Below are positions 1-64,000 of a DNA stretch of 64,000 bases, piece after piece. A program made the position numbers and the translations under genes. This DNA is from Clostridia bacterium (GTDB lineage Bacteria > Bacillota > Clostridia > Christensenellales > Borkfalkiaceae): positions 1-64,000 of the forward strand of contig JAFUJR010000007.1 of NCBI GenBank assembly GCA_017468085.1. The letters are read 5' to 3'. Numbering within the stretch: the first letter of the stretch is position 1; the number at the start of each line of letters is the position of its first letter. The notes under the pieces were generated by a model, which was not told the DNA's origin, did not search any database, and was given only the letters and a program-made list of their open reading frames with translations.

Positions 1-600
1 GTAGTCATCCCCGACGGCGTAACTTCTATCGGTGGTGGTGCGTTCGATAAATGCAGTAGCTTGACGAGCGTGGTCATCCCCGACAGCGTAACTTCTATCG
101 GTAGTGCGTTCAACTATTGCACAAGCTTGACGAGCGTAGTCATCCCCGGAAGCGTAACTTCTATCGATAGTGCGTTCAAAGGTTGCACAAGCTTGACGAG
201 CGTAGTCATCCCCGACGGCGTAACTTCTATCGGTTATTCTGCGTTCAGAAATTGCAGTAGCTTGACGAGCGTGCTCATCCCCGACAGCGTAACTTCTATC
301 GGTGATTCTGCGTTCGAATGTTGCACAAGCATGACGAGCGTAGTCATCCCCGGAAGCGTAACTTCTTTTGGTGAGTCTGTGTTCGAAGATTGCACAAGCT
401 TGACGAGCGTGTATTATAAGGGAACCTACGGAGACTGGTCGGCGATTACATTCGGCTCTAATAATACAAAATTAGATTCGACAACACGATATTATTACAG
501 GGAAACAGAGCCTACGCTTAATTCGGACGGAAATTATTGGCATTACGATACGGACGGCGTTACGCCTATAATTTGGACGGTTAAACAAGACGAAGAATAG
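1..600 (+). CDS. BspA-like leucine-rich-repeat protein, 3' end (partial)
   Basis: The reading frame is open from base 1, so the 5' part lies outside the window. It encodes repeats of 22 to 23 residues of the type LTSVVIPDSVTSIGDSAF, the LRR_5 (BspA, Treponema) class, usually found on secreted or surface proteins. Repeat starts at 61, 127, 193, 262, 331 and 400 give units of 66 or 69 bases, and the units are almost identical at DNA level. After the last repeat comes the usual C-terminal cap (YYKGTYGDWSAI) and a short Trp/Tyr-rich tail. The visible part has no sortase or membrane anchor. The repeat class is certain; the ligand is unknown. Confidence 0.9.
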   Translation, partial: VVIPDGVTSIGGGAFDKCSSLTSVVIPDSVTSIGSAFNYCTSLTSVVIPGSVTSIDSAFKGCTSLTSVVIPDGVTSIGYSAFRNCSSLTSVLIPDSVTSIGDSAFECCTSMTSVVIPGSVTSFGESVFEDCTSLTSVYYKGTYGDWSAITFGSNNTKLDSTTRYYYRETEPTLNSDGNYWHYDTDGVTPIIWTVKQDEE

Positions 601-662
601 TTCTACTTTGTTCTTGGGTATCTTTGCGCTTTTCTTTTTGAGATGTCGGACAATAATCTTTC

Positions 663-691
663 TTGACAAAAGGTAAAGAAATAATTATAAT
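663..691 (+). promoter_or_regulatory. Consensus vegetative promoter before the tRNA remnant
   Basis: TTGACA at 663-668 and TATAAT at 686-691 are separated by exactly 17 bases, a perfect sigma-A match. Predicted start is near 698. The only things downstream before a terminator are the tRNA-like remnant and a start-stop ATGTAA behind a GGAG, so the product would be an RNA of about 165 nt. Confidence 0.7.
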
Positions 692-778
692 TATTACATA
701 AGTTAAATGCTTATTTGGAGATATAAAAAATGTAAAAGAAATCGGAGTTACTAAGCTGAAAAAGAGTATTAAATTATA

Positions 779-823
779 TTCGTAATCAGCAGGTCGCCGG
801 TTTAAGTCCGGCCAGTCGCTCCA
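779..823 (+). pseudogene. tRNA 3' half (Thr-CGT-like), remnant or attachment site
   Basis: The sequence from the anticodon loop to CCA looks like the second half of a tRNA: loop TTCGTAA (anticodon CGT, Thr), a T-arm with stem GCCGG/CCGGC, acceptor arm CAGTCGC, discriminator T and CCA. No matching 5' acceptor strand or D-arm is present upstream. The T-loop reads TTTAAGT, so the invariant C56 is lost. A 3' half starting at the anticodon loop is the typical footprint of integrase att sites in tRNA genes. It may therefore mark the edge of an island holding the LRR gene, or simply be a decayed tRNA. Confidence 0.65.
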
Positions 824-828
824 AACAT

Positions 829-865
829 AAAGCACTCGGTTTTCACCGATTGCTTTATTTTTTTT
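829..865 (+). terminator. Rho-independent terminator after the tRNA remnant
   Basis: The hairpin at 829-856 pairs AAAGCA/TGCTTT and CGGT/ACCG, and is followed by a run of eight T at 858-865. It ends the transcript from the promoter at 663-691. On the minus strand the same hairpin lies just beyond the gene ending at 870, but there the T run is poor. Confidence 0.75.
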
Positions 866-869
866 GTTA

Positions 870-1553
870 TTATAATTTAAATTGTCCGCAAAGGCTTAAG
901 TACCCGTCTACCATTTGGCAGGAAAGATAACGCAACTCGCTTGCGTATAGAATTTCATTTTCAACGTCCGCCAAACCCTCTGCAATTTGCCTGCAAAGGC
1001 GGGAAAAGGGCGAATATTCTCGTTGATATTGTTTAACCGTATAAAGTATTTGTCTACGCATCGCAATTAAAATGCGTTTTACGCTTTCTTGCGTGGAACC
1101 CTTATCCAAAAGCCCCACGCACTCCTCCATCAAAGAAATATATCCTTTTAAAACGTTTAATGCGGAAAGATAAACGCTTTCTTTCTTTTTATCTTTACCT
1201 TTTAAATACAAATAATCTATTTTTACGGGCAAAATTTGTACGGTTTTTCCTAACTGCGTCATGGCAGCGTGCACACTTTCCCCTTCTCCCTCTTTTAAAT
1301 AAACAGATATCACGGCATATTCCCGCCCTTCGCAACAAAGCACGTATCCTGCGCCTCCCTCCAATTTGATAAGCTCTGCGCCTGCCTCAACGTGCATTTC
1401 TTCCGTCACTAAAAAATAAAAATTTGTATAAATCGGCACGGCTTTTGTTCGCGATAAAAAAACGCTGTAAAAAAAGGATAGCAGAACAAATACAACGAAT
1501 AGTCCGCCTGCGAATAGGTATAATAAATTTTTCCGCACAAAAAACGTCGTCAT
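870..1553 (-). CDS. Membrane-anchored protein of unknown function
   Basis: I do not recognise this 227-residue protein. It has one strong N-terminal membrane segment (about residues 10-32) and then a predicted extracytoplasmic part. Residues 45-115 (YFLVTEEMHVEAGAELIKL to VKIDYLYLKG) loosely recall the alternating pattern of SPOR-type peptidoglycan-binding domains, but this is weak. The C-terminal half is helical. The start ATG lies inside a long hairpin (1536-1580) that also works as a terminator for nrdDG, and there is no clear Shine-Dalgarno site. It may depend on read-through from nrdDG. Confidence 0.6.
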   Translation of the reverse strand: MTTFFVRKNLLYLFAGGLFVVFVLLSFFYSVFLSRTKAVPIYTNFYFLVTEEMHVEAGAELIKLEGGAGYVLCCEGREYAVISVYLKEGEGESVHAAMTQLGKTVQILPVKIDYLYLKGKDKKKESVYLSALNVLKGYISLMEECVGLLDKGSTQESVKRILIAMRRQILYTVKQYQREYSPFSRLCRQIAEGLADVENEILYASELRYLSCQMVDGYLSLCGQFKL

Positions 1554-1580
1554 ACTTTATTGTATGCGACGTTTTTTGTG
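1536..1580 (-). terminator. Terminator hairpin after nrdG that contains the next start codon
   Basis: Inverted repeat of about 19 bp with one bulged base (T1550) and a 6-base loop (1556-1561). Read on the minus strand, its distal arm runs straight into TTTTTT, as in an intrinsic terminator. The ATG at 1551-1553 of the following gene lies in that arm, and the T run encodes its Phe-Phe. Confidence 0.7.
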
Positions 1581-1585
1581 ATTAC

Positions 1586-2113
1586 TCAATTTAAATATAA
1601 AATACAAGAGCCGGTTTTTAACGTTCTTTTCACGTCAAGCACTCTTTGGTTAGACGAACCGCGAAATTTTAAGCGAATATCTTTGAGTTCCTCGATAAAC
1701 GGCCCGTCTACAAGGACGTCGAAAAGCGCAATTAAATCTTTGGTATAAAAAGTATTTTTGTCCTTTTCTTTCAAATCACCGCTCTCTTCGTCTAAGATGA
1801 AACCCGTATAACACCAAATACTTTTTTGCGGAAATTTTTCGCGAACTTTTTTCACGAAGGGATATAACGCCTCTTGATTTTTGGGTTCTAACGGCTCGCC
1901 GCCAAGCAACGAAATCCCTGCGATATAATCCGATTCGAGCTCTTTTAAAATTTTTTCTTGAATCGTCGAATCAAAAGGCTCGCCATAGGAAAAATCCCAA
2001 GCCACTTGGTTGAAACAGTTTTTACAATGGTGCGTACAGCCCGAAACGAAAAGAGAAATGCGTACCCCCTCGCCGTTGGCTATATCCGTCCATTTAATGG
2101 TTGCGTAGTTCAT
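1586..2113 (-). CDS. nrdG: Anaerobic ribonucleotide reductase activating protein
   Basis: A 175-residue radical-SAM activase. The 4Fe-4S/SAM motif CTHHCKNC lies at about residues 26-33, preceded by the family signature GEGVRISLFVSGC, and GGEP follows near residue 71. It installs the glycyl radical on NrdD using reduced iron-sulphur cluster and S-adenosylmethionine, in the cytoplasm under anoxia. It starts three bases after the nrdD stop, so the two are translationally linked and share the NrdR-controlled promoter at 4412-4439. Length and motifs are typical. Confidence 0.96.
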   Translation of the reverse strand: MNYATIKWTDIANGEGVRISLFVSGCTHHCKNCFNQVAWDFSYGEPFDSTIQEKILKELESDYIAGISLLGGEPLEPKNQEALYPFVKKVREKFPQKSIWCYTGFILDEESGDLKEKDKNTFYTKDLIALFDVLVDGPFIEELKDIRLKFRGSSNQRVLDVKRTLKTGSCILYLN

Positions 2114-2116
2114 AGC

Positions 2117-4300
2117 TTATAAATGCAGAACTCTGTCTTTAATTTCCTGCGTTCTGCCTTGGTTCCAATACTGCGTACCGATATAACCGCAAGTACGTCT
2201 TGCAACGTTCATCTTTGCTTGGTCGCGGTTTTTGCAGTGCGGGCATTCCCAAACAAGTTTACCCGCTTCGTCCGTAACGACTTGAATTTCACCGTCGTAG
2301 CCGCAGACTTGGCAATAATCGCTCTTTGTGTTCAACTCTGCGTACATGATATTCTCGTAAATGAATTTCATAACGGAAAGCACGGCAGGGATATTATCCT
2401 GCATATTGGGAACTTCGACGTAGGAAATTGCGCCGCCGGGCGAAAGTTGCTGGAATTCGCTCTCGAATTTCAGTTTCGTGAACGCGTCGATTTCTTCGGA
2501 AACGTGCACGTGGTAGCTGTTTGTGATATAGCTCTTATCCGTAACGCCGGGGATAATGCCAAAACGCTTTTGCAAGCACTTAGAGAACTTATACGTTGTG
2601 CTTTCAAGCGGCGTTCCGTACAGGGAGAAATCGATGTTTTCTTTCGCTTTCCACTCTTTGCACTTGTCATTCATATATTTCATTACTGCAAGCGCGAAAG
2701 GCTTTGCTTCTTCGTCGGTGTGCGATTTGCCCGTCATGTGTTTTACGCACTCGTAAAGACCTGCATACCCTAAGGAAATCGTGGAATAGCCACCAAAGAG
2801 TAATTTATCAATGGTTTCGCCCTTTTCAAGACGAGCCAACGCACCGTACTGCCAAAGAATAGGCGCGGCGTCGGAATAAGTGCCGAGAAGTCGGTTATGT
2901 CTTTGCATCAAAGCGCGATAACAAAGGTCCAATCTATCGTCGAATATTTCCCAGAATTTTGCTTCGTCTCGCCCAGAAGAAAGTGCAACGTCTACAAGGT
3001 TTATGGTAACGACGCCTTGGTTGAATCTACCGTAATATTTCGGCTTGCCGTTTTCGTCAACGTAAGGCGTAAGGAAACTTCTGCACCCCATACAAGTATA
3101 GCAATGCCCCTCACCGTTTTTATCCACCTTAAATTCCAACATTTTCTTTTCGGAAATATAGTCGGGGACCATACGTTTTGCCGTACATTTTGCGGCGAGT
3201 TCGGTCAAATACCAATATTTTTGATCCTCGGAAATATTGTCCGGCTCAAGCACGTAAATAAGCTTAGGGAAAGCGGGCGTAATCCATACGCCGGATTCGT
3301 TCTTTACCCCTTTAATTCTCTGCTTTAAGGTCTCTTCAATAATTAACGCCAAGTCCGCTTTTTCACGCTCGTTACGCGCTTCGTTCAAATACATAAACAC
3401 GGTAACGAAGGGCGCTTGTCCGTTCGTTGTCAAAAGCGTTACAACTTGGTATTGAATGGTTTGAATACCTCTCTTGATTTCGTCCAAAAGGCGCTTTTCC
3501 GCAATACGGTTAATCTGTTCCTCGTCAGAAATCCCCATAGCCGCAAGTTCTTCCGCTACTTCCAAGCGAATTTTTTTACGGCTGATATCAACGAAAGGCG
3601 CAAGGTGGGTAAGGGAAATACTCTGCCCGCCGTATTGGTTGGACGCTACCTGCGCGATAATTTGCGTAGCAATATTACATGCGGTAGAGAAGCTGTGCGG
3701 TTTTTCGATAAGCGTGCCGGAAATAACCGTACCGTTCTGCAACATATCTTCCAAATTCACGAGGTCGCAATTGTGCATATGCTGCGCGAAATAATCGGCG
3801 TCGTGGAAATGGATTAAGCCCTGATCGTGTGCGGCAACAATATCTTCGGGCAACAAAATTCTGCGGGTAAGATCTTTAGAAACTTCCCCTGCCATATAGT
3901 CGCGCTGTACGCTGTTGACCGTAGGGTTTTTGTTGGAATTTTCTTGTTTAACTTCTTCGTTATTGCATTCAATAAGGGTTAAAATCTGTGCGTCCGTCGT
4001 GTTGGATTTACGAACCAAAGCACGCGTGTAGCGATAGGTGATATACTTGCGGGCAAGCGGGAAACAAAGACTTGCCATCAAGCGATTTTCAACCATATCT
4101 TGAATTTCTTCTACGTGCGGAGCTCTGCCCAAATTTGCGCATTCTTCCGCGACTACGTCAACGATAGCGTTTAACGCGCCTTCTGAAATTCTATCTCTTT
4201 CGGGCACTTCGCGGTTTGCTTTGCGCAACGCCGAAGCAATTTTCTCCTTATCGAAAACAACTTCTTGCCCACTTCTTTTTATAATCTTCATTTCCTTCAT
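2117..4300 (-). CDS. nrdD: Anaerobic ribonucleoside-triphosphate reductase
   Basis: Class III ribonucleotide reductase that makes dNTPs without oxygen. An N-terminal ATP-cone (about residues 1-95) provides allosteric control. The C-terminus carries the zinc ribbon (CQVCGYDG then CPHC) and the glycyl-radical motif RRTCGYIG near residue 704. I chose the ATG at 4300 (MKEMKIIKR) over an in-frame TTG at 4321, because the ATP-cone begins with MKIIKR and an AGGGG lies upstream. Four NrdR-like boxes cover the promoter. Followed directly by nrdG. Confidence 0.96.
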   Translation of the reverse strand: MKEMKIIKRSGQEVVFDKEKIASALRKANREVPERDRISEGALNAIVDVVAEECANLGRAPHVEEIQDMVENRLMASLCFPLARKYITYRYTRALVRKSNTTDAQILTLIECNNEEVKQENSNKNPTVNSVQRDYMAGEVSKDLTRRILLPEDIVAAHDQGLIHFHDADYFAQHMHNCDLVNLEDMLQNGTVISGTLIEKPHSFSTACNIATQIIAQVASNQYGGQSISLTHLAPFVDISRKKIRLEVAEELAAMGISDEEQINRIAEKRLLDEIKRGIQTIQYQVVTLLTTNGQAPFVTVFMYLNEARNEREKADLALIIEETLKQRIKGVKNESGVWITPAFPKLIYVLEPDNISEDQKYWYLTELAAKCTAKRMVPDYISEKKMLEFKVDKNGEGHCYTCMGCRSFLTPYVDENGKPKYYGRFNQGVVTINLVDVALSSGRDEAKFWEIFDDRLDLCYRALMQRHNRLLGTYSDAAPILWQYGALARLEKGETIDKLLFGGYSTISLGYAGLYECVKHMTGKSHTDEEAKPFALAVMKYMNDKCKEWKAKENIDFSLYGTPLESTTYKFSKCLQKRFGIIPGVTDKSYITNSYHVHVSEEIDAFTKLKFESEFQQLSPGGAISYVEVPNMQDNIPAVLSVMKFIYENIMYAELNTKSDYCQVCGYDGEIQVVTDEAGKLVWECPHCKNRDQAKMNVARRTCGYIGTQYWNQGRTQEIKDRVLHL

Positions 4301-4341
4301 TCTTCCGTACACCCCTGACAATTCTTTTCCAATATCAAAAA

Positions 4342-4462
4342 TACAATATCTTGTGTACTTAGAGCAAAAAACGCCACAATATATTGTGTATCTCTCAAAT
4401 CGTGCCTTATTATTATACCATATCTTGTGTTAAAGTCAAGTTTATAAACACAATATGTGGTA
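4342..4462 (-). promoter_or_regulatory. nrdDG promoter with four NrdR-box-like repeats
   Basis: Minus-strand promoter: TTGACT (4434-4439), 16-base spacer, TATAAT (4412-4417). Four copies of a motif close to the NrdR consensus acaCwAtATaTwGtgt lie at 4342-4357, 4375-4390, 4416-4431 and 4447-4462. They form two pairs spaced 33 and 31 bases apart, about three helical turns, as expected for NrdR. The third box sits across the -10 and spacer, the fourth overlaps the region upstream of -35, and the first two lie in the leader. NrdR-ATP/dATP would block initiation when dNTPs are plentiful. The nrdR gene itself is not in the window. Confidence 0.8.
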
Positions 4463-4582
4463 TACAAAAAACTTATACCAAAAAAAGATTTGAGGTCGAT
4501 TTTTGCTTGAAAACCCGTCGTTATTCAAAAATTTTTATTTTTTTATTATAGAAAAATAATATACCTTAATATTTCCGCGACA

Positions 4583-4610
4583 AAAAAGAGCGGTAAAACC
4601 CGCCCTTTTT
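4583..4610 (-). terminator. Terminator after rho
   Basis: On the minus strand an 11-bp stem (AAAAAGGGCGG pairing CCGCTCTTTTT with one G-U) ends in a T run just beyond the rho stop. It separates the rho operon from nrdDG. Confidence 0.75.
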
Positions 4611-4622
4611 AGCCATTTTTGC

Positions 4623-6125
4623 TTATTTTGTAAATTTCTTTAATTTTTCATTAAATTCTTGCTGAGAAGCGGCTTTTTGTAAAGCCGTAAGCAATTCCAC
4701 GTCGCCAAATTGCGTAGGATCTGCCCTTCGGAGTAACACGAGCGTTTCAGGTTCGCCACGTCCCTCTTCTCCGTTATATTTCACGTAAACGGAATCCGTC
4801 CCTAACGCAGGGAAAATGCGCTTTTTCGCTAGGTCTTCCTTTAACTGAACTTGCAAATTACATATAGCCGAAAGTTCAGTTGTTAATAAATCGTCCGCGG
4901 GATTGCCCGTAGAATTGGAAACGGCCCCTAAAACGGTAAGCGAACCGCCCGCCTCCAAACACCTTGCCGAGCCAAAATATTTTTTAATAAAATGCACGGT
5001 TTTGCTTTCCAATCCACACGGCAATATTTTGCCGCCCGAAGACTCCTCCGTTTCGTTATAAGCACGCGCCAATGCATTCAGGGAATCGATAATCAAAATA
5101 ACGTCCTTGCCGCACTCCGCTAAACGTTTTGCACGTCTTAATAGGCTTTCCGCTACAAATATCTGGCGTTCAGGCTCATCCTCATAGGTTGCATACGCTA
5201 AAAAATCTTTATCAATAACCTTACGGAATTGCGCAACCGTTTCGGGCGATTGATCAATCAACAGTACTAAAGTGGTAACGTCTGCGTTTAATTTCGTCGC
5301 ACCGTAAGCCACTTTTTCTAAAAGTTGCGTCTTCCCCGTTTTGGGGGGCGAAACAATTAATGCGCGTTGACCTCTGCCAAAAGGAACGATCCAATCCATA
5401 TATTTTGCCGTCAGGGAAGAAGATATCTCCTTGTCAAACACCTTGATTTTTCCAACGGGATAACATACGTTGCAATCGTCAAAATTGCCGTTTCTCCTAA
5501 AAAATGCAGGTTGGTAACCGTTGATGTCTATAATTTTCATGACAATTGCGATATTTTCATTTTTCTTTGCATTGCATGAAATCACGTCCCCGTCCTTCAA
5601 CCCATAACTGCGTATAAAATCGATGGGAAGAAGCATTTTTTCCTCGTCCTTAATATAATCCAAGGGAATCAAAAAAGAAACGTCGTCGTGCGTCGCCATC
5701 TGTCCGCGGAAAACGCGAGGCGTACCGTCGGCGTTGCACTCGAAATGTGCGTTGGAATTTAAAACGAATTTACTTTCGTTTTCCCGAATCGCTTTCAACC
5801 TTTCTTCAAAATGATAATCGGGAATACCGTAGCCCGTGCCCGTCCCTATCGACGTATCGTATTTTACTTTTAACCTTTCAATTTCTTGCACGATTTTTAC
5901 GTCGGGACGGTCATCTAAAACGGGCGCGCCTCTACCGCTTCGTGCCCGTGCCGGAATTTCATTGGATAAAACGCCGATAATTTCTTCTACAAGCTCCCCC
6001 TTTTTACGCGAGGTGGGACTTACAACCCCTACCTCTCTGCCGTACGAGCGCAAACTGGCAAGCGATTGAGCAGACAAAAATTCTCTGCATCGAAATATAA
6101 ATTCTCTTTTGTTTTCTTCATTCAT
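4623..6125 (-). CDS. rho: Transcription termination factor Rho
   Basis: Hexameric RNA-dependent ATPase that releases RNA polymerase. It has an N-terminal Rho_N helical part (about 10-65) with SLASLRSYGREVG, then an extra linker of about 70 residues, the RNA-binding cold-shock-like domain (about 140-225) and the RecA-like ATPase with P-loop SPPKTGKT near residue 260 and Walker B LIIDSLNALARAYN. About 500 residues, longer than the roughly 420 of E. coli because of the N-terminal part. The ATG at 6125 has GGAG ten bases upstream and starts four bases after the preceding stop. A longer in-frame start at 6149 lies inside the upstream gene and was rejected. Confidence 0.95.
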   Translation of the reverse strand: MNEENKREFIFRCREFLSAQSLASLRSYGREVGVVSPTSRKKGELVEEIIGVLSNEIPARARSGRGAPVLDDRPDVKIVQEIERLKVKYDTSIGTGTGYGIPDYHFEERLKAIRENESKFVLNSNAHFECNADGTPRVFRGQMATHDDVSFLIPLDYIKDEEKMLLPIDFIRSYGLKDGDVISCNAKKNENIAIVMKIIDINGYQPAFFRRNGNFDDCNVCYPVGKIKVFDKEISSSLTAKYMDWIVPFGRGQRALIVSPPKTGKTQLLEKVAYGATKLNADVTTLVLLIDQSPETVAQFRKVIDKDFLAYATYEDEPERQIFVAESLLRRAKRLAECGKDVILIIDSLNALARAYNETEESSGGKILPCGLESKTVHFIKKYFGSARCLEAGGSLTVLGAVSNSTGNPADDLLTTELSAICNLQVQLKEDLAKKRIFPALGTDSVYVKYNGEEGRGEPETLVLLRRADPTQFGDVELLTALQKAASQQEFNEKLKKFTK

Positions 6126-6129
6126 ACCA

Positions 6130-6765
6130 TTATCGCTCCAAATAAACAATTTGTAACGAATCGGGTAAATCTTCCTTACGTACGTTTACCTCATTTCCGT
6201 TACTCGTTTGAATTATTGACGTAGGAAACCCTTTTAAGAACACCGAAACGTCGCAAATATCCAACTTCCCATCCGCCTTAAAATGCATCGGAATAACGAT
6301 TTTAGGGGATAATTTTCCTATTAAAGACTTAGCTTGCAAAGCATCGATGGTATACGTGCCGCCAACGGGAATCATCAGCACGTCCACCGCGCCGATTCTT
6401 TCCGCCAATTCCGTACAAATATCTTCGCCTAAATCCCCCAAATGACAAACTTGAATACCGTCTACGTTAAATTTACAGATGATATTTTCACCGCGCAACA
6501 ACCCGTTTTTACCGTCGTGCCAACTATGAATACCCATAATTTCAATATTCGCAACACGATGCGCGCCGAGGGAGGATATTACCGTGTCAGTTTGTACCGC
6601 TTGCGTATAATTATGGTCGAAATGCGCGTGGCTGACGGTTACGGCGTCTGCCATTAACCCGCTTGGCAATTCATAACCGACGCCCGTATATGGATCGGTG
6701 ATAATCGTCGTGCCCTGCTCGGACGTAATTTGGAAACAAGAGTGCCCTAAATAACGAACGTTCAT
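6130..6765 (-). CDS. MBL-fold metal-dependent hydrolase (UlaG-like)
   Basis: A 211-residue metallo-beta-lactamase fold protein of the small UlaG/Lactamase_B_3 type. It has the metal-binding HAHFDH near residue 46, GIHSWHD, HLGDLG and the terminal IPMHFK histidine. The substrate cannot be told from sequence. Its ATG overlaps the stop of the DUF1934 gene (ATGA), and rho follows after four bases, so the three genes form one operon. Confidence 0.85.
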   Translation of the reverse strand: MNVRYLGHSCFQITSEQGTTIITDPYTGVGYELPSGLMADAVTVSHAHFDHNYTQAVQTDTVISSLGAHRVANIEIMGIHSWHDGKNGLLRGENIICKFNVDGIQVCHLGDLGEDICTELAERIGAVDVLMIPVGGTYTIDALQAKSLIGKLSPKIVIPMHFKADGKLDICDVSVFLKGFPTSIIQTSNGNEVNVRKEDLPDSLQIVYLER

Positions 6766-7157
6766 ACTTCCCCCTTTTTCATCTTAGCTTGGACGTGAAG
6801 TTCCATTTTTTGCTCGTCGTCGCCAAGCAAAATATCATACCGGAGACGAGCCGTCAATCCGTCGCCAAAATGAGCGAATTCAATCGCGTGCGTGCAGATT
6901 TCTAAATCGCCCACATTACCGTTAATGCCAATTTCGCCCCGCGTCGTTTCTCCTTGTGCAAGTTCAAGGCATAAAGTATAATCCCCCTCTCTATCCACCC
7001 GCGCTTTCCCGTCATAAAAGGTAAGACGGATAAGGGCAGAATCATCGCAATAAGAAAGTTTTATTTTTTCGTCGACACGTTCAAGTTTGCCGTCCGCGAA
7101 AAAAGAATTTTCCGCGCCGTCGACTATAGATTTTATAGTTAAATAACACGTTTTCAT
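6762..7157 (-). CDS. DUF1934 (YwiB-like) protein
   Basis: A small beta-barrel protein of 131 residues. It starts MKTCYLTIKSIVDG, has a central YDG/EGDYTLCLELAQG strand pattern, and ends in a strand-rich RLRYDILL block, all typical of DUF1934/YwiB. Function is unknown; the fold is lipocalin-like. I chose the ATG at 7157 rather than an upstream in-frame start at 7214, which would fall in the promoter region. First gene of the DUF1934-MBL-rho operon. Confidence 0.75.
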   Translation of the reverse strand: MKTCYLTIKSIVDGAENSFFADGKLERVDEKIKLSYCDDSALIRLTFYDGKARVDREGDYTLCLELAQGETTRGEIGINGNVGDLEICTHAIEFAHFGDGLTARLRYDILLGDDEQKMELHVQAKMKKGEV

Positions 7158-7174
7158 TATCGAGTTTTTCCCTT

Positions 7175-7222
7175 TTCGACATTTTTCGACATTATTATAA
7201 CAAATATTGTACAAAAAGTAAA
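7175..7222 (-). promoter_or_regulatory. Promoter of the rho operon with tandem Spo0A-type boxes
   Basis: Minus-strand TTTACT (7217-7222), 17-base spacer, TATAAT (7194-7199). Just downstream of the -10, two perfect copies of the 0A box TGTCGAA (plus-strand TTCGACA at 7175-7181 and 7185-7191) lie in the same orientation 10 bases apart. In Bacillus abrB, tandem 0A boxes downstream of the promoter mediate repression by Spo0A~P. By analogy this operon may be repressed at the onset of sporulation. Confidence 0.6.
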
Positions 7223-7249
7223 CCCCTATTTCTAATTTTTTGCAAAATA

Positions 7250-7275
7250 ATAAAAAATAACCCTAGAAAAGGGTC
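7250..7275 (-). terminator. Terminator after tyrA
   Basis: Short hairpin ACCCT/AGGGT (7260-7274) overlapping the tyrA stop, flanked by T-rich sequence on both strands. Probably bidirectional and modest in strength. Confidence 0.5.
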
Positions 7276-8098
7276 ATTTTTTTTTGAATTTAATTTTTTC
7301 ACGAATCAACCTGCCTTCTTTCAAAGCATCTTTGAATGCATTTTCGTCCTCATTTATTAGAGCGGATTTATATTTTTCCAGATTTGTAATCAAGCCGTCC
7401 AACTCCGTCAGCAAATATGCGCGGTTATGAAAATAGAGCTCCGTCCACATATCCTCGTCTACGCCGGCAATGCGCGTCATATCTTGAAAACTGCCGCCCG
7501 TAAACCCGTCGCAATCGGCAACCTGCGGACTTTTTACATAGGCGTTGGATACCACGTGCGCAAGCTGTGAGGTGAGGGCTATTTTTTTATCGTGTTCTTC
7601 CGCGCTACATTCGACAATTTTCCCAAAACGCATAGCTTTTGCATACGATTTCACCTCGTTTAAGGCTTCTTCATCCGTGTGCTCCGCCAAAACAATTACC
7701 AAATTCGCCATTGCGAATAGATCCGCCGATGCGGAAGCGATACCCGAGGTTTCCTTACCTGCCATCGGATGCAATCCAACGTAACGATAATTGCGAGCCC
7801 TGCTGTATACAACTCGCTCCATTTCTTGTTTTACCCCGCAGATATCGCACACGATTGCGCCGTTTTTAAACGAATAACTATCTAAAATATTTATCGTTGC
7901 GCGAGGCGGCGCAGCCACAAACACGACGTCATAAACGGAAATATCCTCCGCTTTACCTCGGATATATCCTTTCCCTAAGGCATATCCAACGACTGTTTCG
8001 TCGATATCCGCACCGTCTACGGCATACCCCGCTTTCGTTAAAGCGGCACAAATAGAGCCGCCGATAATCCCTAAACCAATGATTGCTATCTTTTTCAT
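7274..8098 (-). CDS. tyrA: Prephenate dehydrogenase
   Basis: NAD(P)-dependent oxidative decarboxylation of prephenate to 4-hydroxyphenylpyruvate, for tyrosine synthesis. N-terminal Rossmann motif GLGIIGGSIC at residues 7-16, the HPMAGKE motif near residue 130 with the catalytic histidine, then the helical dimerisation domain. At 274 residues it lacks the C-terminal ACT domain of Bacillus TyrA. The ATG at 8098 has GAGG five bases upstream; an in-frame upstream start at 8137 was rejected. It stands apart from other aromatic amino acid genes here. Confidence 0.9.
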   Translation of the reverse strand: MKKIAIIGLGIIGGSICAALTKAGYAVDGADIDETVVGYALGKGYIRGKAEDISVYDVVFVAAPPRATINILDSYSFKNGAIVCDICGVKQEMERVVYSRARNYRYVGLHPMAGKETSGIASASADLFAMANLVIVLAEHTDEEALNEVKSYAKAMRFGKIVECSAEEHDKKIALTSQLAHVVSNAYVKSPQVADCDGFTGGSFQDMTRIAGVDEDMWTELYFHNRAYLLTELDGLITNLEKYKSALINEDENAFKDALKEGRLIREKIKFKKK

Positions 8099-8192
8099 AA
8101 GTACCTCTTTTGTATATTGTAACACACTTAAAAACATTTTTCAAGCATTCGTATAGGCAATCATAAGAAAATAAACACTTATAAGTCCTACT

Positions 8193-8447
8193 TTATTTCT
8201 TCTTTTCTTCGTACTTGGCGCGTGTTGCAATACCGCCGCGAATATGCCGCTCGCTCAAATTAAGATTTAACACTTCGCGGACGCGCTCAAATAAATCTGC
8301 GTCTATGTATTTCAAACGTTCGGAAACGTCTTTATGTACCGTTGATTTGCTAATAGAAAAATGCGCAGAACACGCGCGAACGGTACAACCCGTTTCCACG
8401 ATATATTCTGCGCACTTTAAAACTCTTTCTTCAATATAATTCCACAA
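8193..8447 (-). CDS. spoIIID: Sporulation transcriptional regulator SpoIIID
   Basis: Mother-cell DNA-binding protein that modulates sigma-E and sigma-K genes. The 84 residues match the family along their length: YIEERVLKCAEYIVET, helix-turn-helix FSISKSTVHKDVSERL, and the C-terminal RHIRGGIATRAKY. The start is set at the TTG at 8447 (M-WNYIEER), which has GGAGG nine bases upstream; this gives the usual family N-terminus. A CATAATAT at 8479-8486 resembles a sigma-E -10 element, with only a weak -35. Together with sigK it supports a spore-forming lineage. Confidence 0.93.
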   Translation of the reverse strand: MWNYIEERVLKCAEYIVETGCTVRACSAHFSISKSTVHKDVSERLKYIDADLFERVREVLNLNLSERHIRGGIATRAKYEEKKK

Positions 8448-8513
8448 AATCCCGCCCCTCCGCAATAGCTTACGGAATATATTATGTCGGTTTTTCGTTG
8501 ATTATAACTGATT

Positions 8514-10988
8514 TTATCCGTTTTCTATCACTAATTTGTAGGGTAACGGAATGACTGCCTTGACGTTTTCCTCGACGTATCTATCGATTTTTTTCGCTTT
8601 AGAGCTCTGCATCAAGATAAAGACGTCCTCGCTCGGTAATTCGGATACGACGTTGCCTTTTTCTACAACGGCAAGCATATACGGCTCTTTGACGTAGCTT
8701 GCGCTGATTACGCTTGCGCCATCGCGCAAACTTACGATAAGCGAACCCTTACGGTAACGCTTGGACGTATCGATTAAAGAGGAAATTACGCGCTTAAACT
8801 TACCTTCGTCGGTAGCGATTACAATCTCCCCATCGCCGTCGATTTGCGTCATAAGCACAACCTCGTCGTCATCACGGAGCATAATACCGCGAACACCTGC
8901 CGCAACTCTGCCTTGCGTGGGAATATCGTCTTTTTCCGCATTCAAGCAAATACCGCCTTTAGTAACGATGATAATCGTATCCTCTTCGCTCGTTTCCGCT
9001 TCTACGTTCAAAAGCTCGTCGTCCTCGTTTAATTTCACGGCTTGGAAATAATCTTTGCGCTGTTCGTATTCCGCCCACTCGGATTTTTTGATCATACCTT
9101 TCTTGGTAAAGAACATCAAATTGCCGTAAGGCATATGTTCTCCAACCTCGAAAAGAGCAACGACCCGTTCTCCATCCTCGGCGTCCTTAGACAAATCTTT
9201 CAAGGTTACGCCCTCGTCGGAAAGTTTGCAAGCCAAATTGGGCTCGTAAATGTTCAACTTATGACAATTACCGTAGTTTGTGAATGCAAAAACCGTCTTG
9301 TCCGTTATCGTCTCAAGGATATGAAGCGCGACAAGCTGCGGTTTAAATCTTCCTTCGAGCGACTTTTGTAAAGCGTCTGCTTGCTTACCTGTCAATACCT
9401 TAAATCTTTCGTCTGCGGTATATACAAGCGTGCAAGGTACGCCGGGTTGCTTTTCCGTCGTAGCTTCAAGTGTGCCGTCCGCCTCTTCGCGCGTGTAAAC
9501 CAAACGCGACTTTCTGGGAGTAGGGTACGCATTCTTAATTTCGGTAATTTCTTCTTTTACGACCTGCAACTGCAAATCACCGCTCTTGGAAATTGCCGTC
9601 AATTTCTTAATCAGCTTTTTGAGTTCTTTTAATTCCTCTTCGAGCTTATAAATTTCCAACTTAGTCAAACGAGCAAGTCGCAAATCGAGAATTGCCTGCG
9701 CTTGTGCGTCCGAAATTTCAAAACGAGCCATCAATTTCGCCCTTGCGTCCGCCGTGCTGTCGGATTTTTTGATGATGGCAATGACCTCGTCGATGTTTTG
9801 AACGGCGATAATCAAACCCTCCAAAATATGGCAACGTTGCTGCGCTTGTTTTAAATCGAAAAGGGTTCTGCGCTTAATGACTTGTTGTTGATATTTTACG
9901 TAATGGCGAATAATATCCATCAAACCGAGTTGTTGAGGCTTGCCGTCCGCGATTACGACCATATTGATACCGAAGGTAACTTCTAAATCGGTATATTTGT
10001 ATAAACATTTTAAAATTGCGTCTACGTCCGCGTCCTTTTTGATACGGATAACCGCGCGCATACCCGTGCGGTCAGATTCGTCGGCAACGAAATCCAAGCC
10101 GGCAAGCTCCTCTTTTTTCTCTTCGCGAAGGTCGACTACTTTGCGCAATAATTGCGCTTTGTTGACTTGATAAGGGAGCTCTGTAATAATCAAGTTGGTC
10201 TTGCCGTTATCCGTCTTTTCCGCCGTAATTTTTGCACGGAGCGTGATTTTACCACGACCCGTCTTATACGCTTGAATAAGCTCGTTGGCGATAATGATGC
10301 CGCCCGTAGGGAAGTCGGGAGAAGGAATATGCTCCATCATCTCTTCCAAGGAAATGGCGGGATTGTCGATATACGCAACGACGCCGTTGATAACCTCTTC
10401 CAAGTTATGCGTTGGAATATTCGTCGCCAAACCAACTGCAATACCCGAAGCGCCGTTTACAAGCAAGTTCGGGAAACGCCCGGGCAAAACGTCGGGTTCT
10501 TTTAAGCTATCGTCGAAGTTCAAGGAAAAGCTGACCGTTTCCTTGTCGATATCACGCAAAAGTTCAAGCGCCAAAGGCTCCATTCTCGCTTCAGTATAAC
10601 GCATTGCCGCGGCGGGATCGCCGTCCACAGACCCAAAGTTACCGTGGCCGTTGACAAGCGTTTTACCCATGTTAAACTGTTGCGCCATGCGCACCATCGC
10701 ATCGTATACCGAGCTGTCGCCGTGGGGATGGTATTTACCCATACAATCGCCGACGATACGCGCGCTCTTTTTGTGCGGTTTATCGGGCGTAAGCCCCATT
10801 TCGTTCATCGTATATAAAATACGTCGCTGGACGGGCTTCAAGCCGTCCTCTACCCTCGGCAAAGCGCGGTCAAGGATAACAAATTCCGCATAAGGCAACA
10901 TCGACGAATGCAGAACTTTGTCCAACGGTTCAACGAATAATTGACCGGTAGGCTCGATAATTTCCGGTTCTTTCTTACTTCTCGCCAT
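8514..10988 (-). CDS. Type IIA DNA topoisomerase subunit A (GyrA/ParC family)
   Basis: Breakage-reunion subunit, 824 residues. The quinolone-resistance region [16 protein letters not shown] precedes the catalytic tyrosine in [10 protein letters not shown] near residue 130. The coiled-coil tower and six-bladed C-terminal beta-pinwheel follow. The GyrA box (QRRGGKG), needed for negative supercoiling, is not intact: the nearest match is [19 protein letters not shown] is gyrase-like. I therefore cannot decide between gyrase and topoisomerase IV. The ATG overlaps the end of the subunit B gene by 14 bases, with GGAGG eight bases upstream. Confidence 0.88.
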
Positions 10989-13158
10989 TGTCGCCCTCCT
11001 TCTTCTCTATTTTGTCCATAAACGTATCGTGCTTATTAAAGTTTGCAAATTTAGCAAGGAATTCCTTTCTGCCCTCGACTTTGTCGCCCATAAGCGTCGT
11101 GATCATACGTTCTGCTTTTGCCGCGTCCTCGATGGTAACTTGAATAAGGTTTCGCGTTGCGGGGTTCATCGTGGTTTCCCAAAGCTGTTCCGCGCTCATT
11201 TCACCAAGACCTTTATAGCGTTGCAGCTGATAGCCCTTGCCTATCTTTTCAATCTTTTCGTTGAGTTCGTTATCGTCGTAAGCGTATTCCACCTTATCCC
11301 CTTTATACACCTTATACAAGGGCGGCATACCGATATAAACGTGCCCTGCGTTGACGAGCGGGCGCATATAACGGAAGAAGAAAGTGAGCAAAATACAACG
11401 AATATGCATACCGTCTTGGTCGGCATCCGATAGGATGATGACTTTATGATAATTGATTTTATCCAACTTGAAATCGGGATCGATACCTGCGCCGATTGCG
11501 CTGATAATCGTACGGATTTCCTCATTTTCAAGGACTTGTCCAAGTTTTTTCTTTTCAACGTTGAGCGGTTTACCGCGCAAAGGCAGAATGGACTGGAATT
11601 GTCTTACGCGCGCCTGTTTTGCCGTACCGCCTGCCGAGTCGCCCTCTACGATAAACATTTCGTTGAGTTCGGGTTTTTTGCCCGAGCAAGCTGCCAGCTT
11701 GCCGATAAGCGTCAAGCCGTCGATACTGTTTTTTGCGCGTGCGTTTTCCTTTGCCGTCTTTGCCGCAAGACGGGATTTTGCCGCGCCCTGCGCCTTTTTG
11801 ATGATCTCCTCCATCGTCTTTTTGTAGCCGCGTACGTTTTGCAGGGAATTTAAGCCCTCGATAACCGTACCTTCTACTGCAGGACGAGCCTCCGTATTGC
11901 CGAGCTTGGTCTTCGTTTGCCCTTCAAATTGCACTTCCGCCATCTTAATGGACAAAACTGCCGTCAACCCTTCGCAGAAATCGTCTCCTTGGAAATTGGG
12001 GTCTTTTTCTTTCAAAAAGCCGTTACTTCTTGCATATTCGTTCAATACCCTCGTTAAGCCGGATTTGAAGCCGATTTCGTGATAACCTCCCTCGGGAGTG
12101 GGAATATTGTTAACGAAAGAGAAGATTCTCTGCGAATAATCCGCGGTATGTTGTAAGGAAAATTCCACGCGAATGTTATTCTTTTCCGCTTTGTAATAAA
12201 TGGGTTGAGAATACAGGCTTCTCTTGCCCTCGTTGATGTTTTTAACAAAGTCGGAAATACCGCCGTCAAATTTAAAGGTAACGCGATAAGGCTCGCTTTC
12301 AAGCGCAAGCTCGTCCAACTCCCCAAACAGGGACTGTTGACCCGCCGCTAAAATATCTTCTTGCACGGGTTCTTCCGCCGTTTCCGTTGCGGTATCCTCG
12401 CCGCGCTCTTCCTCGGACGATTCTTCGTCTGCGCCGAAAAGCATTTTCGCTCGGCGCGCCTCCGCCATCGTCGTGCGCTCGTCGATGAGGATAATTTCAA
12501 CGCCGCGGTTTAAGAAAGCAAGCTCACGCAAGCGTTCTTCTACCGTTTCCAAGTCGAAATTCACCTCGGAAAAGACCGTAGGATCGGGTTTAAATCGAAT
12601 GGTCGAGCCCTTGCGATTGGTCGATATGCCCGTATCTTCCAAAGGTCCGTCGGGAAGCCCCGATTCTACCTTCTTCTTGCGCGCGTTATATTTAGAGTGG
12701 AAACTCATTTTGTAAATGCGCTTATTTCTGCATACCTCTACGGTCAACCATTCGGAAAGCGCGTTGGTAACGGACGCGCCTACGCCGTGCAAGCCGCCCG
12801 AATACTCGTAGTTGCCCTGCCCAAATTTGCCGCCTGCGTGCAATTTTGTGAATACAAGCTGAACGCCCGAAACTTTTTCTTTCGGGTGAATATCGGTAGG
12901 AATACCTCTGCCGTTATCTTCAACGGACGCGCTACCGTCGCTGTGCAAGGTTACTTTAACCTTGTTTGCGTAGCCGTTTGCCGCCTCGTCGATTGCGTTG
13001 TCTACGATTTCCCAAAGGATGTGGTGTAAGCCCTTGATACCCGTAGACCCGATATACATACCGGGGCGCATACGAACGGCGTCCAAGCCCTCCAAGACTT
13101 CCAGATTCTTGGCGCTGTATTCCGTATTTACTTCTACTTTTTCTTTCTTCGCTGCCAT
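10975..13158 (-). CDS. Type IIA DNA topoisomerase subunit B (GyrB/ParE family)
   Basis: ATPase subunit, 727 residues. It has the GHKL ATP site ([31 protein letters not shown]), the transducer and the Toprim domain with [11 protein letters not shown] and [11 protein letters not shown]. An acidic low-complexity insert of about 40 residues (roughly 240-282, rich in Glu, Asp and Ala) interrupts the transducer domain, which is not usual for either GyrB or ParE. It forms an operon with subunit A. No dnaA, dnaN or recF lies nearby, so this is not the classical origin-linked gyrase locus and could be the second topoisomerase. Confidence 0.9.
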
Positions 13159-13216
13159 TTTTTCCTCAACGTATTTGGAATTTATAAAATTATGCCATAA
13201 TATGCCACATTATGCT

Positions 13217-13245
13217 ATTATAACACCTTTTTCCATTTTTTTCAA
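13217..13245 (-). promoter_or_regulatory. Promoter of the topoisomerase operon
   Basis: Minus-strand TTGAAA (13240-13245), 17-base spacer, TATAAT (13217-13222). The leader holds repeated ATTATGC/GCATAAT elements (13191-13216) that could pair with each other or act as an operator. Confidence 0.7.
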
Positions 13246-13314
13246 ATGTTTGAACACAAAAAATTTTTGCTTTTTCTTTTATTCTTAGCAAAAAAATCAA
13301 AAAAATTACACCTT

Positions 13315-15696
13315 TTACTCTATAATCGCAAGCTCGTTCAAAGCACGCGTATAGGCGATATAACGCTCGCTTTCGCTCAATCCGTCTTCCACCACGACTA
13401 CGGAGGTAAACTCCAAGCCCTTACTTTCATATACGCTCATAATATTGATTTTGCTCTTAGAAAGCCTACCCTTTACCGTGAGGTCGTTGTATGATTTCCG
13501 CATATATTCCCGCTTGACTTTTTCACTGCAAATAACGGCTTTTAAACCCTTCTTGTCTTGGAAGAACTTGCTTATCCCTTTTTGCTTAATGCGAACGACC
13601 TGCGGGCCGTCGTAGCCGATAGACTGCATATTTAAGCCGAGCGTAGACGACACGAAATCAACGATTTGGTTGGTATTTCGGTAATTTTGATTTAAATGAT
13701 AAATTTCAAATCCGTCGAAATCTTCCCATTTTTTGATACCACGCCAAGCAGTTACGTTCTGTTCCACGTCCCCGAACACGTTAAAGGAAGCGTTTTGATT
13801 GATTTGACGAAGCAACGCATATTCGCACGCGGAAATATCCTGCCCCTCGTCCACGAAAATATACGGATAAACGGGCGAAAGTCTGTCGCAAATCCCCGCG
13901 CAAATCACGCACAGCGCATAAGCGTCCGAAGGGTACATACTCTTGGACGTCATACCGTATTTCAGTTTATATTTTTTAACCGTTTCGCGATAAAAATAAC
14001 GAACGACGTCCACAAAACTTTCTCCCCCGCCAACGTCGGAGAAGTTCTTTTCGCCGCGTAAGAACGCGTAAAATTCTGCAAACGCGATATTTGCTTCGCC
14101 CAAATCGAGCACCTTTTGCTTTATTTTTTCAACTTCGTCAAGCAGTTCCTTACGACGCTCGATTCTGTCCGCGTACATATACACGTCCACGCCGCCGATT
14201 TTTTGCTTGAAGCGCATAAGGTCGGTAAGCTCCTTTTCAAGCGCTATACGAAGCGCGTTTAAATCCTCTTCCGCTACGGCGACGATGCGTTCCGTATTTC
14301 TTGCGACGAAGCCTGCGCTTTTATAAAATGAAAGCATTTGTTTATAGAAATATTCGGGGGACTTTGCCTTTTCGCTTTTAAGCGTTCCGTTTAAAAAATC
14401 GTCTACGTCCAAAACGCAATTCATCAGCTCGCGGAAGGGTTTCGTGTAATATAAGCCGCCCTCTTTCCGCTCTTTTATTTCCCCTAAAACGCTGCGTCGA
14501 ACGCGCATCGAGGCGTTTTTAATCCCCTCGTAATCGGCAATCTGTCGCTTACAATTTTCAACGATATCGGCAATGAAATCCTGACATTCCGCGCCCGTAA
14601 ACAAGCCGTATAAATTGTCAAAGACCTTGTTTTGTTTTTTGCGGACGTCCTTCACAAACTGCGGCGAATATACGTATTGCAGATATTCCTCGTTCTCTTT
14701 TTGGGTAGGATCGATTTTTCTTTCCACGTCCACCTTTTCGTTCTTTAATACCTGCAAAAAATATTGGTAGATCGTAACCGTTTTTACCCTTTCCAAATCA
14801 AGGATTTCCGCCAATTCGTCAATGAAATCGTTAAAAGAATTGCTTGGCGTAATGACAAGTACGTCGCGTGGCGAAATGTCCTCGTTGTTGTACATCAAAT
14901 AGCTTAAACGGTGTAACATAACCATCGTTTTGCCGCTGCCGGCACAGCCCTGCAACACAAAATTCCCCTTTTCGGGACGAGTAATAATTTCGTACTGCTT
15001 TTCCTGTATCGTTTCGATAATATCCTTAACCGAGCTTTCCTGCTTTCGGTTTTTAATAATTTCGCGCAAGAAAGGGTCTAAAATATTCTCCTCATCCCTA
15101 TCCGCGATTTCCTCAGGGGAAAGGTAATCCCGCAAGGAAAGGTATTCGTTTTTAAAATCGACGACCTTGCCGCTTTTCGTGCGAATGGCACGGCGTAAAA
15201 TCGTTTTGTAATCGTATTCGCCAAAGGTAAACGAGGAACAGCTCTTTTGATAATATCTACGCGCCACGGGCGTACGCCAATCGAGGATTTCCAGTTTTAC
15301 GTCCCCTTTTTTGCCGATATAATAGCTGTTATACCCCTCTTTATTGTCCGTTAAGTCCATACGGGCAAAATATGGCTCTTCAAAGAAAGGTCGCACCGCC
15401 TCAATCTTCTTTTCGTGTTCTTCAATCTCTGCGAGTAAACATTTTATTTTTCGATAATTCTCCGCGTTTGTTCCCTCGCGTTCCAACTGTGCGATTTCCG
15501 CTTTAATGGATTTGATTGCGTTTTTGTGCGAGCGAATACGGGTAATGCGTAACATTTGCATCACCGCAGTAATATGCTCGTCCTCGTATGCGCGCTGTTT
15601 ATCCTCATCCAAAAGGGATAAAAACCAATCGTGGTCGCCGCTCTTTTTCGGGTCAAGCAAAGTTAAAAGTTTTTCGTAAGGAATTTTATCCGACAT
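13315..15696 (-). CDS. helD: HelD-like superfamily 1 helicase (RNA polymerase-recycling ATPase)
   Basis: UvrD-like ATPase of 793 residues. The N-terminus is a long helical arm (about 30-95), followed by the HelD signature PYFARMDL, YYIGKKGD and DWRTPVARRYYQ. Walker A GCAGSGKT is near residue 252, the Walker B/DEGQD motif is FVDEGQDIS, and SF1 motifs NYRNTNQIVDF and VYESKGLEF follow. HelD in Bacillus removes stalled RNA polymerase from DNA. The family assignment is firm, the cellular role inferred. GGAG lies seven bases before the ATG. Confidence 0.88.
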   Translation of the reverse strand: MSDKIPYEKLLTLLDPKKSGDHDWFLSLLDEDKQRAYEDEHITAVMQMLRITRIRSHKNAIKSIKAEIAQLEREGTNAENYRKIKCLLAEIEEHEKKIEAVRPFFEEPYFARMDLTDNKEGYNSYYIGKKGDVKLEILDWRTPVARRYYQKSCSSFTFGEYDYKTILRRAIRTKSGKVVDFKNEYLSLRDYLSPEEIADRDEENILDPFLREIIKNRKQESSVKDIIETIQEKQYEIITRPEKGNFVLQGCAGSGKTMVMLHRLSYLMYNNEDISPRDVLVITPSNSFNDFIDELAEILDLERVKTVTIYQYFLQVLKNEKVDVERKIDPTQKENEEYLQYVYSPQFVKDVRKKQNKVFDNLYGLFTGAECQDFIADIVENCKRQIADYEGIKNASMRVRRSVLGEIKERKEGGLYYTKPFRELMNCVLDVDDFLNGTLKSEKAKSPEYFYKQMLSFYKSAGFVARNTERIVAVAEEDLNALRIALEKELTDLMRFKQKIGGVDVYMYADRIERRKELLDEVEKIKQKVLDLGEANIAFAEFYAFLRGEKNFSDVGGGESFVDVVRYFYRETVKKYKLKYGMTSKSMYPSDAYALCVICAGICDRLSPVYPYIFVDEGQDISACEYALLRQINQNASFNVFGDVEQNVTAWRGIKKWEDFDGFEIYHLNQNYRNTNQIVDFVSSTLGLNMQSIGYDGPQVVRIKQKGISKFFQDKKGLKAVICSEKVKREYMRKSYNDLTVKGRLSKSKINIMSVYESKGLEFTSVVVVEDGLSESERYIAYTRALNELAIIE

Positions 15697-15798
15697 AGCC
15701 CTTTCTCCAACGTACTATATTTAATAATAACATATAAAAAAGAAAAATGAAAGGGTTTTGAGGAAAATTTTTAAAAGAATTTTTCGACGGGTTTCGAT

Positions 15799-15829
15799 AA
15801 AAAAAGAACCGAGCGCTTTTACTCGGTCC
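15799..15829 (-). terminator. Terminator after argS
   Basis: Stem GGACCGAG/CTCGGTTC (15806-15829) followed on the minus strand by seven T (15799-15805), directly beyond the argS stop. Confidence 0.85.
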
Positions 15830-15839
15830 TTTATATTTA

Positions 15840-17543
15840 TTACATTTTATCGGGAATGCCGATACCCAAAAGCCCAAAGGCATTTTTAAGAACTTGCAAG
15901 GTTGCGTTGGTTAAGGTTAAGCGGAAATTTTTAATCTCTTCCGTTTCAGCCGCCAAAATTTTGCAGTTGAAATAGAATTTGTTGAATTTCTGCGAAACGT
16001 CCACAGCAAAACGGGCGATAAAGGAGGGCTCGTATTTTTCCGCCGCGTTTTGTACCGCTTCGGGAAAAGTCGCCAACCCTTTTACAAGCTCGATTTCCTC
16101 TGCCGTCAGCTCAGGGATGGTATATTCCGTAGGCACACCGCCCTTATGAATAACGGAATTTGCGCGGGCGCAAGTATACTGCACGTAAACGCTCGTTTCG
16201 CCGTCGAAATTAAGCACCTTATCGTAAGAAAATACGATATCCTTGATTTTGCTGTTATAAAGCGCGCCGAAAATGACTGCGCCAACGCCGACCTTTTGCG
16301 CTACGTCTTGTTTATTTTCAAGGTCGGGGTTCTTTTCGTTGAGGATTGCATACGCCTTTTCGATACATTTATTGATTACGTCCTCTAAGAAAACCACGTT
16401 TCCTTTACGCGTAGACATCGTACCCTCTTCCAAGGAAACCATACCGTACGCCACGTGCACCAAATCTTTTGCCCAATCCTTGCCCATCAATTCAAGCACT
16501 TTAAAAAACTGCTTAAAATGCAAATTTTGCTGATAAGCAACGACGTATAAGCATTTATAAAAATCATAAGTCGTTTTGCGGTAAGTTGCAGCCGCCATAT
16601 CGCGCGTTGCATACAAGGAAGTGCCGTCCGATTTCAAGATCATGCAGGGCGCCATATTGTATTCTTCCAAATCGACCACCTGCGCGCCGCGGCTTTCTAC
16701 AAGCAATCCCTTTTCGCGCAATTCGTCTACGATAGGCTGCATCTTGTCTGCAAAAAAGCTTTCGCCCGCATACGAATCGAAATGAATATCCAACATATCG
16801 TAAATTTTTTGCACGTCCTTCAAGGTCAATTCCTTAAACCAATGGAAAAGCGCAAGACATTCTTCGTCGCCTTGTTCAATTGCTTTGAAATATGCACGCG
16901 CCTCGTCGTCGTACTCGGGATGCATTTCCGCCTCTTGATGAAATTTAACGTATAACTCGTTCAAGGCGCGAATGCCGCCCTTTTCAATTTCTTCCTTAAC
17001 GCCCCAACGCTTGTACGCAGAAATTAGCTTACCGAACTGCGTACCGTAGTCGCCAAGGTGATTGATACCCACCGCTTTATAGCCTAAATAATTAAAAATA
17101 CGGTAGAGTGCACCGCCCAGCACAGTAGTGGACAAATGCCCGATATGGAAAGGCTTTGCAATATTTATAGAGGAATAATCTATACAAACGGTTTTCCCTT
17201 CACCTTCGCTGGACGCACCGAATTTATCGCCCTCGTTAAGTATTTTGTCAAGCGTAGAACGCACCAAATCCCCTTTATTTACCTTAAAATTAAGGTAACC
17301 GTTGATTGCGCTCACCTCGCTGATTACTTTGTCAGACATAGGTATTCTGCCAGACATAATACTATTTTTTAACTCTTCCGCAATAATAACGGGGCTTTTA
17401 CGCAACAGCTTGGCAAACTTAAAGCAAGGCAACGCATAATCCCCCATTTCCGCATTGGGAGGAAGGGCGATCAAGTCGTAAAGTTCTTCCTTGCTTACCC
17501 CGCCAATATCAATCAAATCGGTGATATATTTTTTATAATCCAT
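15840..17543 (-). CDS. argS: Arginyl-tRNA synthetase
   Basis: Class I synthetase, 567 residues. N-terminal ArgRS additional domain (about 1-85), the HIGH-type motif FHIGHLSTT near residue 134, and the MSTRKGN motif in place of KMSKS, as is usual for ArgRS. The C-terminal anticodon-binding DALR domain ends the protein. The start ATG is preceded by AAGGTG and a promoter at 17580-17608. Divergent from ychF. Confidence 0.95.
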   Translation of the reverse strand: MDYKKYITDLIDIGGVSKEELYDLIALPPNAEMGDYALPCFKFAKLLRKSPVIIAEELKNSIMSGRIPMSDKVISEVSAINGYLNFKVNKGDLVRSTLDKILNEGDKFGASSEGEGKTVCIDYSSINIAKPFHIGHLSTTVLGGALYRIFNYLGYKAVGINHLGDYGTQFGKLISAYKRWGVKEEIEKGGIRALNELYVKFHQEAEMHPEYDDEARAYFKAIEQGDEECLALFHWFKELTLKDVQKIYDMLDIHFDSYAGESFFADKMQPIVDELREKGLLVESRGAQVVDLEEYNMAPCMILKSDGTSLYATRDMAAATYRKTTYDFYKCLYVVAYQQNLHFKQFFKVLELMGKDWAKDLVHVAYGMVSLEEGTMSTRKGNVVFLEDVINKCIEKAYAILNEKNPDLENKQDVAQKVGVGAVIFGALYNSKIKDIVFSYDKVLNFDGETSVYVQYTCARANSVIHKGGVPTEYTIPELTAEEIELVKGLATFPEAVQNAAEKYEPSFIARFAVDVSQKFNKFYFNCKILAAETEEIKNFRLTLTNATLQVLKNAFGLLGIGIPDKM

Positions 17544-17579
17544 AAGTAAACACCTTCGTTGTTCGTTTTATTCCTATAT

Positions 17580-17608
17580 AATATACCATATTTTTTCAAT
17601 TTGAGCAA
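17580..17608 (-). promoter_or_regulatory. argS promoter
   Basis: Minus-strand TTGCTC (17603-17608), 17-base spacer, TATATT (17580-17585). Confidence 0.55.
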
Positions 17609-17636
17609 GTATTTTTCTAAATTGGGCGCGTTTAAT

Positions 17637-17665
17637 TTGCCAAAATTTTAATTTTGTATTATAAT
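17637..17665 (+). promoter_or_regulatory. ychF promoter
   Basis: TTGCCA (17637-17642), 17-base spacer, TATAAT (17660-17665). The short leader ends with AAAGGA before the ATG. Confidence 0.65.
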
Positions 17666-17699
17666 ATAGCAGAAAATTGATTAAAAAAGGAAAACTAAT

Positions 17700-18815
17700 A
17701 TGAAACTTGGTGTTGTTGGACTTCCAAACGTAGGCAAATCCACTCTTTTTAACGCAATTACGCACGCCGGCGCAGAATGCGCAAACTATCCCTTCTGTAC
17801 GATAGAACCCAACGTAGGCGTCGTTGCCGTGCCGGACGAAAGATTGGACAAACTTGCCGCATTGTATAACAGTAAAAAAATCACCCCTGCCGTTATCGAG
17901 TTCGTTGATATCGCAGGGCTCGTAAAAGGCGCGTCGCGCGGCGAAGGCTTGGGGAATAAATTCCTTTCTCATATCCGCGAAGTAGACGCCATCGTACACG
18001 TCGTTCGTTGCTTTGAAGACACGAACATTACGCACGTAGACGATAAAATCGACCCCGTAACCGACATCGAGACCATCAACCTCGAACTTATCATGTCGGA
18101 TATGGAAGCCGTGCAAAACCGCATGAATAAGGTGAAAGTGCAGGCACGCGGCGGCTCGGATAAAAAAGCGGTTGAGGAATATGCTTTCCTTGAAAGACTG
18201 TACGCCTTTTTAGAGAGCGAAAAACCCGCGCGCAACTTCCCCCTTACGGATACGGAAGAAGAATTCATGAAAAACTGCTTCCTTTTGACGAAAAAGCCCG
18301 TTATTTACGCTGCAAATATTAAAGAAGACGATATGGGCAAGGACGAAAACTCTCTCCCCTTCGTCGTAAAAGTGAAAGAATTTGCCGCAAACGAGGGAGC
18401 GGAAGTGTTGGTGATCTGCGCAAAGACGGAAGAAGAGCTTTCGCAAATGGACGACGAGGATAAGGCTTTGTTTATGGAAGAATTTGGGCTCGGTGAAAGC
18501 GGTCTTGACCGTCTTATCAAAAAATCCTATTCCTTACTCGGCTTGATTTCTTACTTGACCGCAGGTGAAAAGGAAACGCGCGCTTGGACGATTGTCAAAG
18601 GCACGAAAGCGCCGCAAGCGGCTGGTAAAATTCACACCGACTTTGAAAAAGGCTTTATCCGCGCAGACGTTGTAAACTGGGAAATTCTCGTAACCCTCGG
18701 CTCTATCCCCGCCGCAAAAGCGGAAGGCAAAGTACGCAGTGAAGGCAAGGAATACGTCATGCAAGACGGCGACGTCGTAGAATATTATTTCAACGTTTCC
18801 AAGAGCAATAAATAA
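17700..18815 (+). CDS. ychF: YchF/OLA1-type ribosome-associated ATPase
   Basis: Obg-superfamily P-loop protein of 371 residues. P-loop GLPNVGKST at residues 7-15, DIAGLVKGAS switch II, the G4-like NIKE motif (AANIKED) that favours ATP over GTP, and a C-terminal TGS domain (KGTKAPQAAGKIHTDFEKGFIRADV). It binds ribosomes and is linked to stress responses. Own promoter and terminator, so monocistronic. Confidence 0.96.
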   Translation: MKLGVVGLPNVGKSTLFNAITHAGAECANYPFCTIEPNVGVVAVPDERLDKLAALYNSKKITPAVIEFVDIAGLVKGASRGEGLGNKFLSHIREVDAIVHVVRCFEDTNITHVDDKIDPVTDIETINLELIMSDMEAVQNRMNKVKVQARGGSDKKAVEEYAFLERLYAFLESEKPARNFPLTDTEEEFMKNCFLLTKKPVIYAANIKEDDMGKDENSLPFVVKVKEFAANEGAEVLVICAKTEEELSQMDDEDKALFMEEFGLGESGLDRLIKKSYSLLGLISYLTAGEKETRAWTIVKGTKAPQAAGKIHTDFEKGFIRADVVNWEILVTLGSIPAAKAEGKVRSEGKEYVMQDGDVVEYYFNVSKSNK

Positions 18816-18828
18816 TATAGAAAAACAG

Positions 18829-18864
18829 AACGCAGGGCGCGAGATTGCGACCCTGCGTTTTTTT
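18829..18864 (+). terminator. Terminator after ychF
   Basis: Nine-bp stem AACGCAGGG/CCCTGCGTT (18829-18837 with 18851-18859) followed by a T run that reaches the stop codon of the opposite-strand gene. Confidence 0.85.
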
Positions 18865-19324
18865 ATGCGATAATTCCCTTTTCCTGCAAATATTCTTCCA
18901 AAATTCTTGCCGCCGAATAAACGATATCCGCGCAAGGACGTTTTTTATAATACTCGTCGGTGCGCTTTTCCGCCACGCCGCCAACGGATACTTGTAAATT
19001 TGCCCCTGCAAGCAAATCCGCGCATATTAAGCTGCCGTTTTCCGCTTTAAACTTTTCGCATAGTACCTGCGTGATGGCGTAGACCTCTTTTTTGTTTTCC
19101 TGCGTAGCCTTATCTTCGGCAAATAACAAACCGATAACAACCGCCATACCGCTTATCGCGCCGCAGGTTAAGCGCAATCTGCCAAGTCCACCGCCAAACG
19201 GCAAAGTCAATTTCGTGATATCCTCTCTGCTCACGCCCACGAGGTCAACAAACGCCAATGCAACCGCCTGCGAACACGCATATCCTTGCTTAAATAGCTC
19301 TTTTGCCTTTTCAGCCCTTGACAT
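18863..19324 (-). CDS. C_GCAxxG_C_C family protein
   Basis: A 153-residue protein with the cysteine pattern that names this family: GYACSQAV near residue 18, TCGAISG near 53-59, a further ICADLL and RPCADIV. It is a probable redox or metal-binding protein, often annotated as a putative redox-active protein; the biochemical role is not known. Converges with ychF; its stop is a few bases from the ychF terminator. Confidence 0.8.
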   Translation of the reverse strand: MSRAEKAKELFKQGYACSQAVALAFVDLVGVSREDITKLTLPFGGGLGRLRLTCGAISGMAVVIGLLFAEDKATQENKKEVYAITQVLCEKFKAENGSLICADLLAGANLQVSVGGVAEKRTDEYYKKRPCADIVYSAARILEEYLQEKGIIA

Positions 19325-19442
19325 TTTTTCTTCTCCTTGTTATAATATCTTTATAAAATGTAAAAACTGCTTTCAACGGCTTTATTATAACACTCCTGCC
19401 GCGAAAAAGCAAGAAAATGAAGTACATAGGAGAAATGAAAAA

Positions 19443-20099
19443 ATGATTGGCGCAGTAATCGCAATGCAAAGTGAAGCGGATATTTTGTTAGACGAAATGC
19501 AAATTTTCCGTTCCTTGACGGTAAGCGGTAAAAAAATTCACGTTGGAAAGGCTTACGGCAAAGACGTTGCCGTATGTATATGCGGCGTAGGTAAAGTAAA
19601 CGCGGCGCTCGGCACGCAAATCCTTATCAGTAAATTCGACGCGAAAAAGTTGCTTAATTTTGGCGTAGCAGGGAGCTTAAATCCGCAGACGGAACTTTGC
19701 TCGGTATACCAAATTTCGGCAGCTACGCAATTCGACTTTGATTTGGTGCAATTGAACGGCACAAAAATCGGTACGCTGAACGAATACCAAGAAAGTTATT
19801 TAATGCTCAACGCCCTTCCCCTTGATTTCCCCAAACGCAAATTAGGGACGGCAGACCGTTTTAACGATTCCTTGGACGATTTCAACCTTCTAACCAAAGA
19901 ATTACAAGCAGATATTCGCGATATGGAAGGCGGCGCAATCGTACAAGCGGCATTTGCTGCAGAGCTGCCCGTGTATGCTATTAAAGCCATTTCCGACGTG
20001 GCGGGCAGCGGCAGTACTACCGAGCAATATTTGATAAACAAAGACAAGGCGCTTTGTAATTTAAAAACTGCTTTAGCCACCGTTTTTGAATATTTATAA
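19443..20099 (+). CDS. mtnN: 5'-methylthioadenosine/S-adenosylhomocysteine nucleosidase
   Basis: Cleaves adenine from MTA and SAH, clearing inhibitors of SAM-dependent reactions and feeding methionine salvage. The 218 residues show the family start IGAVIAMQSEADIL with the catalytic Glu, FGVAGSL, the DMEGGAIVQ motif and KAISDVAG with the catalytic Asp. The start is the ATG at 19443, with AGGAG ten bases upstream; the frame is open further upstream but that part overlaps the opposite-strand gene and is not conserved. Confidence 0.93.
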   Translation: MIGAVIAMQSEADILLDEMQIFRSLTVSGKKIHVGKAYGKDVAVCICGVGKVNAALGTQILISKFDAKKLLNFGVAGSLNPQTELCSVYQISAATQFDFDLVQLNGTKIGTLNEYQESYLMLNALPLDFPKRKLGTADRFNDSLDDFNLLTKELQADIRDMEGGAIVQAAFAAELPVYAIKAISDVAGSGSTTEQYLINKDKALCNLKTALATVFEYL

Positions 20100-20120
20100 T
20101 GAAAATTTACAGAGGTTAAA

Positions 20121-20789
20121 ATGATTGATTTAGGCGATTGGAACGAACGGCTTGCGCCACTCTTTGCTGACGAGCGATATAAAAAAATACGCGCATTTTT
20201 AATTGATGAATACCGCAATTATACCGTTTATCCCGATATGTACGATTTGTATAATTGTTTTAGATATACGCAGTTTGCCGATTTGCGCGTCGTGATTTTG
20301 GGACAAGACCCCTACCATAACGTCGGGCAGGCGCACGGGCTCTGTTTTTCCGTGCAAGACGGCATACAAAAACCGCCCTCTCTTGAAAACATTTTCAAAG
20401 AATTAAGGGAAGACATAGGCTGCGACGCGCCCAAGAGCGGCAACTTGACCAAATGGGCAAAAGAAGGCGTGCTGCTTATGAATACCTCTCTTTCCGTGCG
20501 CGAACACCAAGCAAATTCCCACTCTAAATGCGGTTGGGCTTGGTTTACGGACAGCGTTATCAAACTTATTTCCGAGCAAAAAGAACACGTCGTGTTTATT
20601 CTTTGGGGCGGGAATGCGCGAAGCAAAAAGCCTTTGATTGACACCTCGAAACACCTTATTTTAGAGTGCGCGCACCCCTCGCCCTTGTCCGCTTATAACG
20701 GATTTTTTGGCTGCAAGCATTTCTCTAAAACAAACGCCTATTTACAAAGCCAAGGTTTACCGCCCATTGATTGGGATTTAACGAAATAA
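20121..20789 (+). CDS. ung: Uracil-DNA glycosylase (family 1)
   Basis: Removes uracil from DNA as the first step of base-excision repair. All family motifs are present in 222 residues: water-activating GQDPYHN near residue 57, the LLMNTSLSVREHQANSH region, and the HPSPLSAYNGF intercalation loop. AGAGG lies upstream of the ATG. It follows mtnN by 21 bases and is probably co-transcribed. Confidence 0.97.
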   Translation: MIDLGDWNERLAPLFADERYKKIRAFLIDEYRNYTVYPDMYDLYNCFRYTQFADLRVVILGQDPYHNVGQAHGLCFSVQDGIQKPPSLENIFKELREDIGCDAPKSGNLTKWAKEGVLLMNTSLSVREHQANSHSKCGWAWFTDSVIKLISEQKEHVVFILWGGNARSKKPLIDTSKHLILECAHPSPLSAYNGFFGCKHFSKTNAYLQSQGLPPIDWDLTK

Positions 20790-20799
20790 TATAAAAGCC

Positions 20800-21672
20800 A
20801 TGAATACGATTTGGTCAAAAAATATTCAAGGAATACAAACCTTGTATTCCAGCCGAAAGTTAAGATTCGACGATTTATTTTCAACGCAATACATTTCTCT
20901 TTTTAATCTGGAAACGGATAAGAAATTAAAAATCCTTGAAATCGGTTGCGGACCGGGCGCACTCGCTATTGCGCTCCAACGTTGGTATCCTAACGCAGAA
21001 ATCACAACCATTGACCGCGACAGCGATTTTATCCGTTTTGCAAAGCAAGTCGCACCGCAAATATCCTTTATGGAGGGAGACGCAACTCACCTTCCCTTTC
21101 CAAACGAAGAGTTTGACGTTACGATATCTAATACTGTAAGCGAACACATAAAACCCGAGTTATTTTATCAAGAACAATTAAGAGTGCTAAAACCAGGCGG
21201 GATTTGCTTAGTTTTATCCTCACGGAAAGGTATACATATCCAATCAACCATTTTAGACGATAATGCATGCGAGCAGGCTTTCTGGCAAAAGGCAAGCGAA
21301 TTAGACCATTCTTTGGAGCAGTTTCAAATTTGCCGATATCCTATGAACGAAGCCGAGCTCCCCACTGCAATGGAACGCTTTGGATTTAAAGATGTTTCTA
21401 CGGGATATGTCATCGCGGATTTAACTCCCGACAACCCCAAGTTTTCTCAAGAAAAAGCCCTCGAAATTATAAATGCGAACCGAATAAACGACTTAGAAGC
21501 GGTGGAATCGGTTGCTTACAAATTGCCCGACGCTTTTTCAAGCGAAGAAATTATGAATATGAAACAGCGCATCAACGAAAAATACGACGCAAGAATTAAC
21601 GATTATTTAGTCAAAAAGAAATATTGGGATACGGACGCCATAATCACGATGATAGTTCGCGGCGTTAAATAA
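20800..21672 (+). CDS. SAM-dependent class I methyltransferase
   Basis: A 290-residue Rossmann methyltransferase. Motif I ILEIGCGPGALAIAL near residues 46-60, acidic residue in TIDRD, motif II/III GDATHLPFPNEEFDVTISN and VLKPGG. The C-terminal 120 residues are not informative, so the substrate is unknown. No clear Shine-Dalgarno site; it starts 10 bases after ung and may be translationally coupled. Confidence 0.8.
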   Translation: MNTIWSKNIQGIQTLYSSRKLRFDDLFSTQYISLFNLETDKKLKILEIGCGPGALAIALQRWYPNAEITTIDRDSDFIRFAKQVAPQISFMEGDATHLPFPNEEFDVTISNTVSEHIKPELFYQEQLRVLKPGGICLVLSSRKGIHIQSTILDDNACEQAFWQKASELDHSLEQFQICRYPMNEAELPTAMERFGFKDVSTGYVIADLTPDNPKFSQEKALEIINANRINDLEAVESVAYKLPDAFSSEEIMNMKQRINEKYDARINDYLVKKKYWDTDAIITMIVRGVK

Positions 21673-21681
21673 TAAGCATAA

Positions 21682-21713
21682 AACACGGCTTTCCGCGCTT
21701 GGAAAGCCGTGTT
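21682..21713. terminator. Bidirectional terminator between convergent genes
   Basis: Perfect 13-bp stem AACACGGCTTTCC/GGAAAGCCGTGTT with a 6-base loop. T-rich ends on the minus strand (TTTT) and weaker on plus. Confidence 0.75.
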
Positions 21714-21715
21714 CT

Positions 21716-22363
21716 TCAATCTTCTTGATTGTTTTCTTGTTCGTTTTCTTTCTTTAAAAGGCTCATTTTTCGCGAGCACCAGCTTCTCTTGCTACATTTA
21801 GGGCATTTAAGATAACGCGTGGTAGCCGTATGCGCTCCTATTAAATACGCACCCACGGTAGGCACGAATCTATGTCCGCATTTACGGCACTCAAACGCAC
21901 CGCAAGTAATTTCGAGTGCTATAGCAACGCCTATCCCCACCAATATAATGATAAAGCTCAAGGCAATTAGTAAAATACGAGTAACCGTTTTCAATTCTAA
22001 ATGCCCAGCCAACATGATTATCGTAACCCCCGCAAGCAAGGTAATCCCCACTACGATCACTGCAATTATCGTTTGAAACTTGGTTTTCACCTTTTGTTCT
22101 TCAATTAAACTCAAAATATTATCCTCCGCATTTTGTTTATACTCGGAGTCGCTCAATTTTCTGCCCGATAACAACTCATTTACGGATATATCTAACTCTT
22201 TACAAAGCGGTAACATCAATGAAACCTCGGGTAGACCTCCCCCTCGTTCCCATTTAGAAACCGTTTTGTCGCTTATGTTTAATAAATCCGCAAGCTCACG
22301 CTGCGTAAGTCCGCGCGCCTTACGCCGTTCTGCAATAAATTTTCCCGTTGTCATTTGGTCCAT
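21716..22363 (-). CDS. XRE-family regulator with membrane segments and zinc ribbon
   Basis: A 215-residue protein with three parts. The N-terminal helix-turn-helix (about 5-60: FIAERRKARGLTQRELADLLNISDKTVSKWERG) is of the Xre/Cro type. Two hydrophobic segments lie at about 98-120 and 127-150. The C-terminus has a CRKC...KCPKC zinc ribbon. So DNA binding and a membrane/zinc part are combined, suggesting a membrane-tethered sensor-regulator. The ATG at 22363 has GGAGG six bases upstream; the longer frame upstream was rejected. Target genes are unknown. Confidence 0.8.
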   Translation of the reverse strand: MDQMTTGKFIAERRKARGLTQRELADLLNISDKTVSKWERGGGLPEVSLMLPLCKELDISVNELLSGRKLSDSEYKQNAEDNILSLIEEQKVKTKFQTIIAVIVVGITLLAGVTIIMLAGHLELKTVTRILLIALSFIIILVGIGVAIALEITCGAFECRKCGHRFVPTVGAYLIGAHTATTRYLKCPKCSKRSWCSRKMSLLKKENEQENNQED

Positions 22364-22462
22364 CTTGCGCCTCCTATAAACATAATAGCAGGTTTTTGAG
22401 AAAAAAACACCCACGGAGCGTAGAGTTTTGCCTTTTTTCGTTCTATTCTCCGTGGAATTTTC

Positions 22463-23689
22463 TTACATAAGTCTTGATAAAATCTTTTTCAATGCGTATT
22501 TGCAATGCTCGTAGGTCAAACCGCCTTGAAAATAAGCCGTATACGGCTCTTTGACAGGCGCGTCGGCAGAAAGCTCGATTGAAGCCCCCTCCACGAAACA
22601 ACCAGCCGCCATAATCACCTTGCTATCATAACCGGGCATATCCCAAGGCTCAAGCGTAACGAAGCTATCGACAGGTGAAGCCTCTTGCACCGATTGAATA
22701 AAATCACAAAGCTCTTTCGCTGTGTTGAAACGGATTGCGCGTGTGATATCCGAAGGGGTTTTGTCAAGTTTGGGGAAATTTTCGTAGCCGAGCGCCTCCA
22801 TACATTTACCGATTAAAAAGCCCCCTTTCATGGCTTGATTGACCGTATGCGGCGCCATAAATAAGCCTTGATAGAAAAGCCGCCAGCCGTATGCATACGA
22901 ACCCACCTCGTTTCCAATCGATGGCGCGGTCAATCTTCTGCCTATCAAATCGATATATTTTTCTTTACCGACAATATAGCCGCCCGTAGGCGCGATACCG
23001 CCACCGGGATTTTTGATAAGCGAGCCCACCGCCACGTCCGCGCCGACGTCGCACGGCTCTTGCTTTTCTACAAACTCCCCATAGCAATTATCGACGAAAA
23101 TACAGCCCGTAAAACCAAGCCCGCGGACAAAATCGCACATATCGCCGATTTCCGCTACGGTGAACGCGTCGCGGAGTTCATATCCACGCGAACGTTGAAG
23201 GTAAACCATTTTTAAGCTGTCGCCCATTGCCGCAACGGCGTTTTTTACGGCATTTTTATCGAATTTCCCCTCGTCAGTCAAATCCGTGCATTGAAAGGAA
23301 ATACCGAAATCCTTTAAAGAGCCGTTTCCCTCGCCATAGATAACGCCATGTAAAGTATCGTATGGCATACCCGAAACGCACAAGACACTATCACCCGTGC
23401 GAAGTACGCCGAACAAAGCCACCGTGAGCGCGTGCGTACCGCTCAATATAGCAGGCGAAACAATGCCCGCCTCCGCGCCGAGTGAATCCGCAAAAACGTC
23501 GCCGAGTACAAATCGCCCCTCGTCGCCGTATCCGTAGCCCGTAGACGGATTAAAATGGCGTAACGCAATAGAATGCTTGTTGAATGCTTTTAACACCTTC
23601 TCTTGATTAAATTCGCTAATTTCGTCTGCGATTGCAAACTGCGAACGTAATTCTTCTTCACTTTTTTGGATAAGTTGTTCTACCGTCAT
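22463..23689 (-). CDS. ynbB: PLP-dependent methionine gamma-lyase-like protein (aluminium-resistance family)
   Basis: A 408-residue fold-type I PLP enzyme of the Met_gamma_lyase (YnbB) family. HFNPSTGYGYGDEGR near residues 42-56, SGTHALTVALFG, FVDNCYGEF and the PLP-lysine loop GSLIKNPGGGIAPTGGYI. The family is widespread in Firmicutes next to miaA/hfq; its substrate is not established, and the aluminium-resistance name is historical. Last gene of the miaB-mutS-mutL-miaA-ynbB unit. Confidence 0.88.
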   Translation of the reverse strand: MTVEQLIQKSEEELRSQFAIADEISEFNQEKVLKAFNKHSIALRHFNPSTGYGYGDEGRFVLGDVFADSLGAEAGIVSPAILSGTHALTVALFGVLRTGDSVLCVSGMPYDTLHGVIYGEGNGSLKDFGISFQCTDLTDEGKFDKNAVKNAVAAMGDSLKMVYLQRSRGYELRDAFTVAEIGDMCDFVRGLGFTGCIFVDNCYGEFVEKQEPCDVGADVAVGSLIKNPGGGIAPTGGYIVGKEKYIDLIGRRLTAPSIGNEVGSYAYGWRLFYQGLFMAPHTVNQAMKGGFLIGKCMEALGYENFPKLDKTPSDITRAIRFNTAKELCDFIQSVQEASPVDSFVTLEPWDMPGYDSKVIMAAGCFVEGASIELSADAPVKEPYTAYFQGGLTYEHCKYALKKILSRLM

Positions 23690-23742
23690 AATTCCTCTCT
23701 CATTTATTTATTATGCCACACATAGGTATTCTATCTGACATA

Positions 23743-24645
23743 CTACTTATTTAATAAGTCTTCAATCATTGCAAGATTGTCCTCTGTCGGTGATAAATAT
23801 ACGTGATTTTCCATGCGCTTAAAGAAGGTTTGCTGTCTTTTTGCATAATTTCGGGTGTTTTTCTTGATAAGTTCTTTGATTTCCCCGACGTTTGCACCGA
23901 TGCGTAATCCCTCCGCAACTTCCTTATAACCTATGCCTTGCATACTTTGCATATCCTCGGTTACACCGCCTTTTAGCAAGCCCTGTACCTCGTCAATTAA
24001 GCCGTTTTGAAACATTTCCTCTACACGAAGATTGATGCGATGATACAAAATCTCGCGCGGATATTCTATCGAAACGGAAACAAAGTCGAAACGCGGCGTA
24101 GGAGTATCGTCCTGCAAGGACTTTGCCTTTCCCGTAACCTCGTAAATTTCCAAGGCGCGAATCACGCGCTTCACGTCGTTAAAATGTAGCTTTTGCGCGC
24201 TTTCGGGATCCTTTTCGCGCAATATCGCATGGACGTATTCCTTGCCCATTTCCTCCGTCAGACGCTCGTATTTTTCACGTATTTCGGGATTTGCGCCAAC
24301 GTTACCAAACTGCCGCTTATACAGCAAAGAATTTACGTAAAAACCCGTACCGCCACAAATTATGGGAATTCTCCCCTCTGCAAGTATGCGCTCTAAAATC
24401 GGCAAAGCCATCTTTTCGTAATCGCTGACGGAAAAGGGCGCTTTAGGCGATACGACGTCTATCATATGGTGTGGAATCCCGTTTCGCTCCTCCATCGTAG
24501 GTTTCGCCGTGCCGATATCCATACCGCGATATACGAGCATGGAATCCGCAGAGATAATTTCCCCGTTAAATTTTTGGGCACACGCAACGGAAAGCGCCGT
24601 CTTACCCGACGCCGTTGCACCGCATATTACCAATACTTTCGACAT
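23743..24645 (-). CDS. miaA: tRNA dimethylallyltransferase
   Basis: Transfers dimethylallyl to A37 of tRNAs reading UNN codons. P-loop GATASGKTALS at residues 8-18, DSMLVYRGMDIGTAKP and the IICGGTGFYVNSLL motif, 300 residues as usual. Its ATG overlaps the mutL stop (TAATG). MiaB, which methylthiolates the MiaA product, is encoded in the same operon. Confidence 0.96.
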   Translation of the reverse strand: MSKVLVICGATASGKTALSVACAQKFNGEIISADSMLVYRGMDIGTAKPTMEERNGIPHHMIDVVSPKAPFSVSDYEKMALPILERILAEGRIPIICGGTGFYVNSLLYKRQFGNVGANPEIREKYERLTEEMGKEYVHAILREKDPESAQKLHFNDVKRVIRALEIYEVTGKAKSLQDDTPTPRFDFVSVSIEYPREILYHRINLRVEEMFQNGLIDEVQGLLKGGVTEDMQSMQGIGYKEVAEGLRIGANVGEIKELIKKNTRNYAKRQQTFFKRMENHVYLSPTEDNLAMIEDLLNK

Positions 24646-26921
24646 TAGCGAATCCTTTTGAACATTTTTTCAATCGTGCTCTTGGTCATCGTTACTACGA
24701 TAGGTCTACCGTGAGGACATTTCATGCCCATATCCCCATCCATCTGCTTAAACAGCTCGTCAATCTCTTGTTGGCTGATATTCATACCGCCTTTTACCGC
24801 TGCTTTGCACGCTGAGGTTGCAAGCTTATCCCGTATAAGCTCTTCCGCGCGAATGGAGCGATAATTGTTTACGTTTGCCAAAATTTCGTGCATGAAGCTA
24901 TGAACGTCCATACGCCACGCCTCCACGGGCGTTGTCGTTACTCTGTAACGATCTCCTTCGTGATGAACGATTGTAATACCGAGATCAAGCAAATCCTGCT
25001 CGCGTTCTTTTAAGAAATCCGCCTCCACGTGGTTGACTTGGATTTCATACGGGGAAATCATCGGTTGCATCACTACGGTGCGGTTACGCATCTTTTCGCG
25101 CAATTTATCAAAAATAATACGCTCATGCGCGGCGTGCTGGTCGATAATGTAAATCACACCGTCGCGCTCGTAAAGCAAATAGGTGTTAAAGAGCTTGCCC
25201 GCGAAACGGAAAGTGGAAATGTCCATCTTTTGCTGTTTGGCTTGCATTTCTTCCTGTTCAAGCAAGCGTTTATTGCTTTCAAATACGTCCGTTTGATATA
25301 CGGGCATAGGCACGCGCGGGTCTTCTTGGATTGGACGAGGCTTGGGAGGTTCGACGGGGCGAGGCACATAGCTGGGATAATACGGCCCGTAATTTTCCGT
25401 TCCCTCCTCCTTTGCCCCAAGCGTTATAGGTTCGGTTAAATCGCCGTTTTTTAAGGCGTTCGAATTTTCCGCCCTAATCACACTCGGTTCGAAATATAAA
25501 TCAGGGAACATCTTGTGCAATTTTTCGGGATCGCGGTCAGGATTAGGGAAATTCGTAAACTCAAACGTTCTGTGAATATAATTAGGCCCTACCTGTGATG
25601 CGGGCGTTAACCCTTTCACGGGTAAATCCAATTCGTACTGTGGTTGTAAATTGGAATCATGTACGGAAAAATCGGGTTTGCAAAGCTCTATTTCGCGCCT
25701 TGCGTCCTCGTAAGACATCGTCGAAAAACCAACGAGCCCTTTATCGCTTGCGCTTTTTTCTTGGGCATTTTCTACGTCGGGAACGTCAAATACTTTTTCC
25801 TTGGGCGTATGCGGCGGCGCAGAAATATTTTCCGTAGGTAATTTCGGCATGGCAAACGGCTTCCCATGATTGTCCACGGGAATATCAACCGTCGTTTCTT
25901 TCTGCACACTCGTCGGCACTACGTATTCAAGCGCTTTACTGTTTCCGTCCAAAACCGCGGAAATGATCGTGTAAATGCACCCGTAAATAATTTTATTATC
26001 CGAAAACCGAACGTCTGCCTTATTAGGATGCACGTTAACGTCTACGATTTCCTGCGGGACGTCGATATGCAAAACGTAAAACGGATATTGGCGCTTCATC
26101 AAATAGGACGCATAGGCGTTGGAAATTGCAGAAGAAATCGTTGCGTTCACAATATATCTGCCATTGAGAAATATGCTTTGATAAGTCTTGTTCGCCTTAT
26201 AATAATTCTGGTTGCCGATATATCCCCGAACGCGTACGCCGTGTTTTTCCGCGTCGATTGCAATGCATTCACGCAAAACCGCCGCGCCGTACACGCTTAC
26301 TAACGCCTCCTCGTCGCCGCCCGAAAAGGATTGTAAAATTTTCTTCCCGTCCGCATAATAGGTGAACGCGATATCCGAACGATTTAAAATGAAACGGGAA
26401 ATACAGTTGGTGATTTCCGTTTCCTCGCCTTTGTCCGTCTTTAAAAAATTTAACCGCACGGGCGCATTGAAAAAGAGCATCTCTACACAGACGTCCGTAC
26501 CGTTTTCGCCTGCTACTTCCATAATTTGCCCCATTTCCCCGCCGTTGGAATCCAAGCGATAGCACTTACCGTTCGACGTCTTAGAAGTAATGCTCATCTT
26601 GGAAATGGAAGCAATAGAAGCCACGGCTTCACCACGGAAACCGAGGGTCATGATCCGCTCCAAATCCTCCGCTTCGGCAATTTTACTGGTAGCGTGCGGC
26701 AAGAACGCCGATTGCAAATCGTCGCGCTCGATACCACAACCGTTATCAATGACGCGAATAAGCTGCTTACCGCCCTTTTCAATGTGTATTTCAATTTCCG
26801 TCGCGCCCGCGTCGATAGAGTTTTCAATCAACTCTTTTACGACGGAACAGGGTCTTTCTACGACCTCGCCTGCGGCAATTCGGTTATAGACCTTAGACGG
26901 CAATATGTTAATTTTACCCAT
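24645..26921 (-). CDS. mutL: DNA mismatch repair protein MutL
   Basis: GHKL ATPase plus endonuclease, 758 residues. N-terminal motifs ELIENSIDAGA, DNGCGIERDDL and TLGFRGEA; a long Pro/Glu-rich linker (about 350-550); then the dimerisation domain with the endonuclease metal motif DQHAAHER near residue 593 and CPHGRP at the end. The nicking type of MutL is expected where MutH is absent. AAGGAG lies seven bases before the ATG, inside the end of mutS. Confidence 0.96.
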   Translation of the reverse strand: MGKINILPSKVYNRIAAGEVVERPCSVVKELIENSIDAGATEIEIHIEKGGKQLIRVIDNGCGIERDDLQSAFLPHATSKIAEAEDLERIMTLGFRGEAVASIASISKMSITSKTSNGKCYRLDSNGGEMGQIMEVAGENGTDVCVEMLFFNAPVRLNFLKTDKGEETEITNCISRFILNRSDIAFTYYADGKKILQSFSGGDEEALVSVYGAAVLRECIAIDAEKHGVRVRGYIGNQNYYKANKTYQSIFLNGRYIVNATISSAISNAYASYLMKRQYPFYVLHIDVPQEIVDVNVHPNKADVRFSDNKIIYGCIYTIISAVLDGNSKALEYVVPTSVQKETTVDIPVDNHGKPFAMPKLPTENISAPPHTPKEKVFDVPDVENAQEKSASDKGLVGFSTMSYEDARREIELCKPDFSVHDSNLQPQYELDLPVKGLTPASQVGPNYIHRTFEFTNFPNPDRDPEKLHKMFPDLYFEPSVIRAENSNALKNGDLTEPITLGAKEEGTENYGPYYPSYVPRPVEPPKPRPIQEDPRVPMPVYQTDVFESNKRLLEQEEMQAKQQKMDISTFRFAGKLFNTYLLYERDGVIYIIDQHAAHERIIFDKLREKMRNRTVVMQPMISPYEIQVNHVEADFLKEREQDLLDLGITIVHHEGDRYRVTTTPVEAWRMDVHSFMHEILANVNNYRSIRAEELIRDKLATSACKAAVKGGMNISQQEIDELFKQMDGDMGMKCPHGRPIVVTMTKSTIEKMFKRIR

Positions 26922-26923
26922 AC

Positions 26924-29512
26924 TTATTCTCCTTGAAGCTTATCCTTTAAATCGCTGAGCAGCAAAAATGCTTGCATTGGCGAAAGAGTATTAATATCGA
27001 TTTCGGCAATAATACGCTCCACTTCGGATAACTGCTTTTCTTCGGGCGCTTCCTCCTCGTATTCAATCTGTAACTTACCGCGGGCAATATCATTCTTTTC
27101 AAGAGATTTCAAAATGCCTTTTGCCCTTGTCGTTACCTCCTTGGGAACACCCGCCAACGCCGCAACCTCAATACCAAAGCTACGGTTTGCGCCGCCGCGC
27201 GCAATTTTACGCAAGAACACGACGCTACCGTTAAATTCCTTGACTGTAACCTTATAATTTTTAACACCCGAAAGCGTGTTTTCAAGCTCCGTCAATTCGT
27301 GATAATGGGTGGAAAATAACGTCTTTGCCTTAACGTGTTTAACGAGGTATTCAATTACCGCCCAAGCGATGGACAAGCCGTCGTACGTACTTGTACCGCG
27401 CCCAACCTCGTCCAAAATCAAAAGGCTGTCCTTCGTAGCGTGCAACAAAATCGCCGCCACTTCCGTCATTTCGACCATAAACGTACTTTGGTCGAAAATA
27501 AGATTATCGCTTGCGCCGACGCGCGTAAATACACGGTCTATAAGCGGAATTTCCGCCGCTTTTGCGGGCACGAACGAGCCGATATGCGCCATAACCGCAA
27601 TGAGCGCAACTTGGCGCATATACGTACTTTTACCCGCCATATTCGGGCCTGTAATGATTGCACAGCTGTTTTCTTCGTTATCCAAGACCGCGTCGTTAGG
27701 CACGAAACGCTCTTTGGAAATCGCTTCCACAACGGGATGACGCCCCTCTGTAATACGCAAAGTCTCGCCGCTCTCTTTCATTTTGGGACGAACGTAACGT
27801 CTTTCTTTCGCAACCGTCGCTAAACTGACCAAGCAATCGAGTAGCGCCAACGAAGCTGCAATTTGTTTTAACTGCTCGATACGGCTGGCAAGAAACTCTA
27901 AAATCTGCGCGTAAATATGCGCCTCTAATTGTAGCGCGCGTTCTTCACTGCTCAAAATCTTTTCTTCCAATTGTTTCAATTCTTCGGTGATATAGCGTTC
28001 GCCCGTCGTCAACGTCTGCCTACGGATATAATCTTCGGGCACTTTATCCTTGAAAGAATTGCTGACCTCAATATAGTAGCCAAACACGCGGTTATTGCCG
28101 ATTTTCAAGTTCTTTATGCCCGTGCGTTCGCGCTCTCTTTCAGCGATTTGCTGCAATATATTTTGACCGTTTTTTCTCAACTGACGAAGTTCGTCTAATT
28201 CCTTGCAGAAACCTTCGCGGATATATCCGCCGTCCTTCATCAAAGCGGGCGGATTAGGGTCGATTGCCGCAGTTAAATAGTTTGCCAAATCGCTTACGTC
28301 AGGCAAACCGTTAACAATATCTAAAACTACTTGCGAGGACAAGCCCGTAAGCTGGAATTTGATTGTAGGCAAAACAGAGAGAGATTTTGCAAGCGCGTTA
28401 CAATCCTTGGGCATAAAATTCCCGTTGGAAATTTTACCCGAAAGACGTTCTACGTCCTTGACGTCTTTCAACGTTTCGCCAATTCCCACGCGCACCACGG
28501 ACGCGTCGAAAAATTCTTGAATGCCGTCCTGCCTATATTCAATCGCCGCAACGTCCTTCAATGGCGAAAGCATCATTTGCGTAAGCAAACGGACGCCCAT
28601 GCCCGTCTTTGTTTTATCCAAAACCCAAAGCAAAGAACCGTATTTTTTATTTTCGGCGTTATTTTGCAAAAGCTCAAGATTGCGCACGGCATTGCTGTCT
28701 AAAACCACGAATTGCTCGCGGTTGATGCATTTCACCGACTTGATGTTGCTAAGCGCGTGTTTTTGTGTTTCCTTTAAATATTCTAAAAGCGCGCCCGCCG
28801 CAGAAATCGCTTTTTCTTTACCTGAAATTCCGTAAGGCGCAAGTGAAGACGTTTCTAACTGTTCAAGCAAAGTTTTTTCCGCACGCTTTACGTTAAACGC
28901 CCAAGGTACGTAACAGGAAAACGCGGGCAACATGCCGTGTTTCACTTCCTTGACGCCCTTGCTTGCAAGCAACATTTCCTCATTGCAAATGATTTCTGCG
29001 ACGGAAAGCTTGACCAAATGCCCGACGGCTTCTTCTAAAGCGTACTGCAAAGAAAATTCTTCTACCAAAAACTCGCCCGTCGTAATATCCGCCCAAGCAA
29101 CGGCAATCGTTTCTCCCTCTTTAAAGACACAGGAAATATAGTTATTTTTGCTTTCATCAAGCATATCGTCCTCAATGAGCGTACCGGCAGAAACAATGCG
29201 TACAACGTCGCGTTCTACCAAGCCGCGCCCCGGTTGAGGGTCGGAAAGTTGATCGCAAATTGCAACCTTTTCGCCCACCGCAACGAGTTTTGCAATATAA
29301 GTATCCGCCGCGTGATAGGGAATGCCGCACATCGGCGCGCGCTCTTCAAGCCCGCAATCTCTGCCCGTGAGCGTAAGGTCGAGTATACCCGATACCTTCA
29401 CCGCATCCTCAAAAAACATCTCGTAGAAATCCCCAAGACGATAAAAAAGCACGCAATCTTTATATTTTTCTTTCATTGAAAGATAGTGTTGCATCATTTG
29501 TGAAAGCGCCAT
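26924..29512 (-). CDS. mutS: DNA mismatch repair protein MutS
   Basis: Mismatch-recognition ATPase of 862 residues. The mismatch-contacting motif FYEMF is in YRLGDFYEMFFEDA (about 25-38), and Walker A GPNMAGKST near residue 624 is followed by the ABC-type DEVGRGTSTYDG. Two bases separate it from mutL, so the partners are made from one message. Confidence 0.97.
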   Translation of the reverse strand: MALSQMMQHYLSMKEKYKDCVLFYRLGDFYEMFFEDAVKVSGILDLTLTGRDCGLEERAPMCGIPYHAADTYIAKLVAVGEKVAICDQLSDPQPGRGLVERDVVRIVSAGTLIEDDMLDESKNNYISCVFKEGETIAVAWADITTGEFLVEEFSLQYALEEAVGHLVKLSVAEIICNEEMLLASKGVKEVKHGMLPAFSCYVPWAFNVKRAEKTLLEQLETSSLAPYGISGKEKAISAAGALLEYLKETQKHALSNIKSVKCINREQFVVLDSNAVRNLELLQNNAENKKYGSLLWVLDKTKTGMGVRLLTQMMLSPLKDVAAIEYRQDGIQEFFDASVVRVGIGETLKDVKDVERLSGKISNGNFMPKDCNALAKSLSVLPTIKFQLTGLSSQVVLDIVNGLPDVSDLANYLTAAIDPNPPALMKDGGYIREGFCKELDELRQLRKNGQNILQQIAERERERTGIKNLKIGNNRVFGYYIEVSNSFKDKVPEDYIRRQTLTTGERYITEELKQLEEKILSSEERALQLEAHIYAQILEFLASRIEQLKQIAASLALLDCLVSLATVAKERRYVRPKMKESGETLRITEGRHPVVEAISKERFVPNDAVLDNEENSCAIITGPNMAGKSTYMRQVALIAVMAHIGSFVPAKAAEIPLIDRVFTRVGASDNLIFDQSTFMVEMTEVAAILLHATKDSLLILDEVGRGTSTYDGLSIAWAVIEYLVKHVKAKTLFSTHYHELTELENTLSGVKNYKVTVKEFNGSVVFLRKIARGGANRSFGIEVAALAGVPKEVTTRAKGILKSLEKNDIARGKLQIEYEEEAPEEKQLSEVERIIAEIDINTLSPMQAFLLLSDLKDKLQGE

Positions 29513-29533
29513 AATCTTACCTTCCTTATCCCA

Positions 29534-30859
29534 TCAATCCACTACGATTTCGCCAAAAAGCGAAATACCGTTTGCCTTCGTAACTTTCAGCGATATAAAT
29601 TCGCCGACGAGGTTTTTCTCGCTCTTAAAATAGCCCATTCTGCCAAATTCGTCTCTGCCGAGATACAAGCCCTTTTTCTCGTCGTAATCCTCGCAGAGAA
29701 TTTCCACCGTCTTACCCACGTAAGCCTCCGACTTTTGGCGTGTTAAAGAATTTACCAACGCCACGAGGCGCATGATTCTATCCTTTTGTATTTCCTCAGG
29801 GACATGATTAGGCATTTCCGTCGCTTTCGTACCCTCCCTGGGCGAATAAACGAAAGTAAACGCCGAGGCAAAGTTCACTTCCTTCACCAATTCTTCCGTA
29901 GCAAGATAGTCTTCTTCCGTCTCGCCGGGAAAACCGACGATAATGTCCGTCGTCAACTCCGCTTCGGGGAAATAGCTTCTAAGCATCTCCACCTCTTGCA
30001 AATATTTTTCACGGGTGTAGCGGCGGTTCATTGCCGACAAAACGGAATTTGAGCCCGATTGCACGGGCAAGTGTACAAGTCTGCAAATTTTAGGGTGTTT
30101 TTGCATGACCTTGACAACGTCCTCGTTAAAATCCTTAGGATGACTCGTCATAAAACGAACACGGAATTTTCCCGCAATCGACGCCACTCTGTCCAAAAGC
30201 TCTGCAAAGGTAACGCCCGTCGAGCCGTCCGAGCCGTAAGAGTTTACGTTTTGACCGAGCAAAGTAATCTCGCGATAGCCCTCGGCAACCAACTTTTTTA
30301 CTTCCGCAACGATATTTTCGGGGTCTCTCGAACGTTCTCTGCCGCGCACGTAAGGCACGATGCAGTAGGAGCAGAAATTATTACAGCCGTACATAATATT
30401 TACCCAAGCATTGGGATAGCTCGTGCGATATGCGTCGTCAAACTCGACAATTTCCCCCTCTTTCTCACGAATGGAAATCACGCGCTTTTTCTGTAATTTC
30501 TTTTTACGGATCAGTTCCTCCAATTCTTCCAAGTTGAGCGTGCCGAACATAATATCGATGAAAGGGAATTTCTTCTTCAATACGTCCGTTTTTCCCTTTT
30601 CCTGCGTCATACAACCGCCGACGGCAATGAGCAAATGAGGCTTTTGTTTTTTTAATTTTTTCAACGCCCCTATATTGCCGAACGCATGATTTTCCGCATT
30701 TTCACGAATACAGCAGGTATTGAACACGATAATATCCGCCTCCTCTTTTTTCTCGGCTTCCTCTTCGTAACCGATACGACGGAGAATACCTGCGATTTTT
30801 TCCGATTCGTGTACGTTCATTTGGCAACCATAGGTTACGATAAAATATTTTTCCGACAT
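29534..30859 (-). CDS. miaB: tRNA-2-methylthio-N6-dimethylallyladenosine synthase
   Basis: Radical-SAM methylthiotransferase that adds 2-methylthio to i6A37 of tRNA. N-terminal UPF0004 domain with cysteines in YGCQMN, FNTCCIRENAE and VGGCMTQ; radical-SAM motif CNNFCSYC near residue 161; C-terminal TRAM domain. 441 residues. First gene of the repair/modification operon, behind the promoter at 30889-30917. Confidence 0.95.
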   Translation of the reverse strand: MSEKYFIVTYGCQMNVHESEKIAGILRRIGYEEEAEKKEEADIIVFNTCCIRENAENHAFGNIGALKKLKKQKPHLLIAVGGCMTQEKGKTDVLKKKFPFIDIMFGTLNLEELEELIRKKKLQKKRVISIREKEGEIVEFDDAYRTSYPNAWVNIMYGCNNFCSYCIVPYVRGRERSRDPENIVAEVKKLVAEGYREITLLGQNVNSYGSDGSTGVTFAELLDRVASIAGKFRVRFMTSHPKDFNEDVVKVMQKHPKICRLVHLPVQSGSNSVLSAMNRRYTREKYLQEVEMLRSYFPEAELTTDIIVGFPGETEEDYLATEELVKEVNFASAFTFVYSPREGTKATEMPNHVPEEIQKDRIMRLVALVNSLTRQKSEAYVGKTVEILCEDYDEKKGLYLGRDEFGRMGYFKSEKNLVGEFISLKVTKANGISLFGEIVVD

Positions 30860-30888
30860 AATAACCCTATTTTTATTTCATTTTTTTT

Positions 30889-30936
30889 ATTATACACTTT
30901 TTTTCGCGTTTTTTCAACTCTTTAACAATGTTAAAG
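30889..30936 (-). promoter_or_regulatory. miaB operon promoter and adjacent palindrome
   Basis: Minus-strand TTGAAA (30912-30917), 17-base spacer, TATAAT (30889-30894). Directly upstream is a perfect 8-bp inverted repeat CTTTAACA/TGTTAAAG around one base (30920-30936), a plausible operator for this promoter or for the divergent PBP gene. Confidence 0.65.
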
Positions 30937-30983
30937 CGAGTTTTTTCGTGATAAAAACGGAAAAATGAAGAATACTGCTTACG

Positions 30984-33224
30984 ATGAAGACATTAAAACG
31001 AATTTTATTGATTACGCTCAGCTTATGCCTAATAGGCATAACGACGGCACTTATTTACTATCACGTGGCAACAAAAGACGTAACGTTAAACCCTTCTCGA
31101 TTGACCATTAACGAAAATATGCTAACCCTACTCGATAAGGATAAAAATTTGATTTCACTCGGTGCAGAAGCCAACCGCCAAGCCGTAACCACCGAAGAAA
31201 TCCCGTGGCATACGAAGCAAGCCTTTATCGACGTTGAAGACAGACGGTTTTATAAACACCACGGCTTCGACGGGAAAGGGATTGTACGCGCCCTCCTGCA
31301 CAATATCAAATCCCGCTCCTTAAAAGAGGGCGCTTCGACCATTTCGCAACAACTCATCAAAAACTCCCACTTATCTCAAGAAAAAACCTTAAAGCGCAAA
31401 CTGCAAGAATGGAAATTAACCAAACAGTTGGAAAAAAAATACAGCAAAGAGGATATTTTGACTCTTTATTTAAACACGATTTACTTTGGGCATAACTGTT
31501 TTGGAATCGCCTCGGCGTCGGAGTTCTATTTCGATAAAAAGCCCAAAGACTTGACCCTTGCCGAAAGCGCAATGCTTGCAGGTTTAATTAAATCCCCCAA
31601 CAATTATTCCCCTTTTCGCTACGCGGAAAAATGCCAAAATCGGCGCGCGTGCGTACTGCGTATTATGCGCAAAAACGGCAGCATATCCAATGAAGAACAG
31701 CTTGCCGCAAACGCCGCTCCTCTCCCCGTTTCCCCTAAAAAGACGGGAAAAGACAAAGGCTACGCTTACTTTGTGATGGACGAGCTTTCCTCCCTTGCCG
31801 ACGAATATAATTTTAGAATTGGCGGGAAAATTGAAATTCAAACGTATATGGATAAGCCGTTGCAGAAATACTTGGAAACATTGAGCGCAACGGATGAAAA
31901 TTGCGGCAAGGCATTCCTTTCTCTCGATCCAAAAACCGGCGGTTTTACAGCGGCGGTTTCCAAGATAGGAAACGAAAACCGCTTACCCGGCTCGCTTATA
32001 AAGCCCCTATTGGTCTATGCGCCCGCATTGGAAGAAAATTATCTTTCGCCTGCCACGCCGATTTTAGATGAAAAAATAGATTACGGCGGATATATTCCGC
32101 AAAATCACGACGGAAAATATCACGGTTACGTGAGCGTAAGGGAATGCGTAGAAAGGAGCTTAAATATCCCTGCCGTAAAAGTTTTATCTTCACTTGGCGT
32201 TTCAAAATGCGCCGATTATATGCAAAAAATGGGCTTGCAGGTTGAGGACAGCGAAAAAAATTTAGCGCTTGCATTGGGCGGTATGCAACATGGATACACC
32301 CTTAAAGAATTGCTTTCTGCTTATTCCGTATTTCCCAACGGCGGCGTCAAAAAGTCGTGCGGATTTATTGAAAGGATAAAAATAAACGGCGCAACCGTTT
32401 ATAAAAAGCCAAAAACAGAGCAACGGGTGTTTAGCGAAGACAGCGCATATTTAATGACGGACATGCTGAAAGGCACAGCAAAAAACGGCACGGCAAAAAA
32501 GCTACGCTCCCTCCCTTTTGAAGTAGCGGCAAAAACGGGTACGGTTGGTACGAAAAACGGAAATACGGACGCTTATGCCTTCTCGTACACAACAAGAAAT
32601 TGTATTGGCGTTTGGTGCGGGAATCCTGACAACACAAAAATAGAAACTTCGGGTGGCGGTCTGCCTTGCAATTATTTAAAGTCTATCAACGAATTTTTAT
32701 ACAATGAATACGAAAAAAACGGAGAATCGATTTCCCCGTTTTCCATCCCCCCAAATATTGTAAAAATTGCGCTTGATAAAAACATGTATTATGATACACA
32801 TACTATGTTACGCGCAGATGAAAATTCCCCTGCTGAATTTCGTTTTACAGAACTATTCAAAAAAGAGGCAAGCCCTTTAGAATCAAGCACTTCCTTTACT
32901 TTTCCAATCATCCTTTCCCCCTCCGTAACCGTGGAAGAAAACAAGGTGATTATCACTTTAAATCCGCACTCGCCAAACTATTACCGTTACCGAATCGAAC
33001 GGAGTGATTATGCGACACATACTACCATATATGAAGGCGAATTCATTCCGCAATTTGTAGACGAGCATATCGAAAAAGAAAAATGTTACACTTATACCAT
33101 TACCCCAATTTACAAAGAAAACGTGGGCAAAAAAATTATCCTGCCAACCGTTTTTACTACAGCGCAGGATTCCACTCTTATAGAAGATAAACAGATTACG
33201 CAAACGGATTGGTGGAATAAATAA
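30984..33224 (+). CDS. Class A penicillin-binding protein
   Basis: Bifunctional peptidoglycan synthase, 746 residues. Short cytoplasmic tail and one membrane anchor (about 6-28), then a GT51 glycosyltransferase domain with catalytic EDRRFYKHHGFD near residue 86 and GASTISQQLIKN. The transpeptidase has SxxK in GSLIKP near residue 337, SxN in RSLNIPAV and KTGT near residue 517. A C-terminal extension of about 130 residues follows. The Shine-Dalgarno is weak. Monocistronic between a divergent promoter and a hairpin. Confidence 0.93.
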   Translation: MKTLKRILLITLSLCLIGITTALIYYHVATKDVTLNPSRLTINENMLTLLDKDKNLISLGAEANRQAVTTEEIPWHTKQAFIDVEDRRFYKHHGFDGKGIVRALLHNIKSRSLKEGASTISQQLIKNSHLSQEKTLKRKLQEWKLTKQLEKKYSKEDILTLYLNTIYFGHNCFGIASASEFYFDKKPKDLTLAESAMLAGLIKSPNNYSPFRYAEKCQNRRACVLRIMRKNGSISNEEQLAANAAPLPVSPKKTGKDKGYAYFVMDELSSLADEYNFRIGGKIEIQTYMDKPLQKYLETLSATDENCGKAFLSLDPKTGGFTAAVSKIGNENRLPGSLIKPLLVYAPALEENYLSPATPILDEKIDYGGYIPQNHDGKYHGYVSVRECVERSLNIPAVKVLSSLGVSKCADYMQKMGLQVEDSEKNLALALGGMQHGYTLKELLSAYSVFPNGGVKKSCGFIERIKINGATVYKKPKTEQRVFSEDSAYLMTDMLKGTAKNGTAKKLRSLPFEVAAKTGTVGTKNGNTDAYAFSYTTRNCIGVWCGNPDNTKIETSGGGLPCNYLKSINEFLYNEYEKNGESISPFSIPPNIVKIALDKNMYYDTHTMLRADENSPAEFRFTELFKKEASPLESSTSFTFPIILSPSVTVEENKVIITLNPHSPNYYRYRIERSDYATHTTIYEGEFIPQFVDEHIEKEKCYTYTITPIYKENVGKKIILPTVFTTAQDSTLIEDKQITQTDWWNK

Positions 33225-33227
33225 TAA

Positions 33228-33250
33228 GCGCCCACTTTTTAGATGGGCGC
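33228..33250. terminator. Hairpin between convergent PBP gene and thiI
   Basis: Seven-bp GC-rich stem GCGCCCA/TGGGCGC with a 9-base loop. No good T run on either side, so a weak or Rho-assisted terminator. Confidence 0.5.
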
Positions 33251-33265
33251 ACTCCGTGCCGTGGA

Positions 33266-34423
33266 TTATAATTGAATTTTTTCTATTGTAGCAAACGCTT
33301 CCTCGATAAGCCCCTCTACGTCAAGCTGCGCCTCTTCTCGAAGTATGTCTGTAAGTTTAGGACGGATTGCAGGAAAATCGGGCAAGAACACCGTACAGCA
33401 ATCTTCAAAGGGCAAAATTGACGTTTCGTACGCGCCCATTTTGACGGAAATATCAATAATCTCGTTTTTATCAAAACCAATCAAAGGACGAAGCACGGGC
33501 AACTCCTCTACGACGGAATTTGAGGAGGTAATCCCCTCAATTGTTTGGCTTGCAACTTGACCGAGGCTTTCGCCCGTAATCAAACACTGACCGCCGATGC
33601 GCTTTGCGTGGCGTTCCGCAATTCGATACATGAAGCGCCTTAACAGAGTAATCATCAATTCCGGCTTACACTTTTCGTGAATTGCTTCTTGAATATGCGT
33701 TACGCTGACGGTGCAGAGCTTTGTTCCGCAAGTATATTCGGACAAAATTCTTGCCAAATCCACTACTTTTTCCTTTGCCTGCAAATTGGTGTAAGGATAG
33801 CTGTGGAAATGCAAACAATCCACGTTCATACCGCGTTTTGCCATCATATACCCCGCAACGGGGCTGTCAATACCGCCCGAAAGCAACAAAACGCCCTTAC
33901 CTGCCGTGCCTACGGGCATACCGTTTGCGCCTTGAATAAATTCACCAAACACGAGCGCTTTGCCGTTTTCACGAATATCTACGCGCACGCTAAACGAAGG
34001 ATTGTGTACGTCCACGGAAATCGCGCCCTTTGCGTAATCCAGCAACATCCCGCCCAATTTTTTACTAATTTCGACGGACGTTAAAGGATATTTTTTATCC
34101 CCGCGGTGAGATTCAACCTTAAACGTACCGCTTGTACGCGCTACGAGCTTTGCTGCCTCGAAGATAGAATCCATGTCCGAGTTTGTTTCATACGCTACGC
34201 TTAACGTGTGCAAACCAAACACTTTTTTAAGTTTTTCGATGATTTCCTCGATTTCTTCTTCGTTAAACTCGCGCACGGTGTAACGCCCGCATTGTTTGAT
34301 TAGCTCGTGCTCAAACGAAGATAAGGCGCGATTTAAGTTATTTTCAAACGCGCGCTCGAAAAAACCTCTGTTTTTTCCCTTTAAGTATATCTCTGAATAA
34401 CGGATTATAATGACCTTCTTCAT
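33266..34423 (-). CDS. thiI: tRNA 4-thiouridine synthase
   Basis: Adenylates U8 of tRNA and directs sulphur to it; can also supply sulphur for thiamine. N-terminal ferredoxin-like and THUMP domains (about 1-165), PP-loop LLLSGGIDSPVAGY near residue 181. The rhodanese domain of E. coli ThiI is absent (385 residues), as in other Firmicutes, where a dedicated cysteine desulfurase hands over sulphur. That partner is the gene immediately upstream. Confidence 0.94.
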   Translation of the reverse strand: MKKVIIIRYSEIYLKGKNRGFFERAFENNLNRALSSFEHELIKQCGRYTVREFNEEEIEEIIEKLKKVFGLHTLSVAYETNSDMDSIFEAAKLVARTSGTFKVESHRGDKKYPLTSVEISKKLGGMLLDYAKGAISVDVHNPSFSVRVDIRENGKALVFGEFIQGANGMPVGTAGKGVLLLSGGIDSPVAGYMMAKRGMNVDCLHFHSYPYTNLQAKEKVVDLARILSEYTCGTKLCTVSVTHIQEAIHEKCKPELMITLLRRFMYRIAERHAKRIGGQCLITGESLGQVASQTIEGITSSNSVVEELPVLRPLIGFDKNEIIDISVKMGAYETSILPFEDCCTVFLPDFPAIRPKLTDILREEAQLDVEGLIEEAFATIEKIQL

Positions 34424-34432
34424 GTCGTCCTC

Positions 34433-35563
34433 TTATTTCATTCTCTTTTTTAAATCTCTGCCAATTTCATTAAGCACGGCAATAGCGGTTTGAATTTCTT
34501 CCTCAGTCGTCTCTTTCGAAAAGCTAATGCGCAGTACGCCATCCGCTGTTTTTTCGTCGTAGCCGCATCCCAAAACTACCTTACTATAACGGAGCTTATT
34601 ATTAGACGAGCAAGCAGAACCCGTACCGATAAGTACGCCCTTGTCGTCTGCCATTTGTTGTAAAACAGCACCGCGCAAACCTACCGCCGAGACCGTCAAA
34701 ATATAAGGCGTTCCGTCCAAAGGCGATAAACGGATATACACTTCTTTATCCAAACCATCCCAAAGTATTTCACGGTATTCGCGCAAACGTTCGAAATCCG
34801 CCTTTAACGTAGCAAATTTTTCTTCTACGGCATAACTAAACTGCATAATACCGAAAGTGTTTTCCGTGCCACTTCTTCTGCCGCCCTCTTGACCTCCTCC
34901 GATAATATAAGCGGGCAAAACGAGGGATTTCCTCTTAATCAATGCACCAACGCCTTTCAATCCGCCGATTTTATGCGCGCTGATAGAATATAAATCGATT
35001 TCCTTTGCCAAGCGGAAAGGGATTTTTCCGTACGCTTGTATGCCGTCTACATGGAAAATGACGCGCGGATTTTTTTTCTTTACCTCTTTTGCGATGGCAT
35101 TCACGTCGTTAATCGCGCCAATTTCATTGTTGACTTGCATAACGGAAACCAAGCTCGTCTTATCATCCACGAGCGTAAGCAATTTTTCCACGTCTACCTT
35201 GCCGTCTTTTAAGAGCGGAGCGTAACGAGGCTCTACCACGCCGCGTATTTTTAGCTCATGAAAAGCCGCTAAAACGGCAGAGTGTTCCCCCTCCGTCGTA
35301 ACGGCGTTTCCACGCCGTGCGAAAGAGAAAACGGCTTGATTGTCCGCCTCCGTCCCGCACGAAGTAAAAATTACTTCAAACGCGCTTTCGTCCGCTACCT
35401 TATTAAGCAGAACGGAGCGCGCTTTTTTAAGCTCGCTCTGCAATGCAAAACCCTCCTTGTATAAAGCAGAAGGATTATAAAATTTTTCCGTAACGTAAAT
35501 CTGCGCCCGCTCCACCGCCCGCAAAGACGGTTTCGTGGTTGCCGCATTATCTAAATAAATCAT
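34433..35563 (-). CDS. Cysteine desulfurase (NifS/IscS family), likely ThiI partner
   Basis: PLP enzyme that moves sulphur from cysteine to a persulfide cysteine. PLP-lysine in SAHKIGGLKGVGAL near residue 197, persulfide Cys in GTGSACSSN near residue 318, N-terminal MIYLDNAATTKPS. 376 residues. Its start overlaps the stop of the preceding gene (ATGA) and thiI follows after nine bases, the arrangement of the NifZ-ThiI pair of Bacillus. Role in 4-thiouridine is inferred from this. Confidence 0.92.
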   Translation of the reverse strand: MIYLDNAATTKPSLRAVERAQIYVTEKFYNPSALYKEGFALQSELKKARSVLLNKVADESAFEVIFTSCGTEADNQAVFSFARRGNAVTTEGEHSAVLAAFHELKIRGVVEPRYAPLLKDGKVDVEKLLTLVDDKTSLVSVMQVNNEIGAINDVNAIAKEVKKKNPRVIFHVDGIQAYGKIPFRLAKEIDLYSISAHKIGGLKGVGALIKRKSLVLPAYIIGGGQEGGRRSGTENTFGIMQFSYAVEEKFATLKADFERLREYREILWDGLDKEVYIRLSPLDGTPYILTVSAVGLRGAVLQQMADDKGVLIGTGSACSSNNKLRYSKVVLGCGYDEKTADGVLRISFSKETTEEEIQTAIAVLNEIGRDLKKRMK

Positions 35564-36153
35564 ACTTGCTGTTGTTTTTTCTTCTCTTGCGCAACGTAAT
35601 CCCTATCCAACGCCGTGCGCTTGGTTACGTGCATTAAGTTTATTAAAAACTCTTCCCTGCATTCTAACACAAAAAGCTTTCTGCCGTTATAATCCGCCAA
35701 AATATACATAAAGAACTTGTCCTCCGCCGCTTCTTCATTGGACGTACAAATCACGCTCTTTACGTTGGGGTCCGCCTTGAAACGGTCATAGGAAGTTGAA
35801 TCCACGTCGCCGACTTGGATAATTGCCTCCGTTGCAATGCGCGCAACGAGCTTTCTTTTATTGGTATTCACCACCTTTGAAATACGAATTTCATCGGTTA
35901 CAATCGCATAATCGTAGGAAACGTTCGTCGAATTTTTCCATTTAAAGAGAATAAACCACATTCCCCAAGACGTCAATGCACCGGTTCCAAAGAAAATCAT
36001 AAAACCCACGTCGGGAATAAATAAGACGAAAAAGATGGAAATCAAAATGCCGATAACCATAAAGACGTTAGAAAGTATATTCAAAACCGCATATTTTTTC
36101 TCTTTCTTCGCCTCGTTTTTCGCCTTAGCGCTTTCTTCGTAAAAAAGATCCAT
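35560..36153 (-). CDS. Two-helix membrane protein of unknown function
   Basis: A 197-residue protein. Charged N-terminus with a short Lys/Glu helix, two adjacent membrane segments (about 26-46 and 50-70), then a soluble domain of about 120 residues with a beta-rich pattern (VTDEIRISKVVNTNKRKLVARIATEAII). Related proteins without function are common in Clostridia. It sits between carB-dapF and the cysteine desulfurase, overlapping the latter by four bases. GGAG precedes the ATG. Confidence 0.75.
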   Translation of the reverse strand: MDLFYEESAKAKNEAKKEKKYAVLNILSNVFMVIGILISIFFVLFIPDVGFMIFFGTGALTSWGMWFILFKWKNSTNVSYDYAIVTDEIRISKVVNTNKRKLVARIATEAIIQVGDVDSTSYDRFKADPNVKSVICTSNEEAAEDKFFMYILADYNGRKLFVLECREEFLINLMHVTKRTALDRDYVAQEKKKQQQV

Positions 36154-36183
36154 TTACTTTTCTCCGTTATTAGATAATTTAAA

Positions 36184-39100
36184 TTAAATTTCGAGCATAC
36201 CCTCGTAGACGGTTTTCACGTTCCCGCTAAGCTCAACTTCACCATCGGAATGATAATTAACCGTCAAATCGCCGCCGCGAAGTTTGACCGTTACGTTGAT
36301 ATCCATCTCGCAATAGCCGCGAAGCACAGCCGCCACAACCGCCGCACAAGCGCCCGTACCGCACGCCCACGTTTCACCGTTGCCGCGCTCGTAAGCGCGC
36401 ATTTTTAAGGTAACCTTATTGACGACGCGCACAAACTCCGTACTGATTCCCTTGGGAAAATATTCGCTGTTTTCAAATTCCGCGCCAACCGCCGCCAAAT
36501 TGATTGCGTCCACTTTATCGCTGAAAATAACGCAATGCGGATTACCTACGTTGACAAGATTGATTTGATAATCGTTGCCACCCACGCGCACGGTTTTATC
36601 GACAATCTGCTTTTCTTTGAATACGCAAGGGATCTTTTTGCCTTCCAATTCCACCTTGCCAAGATTTACGCTTGCCGTGTTTACCTTACCGCTGAAAGAA
36701 TATACTTTCACCTCGCAAATGCCTTTACCGACTTCGATTTTCATATCGTTCTTGCGGACGATGCCCTTTTCATACAAATACTTACCTACACAGCGGATTG
36801 CATTCCCTCCCGTAGGCATTTCCACACCGTCGCCGTTGAAAAGGCGCATTTTTGCGTCTGCAACCTCGGAATTTTCAATCAATACGATTCCGTCCCCGCC
36901 AATGCCGTAATGCGGCAAAGCGTAGTTGACGGCTATCGATTCAGGACAAGTGATTTTTCCGTCGCGATTATCAAAAACAATAAAATCGTTTCCGCAAGAT
37001 TGCATCTTCGTAAAGCTCAATTTTAATTTTTCACCGCGCAATGCGTTGATGTCTACAAGCTCAGTGTTGTTTTCCGTAAATTTACTTGCGATAATATCCG
37101 CGAGCGCATTTGCCGTATCCAACGCCGTAAGCACCGTGATACCAAGCAAAATTGCGTGATGGTGTAAACGAATAAAGTCGTTGATGGATTCAATGTCCGT
37201 CTTGCCCGTATAAACGATATAGTCAATCTTTCCTTCGTCCATCAATTTGATGACGGTATCTGTAGCGGAAAGTCTATCCACCACTTGGCAGTCAAAGCCA
37301 AGGTCGGTAATGACCTTTGCCGTACCCTTGGTTGCATACATGGTACAACCCAAATCGCCAAATTTCTTGGCAATCGTAAGCAAGTCGAGCTTGTCTTGAT
37401 CGTTTACCGTCATATACACGCCCACGGAACGGCGTTCGGAAGGATGACACATCTTAAAGCCTGCGGAAACAAGCCCTTTAAACATTGCCTCCTCTATCGT
37501 TTTGCCGATACCGAGGACTTCGCCCGTCGATTTCATTTGAGGTCCGAGCTGAGAGTTTACGTCATTGAGTTTTTCAAAGCTGAATACGGGCACTTTGACC
37601 GCCACGTAAGGCGAAGAAGGATATAAGCCCGTGCCATAGCCGAGTTTTTTGAGTTTTGCTCCGACGATAATTTTCGTAGCAAGCTCTACCATAGGCACGC
37701 CCGTTACCTTAGAAATATAAGGCACGGTACGCGAAGCACGGGGATTCACCTCGATTACGTAAAGCTGCCCGCGATAAATCAAATATTGAATGTTGATAAG
37801 CCCTTTGGTTTTAAGCTCTAACGCAAGCTGAGTAGAAACCTCGATAATTCTTTCGAGCATAGAATCTTCAAGGTTATAAGGAGGATATACGGCAATGGAG
37901 TCGCCCGAGTGAATACCCGTACGCTCGATATGTTGCATAATGCCGGGAATAAGAACGTCCTTTCCGTCCGAAATGGCGTCCACTTCCAATTCCGTACCCA
38001 TCAAATATTGGTCGCAAAGTACGGGATTTTCGATGCCTTGCGCCAAGATAACGTCCATATAGCGGCAAACGTCCTCGGGGGTGAACGCAATCGTCATATT
38101 TTGACCGCCGATAACGTAGGAAGGACGAAGAAGAACGGGATATTCCAATGCTTCCGCCGCCGCCAACGCCTCTTCCTTAGTCATAACCGTCATTGCCTTG
38201 GGGCGGGGAATTGCATATTTTTCAAGCAAAGCCTCAAAGCGCTCTCTGTCCTCTGCTCTGTCTACGCTGTCTGCAGGCGTACCCAAAATACGTATACCGT
38301 GCGTATTGAAATAGGCGCAGAGGTTGATTGCCGTTTGCCCGCCGAATGTGATGATGACGCCGTAAGGCTTTTCCACGTCTAAAACGTGTTGCACGTCCTC
38401 GGGGGTCAACGGTTCAAAATACAATCTGTCCGCCGTATCAAAATCCGTGGAAACGGTTTCGGGGTTGTTGTTAATGATGACAACCTCGTAGCCAAGCTCC
38501 TTCAACGTCCAAACGCAATGCACAGAAGAATAGTCGAATTCGATCCCCTGTCCAATGCGGATAGGACCGGATCCGATAACGACGATGCGTTTTTTCTTCC
38601 CACCGACGAAAGGCTTTGCCTCGTCGTGCTCGTGCGGGTCGAACGTCGAATAGAAATACGGAGTTTTCGCAGGGAATTCTGCCGCGCAAGTATCCACCAT
38701 TTTATAGGCAACTTTTTTACGATAAGGAACCTTTTGCCCGCTGAGCGCGGCAATATCTTTATCCAAATAGCCAAGACGCTTCCCTTCCTCGTAAAGCGCT
38801 TTCGTCAGTTTCTCACCCGAAGCAAGACGATTTTCGTAACGGATAAGATTGAGGAATTTATTTAAGAACCAACGGTCAATTTTGGTGATTTTGAACACCT
38901 CGTCTACCGTAACGCCCTTTTTGAGCGCCGCATATACGACAAAAATTCTTTCGTCTGTCATCTCGGGCAACTTTGCCAACAATTCCTCTTTACTGGAATT
39001 GATAAATTTCTTATAATTGAAAGTGCTTGTCGAAATTTCCGCGCCGCGCACTGCTTTCATCATCGCCATTTCAAAGGACGTACCGATGGACATTACTTCG

Positions 39101-40239
39101 CCCGTTGCTTTCATTCTCGTACCTAATTCGCGCTTTGCATACAAGAATTTGTCAAACGGCCACTTGGGCATCTTTACAACCAAATAGTCGATTGTCGGCT
39201 CGAAACAAGCGTAGGTTTTACCCGTAACGTCGTTTACGATTTCATCCAAGGTATAACCGAGCGCAATCTTCGACGTAACCTTAGCAATCGGGAAGCCCGT
39301 CGCTTTGGACGCAAGCGCAGAAGAACGGCTTACACGGGGATTTACCTCGATTACGGAATACTCGAAAGAATCGGGATTTAACGCAAACTGCACGTTACAG
39401 CCGCCCTCGATGCCAAGCTCGGTGATAATAGACAGAGCCGCCGTACGGAGCATGTTATATTCTTTGGTGGTGAGTGTTACCGCGGGGGCAACCACGATGG
39501 AGTCGCCCGTGTGAATGCCGACGGGGTCGACGTTTTCCATAGAGCAGACCGTAAGGCAATTGCCGTTTCTATCGCGAATAACCTCAAACTCAACCTCTTT
39601 CCAACCTGCAATATATTTTTCAATCAAGACCTGCGTAATGGGCGAAAGCATCAAACCGTTATGAGAAATGAGGCGGAGCTCTTCTTCGTTGTACGCTACG
39701 CCACCGCCTGCGCCGCCGAGAGTATATGCAGGACGAATGATAACGGGATAGCCAAGCTTATCCGCAATCGCGACGCATTCTTCTACCGTATAAGCAATGT
39801 CGGAGGGAACGCAAGGCTGATTGATTTTTTCCATAGTTTCCTTGAAGAGCTCTCTATCCTCCGAACGATCAATTGCGTCTAATTTCGTACCGATAAGCTT
39901 TACGCCGTGTTCTTCCAAAAAGCCCGATTTTGCAAGTTTACAACCCATAGTAAGACCCGTTTGCCCGCCGAGCGATGCCAACAAGCTGTCGGGTTTTTCT
40001 TTTAAAATAATACGCTTTAAGGATTCCTCGGTCAGGGGTTCGAGGTAAATTTCATCGGCGAGTGCTTTATCCGTCATGATCGTAGCGGGGTTGGAGTTGC
40101 AAAGTACAACGTTCACACCCTCGCTCTTCATGACGCGGCAAGCCTGCGCGCCTGCATAGTCGAATTCTGCGGCTTGACCGATTACGATAGGACCAGAGCC
40201 AATCACCAAAACCTTTTTAATATCACTTCTCTTAGGCAT
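36184..40239 (-). CDS. carB: Carbamoyl-phosphate synthase large subunit fused to a diaminopimelate epimerase domain
   Basis: One open frame of 1351 residues. Residues 1 to about 1065 are a complete CarB: first ATP-grasp half (SGPIVIGQAAEFDYAG), oligomerisation domain, second half (SGPIRIGQGIEFDYSS) and a C-terminal MGS-like domain. Without a stop, residues about 1073-1351 form a DapF domain (TKMQSCGNDFIVFD, GIGGDG, VGNPHCV, ERGNGET, ACGTGAC). The second catalytic Cys is kept (1293), but the first (normally in MCGN) is Gly1144, in PTGGNAIRC. CarB makes carbamoyl phosphate; the epimerase would convert LL- to meso-diaminopimelate, if active. The start overlaps carA by eight bases. Confidence 0.93.
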   Translation of the reverse strand: MPKRSDIKKVLVIGSGPIVIGQAAEFDYAGAQACRVMKSEGVNVVLCNSNPATIMTDKALADEIYLEPLTEESLKRIILKEKPDSLLASLGGQTGLTMGCKLAKSGFLEEHGVKLIGTKLDAIDRSEDRELFKETMEKINQPCVPSDIAYTVEECVAIADKLGYPVIIRPAYTLGGAGGGVAYNEEELRLISHNGLMLSPITQVLIEKYIAGWKEVEFEVIRDRNGNCLTVCSMENVDPVGIHTGDSIVVAPAVTLTTKEYNMLRTAALSIITELGIEGGCNVQFALNPDSFEYSVIEVNPRVSRSSALASKATGFPIAKVTSKIALGYTLDEIVNDVTGKTYACFEPTIDYLVVKMPKWPFDKFLYAKRELGTRMKATGEVMSIGTSFEMAMMKAVRGAEISTSTFNYKKFINSSKEELLAKLPEMTDERIFVVYAALKKGVTVDEVFKITKIDRWFLNKFLNLIRYENRLASGEKLTKALYEEGKRLGYLDKDIAALSGQKVPYRKKVAYKMVDTCAAEFPAKTPYFYSTFDPHEHDEAKPFVGGKKKRIVVIGSGPIRIGQGIEFDYSSVHCVWTLKELGYEVVIINNNPETVSTDFDTADRLYFEPLTPEDVQHVLDVEKPYGVIITFGGQTAINLCAYFNTHGIRILGTPADSVDRAEDRERFEALLEKYAIPRPKAMTVMTKEEALAAAEALEYPVLLRPSYVIGGQNMTIAFTPEDVCRYMDVILAQGIENPVLCDQYLMGTELEVDAISDGKDVLIPGIMQHIERTGIHSGDSIAVYPPYNLEDSMLERIIEVSTQLALELKTKGLINIQYLIYRGQLYVIEVNPRASRTVPYISKVTGVPMVELATKIIVGAKLKKLGYGTGLYPSSPYVAVKVPVFSFEKLNDVNSQLGPQMKSTGEVLGIGKTIEEAMFKGLVSAGFKMCHPSERRSVGVYMTVNDQDKLDLLTIAKKFGDLGCTMYATKGTAKVITDLGFDCQVVDRLSATDTVIKLMDEGKIDYIVYTGKTDIESINDFIRLHHHAILLGITVLTALDTANALADIIASKFTENNTELVDINALRGEKLKLSFTKMQSCGNDFIVFDNRDGKITCPESIAVNYALPHYGIGGDGIVLIENSEVADAKMRLFNGDGVEMPTGGNAIRCVGKYLYEKGIVRKNDMKIEVGKGICEVKVYSFSGKVNTASVNLGKVELEGKKIPCVFKEKQIVDKTVRVGGNDYQINLVNVGNPHCVIFSDKVDAINLAAVGAEFENSEYFPKGISTEFVRVVNKVTLKMRAYERGNGETWACGTGACAAVVAAVLRGYCEMDINVTVKLRGGDLTVNYHSDGEVELSGNVKTVYEGMLEI

Positions 40240-41311
40240 TTTCTTTCTCCTCTTCCATCATCGAAAAGAATTTTGCGTAAATCGGATTTTCCGCATTTCC
40301 AATATCGCAACAATCGGGGGTAAATTGCACCGTAATCGCTTTTAAAGCGTTATATTCAATACCTTCGCAAGTACCGTCGTTTACGTTAATGAAATTCACC
40401 GTCCCCGCTTTCACACTGTCGTTTATCACGACGTAGCCGTGATTTTGCGTAGAGATATAAACCTTGCCGCTTTCCAGGCATTTGACGGGTTGATTGCCTC
40501 CGCGGTGTCCGTACTTGTGCTTTTCCACTTTTGCGCCGAGTGCCAACGCAACAAGCTGATGTCCAAGCCCCAAGCCAAAAATGGGTTTCTTGCCCAAGAC
40601 CTTTTTTATTTCCTCAACGGACTTTGCATAATCGTTGGGATTGCCGGGGCCTTCCGAAATCACGATGCCGTCCCCGCCCGATGCCAAAATTTCTTCCGCC
40701 GTAGCGTCCCCTCGTAAATTCATAACGTTATAGCCAAGGGAAAGGAATTTTTCAATCGTACTGTTTTTCGCGCCGAAATTCCAAAGCGTAATATATTTTG
40801 TATTCCCTTCACGGCAAACGGAATTCTCAAAAGATTCTTGGCTGAAATCATGCGCGTGTTGGCGATGGTTTGCAAGCGCTTTAATCTCTGCTTCCGTTAA
40901 AGGCTTTAAGCTGATACGTGCGTTCATCGTGCCTTCTTCGCGAAGTATCTTTGTCAATTGACGGGTGTCCACGCCATAGATGCCAACGACGTTTTGCTCC
41001 TTTAAATAGTTTTCTAATTTCCCTTCCATGCGGAAATTGGACGGTTCGTCGCAGATTTCGCGCACAACGTATGCCGAAACGCTCGCTTTTTTTCCCTCGA
41101 CGTCCGAATAAACCATTCCGTAATTGCCGATTAAAGGAAATGTCTGCATAAGAATTTGACCTTGGTTACAAGGATCGCTCAATGCTTCTATATAACCGAC
41201 CATGCCCGTATTAAAAACGAGCTCGCCCGAAACCTCTCCTTCGGCGCCAAACGAGTAGCCTTGGAAAACCCTGCCGTTTTGTAACGTCAAATACACCTTT
41301 TTCTTTTTCAT
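40232..41311 (-). CDS. carA: Carbamoyl-phosphate synthase small subunit with a dead glutaminase site
   Basis: A 359-residue CarA. The N-terminal CPSase_sm_chain domain is normal (LTLQNGRVFQGYSFG, GYIEALSDP). In the class I amidotransferase domain the nucleophile elbow GxCLGHQ reads GLGLGHQ, with Gly248 (codon GGG, 40568-40570) for the catalytic Cys. The QFHPE motif reads QFTPD, so His and Glu are Thr331 and Asp333. The whole Cys-His-Glu triad is gone, while GHRGGNQPV and TQNHGY remain. It probably serves as a structural partner of CarB, with ammonia as nitrogen source. Preceded by an attenuator leader. Confidence 0.93.
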   Translation of the reverse strand: MKKKKVYLTLQNGRVFQGYSFGAEGEVSGELVFNTGMVGYIEALSDPCNQGQILMQTFPLIGNYGMVYSDVEGKKASVSAYVVREICDEPSNFRMEGKLENYLKEQNVVGIYGVDTRQLTKILREEGTMNARISLKPLTEAEIKALANHRQHAHDFSQESFENSVCREGNTKYITLWNFGAKNSTIEKFLSLGYNVMNLRGDATAEEILASGGDGIVISEGPGNPNDYAKSVEEIKKVLGKKPIFGLGLGHQLVALALGAKVEKHKYGHRGGNQPVKCLESGKVYISTQNHGYVVINDSVKAGTVNFINVNDGTCEGIEYNALKAITVQFTPDCCDIGNAENPIYAKFFSMMEEEKENA

Positions 41312-41344
41312 AACGTACCTATATAAAAAAATTTTTTCGCAATT

Positions 41345-41380
41345 TTATAAAAAATAAGACTGATTACGAAAATCAGTCTT
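41345..41380 (-). terminator. Attenuator terminator in the carA leader
   Basis: Ten-bp stem AAGACTGATT/AATCAGTCTT (41356-41365 with 41371-41380), five-base loop, followed on the minus strand by ATTTTTTAT. It lies 45 bases before the carA ATG, and its promoter-proximal arm contains the stop codon of the leader peptide. Confidence 0.75.
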
Positions 41381-41507
41381 GTTTTGCTAAAATAAATATT
41401 GACTCTTGGAAAAGAGAAAACGAAAGAGAACCGTTCGCGCGAACGTTGTTACTTTCGCAACGGCCAACCATCGTAGACAAATTTTCAAAAGAGTAAACCG
41501 AATACAT
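41373..41507 (-). CDS. Leader peptide of the carA operon (44 residues)
   Basis: A 45-codon frame (including TGA) starts about 15 bases from the predicted transcript start, with AGGTG upstream of the ATG. It ends with its TGA at 41373-41375, inside the promoter-proximal arm of the terminator. The message contains a GC-rich palindrome CGTTCGCGCGAACG (41432-41445), then U-rich stretches (41405-41430). There is no run of Arg or other single codons: only two Arg codons. The design resembles the enteric pyrBI leader, where UTP-sensitive pausing couples the ribosome to polymerase. Expression is not proven. Confidence 0.6.
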   Translation of the reverse strand: MYSVYSFENLSTMVGRCESNNVRANGSLSFSLFQESIFILAKQD

Positions 41508-41530
41508 AACGCACCTACTTGTTTCAACAT

Positions 41531-41559
41531 ATTATACCATTATAATACGTCTTTGTCAA
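41531..41559 (-). promoter_or_regulatory. Consensus promoter of the carA operon
   Basis: Minus-strand TTGACA (41554-41559), exactly 17 bases, TATAAT (41531-41536). Predicted start near 41524, giving a leader of about 210 nt before carA. Confidence 0.8.
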
Positions 41560-41602
41560 CGGTTCAACCCGTCTTTTTCTTAAAAAGAAAAATATTTTTT
41601 GT

Positions 41603-42811
41603 TTAAATGCACGTATAACCAACCGATTTATAATTCCCCTGCGCAAGCTGGACGGACAATTCCACGCAAGAAGACGCAAAAATCTTTTTATATTGTTCTC
41701 GCATTTCAGGAACTCGTTTATCGTCCTCGTACACGATTGCCTCACCAAACTCCGAACGGATGCAAATACTCACGTTGTCAAACTCTTTTGTCCCGCCGAT
41801 TTCCGCAACCGAAAATAATATATTTTCCGCGTTCACGCTCCCCCGTTTTATATCCTCTTTTACGGCAACCGAGCCGACTATTTTTTTTGCGAGCGCACGG
41901 GAGATTTGTGCGGATTGCGCGCCGTAAACGCGACAAAGCAAAATCCGATCCTTGTCCTTTCTATTTCGTAAAATTCGTAAGGCTATTTGATGGAAAAACT
42001 CCTTCAACGCCGACGTAAACTTTCTATAATCGGTGTCCTCGCAATCAATTCGCCAATTATCAGCCCGTCCGTTTGCCATAATACAAACCATATCATTCGG
42101 CGAGGAAATCCCGTCAATATCCATCAAATTCAGCGTTTCATTGACGGCGTACTGCAACGCTTTGCGAAGCATTTTCGGCGTAATATTTACGTCCGTCGTT
42201 ACAAAGACCAGGGTCGTTGCCATATTGGGCGAAACGTGCGTATTCGCCTTAAAAACCGCGCCGATTTTACAAACGATTGCCCCAAGCTCGAAGGAAAAAG
42301 AAAGTTGCATAGGCTCCGCCCCACCGTTCGCCATCGCTTGCGCAACCGAATAGCTCGCCTCGTGCGAGCGCGCCAATTTTTCCGCCGCGGCGCTAACCCC
42401 TTTTTCAAAGGTTTGCAGAGAAAGTTCTTGCCCCATAATACCCGTCGAAGCCACAACGACGTCCTCGGTGATGACGTTACAGTAATTTTCGACAATACGA
42501 CACACGTCTTTTGCCAAACGCTCGCCGCCGAATTGAAAAGTGTTGGCAATGCCGCCGTTAACCACTATCGCGTGCGCATATTCGTTTTCCAAATGTCTTT
42601 CCGTAATGAGAATAGGCGCGCCACGCTTTGCGGAAGTCGTATAAACGCACGCAGTAGGACACCGCCTTTTCGATACGATTACCCCTAAATCCAATTCACC
42701 GTTTTGCTTAAAACCGCACGCAGCGCTGCTTGCACGAAAGTCGTCAGGAGCGCAAACGCCGCCCGGTATAGGCGTCAATTCTCTGTTGACCGCATTTTTT
42801 CTAACCGTCAT
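41603..42811 (-). CDS. Divergent ArgJ-like (ornithine/glutamate N-acetyltransferase family) protein
   Basis: About 402 residues with the Ntn-type ArgJ fold. The self-cleavage site is kept: SPNMATTLVFVTTD, where Ala-Thr is cut and Thr becomes the nucleophile, with the substrate Lys at the expected distance (FKANTHVSPNMAT). The oxyanion STGIMG is also kept. However, the MTTDTxPK region reads AMANGGAEPMQ, the KGxGMI glycines are lost, and VVNSGNAN reads VVNGGIAN. It could be a diverged arginine enzyme or a paralogue with a new substrate. ATG at 42811 chosen over a TTG at 42835; overlaps the thioesterase end region. No other arg biosynthesis gene here except carAB. Confidence 0.75.
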   Translation of the reverse strand: MTVRKNAVNRELTPIPGGVCAPDDFRASSAACGFKQNGELDLGVIVSKRRCPTACVYTTSAKRGAPILITERHLENEYAHAIVVNGGIANTFQFGGERLAKDVCRIVENYCNVITEDVVVASTGIMGQELSLQTFEKGVSAAAEKLARSHEASYSVAQAMANGGAEPMQLSFSFELGAIVCKIGAVFKANTHVSPNMATTLVFVTTDVNITPKMLRKALQYAVNETLNLMDIDGISSPNDMVCIMANGRADNWRIDCEDTDYRKFTSALKEFFHQIALRILRNRKDKDRILLCRVYGAQSAQISRALAKKIVGSVAVKEDIKRGSVNAENILFSVAEIGGTKEFDNVSICIRSEFGEAIVYEDDKRVPEMREQYKKIFASSCVELSVQLAQGNYKSVGYTCI

Positions 42812-42824
42812 ATCATAATACCGT

Positions 42825-43571
42825 TTATTCTTCAAAATAAATTTGTGATTGCACGACGAGCTCGTCCCCCTCGTTAAAACCGTGTGCGAGATATGTCCCG
42901 TCTACGTTCCGCTTTAAATAAAAACGCAGAGTTTGCCCCTCCTTGCATTGTTTTACGTAATTAATCGAAAAGGATTGTAATCTTTTTTGCACCAATTCAG
43001 AAACCGAAAAACAATTAAAGCAATAATCGGCATACCGGGTATTATTGACGTGCATATTGTGGTCGTACTCGGAATTTGCAATCGTAATCGTAAACTTTAA
43101 TTTCCCTTCGTTTGGTGAAAAGGTAGGGATTTTCCAACGCCAATCTGGAAGCAATTTCGTCGTGTTGTAGGTAGAATAATCCTGCCCCTCCAATATTTTT
43201 GAAGGCAGAATTTTATTGTTTTTCAAGTCGATTAAGCACCAACGCGAAGTCGTGTTTACCAACAACTCTTCCGCAGCGGAAAAAACTTGATATTCACGCC
43301 CGAAAACGACGTGCGACGGCGGCGTAGGCCACGTTGTAAAGCGCGCTATTTCGCCGAGTGGAATCGGCTTTTTAAATTCACAGCGATAGCCCGTAACGAT
43401 AAACGCATAACCACGCTCTTTCACGTAGCTATACCCAAACCCAAGCTCGTCCGCGCTAAAACAAGAAATCTCTTCGAGGTAAGCGAGCAAAGCCGAGGGT
43501 TTTAATTCGTCCTTAAAATCCACGTCGCAATATTTAATTTCAAACGGTTTACAAAATTCGTATTTTTCCAT
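42825..43571 (-). CDS. Acyl-ACP thioesterase
   Basis: A 248-residue double hot-dog protein of the Acyl-ACP thioesterase family. N-terminal hot-dog (PFEIKYCDVDFKDELKPSALLAYLEEIS), second hot-dog with DHNMHVNNTRYADYCFN. It releases fatty acids from acyl carrier protein. The -10 of its promoter ends only six bases before the ATG, so the message is probably leaderless; the residues directly after this ATG are conserved in the family, which argues against a later start. Confidence 0.85.
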   Translation of the reverse strand: MEKYEFCKPFEIKYCDVDFKDELKPSALLAYLEEISCFSADELGFGYSYVKERGYAFIVTGYRCEFKKPIPLGEIARFTTWPTPPSHVVFGREYQVFSAAEELLVNTTSRWCLIDLKNNKILPSKILEGQDYSTYNTTKLLPDWRWKIPTFSPNEGKLKFTITIANSEYDHNMHVNNTRYADYCFNCFSVSELVQKRLQSFSINYVKQCKEGQTLRFYLKRNVDGTYLAHGFNEGDELVVQSQIYFEE

Positions 43572-43577
43572 ATTTTA

Positions 43578-43606
43578 AGTATACTTGATTTTCGCTAAAA
43601 AGTCAA
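43578..43606 (-). promoter_or_regulatory. Promoter of the acyl-ACP thioesterase gene (leaderless)
   Basis: Minus-strand TTGACT (43601-43606), 17-base spacer, TATACT (43578-43583). The expected start point falls on the ATG at 43571. Confidence 0.7.
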
Positions 43607-43678
43607 GGCGTATGCTTAAGTAATTATAGTAAATTATATAAATAAGACAAAAGTTTTTTATTTTTTCACACATAATTA

Positions 43679-43731
43679 TTGACAAACAACCTTGCATATG
43701 ATATAATACTTTATGTAATGTAGTTGATTAC
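43679..43731 (+). promoter_or_regulatory. Consensus promoter of the PadR/coiled-coil gene with possible operator
   Basis: TTGACA (43679-43684), 17-base spacer, TATAAT (43702-43707). At the expected start lies GTAAT-N7-ATTAC (43715-43731), a candidate operator for autoregulation. The leader of about 115 nt also has a CAGAGT/ACTCTG hairpin (43798-43812) before the AGGAGG. Confidence 0.75.
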
Positions 43732-43829
43732 CTGAAATCCTTTGTTTCTCAATGGTTTTTGTGGAAAATTGACGAACGATTATATCTCGCAGAGTACTAC
43801 TCTGTCAGACAAAAACTCAGGAGGTTACT

Positions 43830-46583
43830 ATGAGCGAACGCGACACCGTATTAGAAACGGACAGCGCCCTCACCGGCGGCGAAGAACAGAGCTTTGATAT
43901 CAGCTCCGACCTTATTCGAGGCCACATCAACACCATTATTCTCCGTAGCCTTTACGACGGGGATAAGTACGGCTATGAAATCATCTATGAAATCGAAAAG
44001 AAAAGCGGCGGCATGTATACGTTAAAACAGCCCACGCTTTACAGCGCGCTTAAACGTTTGGAAAGTTTAAATTACGTTACGTCCTATTTCGGCGAGCAAT
44101 CGCTTGGCGGAAGAAGAAAATATTTCTCCCTCACCGACCAAGGTAAACGCGTAACCGAACAAAATCTTTCCGAGTGGGAATATTCGAGGACGATTATCGA
44201 CAGTTTGATTTCCGACGGAGAAGCGCACTACGACTTTTCGTTTATTACCGACAAACAAAACGAACTTGCCGAAATGAAGCGTGCGCTCGACGCGCGTGAA
44301 CAGGCGTTCGAAGAAGAGAAAAAAGCGTTTGCAAGCCTTAAAAACGAACTTCAACGAGAACGTTCCCTCCTTGCCGCACAGAGTTCCACTCTGTCCAACC
44401 AAAAATCCGACTTTAACGAATTGCGCGAAAAAGTTGAAGCCCAAACGCAGGAGTTAGACAGACAACAGCGCGCTATCAATGAAAAACAAGGCGAATTGGA
44501 CGCAAAGGAAATTGAGCTTCATGAAAAAGAACGTGAAATCGGTAACGCAAAGTTAGAGCTTGAACGCTTAAACGAAGAAATCCTTGCATTAAAGCAAAAG
44601 CTGACAGAACAGCAAAACGCATATGATGAGCAAGGTAACGAGCTCCGCAATGCGAAGCAGGAAATCCGCACCTTGCAAGAGCAAAACGCCCTGCTTACCG
44701 AGCAATCGGCAAACAACGAAGAATTAGACGCCGCACGCCAGGAAATCAGCGAGCTTCAAGAAGAACTTGAAAGCAAGAAAACGGTGATCTCCTCTTTAAA
44801 TTCTGCGTTGACCACACAAGAAAACGCGTTGAATCTGTTAAAGACGGATTACGACAATAAAACCACCGATTTTTATAACAAGACCTTAGAACTTCGCGCA
44901 CAACAAGCGCAAATCGACGCACAAAAACAAAAAATTGAAAGCGATAAACTACAAATCGAAACGCAAGCAACCGAAACGGAAGAGCTTAGACGCACGTTAG
45001 AAGAACGCGAAGCGCAGCTCCTCTCCCGCGAAAGCGAGTTGAATTTGCTTGAGAGCGAACTAAAAACCAAATCCGAAGCATTCGCGAGCGTTAACCTCAT
45101 TGAAATGGAAGAAGAAAGACGCGCTTTCGAAGAAGAACGCTCCGAACTGCAAAACCGCTTGGAAACGCTTGAGGTGGAACGCAACATTCTCCGCAATGAA
45201 AACGAGGCTTTGGAACAAGCAAAAATTGCGCTTGAAGAAGAACGAGCGTCTTTAAACGCTTTCCAGGAAAGCCTTAAAACCGAACGCGAAGAACTTGATA
45301 AGAAAAATTACGAAATCACACAACTCCAATACAGCATTGAAGAGCAAAAGCGTACGTTGGACAACCAGCAAAACGAGGCGACAGCGTCCAATGAAGTGGT
45401 GCAAAGACAATTGACCGATTTGGAAAGCCGCGAAAACGACTTGCTTAAGAGCAACAGTAAATTACAAGACGAAATCCTCTCTCTTCAACAACAGCAAAAG
45501 GAGCTCGCCGTCCGTCAAGGTATCTATAATCAGCAACAGTTGGAATTTATTTCCCGCAAAAATGCACTTGCCGCGCAACAATTTGATTTTGCTGAAAAAT
45601 TGAGCACCTACAATGCGCAAGTTAAGATTTTTAATGAAAATCTTGAAAAATTAGAAGCCGAACGCCTTGCCCTCCAAAAAGAAAAGGCGCTCCACGAGGA
45701 AGAAGTCCGTGAGTTCGAAAGAAAAAAAGCGGAATTAGAAAAAGAAAGAGCCCGTCTCGAAGAAGAAAAGGACGAACTCGCGCGCAATCAAATGGAAGCG
45801 CAGAAACGCGCACATGACGACGCCTCGGGTTTCCAACTTCGTATGAAACAATTACAAGAATGGGAAACTGCCCTTCAGCAACGCGAAAATGCTATCAACG
45901 AGCGTCTCCGCGATGTACAAAACGCACAAAATGCGCAACCGTATGCATACGGAACTTTCCCTCAGCAACAGTCCTTCCCCAATCCTCAAAACTTCCCCCC
46001 TACGCCTACTGCTCCTAATCCTAAAAACGAATTATTTGACAGAGCGCAAAAGGACGGGATCCGTTTGAATACCGTTGGAACGATGCGCGGCACGCAGAGC
46101 ACTCACGTACCGACTGTCATAGAGAAGCCTATCTCCACTTCTACGGCAACGCAATCCACGAAACGCGGTCATTTCAATATGGGGAAAACATTGTTTAAAT
46201 CCGCATTTATCATACTTTGTATTGTGGCATTTGAAAGCCTTATCGTTTTCTTTGCTAAAAATTATTTGAACGTTTCAGTGCTTTATCCCATCCTTGGGTT
46301 TACGGCTGGATTTATCCCCTTTATTGTTTGCGCAATCCTTTACGCAACCGGTTATAAAGCAAACGCAAAACTGAAAAAACGGGCTTCGTATATACTCACT
46401 TCAACTATCATCTTTGTGATTTGTGTGATTTTAGTAACGATGGTTGCCGTTTATATGAAAGCTCAGATTTCCCTTGTTCCTCAGCTTTTGTCTTATATCG
46501 TTATTCCCATTGGATACTTGACAAACATTCTGTTTTTCGTTACTTTCTACTATGTGTTCTCGATAAAGGAAAGCAAGAAATAA
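43830..46583 (+). CDS. PadR-type DNA-binding protein with long coiled coil and four membrane helices
   Basis: A 917-residue protein of unusual design. Residues about 27-110 are a PadR winged helix (HINTIILRSLYDGDKYGYEII, TLYSALKRLESLNYV, GGRRKYFSLTDQGK). About 130-705 is a continuous coiled coil rich in Glu, Gln and Lys with heptad repeats, like SMC or myosin rods. A Gln/Pro-rich linker follows (about 705-780), then four membrane segments (about 788-912) and a short cytoplasmic tail. It could tether DNA to the membrane, or sense the envelope through the rod. AGGAGG precedes the ATG. Own consensus promoter and terminator. The function is unknown. Confidence 0.85.
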   Translation: MSERDTVLETDSALTGGEEQSFDISSDLIRGHINTIILRSLYDGDKYGYEIIYEIEKKSGGMYTLKQPTLYSALKRLESLNYVTSYFGEQSLGGRRKYFSLTDQGKRVTEQNLSEWEYSRTIIDSLISDGEAHYDFSFITDKQNELAEMKRALDAREQAFEEEKKAFASLKNELQRERSLLAAQSSTLSNQKSDFNELREKVEAQTQELDRQQRAINEKQGELDAKEIELHEKEREIGNAKLELERLNEEILALKQKLTEQQNAYDEQGNELRNAKQEIRTLQEQNALLTEQSANNEELDAARQEISELQEELESKKTVISSLNSALTTQENALNLLKTDYDNKTTDFYNKTLELRAQQAQIDAQKQKIESDKLQIETQATETEELRRTLEEREAQLLSRESELNLLESELKTKSEAFASVNLIEMEEERRAFEEERSELQNRLETLEVERNILRNENEALEQAKIALEEERASLNAFQESLKTEREELDKKNYEITQLQYSIEEQKRTLDNQQNEATASNEVVQRQLTDLESRENDLLKSNSKLQDEILSLQQQQKELAVRQGIYNQQQLEFISRKNALAAQQFDFAEKLSTYNAQVKIFNENLEKLEAERLALQKEKALHEEEVREFERKKAELEKERARLEEEKDELARNQMEAQKRAHDDASGFQLRMKQLQEWETALQQRENAINERLRDVQNAQNAQPYAYGTFPQQQSFPNPQNFPPTPTAPNPKNELFDRAQKDGIRLNTVGTMRGTQSTHVPTVIEKPISTSTATQSTKRGHFNMGKTLFKSAFIILCIVAFESLIVFFAKNYLNVSVLYPILGFTAGFIPFIVCAILYATGYKANAKLKKRASYILTSTIIFVICVILVTMVAVYMKAQISLVPQLLSYIVIPIGYLTNILFFVTFYYVFSIKESKK

Positions 46584-46593
46584 TCCCAACGAA

Positions 46594-46630
46594 AACCTCC
46601 CTGTTTAAACGCAGGGAGGTTGATTTTTAT
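46594..46630 (+). terminator. Terminator after the PadR/coiled-coil gene
   Basis: Ten-bp stem AACCTCCCTG/CAGGGAGGTT (46594-46603 with 46612-46621) followed by GATTTTTAT. Confidence 0.85.
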
Positions 46631-46658
46631 CTTTTTTCTATATACACAGCAAAAAGGC

Positions 46659-46687
46659 TTGACGACTTTCGTATTATCTGTTATAAT
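46659..46687 (+). promoter_or_regulatory. Promoter of the tRNA-Val locus
   Basis: TTGACG (46659-46664), 17-base spacer, TATAAT (46682-46687), start near 46694, ten bases before the first tRNA-like sequence. Confidence 0.75.
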
Positions 46688-46703
46688 AACGGAGTAATCG
46701 CTT

Positions 46704-46800
46704 GGAGGCGTAGCTCAGTTGGTTAGAGCGAACTTCAGGTCGGAGTTCGCGCGAGTCCTGCGAAGCCTTGATGCGGAGCATCAAAACGCTCTCGCGTCCA
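46704..46800 (+). pseudogene. Disrupted tRNA-Val copy
   Basis: The first 27 bases (acceptor 5' strand and D-arm) are identical to the intact tRNA-Val downstream, and the last bases (CTCTCGCGTCCA) match its acceptor 3' strand. Between them the anticodon and T-arms are replaced by about 58 unrelated bases. The foreign part is bounded by CGCGAG and CTCTCGCG, an inverted repeat. No T-loop can be drawn, so it cannot be a working tRNA. Co-transcribed with the intact gene. Confidence 0.8.
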
Positions 46801-46817
46801 CAAAAAAACACATATTT

Positions 46818-46894
<77 letters not shown>

Positions 46895-46895
46895 C

Positions 46896-46922
46896 AACAG
46901 CACCCACCAGGGTGCTGTTTTT
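46896..46922 (+). terminator. Terminator after tRNA-Val
   Basis: Ten-bp stem AACAGCACCC/GGGTGCTGTT with loop ACCA and TTTTT. Confidence 0.9.
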
Positions 46923-46930
46923 GCGTGGAA

Positions 46931-47256
46931 GCGAGAGTGGCGAAGAAACTACGTATTAACGGAGGTTCGCGCGAGGAGGCAAGCAAACCTTATTCATTAT
47001 ATCTGCTTTATTTTTCCTTGCCGACGAAGCTTTGGCGTAGCCAATTCCCTCTCGCGTCCACCACAATAGCACCCAATAGGGTGCTGTTTTTCTTTGCAGG
47101 ATGCGAGAGTAGCGAAGAAAGTCCGCTTAGCGGAGGTTCGCGCGAGGAGGCAAGCAAACCTTATTCATTATATCTGCTTTATTTTTCCTTGCCGACGAAG
47201 CTTTGGCGTAGCCAATTCCCTCTCGCGTCCACCACAATAGCACCCAATAGGGTGCT
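46931..47256 (+). repeat. Two direct repeats derived from the tRNA-Val 3' end and terminator, with inserted sequence
   Basis: Two units about 171 bases apart share an identical 126-base run (46960-47085 and 47131-47256). Each begins with GCGAGAG, has the T-arm-like CGGAGGTTCG, an insert of about 75 bases bounded by CGCGAGG and CCTCTCGCG, then the tRNA-Val 3' end GTCCACCA and a copy of the GCACCC/GGGTGC terminator hairpin. The insert splits the tRNA T-arm at the same place as in the disrupted copy at 46704. An open frame of 151 codons runs through both units but repeats itself and has no ribosome site, so it is not taken as a gene. Confidence 0.8.
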
Positions 47257-47267
47257 TTTTTATTTTC

Positions 47268-48083
47268 TTAAAGTCCTTTCGCTTGAATATTACAAAGACT
47301 GCCTACTTGGTAAAAGCCCACTTTTTTATAACAAGAATTTGAGGCAATATATCCACCGTCCGCGTATAAAATGGGAATAAGCCCGTCTTTTAAAATTCCT
47401 TCCGCTACCTTATAAACAAGATTAATTGCATAACCCATTCTACGGTATTGCGGCACGGTATATACAAGCGAGATCTTACTGTATTTTTCTCCATCTTCCT
47501 TGGCGGTAGTTGCTACAATATCTCCTTTCACATTTCTCCAAATAAAGATATTTCCCTTTTCAATCTTTTCTGCTATCAATTCTTTTGACCTTTGGATACT
47601 GAATTCCAAACCCTCCATTTCATAAGTCATTTCCTTATAATAGCGTGAAAGAATTTCAATATCCACTTTATTTGCAAGTTCTATTTCTCCATCACAAACG
47701 TGCGGCGTATTTTCAAGTCTATCTAATCGATAGGATAATAAATCCATTTTTAATCGGCAATCATTATACCGTGCGTCATGCTTCTTTAATTTTGCAAGCA
47801 GGGCTGTCGATAAAATGATATTATAACCACTTTCTAAAGGGAAGTTTTCCGCCAAAATTTGCATAATTGTTTCTACGTCTTGCAAATTATTTTCATCCTT
47901 ACACCACACCCAAACAGGATAAGGCGCACTCGAATAACAAACGATAAAACTCTCCCTGTTCGTAAAAATTTTACTGCATTTTCTTTTCAAAATTTTATGT
48001 AAAACCACATAGGTTATATTATTTTCAAGCAAGGCAGAAGAAAGAGCATCGCTTTGGTCGACTATATGCAAATATTTTTCCAT
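47268..48083 (-). CDS. GNAT-family N-acetyltransferase
   Basis: A 271-residue protein. The C-terminal half is a GNAT domain with the acetyl-CoA loop VYTVPQYRRMGYA (about 213-225) and the closing ILYADGGYIASNSCYKKVGF. The N-terminal half (about 1-130) is a less conserved domain seen in some clostridial acetyltransferases. Substrate unknown. The ATG at 48083 has AGGTG upstream; a longer frame upstream overlaps a hairpin and was rejected. Confidence 0.82.
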   Translation of the reverse strand: MEKYLHIVDQSDALSSALLENNITYVVLHKILKRKCSKIFTNRESFIVCYSSAPYPVWVWCKDENNLQDVETIMQILAENFPLESGYNIILSTALLAKLKKHDARYNDCRLKMDLLSYRLDRLENTPHVCDGEIELANKVDIEILSRYYKEMTYEMEGLEFSIQRSKELIAEKIEKGNIFIWRNVKGDIVATTAKEDGEKYSKISLVYTVPQYRRMGYAINLVYKVAEGILKDGLIPILYADGGYIASNSCYKKVGFYQVGSLCNIQAKGL

Positions 48084-48097
48084 TTTAACACCTATTA

Positions 48098-48131
48098 AGC
48101 AAAAAGGGAGGCAACAATCGCCCCCCCCTTC
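48098..48131 (-). terminator. Terminator after the GGGtGRT gene
   Basis: Minus-strand stem AAGGGGGGGGCG/TTGCCTCCCTT (imperfect) followed by TTTTTGC, 20 bases beyond the stop at 48151. Confidence 0.55.
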
Positions 48132-48150
48132 TTTATTCAAACAAATTTTC

Positions 48151-49152
48151 TTACGCTTTCATCGCTTCTTCGATAGCAACCGCGCAAGCAACCGTCATAC
48201 CAACCATGGGGTTGTTACCTGCACCGATCAAGCCCATCATTTCTACGTGAGCGGGAACGGAGCTCGAACCAGCGAACTGTGCGTCGGAGTGCATTCTGCC
48301 CATCGTATCCGTCATACCGTAGGAAGCGGGACCAGCCGCCATGTTGTCGGGGTGGAGCGTTCTGCCCGTACCGCCACCGGAAGCAACGGAGAAGTATTCT
48401 ACGCCGTTTTCGTTGCACCACTTCTTGTACGTGCCTGCAACAGGGTGCTGGAATCTGGTAGGGTTCGTGGAGTTACCCGTAATGGAAACGCCAACGTTTT
48501 CAAGCTTCATGATTGCAACGCCTTCGGGAACGGAGTCCGCACCGTAGCACTTAACCTTCGCACGAGGACCGTCGGAGAACGCTTTTTCATAAACGACTTC
48601 TACCGTTTCCGTAGCAGGATCGAACTTCGTTTCTACGAAGGTGAAACCGTTGATTCTGGAAATAATATAAGCAGCGTCTTTACCAAGACCGTTCAAAATA
48701 ACGCGCAAGGGTTGTTTTCTTACCTTGTTTGCATTGAGCGCAATGGAAATAGCGCCTTCAGCCGCCGCAAAAGATTCATGTCCGGCAAGGAAGCAGAAAC
48801 ATTCCGTTTCATCGGAAAGAAGCTTCGCGCCAAGGTTACCGTGTCCAAGACCGACAAGACGGTTTTGCGCAACGGAACCGGGGATACAGAACGCCTGCAA
48901 ACCGATACCGATAGCCGCAGCCGCGTCGGAAGCCTTCGTGCAGCCTTTCTTAATTGCGATAGCCGAGCCTACCGTGTAAGCCCAAACTGCGTTTTCAAAA
49001 CAGATAGGTTGACCTGCGCGAACGATTTTATCGCAGTCAACGCCTTTCGCAAGGCAGATATCTCTACATTCTTCAACGGAGGAAATGCCGTATTCTTTCA
49101 AAACGCCATTGATTTTTTCAATTCTTCTTTCATAACCTTCAAATAATGCCAT
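48151..49152 (-). CDS. GGGtGRT protein
   Basis: A 333-residue member of the family named after its motif, here ASGGGTGRTLHPDNMAAGPAS near residue 259. It is rich in Gly and Ala with conserved cysteines (CLAKGVDCDKIV, FCIPGSVAQNR, CFCFLAGHE). The family occurs in anaerobes and has no experimental function known to me. It follows the NifU-like gene by 17 bases with a strong AAAGGAGG, and the two share a promoter. A role with an iron-sulphur or other metal cofactor is an inference from the partner. Confidence 0.9.
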   Translation of the reverse strand: MALFEGYERRIEKINGVLKEYGISSVEECRDICLAKGVDCDKIVRAGQPICFENAVWAYTVGSAIAIKKGCTKASDAAAAIGIGLQAFCIPGSVAQNRLVGLGHGNLGAKLLSDETECFCFLAGHESFAAAEGAISIALNANKVRKQPLRVILNGLGKDAAYIISRINGFTFVETKFDPATETVEVVYEKAFSDGPRAKVKCYGADSVPEGVAIMKLENVGVSITGNSTNPTRFQHPVAGTYKKWCNENGVEYFSVASGGGTGRTLHPDNMAAGPASYGMTDTMGRMHSDAQFAGSSSVPAHVEMMGLIGAGNNPMVGMTVACAVAIEEAMKA

Positions 49153-49169
49153 TTGCTTGTCCTCCTTTA

Positions 49170-49880
49170 TTACTCTTTACGAGGGTCGATGAATTTAACC
49201 GCACCCTGTTCTGCCGTAAATCTACCGTAATGACCCATAGCCTTTGCGTAAGCCTCGTTGGGTTCCATACCTTTCTTGATAAAGTCGGTCATTTTGCCGA
49301 GGGAAACGAATTCATAGCCGATAACTTCGTTGTTTGCGTCAAGCGCAAGACGGGTTACGTAGCCTTCTGCCATTTCGAGATATCTAACGCCTTTTTGAAG
49401 GGTGGAATACATCGTACCCACCTGCGAACGGTGCCCTTTACCAAGGTCTTCCAAGCCCGCGCCGATAACAAGACCGTCATCGGAGAATGCAGACTGCGAA
49501 CGTCCGTAAACGATTTGCAAGAACAATTCTCTCATTGCCGTATTGATAGCGTCGCAAACCAAGTCGGTATTGAGCGCTTCAAGGGGAGTTTTTCCCGGCA
49601 AAATTTCAGCCGCCATAGCCGCGGAATGGGTCATACCCGAACAACCGATGGTTTCTACGAGAGCTTCTTGAATGATACCCTGCTTAATGTTCAACGAGAG
49701 CTTACAAGCGCCCTGTTGAGGAGCGCACCAGCCGATACCGTGGGTAAAGCCGCTGATGTCTTTGATTTCTTTCGCATGAACCCACTTACCTTCTTCGGGA
49801 ATCGGGGCATTTTCATGACGAGCAACGCCTGCGCCTTTTGCAACGCAGTACATTTCTTGAACTTCTGACGAAATAGTCAT
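49170..49880 (-). CDS. NifU-like iron-sulphur scaffold protein, GGGtGRT partner
   Basis: A 236-residue protein with an IscU/NifU N-terminal-type fold. Candidate ligand cysteines are in GWCAPQQGACKLSL (about 51 and 58), ETIGCSGMTHSAAMAAEIL (about 79) and DLVCDAI (about 107). The C-terminal 100 residues (GLEDLGKGHRSQVGTMYS onward) are not part of classical IscU. It precedes the GGGtGRT gene. GGAGG lies nine bases before the ATG. Whether it assembles general clusters or one for its partner is not known. Confidence 0.82.
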   Translation of the reverse strand: MTISSEVQEMYCVAKGAGVARHENAPIPEEGKWVHAKEIKDISGFTHGIGWCAPQQGACKLSLNIKQGIIQEALVETIGCSGMTHSAAMAAEILPGKTPLEALNTDLVCDAINTAMRELFLQIVYGRSQSAFSDDGLVIGAGLEDLGKGHRSQVGTMYSTLQKGVRYLEMAEGYVTRLALDANNEVIGYEFVSLGKMTDFIKKGMEPNEAYAKAMGHYGRFTAEQGAVKFIDPRKE

Positions 49881-49899
49881 TTATGAATTCCTCCAATAT

Positions 49900-49994
49900 T
49901 ATTTTGCTGTTTACTGATAAGAGGAATTTTGGTAAAATTCCAAAATATCCCTTATACCAACTATAAGTATAACATATCTTTTTTAAAATTTCAA
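49900..49994 (-). promoter_or_regulatory. Promoter and leader hairpin of the NifU-like/GGGtGRT operon
   Basis: Minus-strand TTGAAA (49989-49994), 17-base spacer, TATACT (49966-49971). The 79-base leader contains a perfect GGAATTTT/AAAATTCC hairpin (49923-49941) overlapping an alternative TTTTGG/CCAAAA pairing. Confidence 0.6.
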
Positions 49995-50059
49995 CAATTT
50001 ACAGCAAAAAAATTTGGCAATTCTCATATTTTTTAAGGCAAAACGAAAGCCCTTGCCCT

Positions 50060-50761
50060 TTAATCTAAAAAATCTTCGGGGCGGAGCGCGGCACGCAGTT
50101 TTTCTATCGCGTGCTTTTCTATCCTTGAAATATAGGAACGGGATATTTTTAACACGTTTGCCACCTCGCGTTGCGGTAACGGAATCCCCCCTTTCAACGC
50201 ATAACGTAAGCATATTATTCTATATTCCCGTTCGCTTAATACCCGCTTGATTTGTAAAAGTAATTTTTCGCGTTGTACGGAGCGTTCCACCTGCTCGAAA
50301 ACGCAATCCTCTTTTTCAAAGAGCAAATCCATAAGCGTAAGCTCGTTTCCGTCTTTATCCATACCTACGGGCTCAGACAATGAAATAGTGCTTTTATGCT
50401 TTTTATTGGCGCGAATCAGCATTAAAATTTCGTTTTCAATGCACCGCGCCGTATAAGTCGCAAGCGCCGTTCCGTGCCCGATTTTATAAGTACTGATTGC
50501 CTTGATAAGCCCTATACTTCCAACAGATATTAAATCGTCCGTTTCCGCCGCGCCCGAGTATTTTTTGACAATGTGCGCAACCAAACGCATATTGTGCTTT
50601 ATTAAAATTTCTTTCGCTTGTTTATCGCCCTGCGCTACCAACGCAAGATATTTTTCTTCCTCCTCTTTTGACAACGGTTTTGGAAAGGCGCTTTTATTAC
50701 CGATCATTCCCGTAAAAAAAACAATTTTCCCCAATAACATCCAAATAAAATCTAAAAACAT
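50060..50761 (-). CDS. sigK: RNA polymerase sporulation sigma factor sigma-K
   Basis: Late mother-cell sigma factor, 233 residues. The hydrophobic N-terminus (MFLDFIWMLLGKIVFFTGMI) is the pro-sequence that holds it at the membrane until SpoIVFB-type cleavage. Then come NKSAFPKPLSKEEEEKYL, region 2 (HNMRLVAHIVKKYSG, DLISVGSIGLIKAI) and region 4 helix-turn-helix (REVANVLKISRSYISRIEKHAIEKL). The gene is intact, with no skin-type interruption. Start at 50761 with AGGTG eight bases upstream. A CATACGAT at 50783-50790 matches a sigma-E -10 (CATACAnT); the -35 is poor. Confidence 0.93.
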   Translation of the reverse strand: MFLDFIWMLLGKIVFFTGMIGNKSAFPKPLSKEEEEKYLALVAQGDKQAKEILIKHNMRLVAHIVKKYSGAAETDDLISVGSIGLIKAISTYKIGHGTALATYTARCIENEILMLIRANKKHKSTISLSEPVGMDKDGNELTLMDLLFEKEDCVFEQVERSVQREKLLLQIKRVLSEREYRIICLRYALKGGIPLPQREVANVLKISRSYISRIEKHAIEKLRAALRPEDFLD

Positions 50762-50845
50762 TCTTCTCACACCTCGCCAAATATCGTATGCAACGGAATG
50801 GTTGTACAATGCAAGCTAAACCTTATTTTAAGTAAAAAACAAAAA

Positions 50846-50884
50846 GTACTATGTCGCACAGAACAATTCTGTGTGGCATAGTAC
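50846..50884 (-). terminator. Terminator of the guaB-guaA unit
   Basis: Eighteen-bp stem (two G-U pairs) with a three-base loop, arms at 50846-50863 and 50867-50884, followed on the minus strand by TTTTTGTTTTTT. Confidence 0.85.
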
Positions 50885-50902
50885 CAATTCGTCTTTTAAA
50901 TT

Positions 50903-50969
50903 TTTATCCCCTATGGGGATAAAGCATATTTCACTCAGCTGTTATGTGTAATATAATGCGTGGCATAAC
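50903..50969. repeat. Two further hairpins between guaA and sigK
   Basis: TTTATCCCC/GGGGATAAA (50903-50923, nine bp, loop TAT) and GTTATG/CATAAC (50941-50969, 17-base loop). Neither has a good T run. With the terminator at 50846 this makes three hairpins in 174 bases. Confidence 0.55.
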
Positions 50970-50983
50970 TCTTTATTTTAGAA

Positions 50984-51964
50984 TTATTCCCACTCAATCG
51001 TACCGCAAGGCTTCGGCGTTAAGTCGTACAATACGCGGTTGACATTTTCGACCTCTGCCGTGATACGCTCCGTAATTTTCTTCAATACGTCGTAAGGAAT
51101 CTCCTCAATCGTAGCCGTCATTGCGTCCACGGTGTTTACCGCACGGATAATTACGGGATAAGCGTACGTTCTCGCGCCGTTTTTTACGCCCACGGATTTG
51201 AAATTAGGTACAGCCGTGAAATATTGCCATACCTTACCGTCCAAGCCCGCCTTTGCAAATTCCTCACGCAAAATCGCGTCGGATTCACGAACGGCTTCCA
51301 ATCTTTCACGTGTAATTGCGCCAAGGCAACGCACGCCAAGCCCAGGTCCGGGGAAAGGCTGACGATATACCATCGCATCAGGCAAACCGAGCGCAATACC
51401 CACAACGCGTACCTCGTCCTTATAAAGGAATTTAAGAGGCTCAACTAATTCGAATTGCATATCCTTGGGCAAACCGCCTACGTTGTGATGCGCTTTTACG
51501 CCGTCGCTTTCCAAAATATCGGGATAAATTGTACCCTGCGCTAAGAAGGAAATCCCCGACAGTTTGCTTGCCTCTTCATCAAACACCTTAATAAATTCAC
51601 CGCCGATGATTTTACGCTTCTTTTCAGGTTCTTCCACGCCGTCTAAAAGGGAAAGGAAACGGTCAGTTGCGTCTACGTAAATCAAGTTGGCGTCCAGCTG
51701 ATTTTGGAACACTTCCACAACGTCCTCGCTTTCTCCTTTACGCATCAACCCATGATTAACGTGCACGCAAACGAGCTGCTTGCCAATCGCTTTGATAAGC
51801 AACGCCGCAACGACGGACGAGTCGACGCCGCCCGACAATGCAAGCAAAACCTTTTTATCTCCTACTTGCGCGCGGATTTCTTTGATTTGTTCGGTAATAA
51901 ATTCGTCAGCGAGCGCTTTTGTCGTAATACGAGCCATGCTCTCGGGACGCACGTTATTTGGCAT
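50984..51964 (-). CDS. guaA: GMP synthase, ATP-pyrophosphatase and dimerisation domains only
   Basis: Converts XMP to GMP. P-loop [14 protein letters not shown] near residue 45, [22 protein letters not shown], and the dimerisation domain with [12 protein letters not shown] and the terminal KPCGTIEWE. At 326 residues it lacks the roughly 190-residue class I glutaminase domain of normal bacterial GuaA. The ATG has GGAGG eight bases upstream and only 35 bases separate it from guaB, so the missing domain is not hidden nearby. It must use ammonia or a separate glutaminase subunit as in archaea. Confidence 0.95.
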
Positions 51965-51999
51965 AATTCTTTCCTCCGTAAGATAATCTTTCTTGTTAA

Positions 52000-53472
<1,473 letters not shown>

Positions 53473-53505
53473 TTAGTTTAACGTATTTATATCATTTATA
53501 AAAAC

Positions 53506-53547
53506 AAAATGGACAGTTTTGACTGCGCGCCAAAACACATCCATTTT
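53506..53547 (-). terminator. Terminator after the membrane protein gene
   Basis: Two-part stem: outer AAAATGGA/TCCATTTT and inner GTTTTG/CAAAAC, followed on the minus strand by GTTTTTAT; it overlaps the stop of the gene ending at 53546. Confidence 0.7.
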
Positions 53548-54151
53548 ATTGACTTTCCGTCAGCGCAAGAATCGCATTGAAATACGCCTCATATTCGGCG
53601 CGAACTTGCATATTTTTCATTTCCACCTTTATCAAATTGACCGTATCCGCATCCTTGTGTTGCAACGCGGTAATCAGCACGGCAACCACCGCATTGTTTT
53701 TGGGGAACGCATTATCCCCAACCAAGGCAAAGGCGCGTTCCACCGCCTCCGTTACGCGCGCGCGTTCATACTTAGCAATGCAAACTTGCCCGTATACGTA
53801 CTGCTCGTAGGTAAGCTCCGCGTTCTGTGGTCCTTTTGCATTTTTAATCGCGCAAAAATCATCAAACGCCTCGTCTTTAATCAAACGCTCGCCACAGCTA
53901 TCGATTTTTTCATAATCGTGCTGACCGATTGCCACCTCAGCCGCGTGCGCAATGTAGTTAATTTCATGGGAGCGGTCATAGGATATTTCCGCAAACCAAA
54001 TGCTGGCGTCTTCCATACCGAGGTCGTAGGTCAGTTTCATCATCGTCTGCGGATAGACGCAAACGAGCGCGGTGAGCATGAACAAGAACAAGATTGCAAT
54101 CGACGCAAGCGTAGTCAAAACTGCTCTTAAGATAATCTTGTCGACGCTCAT
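53546..54151 (-). CDS. Single-pass membrane protein of unknown function
   Basis: A 201-residue protein I do not recognise. One N-terminal membrane segment (about 9-35), then an all-helical soluble part that looks like short TPR-type repeats (ASIWFAEISYDRSHEINYIAHA, YEQYVYGQVCIAKYERARV). The ATG at 54151 has GAGG eight bases upstream; the longer frame was rejected. Own terminator downstream. Confidence 0.65.
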   Translation of the reverse strand: MSVDKIILRAVLTTLASIAILFLFMLTALVCVYPQTMMKLTYDLGMEDASIWFAEISYDRSHEINYIAHAAEVAIGQHDYEKIDSCGERLIKDEAFDDFCAIKNAKGPQNAELTYEQYVYGQVCIAKYERARVTEAVERAFALVGDNAFPKNNAVVAVLITALQHKDADTVNLIKVEMKNMQVRAEYEAYFNAILALTESQ

Positions 54152-54264
54152 ACTCCTTTCCTCCCATCGTATTGATATTATTTTACCACATAAAAAACAA
54201 AAAATCAACTGTATAAACGAAATTTATTGGGCATGAACGGCGTATTTTTTTAATATAATAAGGT

Positions 54265-54966
54265 ATGAAACATCAACTTCGTCAAAACAATACCGTTTTA
54301 CGCCCGATTTGCTTACTGAATATCCTTTTATTAGTCCCTCTTTTCATATGGGTATTTGCGCTTAGCGGCTGCCAAAAATCCGTCGATTATTTTTCCTACG
54401 TATCGGAATTCAGAAACAACATATTTCTCGCCGAAACGGACGGATTATGTCTGTACATCCATTCCGTTTTAAAAGAAACGCCCTATGCCGCAGACGGCGT
54501 TGCAAACGAAAGCACGGCGCGTACCGAGGTATTTTTGTCCGCACCTGAAGGCACGCAAAATTACACCTTATATATTGAGGTAGACGGAAAACAATACGGC
54601 GGTGAATTGGCGTTTGACAACGTAAAGGCAGAGTACTTTTTATCTTTCAGCTTAGATATATCGGAATTGAAAGAGCTGCCCTGCGTTTTACAATGCGGAG
54701 AATCAAAATGGCAGTTTGTTGCAAGTTCTGTTTTGCGTAATGAAACGGTTACGCCAAGGAACATTTTAGATAACGTCCGCGCATACGCCCCCGAGATTTT
54801 TGAAAATCTGACGGATAAATACGGATTTAAGGGAGAAATTTACCTGCGGCTGCTTTACGAAGACGCGCCGTATTACTACGTCGGCGTTATTGACCGAAAC
54901 GGCGATATTTACGCTTTCCTCGTCAATGCAACAAACGGGAAGGTCTTAGCTCGTCGCAACCCCTAA
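54265..54966 (+). CDS. Putative lipoprotein
   Basis: A 233-residue protein with a hydrophobic segment (about 16-35) ending in the lipobox-like ALSGC, so the mature N-terminus would be a lipidated Cys near residue 36. The rest is extracytoplasmic; the C-terminal YYVGVIDRNGDIYAFLVNATNGKVLAR has the look of a PepSY-type repeat. A TATAAT lies only five bases before the ATG (54254-54259) and the AAGG at 54260-54263 is too close to serve well, so a leaderless message is possible; the -35 is weak. Confidence 0.75.
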   Translation: MKHQLRQNNTVLRPICLLNILLLVPLFIWVFALSGCQKSVDYFSYVSEFRNNIFLAETDGLCLYIHSVLKETPYAADGVANESTARTEVFLSAPEGTQNYTLYIEVDGKQYGGELAFDNVKAEYFLSFSLDISELKELPCVLQCGESKWQFVASSVLRNETVTPRNILDNVRAYAPEIFENLTDKYGFKGEIYLRLLYEDAPYYYVGVIDRNGDIYAFLVNATNGKVLARRNP

Positions 54967-54972
54967 GTAACG

Positions 54973-55003
54973 AAAAAAACGGCTTTTTACAGCCGTTTTT
55001 TTG
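54973..55003. terminator. Bidirectional terminator between convergent genes
   Basis: Twelve-bp stem AAAAAAACGGCT/AGCCGTTTTTTT, with A and T runs that give a U-tract on either strand. Confidence 0.88.
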
Positions 55004-55006
55004 TTG

Positions 55007-55324
55007 TTATTGCAACCACACGAGCGCAATCATAAAAACAAGAATCGCCGCCGCAAGAATACAACCGATTAACGGAAGCATGGAACGTAGCATACCCCAT
55101 ACCATCGCCCAATATTCCTTGCGAGAAACGTCCACCTTCTGTTCGCGCTGTTTTTTGAGGTGGGGATTATACCAACTAAACCCCTCCACGTTCATATCCG
55201 CAAAAGTAGTTTCGGTGTCAAGCTCAGCATCACGCAAACGTTTACGCTCTGCGCGCGCTTTGCGTTTTGCCTCCTTTGCCTGACGCTTTTCCTCTTTTTT
55301 TCGTTGCCTTTCCTGTTCGGTCAT
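55007..55324 (-). CDS. Small basic tail-anchored protein
   Basis: A 105-residue protein. Residues 1-33 are a highly charged Lys/Arg/Glu helix, residues about 80-103 one C-terminal membrane segment, so the bulk should face the cytoplasm. It follows oppF by 17 bases and probably belongs to the opp operon. ATG at 55324 with GAGG upstream; a longer frame into oppF was rejected. No family recognised. Confidence 0.65.
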   Translation of the reverse strand: MTEQERQRKKEEKRQAKEAKRKARAERKRLRDAELDTETTFADMNVEGFSWYNPHLKKQREQKVDVSRKEYWAMVWGMLRSMLPLIGCILAAAILVFMIALVWLQ

Positions 55325-55341
55325 ATAACCTCGTACCCCGC

Positions 55342-56562
55342 TTAAGACTGCGGTTCTTCCGTTTTCTTTGCAAATAAATGGCAAGCACAGAAATGTCCTT
55401 CTTCCACCTCAACGTAAGGAGGCACAACCGTTTTGCAAACGTCCATACAATGCGCGCAACGGGTGTGGAATTTACAACCCGCAGGCGGATTGACGGGCGA
55501 AGGGATATCTCCTTTGAGGATAACTCGCTTCATTTTGACGTGTGGATTAGGCACGGGCACAGCCGAGAAAAGCGCCTTGGTATACGGGTGCAACGTATTG
55601 TTAAAAATACGCTCCTTTGTGCCGTATTCCACCATACTTCCCAAATACATAACGCCCACCTCGTCGGAAATATGCTTTACCACCGACAAGTCGTGTGAAA
55701 TGAAAATGTAGGTCAAGCCAAGCTTTGCTTGCAATTCTTTGAGCATATTGATAATCTGCGCTTGAATGGAAACGTCGAGTGCGGAAACGGGTTCGTCGCA
55801 AATGACGAGTTCGGGATTGAGCGCCAACGCGCGCGCAATACAGATACGCTGACGTTGACCGCCCGAAAATTCGTGCGGATAACGCTCGAAATAATGGGGT
55901 TGCAAACCGCACATCGTCATGATTTTAAGGATATAATCCTTGTATTCGTCCTTGGTAACGATGCCGTGCTCTAACGCGGCTTCGCCGATAATTTCCCCAA
56001 CCGTCATACGCGGCGAAAGGCTCGCATACGGGTCTTGAAAAATCATTTGCATATTCGGGCGTAATTTGTCAAACTCACGGTTGGGAATTTTAGAAACTTC
56101 CTCCCCTTTAAACCACACCTCGCCGCCGGTTACGTCATAAAGGCGTAAAATGGTGCGTCCCATCGTCGTTTTACCGCAACCCGATTCGCCTACGATACCA
56201 AGTGTTTTACCTTTTTTAAGGGTAAAAGAAACGTCGTCAACCGCGCGCAAAAACTTGGTAGGCTTGCCAAAGAAATTCGTTCCAACGGGGAAATGCTTTT
56301 TTAAGTTTTTCACTTCAAGCAAAACCTCGCCCGCCCGAACGGTCTTCGTGTTCCCCGTAGGCTTTTTATTGGAATCGGTTCTTTCAGGTTGCGGTTGTTG
56401 TAAGTTTTTCGACGCGTTTACTTGAAGAAACATACCGCACTTCGGGCAAAGACAAACGCCCGATTGGCTTACGTAGAGTTTGGTCGCGCACTTTAAGCAA
56501 GAAATAATCGCTCTGCCATTTACCACGGAGTTTTGCGCATTTGTAGGTTTTTTATCACTCAT
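55342..56562 (-). CDS. oppF: Oligopeptide ABC transporter ATPase with N-terminal zinc ribbon (OppF-type)
   Basis: A 406-residue ATPase. Residues about 22-45 form a CLKC...CPKC zinc ribbon followed by a Gln/Pro linker, an addition not found in standard OppF. The ABC domain has Walker [10 protein letters not shown] near residue 128, signature FSGGQRQR and Walker B LVICDEP. The C-terminal oligo_HPY region with [14 protein letters not shown], typical of OppD/F, may hold an iron-sulphur cluster as in some peptide transporters. Its ATG overlaps the oppD stop by eight bases. Confidence 0.9.
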
Positions 56563-57841
56563 CTTTCGCTTCCTCCTTGTAAAGATAGCAAGCTACGCTG
56601 TGCGTGTCCGAAACCTTGATAAGGTGAGGATAATCGCCTGCGCACTCCTTGCGGCACATTTCACATCTATCGCGGAAATAACAATAATTGGGCATATCGA
56701 TAGGATTAGGAACAAATCCGGGGATACAGTACAACTTATCTACCTCGCCGTCCACCGTGGGCTTACTCTTCTGTAAGCCAATCGTGTACGGATGCATAGG
56801 TCTATCGAAAATATCTTCCGCCGTACCCATTTCAATTACTTTGCCCGCGTACATAACCACGACGTAGTCCGCCATTTCCGCCACTACGCCCAAATCGTGC
56901 GTGATAAGCATAATAGAACCGCTGATTTTTGCTTTAATTTCACGGAGCAAATCCAAAATCTGCGCCTGAATAGTAACGTCGAGCGCCGTTGTAGGCTCGT
57001 CTGCGATAATCAAACGGGGGTTGCAGAGCAATGCCATTGCGATCATAACGCGTTGACGCATACCGCCCGACAGCTCATGCGGGTATTTTTTATATACGCC
57101 CTCTGGGTCTGCTATACCGACTAAGTTCAGCATTTCAATGCTGCGCTTTTTTGCGTTGGCTTTAGAGATGCCTTCAATATGCAAAAACGCAACCTCGTCA
57201 AGCTGATTCCCGATAGTGAACACGGGATTAAGCGAGGTCATCGGCTCTTGGAAAATCATTGCAATTTCCCTGCCGCGGATATAACGAACGGCGTCCAACG
57301 GCATCTTTGCGATGTCGTACACTTTTTCGTTCATCTCGTACATGTACCCGCCTAATTCGTTCTTTTTACGAATAGGTTTACCCTTTTCGTCCCTTTTAAT
57401 CACTTCTTCGCCGTCTACGATCTCCGTTTCGTATACGGGGATTTTTTTTCCGTGCTTATCCAATTTAAAAGCGTTGGTACGAAAACGGATAGCCCCGTCT
57501 GCAATTTGACCCGTAGGCCCTTGCACAAGACGCATCAGGGAAAGGGAGGTTACACTCTTACCGCAACCGGATTCCCCCACCACGCCGACGGTTGCACCCT
57601 CGGGGATAGAAAACGTAACGCCGTTGACCGCCTTTACCACACCCGTATCCGTATAAAAATAGGTGTGAAGATTGTCAAATTCGACGATGTTCTTTTCGTC
57701 TTGCATTTGCGTAACGTATTCGGATTCGTTTTTTTTGCGTTTCTTTTCCTTTTCAAACGCCTTTGTGATTTTTACATTTTCTCTGGCAATCTTACGGGAT
57801 TCCTTGGCAGAGATATACCGTTTTTTCTGTTCTTCTGCCAT
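56555..57841 (-). CDS. oppD: Oligopeptide ABC transporter ATPase (OppD-type)
   Basis: A 428-residue ATPase. Basic N-terminal extension of about 50 residues, Walker A GESGCGKS near residue 93, Q-loop AMIFQEPMTSLNP, signature LSGGMRQR, and the C-terminal Cys cluster (YCYFRDRCEMCRKEC). Between Walker A and the Q-loop there is an insert of about 50 charged residues (about 120-175) absent from standard OppD. It pairs with OppF to power the OppBC channel. GAGGTG precedes the ATG. Confidence 0.92.
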   Translation of the reverse strand: MAEEQKKRYISAKESRKIARENVKITKAFEKEKKRKKNESEYVTQMQDEKNIVEFDNLHTYFYTDTGVVKAVNGVTFSIPEGATVGVVGESGCGKSVTSLSLMRLVQGPTGQIADGAIRFRTNAFKLDKHGKKIPVYETEIVDGEEVIKRDEKGKPIRKKNELGGYMYEMNEKVYDIAKMPLDAVRYIRGREIAMIFQEPMTSLNPVFTIGNQLDEVAFLHIEGISKANAKKRSIEMLNLVGIADPEGVYKKYPHELSGGMRQRVMIAMALLCNPRLIIADEPTTALDVTIQAQILDLLREIKAKISGSIMLITHDLGVVAEMADYVVVMYAGKVIEMGTAEDIFDRPMHPYTIGLQKSKPTVDGEVDKLYCIPGFVPNPIDMPNYCYFRDRCEMCRKECAGDYPHLIKVSDTHSVACYLYKEEAKDE

Positions 57842-57845
57842 TATA

Positions 57846-58922
57846 TCACCTCTTCATCCTCGGGTCGAAGGCGTCGCGCAACCCGTCGCCAACAAAGTTG
57901 AACGCCAAAATAGAGAGCGTAATGCAAAGCCCGGGCGGGATCCAATAATTTGGATAATCGCGCAAGTATTTCATTTGCGAGGCGGAACTGATCATCGCGC
58001 CCCACGTCGGCGTACCGAGCGGCGCGCCCAATCCTAAGTAACCAAGCGTTGCTTCCGTTAAGATAATGCTACCGAGCCCCATCGTCATGGAAACGATAAG
58101 CTGAGGCATTACGTTAGGCAACAAATGCTTGAAAATTTTGCGGTACGTAGACAAGCCCGAGCATTTTGCCGCGAGCATAAATTCCTGTTCGCGCAAGGAC
58201 AAAATTTGACCGCGCACCAAGCGCGCAATACCAACCCAACCAAGCAAAGTGAGAACGATCATCAAATAATACAAACGCTCGATACCCTCAATCTTAAAAC
58301 CCGTCAAAAGCGCGGACAAAATCAACATGATCGGCAGGGACGGGATACAGCTTAAAATATCGACGATACGCATAATCAGATTGTCGACCCAGCCGCCGAA
58401 ATAACCCGCTAAACCGCCTAAAACAACGCCGATAATCGCCTCTAAAATAATGACGACAAATCCAATCGTTAAGGAAATTCTGCCGCCGAGCATCAGGCAG
58501 GTAAACAAATCGTAACCGCCGTCGTCCGTGCCAAGCCAATGCTCCCACGTCATATCCCCTCTGTAATTCCAAGCCGAAGGCTTAACGGTGATATCGAAGG
58601 CAGAAACAAGCTCGTCCTCGGCGTCGTAATAATCAATTCGCGAATAGGTGATAATGTCGTTTCCGCGTGCGTTGTCTTTGACCTTTGCACCGTTATCAGC
58701 CCAAGGCGAAAAAAGCGGACCGATAAAGGAAAAGACGAATAAAATAATGAGCGTAATTAATCCCACCATGGAGAGTTTAGAGCGGAAAAAGCGCTTTGCG
58801 ACCATCATTCCCGGCGAGAGTACGCGCACTCTGTCCGTTAAATTTTCGCCGTGCAAATCTTCCTTTGTTTCCGTAGCCGAAGTTTTGGGCAAATCGGTTT
58901 TCAATTCTTCATTTTCTTCCAT
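57846..58922 (-). CDS. oppC: Oligopeptide ABC transporter permease (OppC-type)
   Basis: Inner-membrane channel subunit, 358 residues. Long cytoplasmic N-terminus with the OppC_N segment (RFFRSKLSMVGLITLIILFVFSFIGP), then five further membrane helices and the EAA-like loop (AAKCSGLSTYRKIFKHLLPNVMPQLI) that docks the ATPases. About 60 periplasm-side residues follow the first helix. AAAGGAGG precedes the ATG. Confidence 0.92.
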   Translation of the reverse strand: MEENEELKTDLPKTSATETKEDLHGENLTDRVRVLSPGMMVAKRFFRSKLSMVGLITLIILFVFSFIGPLFSPWADNGAKVKDNARGNDIITYSRIDYYDAEDELVSAFDITVKPSAWNYRGDMTWEHWLGTDDGGYDLFTCLMLGGRISLTIGFVVIILEAIIGVVLGGLAGYFGGWVDNLIMRIVDILSCIPSLPIMLILSALLTGFKIEGIERLYYLMIVLTLLGWVGIARLVRGQILSLREQEFMLAAKCSGLSTYRKIFKHLLPNVMPQLIVSMTMGLGSIILTEATLGYLGLGAPLGTPTWGAMISSASQMKYLRDYPNYWIPPGLCITLSILAFNFVGDGLRDAFDPRMKR

Positions 58923-58934
58923 AATTGCCCTCCT

Positions 58935-59915
58935 TTACGCAAGTTTGACCCGAGGATCAACGACGGCGTACATTACGTCGGTGATTAAAATACCGATGAC
59001 CGTCAAAAACGCAATAAACATATTATAGCCCATGATAAACGGAATATCGCCCACGAGCATCGCCTGATACGCCGTGTTACCAATGCCGGGGATATTGAAT
59101 ACGGTTTCCGTAATCATGGCACCCCCGAACAAGGACGGCAACGTACCTGCAAGTAAAGTAACAAGTGGGATCAAGGTATTGCGGAATACGTGCTTATAAA
59201 CGACGGAATGCTCGGACAAGCCCTTTGCGCGCGCCGTACGGATATAATCCGCGTTCAGCACCTCCAACGTGTTCGTTCGCGTATAACGCATCCACGCGCC
59301 GATATTTAAAATAACGAGCACGAACATAGGCAAAACGAGATGCCAACCGAAATTCAAAAGCCACAGGAATATATTTTCACCTTGTCCCGGGTCGGGCGGA
59401 AGGCTTCCCGCAGGAAACCAACCCAAGTCTATCGCCAAAAATTTGATAACGATGCTTCCCAAGAAAAAGGTCGGGAAAGAAATGCCAAGCATCGTAAATA
59501 CGGTTGCCGTATAGTCCAACTTGCCGTATTGGTTGCAAGCGCACTTTACGCCAAGCGGAATTGCAATCAGCAACTCTAAAATGAGCGCGACAAACGAGAG
59601 CATAAAGGATACGCCCATATTTTCAAAAATAACCTCCTCGACGGGACGTTGATATTTAAAGGATACGCCAAGATCGCCGCGAAGGAAATCCCACAGCCAA
59701 CCGAAATACCCTTGAAACATCGTTCCGTCAAGTCCGTAATAAGAACGAAGGTTTTGATAAATTTCTTCCACGTTTCCCGTCGTACCCGCCGCCGTAATTG
59801 CTTGGTTGTACAGATAATCCGCGGGCATAAACCATACCAGCGTGTAAAGGATTATCGATACCCCAAACAATATCAGCAGGGACAACAGAATTCGTTTTAT
59901 ACAGTATTTTACCAT
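58935..59915 (-). CDS. oppB: Oligopeptide ABC transporter permease (OppB-type)
   Basis: Channel subunit of 326 residues. Starts MVKYCIKRILLSLLILFGVSIILY as usual for OppB/DppB, six membrane segments, and the ATPase-coupling loop RTARAKGLSEHSVVYKHVFRNTLIPLV. Shine-Dalgarno is weak; oppC follows 12 bases after. Confidence 0.93.
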   Translation of the reverse strand: MVKYCIKRILLSLLILFGVSIILYTLVWFMPADYLYNQAITAAGTTGNVEEIYQNLRSYYGLDGTMFQGYFGWLWDFLRGDLGVSFKYQRPVEEVIFENMGVSFMLSFVALILELLIAIPLGVKCACNQYGKLDYTATVFTMLGISFPTFFLGSIVIKFLAIDLGWFPAGSLPPDPGQGENIFLWLLNFGWHLVLPMFVLVILNIGAWMRYTRTNTLEVLNADYIRTARAKGLSEHSVVYKHVFRNTLIPLVTLLAGTLPSLFGGAMITETVFNIPGIGNTAYQAMLVGDIPFIMGYNMFIAFLTVIGILITDVMYAVVDPRVKLA

Positions 59916-59987
59916 CTGTTTTTCTTCACTTTTCTTTTATTTTAAAGGGTGCCGTAGAGTTACAATTTATAAAATGACACAGAATTA

Positions 59988-62591
59988 TTAAACGTAATTG
60001 ACTTCCCAAATTCTGCCCAAAACGCCTACGTAAACCAAGGAGTCTTTATCGCGGTTTACCGTCTTCAAGTCAATAACATTCGTATTGAGAACGGCGAGAT
60101 CGTTTCTTTGATAGGTAGGAAGTTCTACCGCAAGCTCCATAACCAAATCAAGGGCGTCTCTATAAATCTCCGTTCTTTCCGCTAAACTCAGCGTCTTTCT
60201 GCCTGCATCGATTTTTTCACTCAACTCGTTGATGATACGGTTTTCCTCGTCGTACGTGCCGACGATGTCTTTTAAGATAACGTCGTAGCCCCAATTGTTT
60301 ACGCTTGTCGCTTGGCTGTCCTTATGGTACACCTGATACATATCCGGGTCAACCGTAGAAGACCAAGCCGCCGCCCATACGTGAAGTTGACCTTCAGCAA
60401 GTTTCGACAAAGCGGCAACGTCCGTGTTGACGGTGATGGTGAAGCCGCATTTTTCCAAAACCTCTTTCGCCAAGAAGAACATTTCGTATGCGGGGTGATC
60501 CGTCGATTCGCCTGCAATCGTGAAGGTGTACGTCAAAGATTCGCCCGTCGTAACGTGATATGCCTTACCGTCCGAACGCTTTTCATAACCTGCTTGCTTT
60601 ACCAAAAGTTCTATCTCAGTAGTATCGTAAAAGATTTCGTCATCCCCTTCGTTTCTCAAGAATACCGATTCGAGATTACCCTCACCTTGAGCGTTGCCCG
60701 CATAAACGGTTGCATTTTTCGGGTATGCCCAACTAGTCGTCGACATAGGTCTATAAATACGCTCTGCAAGCTCGCCGCCGTAATAAACGTTGATAATCGC
60801 GTCAACGTCCATTGCTTTCATGATTGCGCGACGGATATAGATATTGGGAACGTGCTTAGGATTAACGCCAACGTAACCGTAGCCGTTCGTCTTATAAGGG
60901 ATGGACGTCAAGTGCTTAATGTTTGCCACGTCGTTGGTGTTGTCAACGGAAGCGTTGGGTTCGCCATAGTCCACCGTGCCTGCTTCCAACTGTTGCAACA
61001 AACCGTCCGTTTTTACTACGTTATAACGGAGTTTCCTAATCTTTGCGTTATGTAATTCTTCCCCTACCGTTTCAAAATAAGGATTGCGCTCGAAATATAC
61101 CCAATCGTTTTTATAGAAAGAAGAACCGTCTGCCTCTCCGCCGTCCGCGTCGCTTGCCATATATACGCCTGCGCCGACGGGAAATTTGGTTTTATGCGTC
61201 GCTTTAAGTACGGTATCGAAGAATTCCTTGTTGCCTACCTTTACGCCAAAGCCCGTAGCTTCGGGACCTTCCCAAACGGACGCGTCGATGGCTTCTTGAT
61301 TGGAATAATAATGCATCGGCGCAACGCCGAACGCAAAATTCCAAATTGCTTTGGGGTCGATTTTGTTGATTTTAATCGTGAGTACGTCGTATTCTTCCTT
61401 GTATTGCACGCCGTTGAATTCTTTGGTCTTTCTCGTCGTGATGCCGCTAACGTTAGGAACGCGCAAACCGCCCTCTTGTTGCATTTTATCATAATACGCG
61501 GATTTTTCTTCCGCCGCAAATTCTTCAATTGCCCTCGTACCGGTCATCCAATATTTAAGTACGTCTGCAATCTGCGCAAAAGTGGTCGTATTGCTCTTAT
61601 ATACTTCTTCCGTACATACGGCTTTGATAAGCGCTTCTTTTGCTGCCTCCGCGCTCACTTCGTTTTCTGCCACGTAGGCGTCTATTTTATCTTGCGTCGT
61701 CGCTTCGGCAATCCACTCTCTTGCGGAAGTATCGTCAACGACATAGTTGCCCTGCGTATCGCGGACAGGCTCGTTTTTAGAGTCAAATTGCTTAAAGATA
61801 ATACCCGAATTATAGAGGTATACCTGCCAATCTTCGGTAAAGCTGAATTTATTGTCCTGGAAGCTCTTAACCTGCCCAAGGCTGTTTGTCCAGTCGGTAT
61901 CGATTTCATCCTTTAAAAGTTCCTTAACCGTAGCCAAGTCTTTCTTAATTTCTTCCGTTTCCACATTATCGGACGGGTCTTCAAGATACGCAAGTAAGTT
62001 GTTAAATCTATCCATTGCCGCATCTTTGAATTTGCTTTGGATTTCCCCCTCCGTCATTTCGCTCATCGTTTCGTCTTGCGCACGGTATGCCTTCAAACCG
62101 ACGATGTCCGTCGAATAGATAGTTGCAGAGCCCGTATAGATAGGGTCAAGATAGACGTAGAGATTGAAAAGTACGTCCTTAATGGTGAGCGGCGTGCCGT
62201 CGCTGAAACGAATCCCGTTTTTGATAAGAAATTCGTATTCCGTATATTTTGCGGACGACGCCTGCGATTCGGGGAGCGGCATATCCGCCGCGCTGATATA
62301 CGTTTCCGTATAATCCTTTACAACCGTGGGTTGATCTTCGCCGCAGCTGGGCTTCCCTTTGCCGTCTACGCTGAGCATACCGATTTGCGTCATAGAAATT
62401 ATTTCCGTGTCGGTTGCCGACGTCGCGAAGAAAGGATTAAACGTACCGTCTAACGCCTCCGTCGCCAAAACCAAGGGACGTTCTTCAGGGTTGTTCGACT
62501 GCGTTTTTCCACAAGCCGCAAAGCTGGAAAGCGAACCCGACAAAAGCAAGCCGGTAAGCACGCAAGCAAGACCTCTTACTGATTTATTCAT
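59988..62591 (-). CDS. oppA: Very large oligopeptide-binding lipoprotein (OppA-type)
   Basis: Extracellular substrate-binding protein of the SBP_bac_5 family. Signal peptide with lipobox FAAC (Cys near residue 27), then LVLATEALDGTFNPFF, NGIRFSDGTPLTIKDVLFN and the late IRRAIMKAMDVDAIINVYYGG. It has 867 residues, well above the usual 500 to 600. The excess lies mainly between about 150 and 400 and is rich in Glu/Asp helices. GGAGG lies eight bases before the ATG. First transporter gene of the opp operon, so the most abundant product is expected. Confidence 0.92.
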   Translation of the reverse strand: MNKSVRGLACVLTGLLLSGSLSSFAACGKTQSNNPEERPLVLATEALDGTFNPFFATSATDTEIISMTQIGMLSVDGKGKPSCGEDQPTVVKDYTETYISAADMPLPESQASSAKYTEYEFLIKNGIRFSDGTPLTIKDVLFNLYVYLDPIYTGSATIYSTDIVGLKAYRAQDETMSEMTEGEIQSKFKDAAMDRFNNLLAYLEDPSDNVETEEIKKDLATVKELLKDEIDTDWTNSLGQVKSFQDNKFSFTEDWQVYLYNSGIIFKQFDSKNEPVRDTQGNYVVDDTSAREWIAEATTQDKIDAYVAENEVSAEAAKEALIKAVCTEEVYKSNTTTFAQIADVLKYWMTGTRAIEEFAAEEKSAYYDKMQQEGGLRVPNVSGITTRKTKEFNGVQYKEEYDVLTIKINKIDPKAIWNFAFGVAPMHYYSNQEAIDASVWEGPEATGFGVKVGNKEFFDTVLKATHKTKFPVGAGVYMASDADGGEADGSSFYKNDWVYFERNPYFETVGEELHNAKIRKLRYNVVKTDGLLQQLEAGTVDYGEPNASVDNTNDVANIKHLTSIPYKTNGYGYVGVNPKHVPNIYIRRAIMKAMDVDAIINVYYGGELAERIYRPMSTTSWAYPKNATVYAGNAQGEGNLESVFLRNEGDDEIFYDTTEIELLVKQAGYEKRSDGKAYHVTTGESLTYTFTIAGESTDHPAYEMFFLAKEVLEKCGFTITVNTDVAALSKLAEGQLHVWAAAWSSTVDPDMYQVYHKDSQATSVNNWGYDVILKDIVGTYDEENRIINELSEKIDAGRKTLSLAERTEIYRDALDLVMELAVELPTYQRNDLAVLNTNVIDLKTVNRDKDSLVYVGVLGRIWEVNYV

Positions 62592-62620
62592 ATATGTATC
62601 CTCCGTTTCATTTTCTTAGT

Positions 62621-63955
62621 TTAGTTGATTTCTGCCGTAACCGTGATAAATTCGGCAGGATTGCCTACGACCTTAAAGCCGTTAGGGTGTTGTACGTAAT
62701 ATTCTTCGTCCGCTACGAACGAACCGAACAAGCATCGCGTGTAGATGGGATTCCCGTTCGAATCGACAAGATTGGTTACTTTTCTGGCATCGGGTTTTAT
62801 AATCTTTACTGAACCTTGTACCGTAACGTTGTTGATCTTAGCGCCGTCCACGTACGCGGTGCAGATAAAATATACGCTGACGTCGATTTTGCTTACTCTG
62901 TACGTCATATTGAAATTCTCAAAAGAGATATTTTCAAGGATTGCCGTTTCCTCAATTTTACCAAACAGTGAAGCCGACTCGCCGACGATACGGTTATCGA
63001 GCGTAAGATTTTTAATTACCGCACCGTTGCCTTGAATTTCACAGCCTGTAAACATACTGGGCGAAACCTCGTAGCCCGCACAATCAATCACCGCGTCCTT
63101 TAAGAAATAATACCGTTTGGAATTCAAGAGTATTTTAAACATACTCACCACGTCGTCCGCCGTACGAACTACCGTCCAATTGCCCGTTACGTATTTTGCA
63201 TATACGATTTGATCCTCGTCCGTTTTAATCAGCGGATATTGAACAGATTGCGTACAATCCTTATCCGCATAATAGGAAACGAAAGTGTATTCGTTGTTCA
63301 CTACCGCGATAGGGTTGGACGCCAACACGCCCAACATTCCGTCGTCGTCATAGCGGTAACTTTGGATGACGTCGCCATTGGTTACCGCCGTTTTATACGA
63401 TTGCGTTTCCGCGTCGTACAACGGGGATTCCGTCGTCAATTTTTTGGTATCTACGGGAACGCTGACGTTCGGCTCATCATGCACAAGAACGACGTTTACA
63501 CGGGATATCTTTGCCCATTTCGCCGCAACGATCCAATGCTCCCCTTCTTGAATATGTTGGGAAAAATCCACCTTTTTATCGGTCAACTTATACAAATAAC
63601 AAGTTTCTTTCTCAAAGGTATACGAGCCTGTCGTGACGGGTTCGCCGTCGTCGTCGAGTTCCACAAAGTACCAACCGAGAATTTCATATCCCTCGTATTC
63701 AATGCCCAAGTTACCGTCGTCCGTACCGATATTAAAGGCTTGCGCGTCTTTTTTGTACCAAAGGTCGCGCATCTTACTCGAATTTGGCGTAAAAAAAGCC
63801 TGCTCCGCGTTGGCATAATAGGTGATATGCGATACCAAGCCGTTTTTATCGAGCACGTCATCAAGGCTTTCTCCCAATTTACATCCCGCCAACGTTAGAA
63901 TAGCCGCGAGCGCCATTAAGATGACGATTAGTATTTTTTTGAACTGTTTTTTCAT
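62621..63955 (-). CDS. Lipoprotein with beta-helix-like C-terminus
   Basis: A 444-residue secreted lipoprotein: signal peptide and lipobox LAGC (Cys near 25). Residues about 40-270 contain repeated beta-sheet modules of the YYANAEQ.../FVSYYADKDCT type that resemble small bacterial Ig-like or InlB-type repeats. From about 300 a GLUG-like right-handed beta-helix is suggested (CEIQGNGAVIKNLTLDN, AILENISFENFNMTY, AKINNVTVQGSVKI). Located 29 bases before oppA, probably co-transcribed. GAGG precedes the ATG. A TTGCCA-N17-TATTAC just upstream, on minus, may be its promoter. Confidence 0.75.
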   Translation of the reverse strand: MKKQFKKILIVILMALAAILTLAGCKLGESLDDVLDKNGLVSHITYYANAEQAFFTPNSSKMRDLWYKKDAQAFNIGTDDGNLGIEYEGYEILGWYFVELDDDGEPVTTGSYTFEKETCYLYKLTDKKVDFSQHIQEGEHWIVAAKWAKISRVNVVLVHDEPNVSVPVDTKKLTTESPLYDAETQSYKTAVTNGDVIQSYRYDDDGMLGVLASNPIAVVNNEYTFVSYYADKDCTQSVQYPLIKTDEDQIVYAKYVTGNWTVVRTADDVVSMFKILLNSKRYYFLKDAVIDCAGYEVSPSMFTGCEIQGNGAVIKNLTLDNRIVGESASLFGKIEETAILENISFENFNMTYRVSKIDVSVYFICTAYVDGAKINNVTVQGSVKIIKPDARKVTNLVDSNGNPIYTRCLFGSFVADEEYYVQHPNGFKVVGNPAEFITVTAEIN

Positions 63956-64000
63956 CGATAACCTCTGTAATAAAGAGAATTTTACAATCTGGCAATTTAT

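What the first reader, a model, noticed from the sequence alone, without database searches (positions are those of the whole stretch)
41345..41559. pyrBI-like attenuator: leader peptide whose stop codon lies in the terminator stem
A perfect TTGACA-N17-TATAAT promoter is followed by a 44-residue leader frame with a ribosome site, a GC-rich palindrome (41432-41445), U-rich runs and an intrinsic terminator. The leader TGA is inside the stem, so a ribosome following closely would melt it. This is the logic of the enteric pyrBI operon (UTP-sensitive pausing), unlike the PyrR system usual in Firmicutes.
Basis: partly seen in the sequence, partly recalled or inferred. Interest (0 to 1): 0.75.

Follow-up and report, generated by a model that had tools for sequence, protein, structure and literature searches.

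The report
Ribosome-guarded off-switch before carAB genes
In front of the genes for carbamoyl-phosphate synthase, a group of uncultured gut Clostridia keeps a short leader reading frame whose stop codon sits inside a transcription terminator, so that a ribosome close behind RNA polymerase should keep the genes on; it is built like the classic E. coli pyrBI switch, though what it senses is not yet shown.

Summary
On the minus strand, upstream of carA (41311-40232), lie a perfect TTGACA-N17-TATAAT promoter, an SD-like site, a 44-codon leader ORF (41507-41373), a hairpin running into a U-rich tract, and an intrinsic terminator (41380-41356) whose 5' arm holds the leader TGA. 36 of the genus's 57 held genomes (own included) have it: 36 of 36 leader frames are open up to the stem, 34 stop at the same stem TGA. 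The U tract starts 46.9 +/- 4.5 nt before the TGA and is constrained beyond the peptide. No Rfam match, PyrR site or clear antiterminator was found. Five sister-genus carA genes with their own leader show the same design; carA genes read behind argF or pyrC do not. No leader genome has PyrR over cut-off and none of 12 PyrR genomes showed the leader, but this rests on few transitions and is confounded with operon context. Best reading: transcription-translation-coupled attenuation of carAB, working like E. coli pyrBI, probably sensing UTP. The signal is inferred; arginine is not excluded, since two relatives carry the same stem between argB and argD. New variant of a known kind.

The parts
41531..41559 (-). 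Promoter TTGACA-N17-TATAAT with TG before the -10; perfect consensus
   Evidence: 35 of 36 leaders of the genus have 12 of 12 matches and 36 of 36 have TG
41512..41516 (-). Shine-Dalgarno-like AGGTG of the leader ORF
   Evidence: SD-like sequence before 36 of 36 leader ATGs (loose pattern)
41373..41507 (-). Leader ORF, 44 codons, ends TGA 41375-41373 inside the terminator 5' arm
   Evidence: 34 of 36 leaders stop at the same stem TGA (L093 by eye)
41420..41474 (-). Putative RNA-polymerase pause hairpin (contains the palindrome 41432-41445); its 3' arm abuts the U tract
   Evidence: fold; 36 leaders mean z -1.23 against -0.14 in carA control segments
41410..41425 (-). U/C-rich tract TTTCGTTTTCTCTTTT within the leader ORF, starting 50 nt before the TGA; proposed UTP-sensitive pause region
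   Evidence: TTT over TTC bias
41346..41380 (-). Intrinsic terminator (stem 41380-41356, tail ATTTTTTATA); stem core CTGATT/AATCAG
   Evidence: in the own genome the stem pattern occurs at this one place (listed on both strands, being palindromic)
40232..41311 (-). carA, carbamoyl-phosphate synthase small subunit; the gene that would be regulated
   Evidence: NF009475 and TIGR01368 over cut-off
36184..40239 (-). carB fused in frame to dapF
   Evidence: NF003671 residues 1-1053; TIGR00652 residues 1075-1349; both over cut-off

Best explanation
It is a transcriptional attenuator of carAB that reads how closely a ribosome follows RNA polymerase. A strong promoter starts the transcript; a ribosome loads on the leader ORF; polymerase is held at the hairpin and the U/C-rich tract about 47 nt before the leader stop. 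When UTP (perhaps also CTP) is scarce the pause is long, the ribosome catches up, reaches the TGA in the terminator's 5' arm and physically keeps the stem from forming, so carAB is transcribed. When UTP is plentiful polymerase does not wait, the ribosome lags, the stem forms and transcription ends. Shown by sequence: promoter, SD-like site and open leader frame, stop in the stem, U tract constrained in place and sequence, excess structure before it. Inferred: that the leader is translated, that polymerase pauses there, that the ribosome melts the stem, and that the signal is UTP.
For: 36 of the 57 genomes of the genus carry it. Frame 0 is open up to the stem in 36 of 36, the other two frames in 1 and 5; lengths vary from 37 to 48 codons yet 34 of 36 stop at the stem TGA. 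U tract: mean 11.1 U and 14.1 pyrimidines of 16, starting 46.9 +/- 4.5 nt before the TGA; 0 of 300 codon-shuffled sets as rich, 24 of 36 leaders above their own 95th percentile. Phe codons in the tract are 61 TTT: 7 TTC against 201: 167 in 27 carA genes (p = 1e-8) and 45: 18 in the rest of the leaders, so U seems selected beyond the peptide. Structure before the tract: mean z -1.23 (p 1e-7) versus -0.14 in carA control segments. Promoter perfect in 35 of 36, which points to control after initiation; pairing of the leader with the terminator arms is near shuffles (z -0.46 +/- 0.24 and +0.33 +/- 0.15, sites scattered). E. coli pyrL read here has the same order of parts: 44 codons, hairpin, GTTTTTCTTCCCGTT, terminator inside the ORF. 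No leader genome has PyrR over cut-off, and PyrR genomes showed no leader. Five sister-genus carA leaders have the same design.
Against: No expression or metabolite data. The PyrR exclusion rests on few changes on an RpoB tree of 41 genomes (3 for PyrR, 6 for the leader label), on draft genomes, and is confounded: in PyrR genomes carA lies behind argF or pyrC. ArgR is over cut-off in 22 of the 36 leader genomes, and the same stem lies between argB and argD in two sister-genus genomes, hinting at arginine. Two of 36 leaders (L015, L097) do not stop at the stem TGA. RNAalifold did not recover the upstream hairpin. Near-invariance of the stem is not explained by this model. [quoted passage not shown] subtilis, and passages of a 2026 paper tie purine-rich genes to such runaway transcription: 12 window genes average 54% purine, and this genome's stop-to-terminator spacing was indecisive. 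The pyrimidine tract could also load Rho; not tested.
Confidence: 0.62

Rival explanations
1. Same ribosome-guarded terminator, but the signal is arginine or general translation status: anything that slows or stalls the leader ribosome lets the terminator form.
For: carA lies directly behind argJ here; in two sister-genus genomes the same stem with a stop codon at its base separates argB and argD (gene names by my reading); an Arg codon is common in the U-tract motif.
Against: No Arg-codon run: mean 1.75 Arg in the last 37 codons, RR in 1 of 36. Stalling at Arg codons under starvation would switch arginine-related genes off, the wrong sign. The peptide motif is not kept in sister genera and the U tract is biased at synonymous sites. 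ArgR is present in the own genome.
Confidence: 0.22
2. Arrest peptide: a nascent leader peptide binds a ligand and stalls the ribosome.
For: A motif like VRFSxFQ recurs within the genus; second codon positions in the tract differ least (0.15).
Against: The motif is absent in the five sister-genus leaders; within the genus residues change while the pyrimidine run stays; Phe codons in the tract favour TTT.
Confidence: 0.06
3. A palindromic DNA operator or RNA site for a regulator that happens to look like a terminator.
For: CTGATT...AATCAG is nearly invariant across species and recurs in sister genera.
Against: Half-site spacing varies by several nt between species, unlike a dyad operator; a U run follows in all 27 aligned leaders; two outer pairs show compensatory change.
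Confidence: 0.06
4. An ordinary weak terminator of an unrelated small gene, without regulation.
For: Terminators close to stop codons are common in this genome (median 16 nt).
Against: Only 2 of 65 detected terminators start more than 3 nt before a stop; promoter, leader, U tract and terminator stay together before carA in 36 genomes.
Confidence: 0.04

Closest known systems
E. coli / Salmonella pyrBI (pyrL) attenuator
   Same: Short leader ORF (44 codons in both), hairpin then U-rich tract in the ORF, terminator overlapped by the ORF (E. coli leader read; role of coupling: passages of PMC4824070 and PMC5021804).
   Different: Precedes carAB, not pyrBI; leader stops in the 5' arm instead of reading through the terminator; near-invariant stem; Clostridia. 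UTP response untested; the two leaders were not aligned. Absence of an antiterminator in pyrBI is recalled.
Pseudomonas carA leader peptide and pyrimidine attenuation
   Same: A leader peptide upstream of carA in P. aeruginosa and a suspected pyrimidine attenuation (passages of PMC4997734).
   Different: Proteobacteria; one passage calls the mechanism possible; its anatomy was not compared here.
E. coli carAB tandem promoters
   Same: Single carbamoyl-phosphate synthase; control by pyrimidines and arginine (passages of PMC6245113).
   Different: Regulated at initiation by ArgR, other factors and UTP-dependent reiterative transcription; a passage states that attenuation is not involved at P2.
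PyrR attenuation (Firmicutes)
   Same: Ends transcription of pyrimidine genes when pyrimidines are ample (recalled).
   Different: No PyrR over cut-off and no PyrR-binding RNA found in this genome.
uORF attenuator candidates in Firmicutes and relatives
   Same: hisS leader peptide in bacilli (passage of PMC2965389); uORFC-6-1 before hflX in Bacillales and uORFC-13-1 before aroF in Acholeplasma (passages of PMC8632094).
   Different: Other genes; His or other codons or an antibiotic-type motif as the proposed signal, not nucleotide pausing.
carA motif SRC-12-1
   Same: Candidate RNA upstream of carA (passage of PMC8632094).
   Different: Beta-proteobacteria; described as an extended imperfect hairpin; the passage shown mentions no leader-terminator overlap.

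Membership tests
pyrBI-type UTP-sensitive attenuator | Leader ORF overlapping the intrinsic terminator | tested here: met
   Frame open up to the stem in 36 of 36; stop inside the 5' arm in 34, in the loop in 1, beyond in 1. Translation itself not observed.
pyrBI-type UTP-sensitive attenuator | Hairpin followed by a U-rich tract inside the leader | tested here: met
   the hairpin is shown by excess folding energy, not by covariation; pausing itself not tested.
pyrBI-type UTP-sensitive attenuator | No mutually exclusive antiterminator (recalled feature) | tested here: met
   z -0.46 +/- 0.24 (5' arm) and +0.33 +/- 0.15 (loop and 3' arm); site positions scattered.
pyrBI-type UTP-sensitive attenuator | Expression falls with high UTP, dependent on leader translation | not testable with these tools
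   Needs reporter and in-vitro transcription.
pyrBI-type UTP-sensitive attenuator | Homology to the enteric pyrL leader | not tested
   Only the order of parts was compared; independent origin is assumed.
PyrR attenuation | PyrR protein in the genome | tested here: not met
   No match over cut-off in own genome (82% complete); 0 of 36 leader genomes over cut-off, 12 other congeners over it.
PyrR attenuation | PyrR-binding RNA (RF00515) in the leader | tested here: not met
   0 of 57 genomes over gathering score; one weak match, in PyrR genome G003. The model stayed silent in 11 of 12 PyrR genomes, so this is a weak test.
Amino-acid (trp/his type) attenuator | Run of control codons and antiterminator | tested here: not met
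   composition shows no single dominant residue (Phe 9.8% highest), no conserved antiterminator site; runs other than RR were not counted.
Arrest-peptide attenuator | Conserved peptide sequence | tested here: inconclusive
   A motif recurs within the genus but not in five sister-genus leaders; codon-position differences 0.39, 0.37, 0.54 before the tract in 34 of 561 pairs, chosen by peptide similarity.
ArgR operator | Dyad of fixed spacing near the promoter | tested here: not met
   The stem dyad has variable spacing and its TGA lies 136-168 nt after the -10. Other ARG boxes were not searched for.
Known Rfam family | Match at gathering score | tested here: not met
   Window: one tRNA only; 20 loci of relatives, 16 of them carA leaders: none.

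The most novel reading that the evidence does not exclude
A pyrBI-type, UTP-sensing, ribosome-coupled attenuator arose independently in Clostridia, took over carAB control where PyrR is missing, and thereby shows close polymerase-ribosome coupling at this locus in a group related to one thought to transcribe ahead of its ribosomes; the near-invariant terminator stem, also used between argB and argD, would carry a second, unknown constraint such as tuned release at CUGAUU or a trans-acting partner.
Probability: 0.45. Interest if true: 0.8.

Novelty: new variant of a known kind. Interest (0 to 1): 0.66.

Why it matters
[quoted passage not shown] later uORF candidates in Bacillales and Acholeplasma are described (passages of PMC8632094). 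B. subtilis polymerase is said to outrun its ribosomes (passages of PMC7858274). A conserved attenuator that seems to need a ribosome close behind polymerase would be a natural probe of coupling in Clostridia, and would suggest that nucleotide sensing by pausing evolved more than once. Nine full-text searches of the held library, judged by their listings, showed no description of such a system in Clostridia; most subscription papers are not held.

Tried and rejected
Classical antiterminator: duplex energies against shuffles gave z -0.46 +/- 0.24 and +0.33 +/- 0.15 with scattered sites, little support. PyrR loop, T-box or other riboswitch: no Rfam match at gathering score. Reiterative initiation as at E. 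coli carAB: no T run just after the -10 by eye; not tested further. Coupled versus runaway expression from stop-to-terminator spacing: median 16 nt over 65 terminators of 359 called genes here against 20 nt over 15 of 124 in three E. coli stretches, indecisive. Rho loading on the pyrimidine tract: considered, not tested. Covariance model R1: 36 of 398 family genomes matched, but one match (G024) was a false positive on reading, and it missed G031 and the sister-genus leaders, so its silence in the 341 genomes of other genera is not absence. RNAalifold on the whole alignment recovered only the terminator; the upstream hairpin varies in sequence and was tested by folding each leader. Peptide-level selection: 34 of 561 pairs used, chosen by at least 45% peptide identity, which biases towards third-position differences.

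Rows dropped or not counted: L014 (contig edge), L029 and L032 (carA behind argF, no leader) were left out of the 27-row alignments. Two second carA copies in leader genomes, G053 (L090) and G052 (L092, only 194 nt held), lie close behind another ORF and show no such stem. Script 62 stopped with an error after printing the E. coli part and was rerun; the carA Phe count covered too few genes and was redone. Leader L093 was missed by the scan; it was read by eye, and its stem position was set by hand in the script. The report was returned once for checking; mended then: wording on antiterminator, arrest peptide (now inconclusive), the second carA copies, purine bias, earlier Firmicutes leader candidates.

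Full report
WHAT IS THERE. The feature lies on the minus strand between argJ (42835-41603; best NCBIfam matches are ArgJ models but below their cut-offs) and carA (41311-40232); carB follows and is fused to dapF. Reading 5' to 3': TTGACA (41559-41554), 17 nt, TATAAT (41536-41531) with TG before it; AGGTG; ATG at 41507; a 44-codon ORF; a predicted hairpin (about 41474-41420) whose 3' side runs into TTTCGTTTTCTCTTTT (41425-41410); the terminator AAGACTGATT-TTCGT-AATCAGTCTT (41380-41356) with its U run; carA starts 44 nt after the stem. The leader stop TGA (41375-41373) is in the terminator's 5' arm.

CONSERVATION IN THE GENUS. A search of the 57 held genomes of the genus, own included, found matches to CarA in 49 (the one in G028 is weak and partial). 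Of the 30 loci returned I read the upstream DNA of 29 (L014 is cut by a contig edge): 27 carry the arrangement and two (L029, L032) have carA directly behind argF without it. A covariance model of the U tract and terminator matched 36 of 398 family genomes, all in the genus. I then read further upstream stretches: nine more genomes carry the leader (G004, G012, G016, G026, G031, G038, G042, G043, G053); the model had missed G031, and its match in G024 is the terminator of something else. Total: 36 of 57 genomes. Of the other 21, 12 have PyrR; of the remaining nine, G044 is cut at the carA start and eight had no carA match of any length that counts. Two second carA copies, in G052 and G053, have no leader.

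THE LEADER IS A READING FRAME. In 36 of 36 an ATG with an SD-like sequence opens a frame that is free of stops up to the stem; the other two frames are open in 1 and 5 of 36. Lengths range from 37 to 48 codons, yet 34 stop at the same TGA in the stem (L093 by eye). L015 stops in the loop and L097 after the U run. The chance of in-frame and open was estimated as 0.047 per leader from shuffles; species are related, so the binomial tail of that call is not a true probability. Among similar leaders third codon positions before the tract differ more (0.54) than first and second (0.39, 0.37), but the pairs were chosen by peptide similarity. So an open frame is conserved, the peptide only weakly.

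HAIRPIN AND U TRACT. The most pyrimidine-rich 16-mer averages 11.1 U and 14.1 pyrimidines and starts 46.9 +/- 4.5 nt before the TGA; codon-shuffled leaders are less rich (0 of 300 sets as rich; 24 of 36 leaders above their own 95th percentile) and scatter in place (sd 11.0). Phe codons are 61 TTT to 7 TTC in the tract, 45 to 18 in the rest of the leaders, 201 to 167 in 27 carA genes (tract against carA p = 1e-8). Residues change while the pyrimidine run stays. The 54 nt before the tract fold better than shuffles (mean z -1.23; 17 of 36 below -1, 3 above 0), against -0.14 in 54 carA control segments, taken on the strand as stored. RNAalifold did not recover this hairpin, so covariation for it is not shown; in the terminator two of ten pairs have a compensatory change.

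WHAT IT LACKS. Pairing of the leader with the terminator's 5' arm (z -0.46 +/- 0.24) or loop and 3' arm (+0.33 +/- 0.15) is close to shuffles and scattered in place, so a trp/his kind of switch has little support. RR occurs in one of 36 leaders and no residue dominates. No Rfam family. No PyrR over cut-off in this genome and no PyrR-binding RNA over threshold in 57 genomes, though that model is weak here. The stem dyad has variable spacing, so a dyad operator is unlikely.

PHYLETIC PATTERN. PyrR is over cut-off in 12 of 57 genomes, none of them among the 36 leader genomes. Of the 12, carA upstream DNA was read in nine and shows no leader; in G007 carA lies beside an argF-like gene by coordinates; G024 and G025 could not be read at carA. 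argF is supported by coordinates of weaker TIGR00670 matches, pyrC by my reading of the sequence only. This fits the leader as a stand-in for PyrR. Cautions: the genomes are drafts; an RpoB tree of 41 genomes puts eight PyrR genomes (with G044) in one clade and G025 apart, 3 changes for PyrR and 6 for the leader label; and carA in PyrR genomes sits behind argF or pyrC, so operon context is an equal explanation. ArgR is over cut-off in 31 of 57 genomes, 22 of them leader genomes including this one.

BEYOND THE GENUS. Of 57 other family genomes sampled (every sixth handle), 40 had matches; the 30 carA loci returned were read by eye: 26 have carA behind argF and no leader, four (L193, L198, L201, L203) have carA with its own promoter-like sequence, leader ORF and a terminator with the same CTGATT/AATCAG core. 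The stem pattern was then sought in 396 genomes of the order: six have it, all among 34 family genomes, none of 362 outside; the reversed control pattern gave 0. One of these, L211, is again before carA. In these five leaders the stop is the stem TGA in four and a TGA 4 nt earlier in one. Two other matches (L212, L213) lie at the end of argB before argD, with argB's own TGA at the stem base (gene names by my reading). So the 41 carA genes read here that are not close behind another ORF of an operon have the leader.

HOW IT MOST LIKELY WORKS. The parts have the order of E. coli pyrL, read here as a yardstick: 44 codons, hairpin, GTTTTTCTTCCCGTT, terminator within the ORF. Passages of two papers describe coupling across the pyrBI leader as what prevents its terminator. 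By analogy polymerase waits at the U tract when UTP is low, the ribosome closes up to the stem TGA, and carAB is read; a fast polymerase leaves the ribosome behind and the stem forms. The sign is right for feedback by pyrimidines. The own pyr operon (pyrB-pyrC-...-pyrF-pyrK-pyrD-pyrE, named by my reading of ORFs of at least 150 aa) shows no carAB, and one carA match was found in the genome, so this carAB probably serves both arginine and pyrimidines. Translation, signal, pausing and ribosome action are inferred.

WHAT DOES NOT FIT. The stem core is far more constant than a terminator needs, and recurs between argB and argD. Either the CUGAUU stop context is tuned for release, or something else reads the stem, or arginine genes share the control. 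Coupling in this group is itself uncertain: B. subtilis is described as mostly uncoupled (passages), purine-rich genes are tied to runaway transcription (passages) and 12 window genes average 54% purine. I give the arginine rival 0.22.

KNOWN OR NEW. The mechanism class is known from enteric pyrBI, and a carA leader peptide with possible pyrimidine attenuation is reported in Pseudomonas (passages). A Clostridia example, on carAB, with the stop in the stem, did not appear in the listings of nine full-text searches of the held library. I rate it a new variant of a known kind, interest 0.66.

Noticed in passing
36184-40239 (-): CarB is fused in frame to DapF (diaminopimelate epimerase), a 1351-residue protein.
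   Followed up: no
upstream of pyrB in L111, L114, L116, L119, L121, L122, L126-L128, L130-L132 and others: By eye, 18 of 27 pyrB upstream stretches printed show a different candidate attenuator: a hairpin like CGTCTTGG...CCAAGACG with a U run, often with an ACGAAAC element upstream complementary to its loop. The own genome's pyrB lacks it. No Rfam match in the four of these loci scanned.
   Followed up: partly
L212, L213 (argB-argD junction): The same GACTGATTT...AAATCAGTC terminator sits at the argB stop codon before argD in two sister-genus genomes.
   Followed up: partly
41517-41505 and 41321-41309 (-): Leader and carA share nearly the same start context, TAGGTGCGTTATG and TAGGTACGTTATG.
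   Followed up: no
G000:C23 and G000:C29: rpoB matches with identical scores on two contigs of the window's assembly, perhaps an assembly duplication.
   Followed up: no
43830-46583 (+): A 917-residue protein joins a PadR-like N-terminus (model match below cut-off) to a long coiled coil and, by eye, membrane segments.
   Followed up: no
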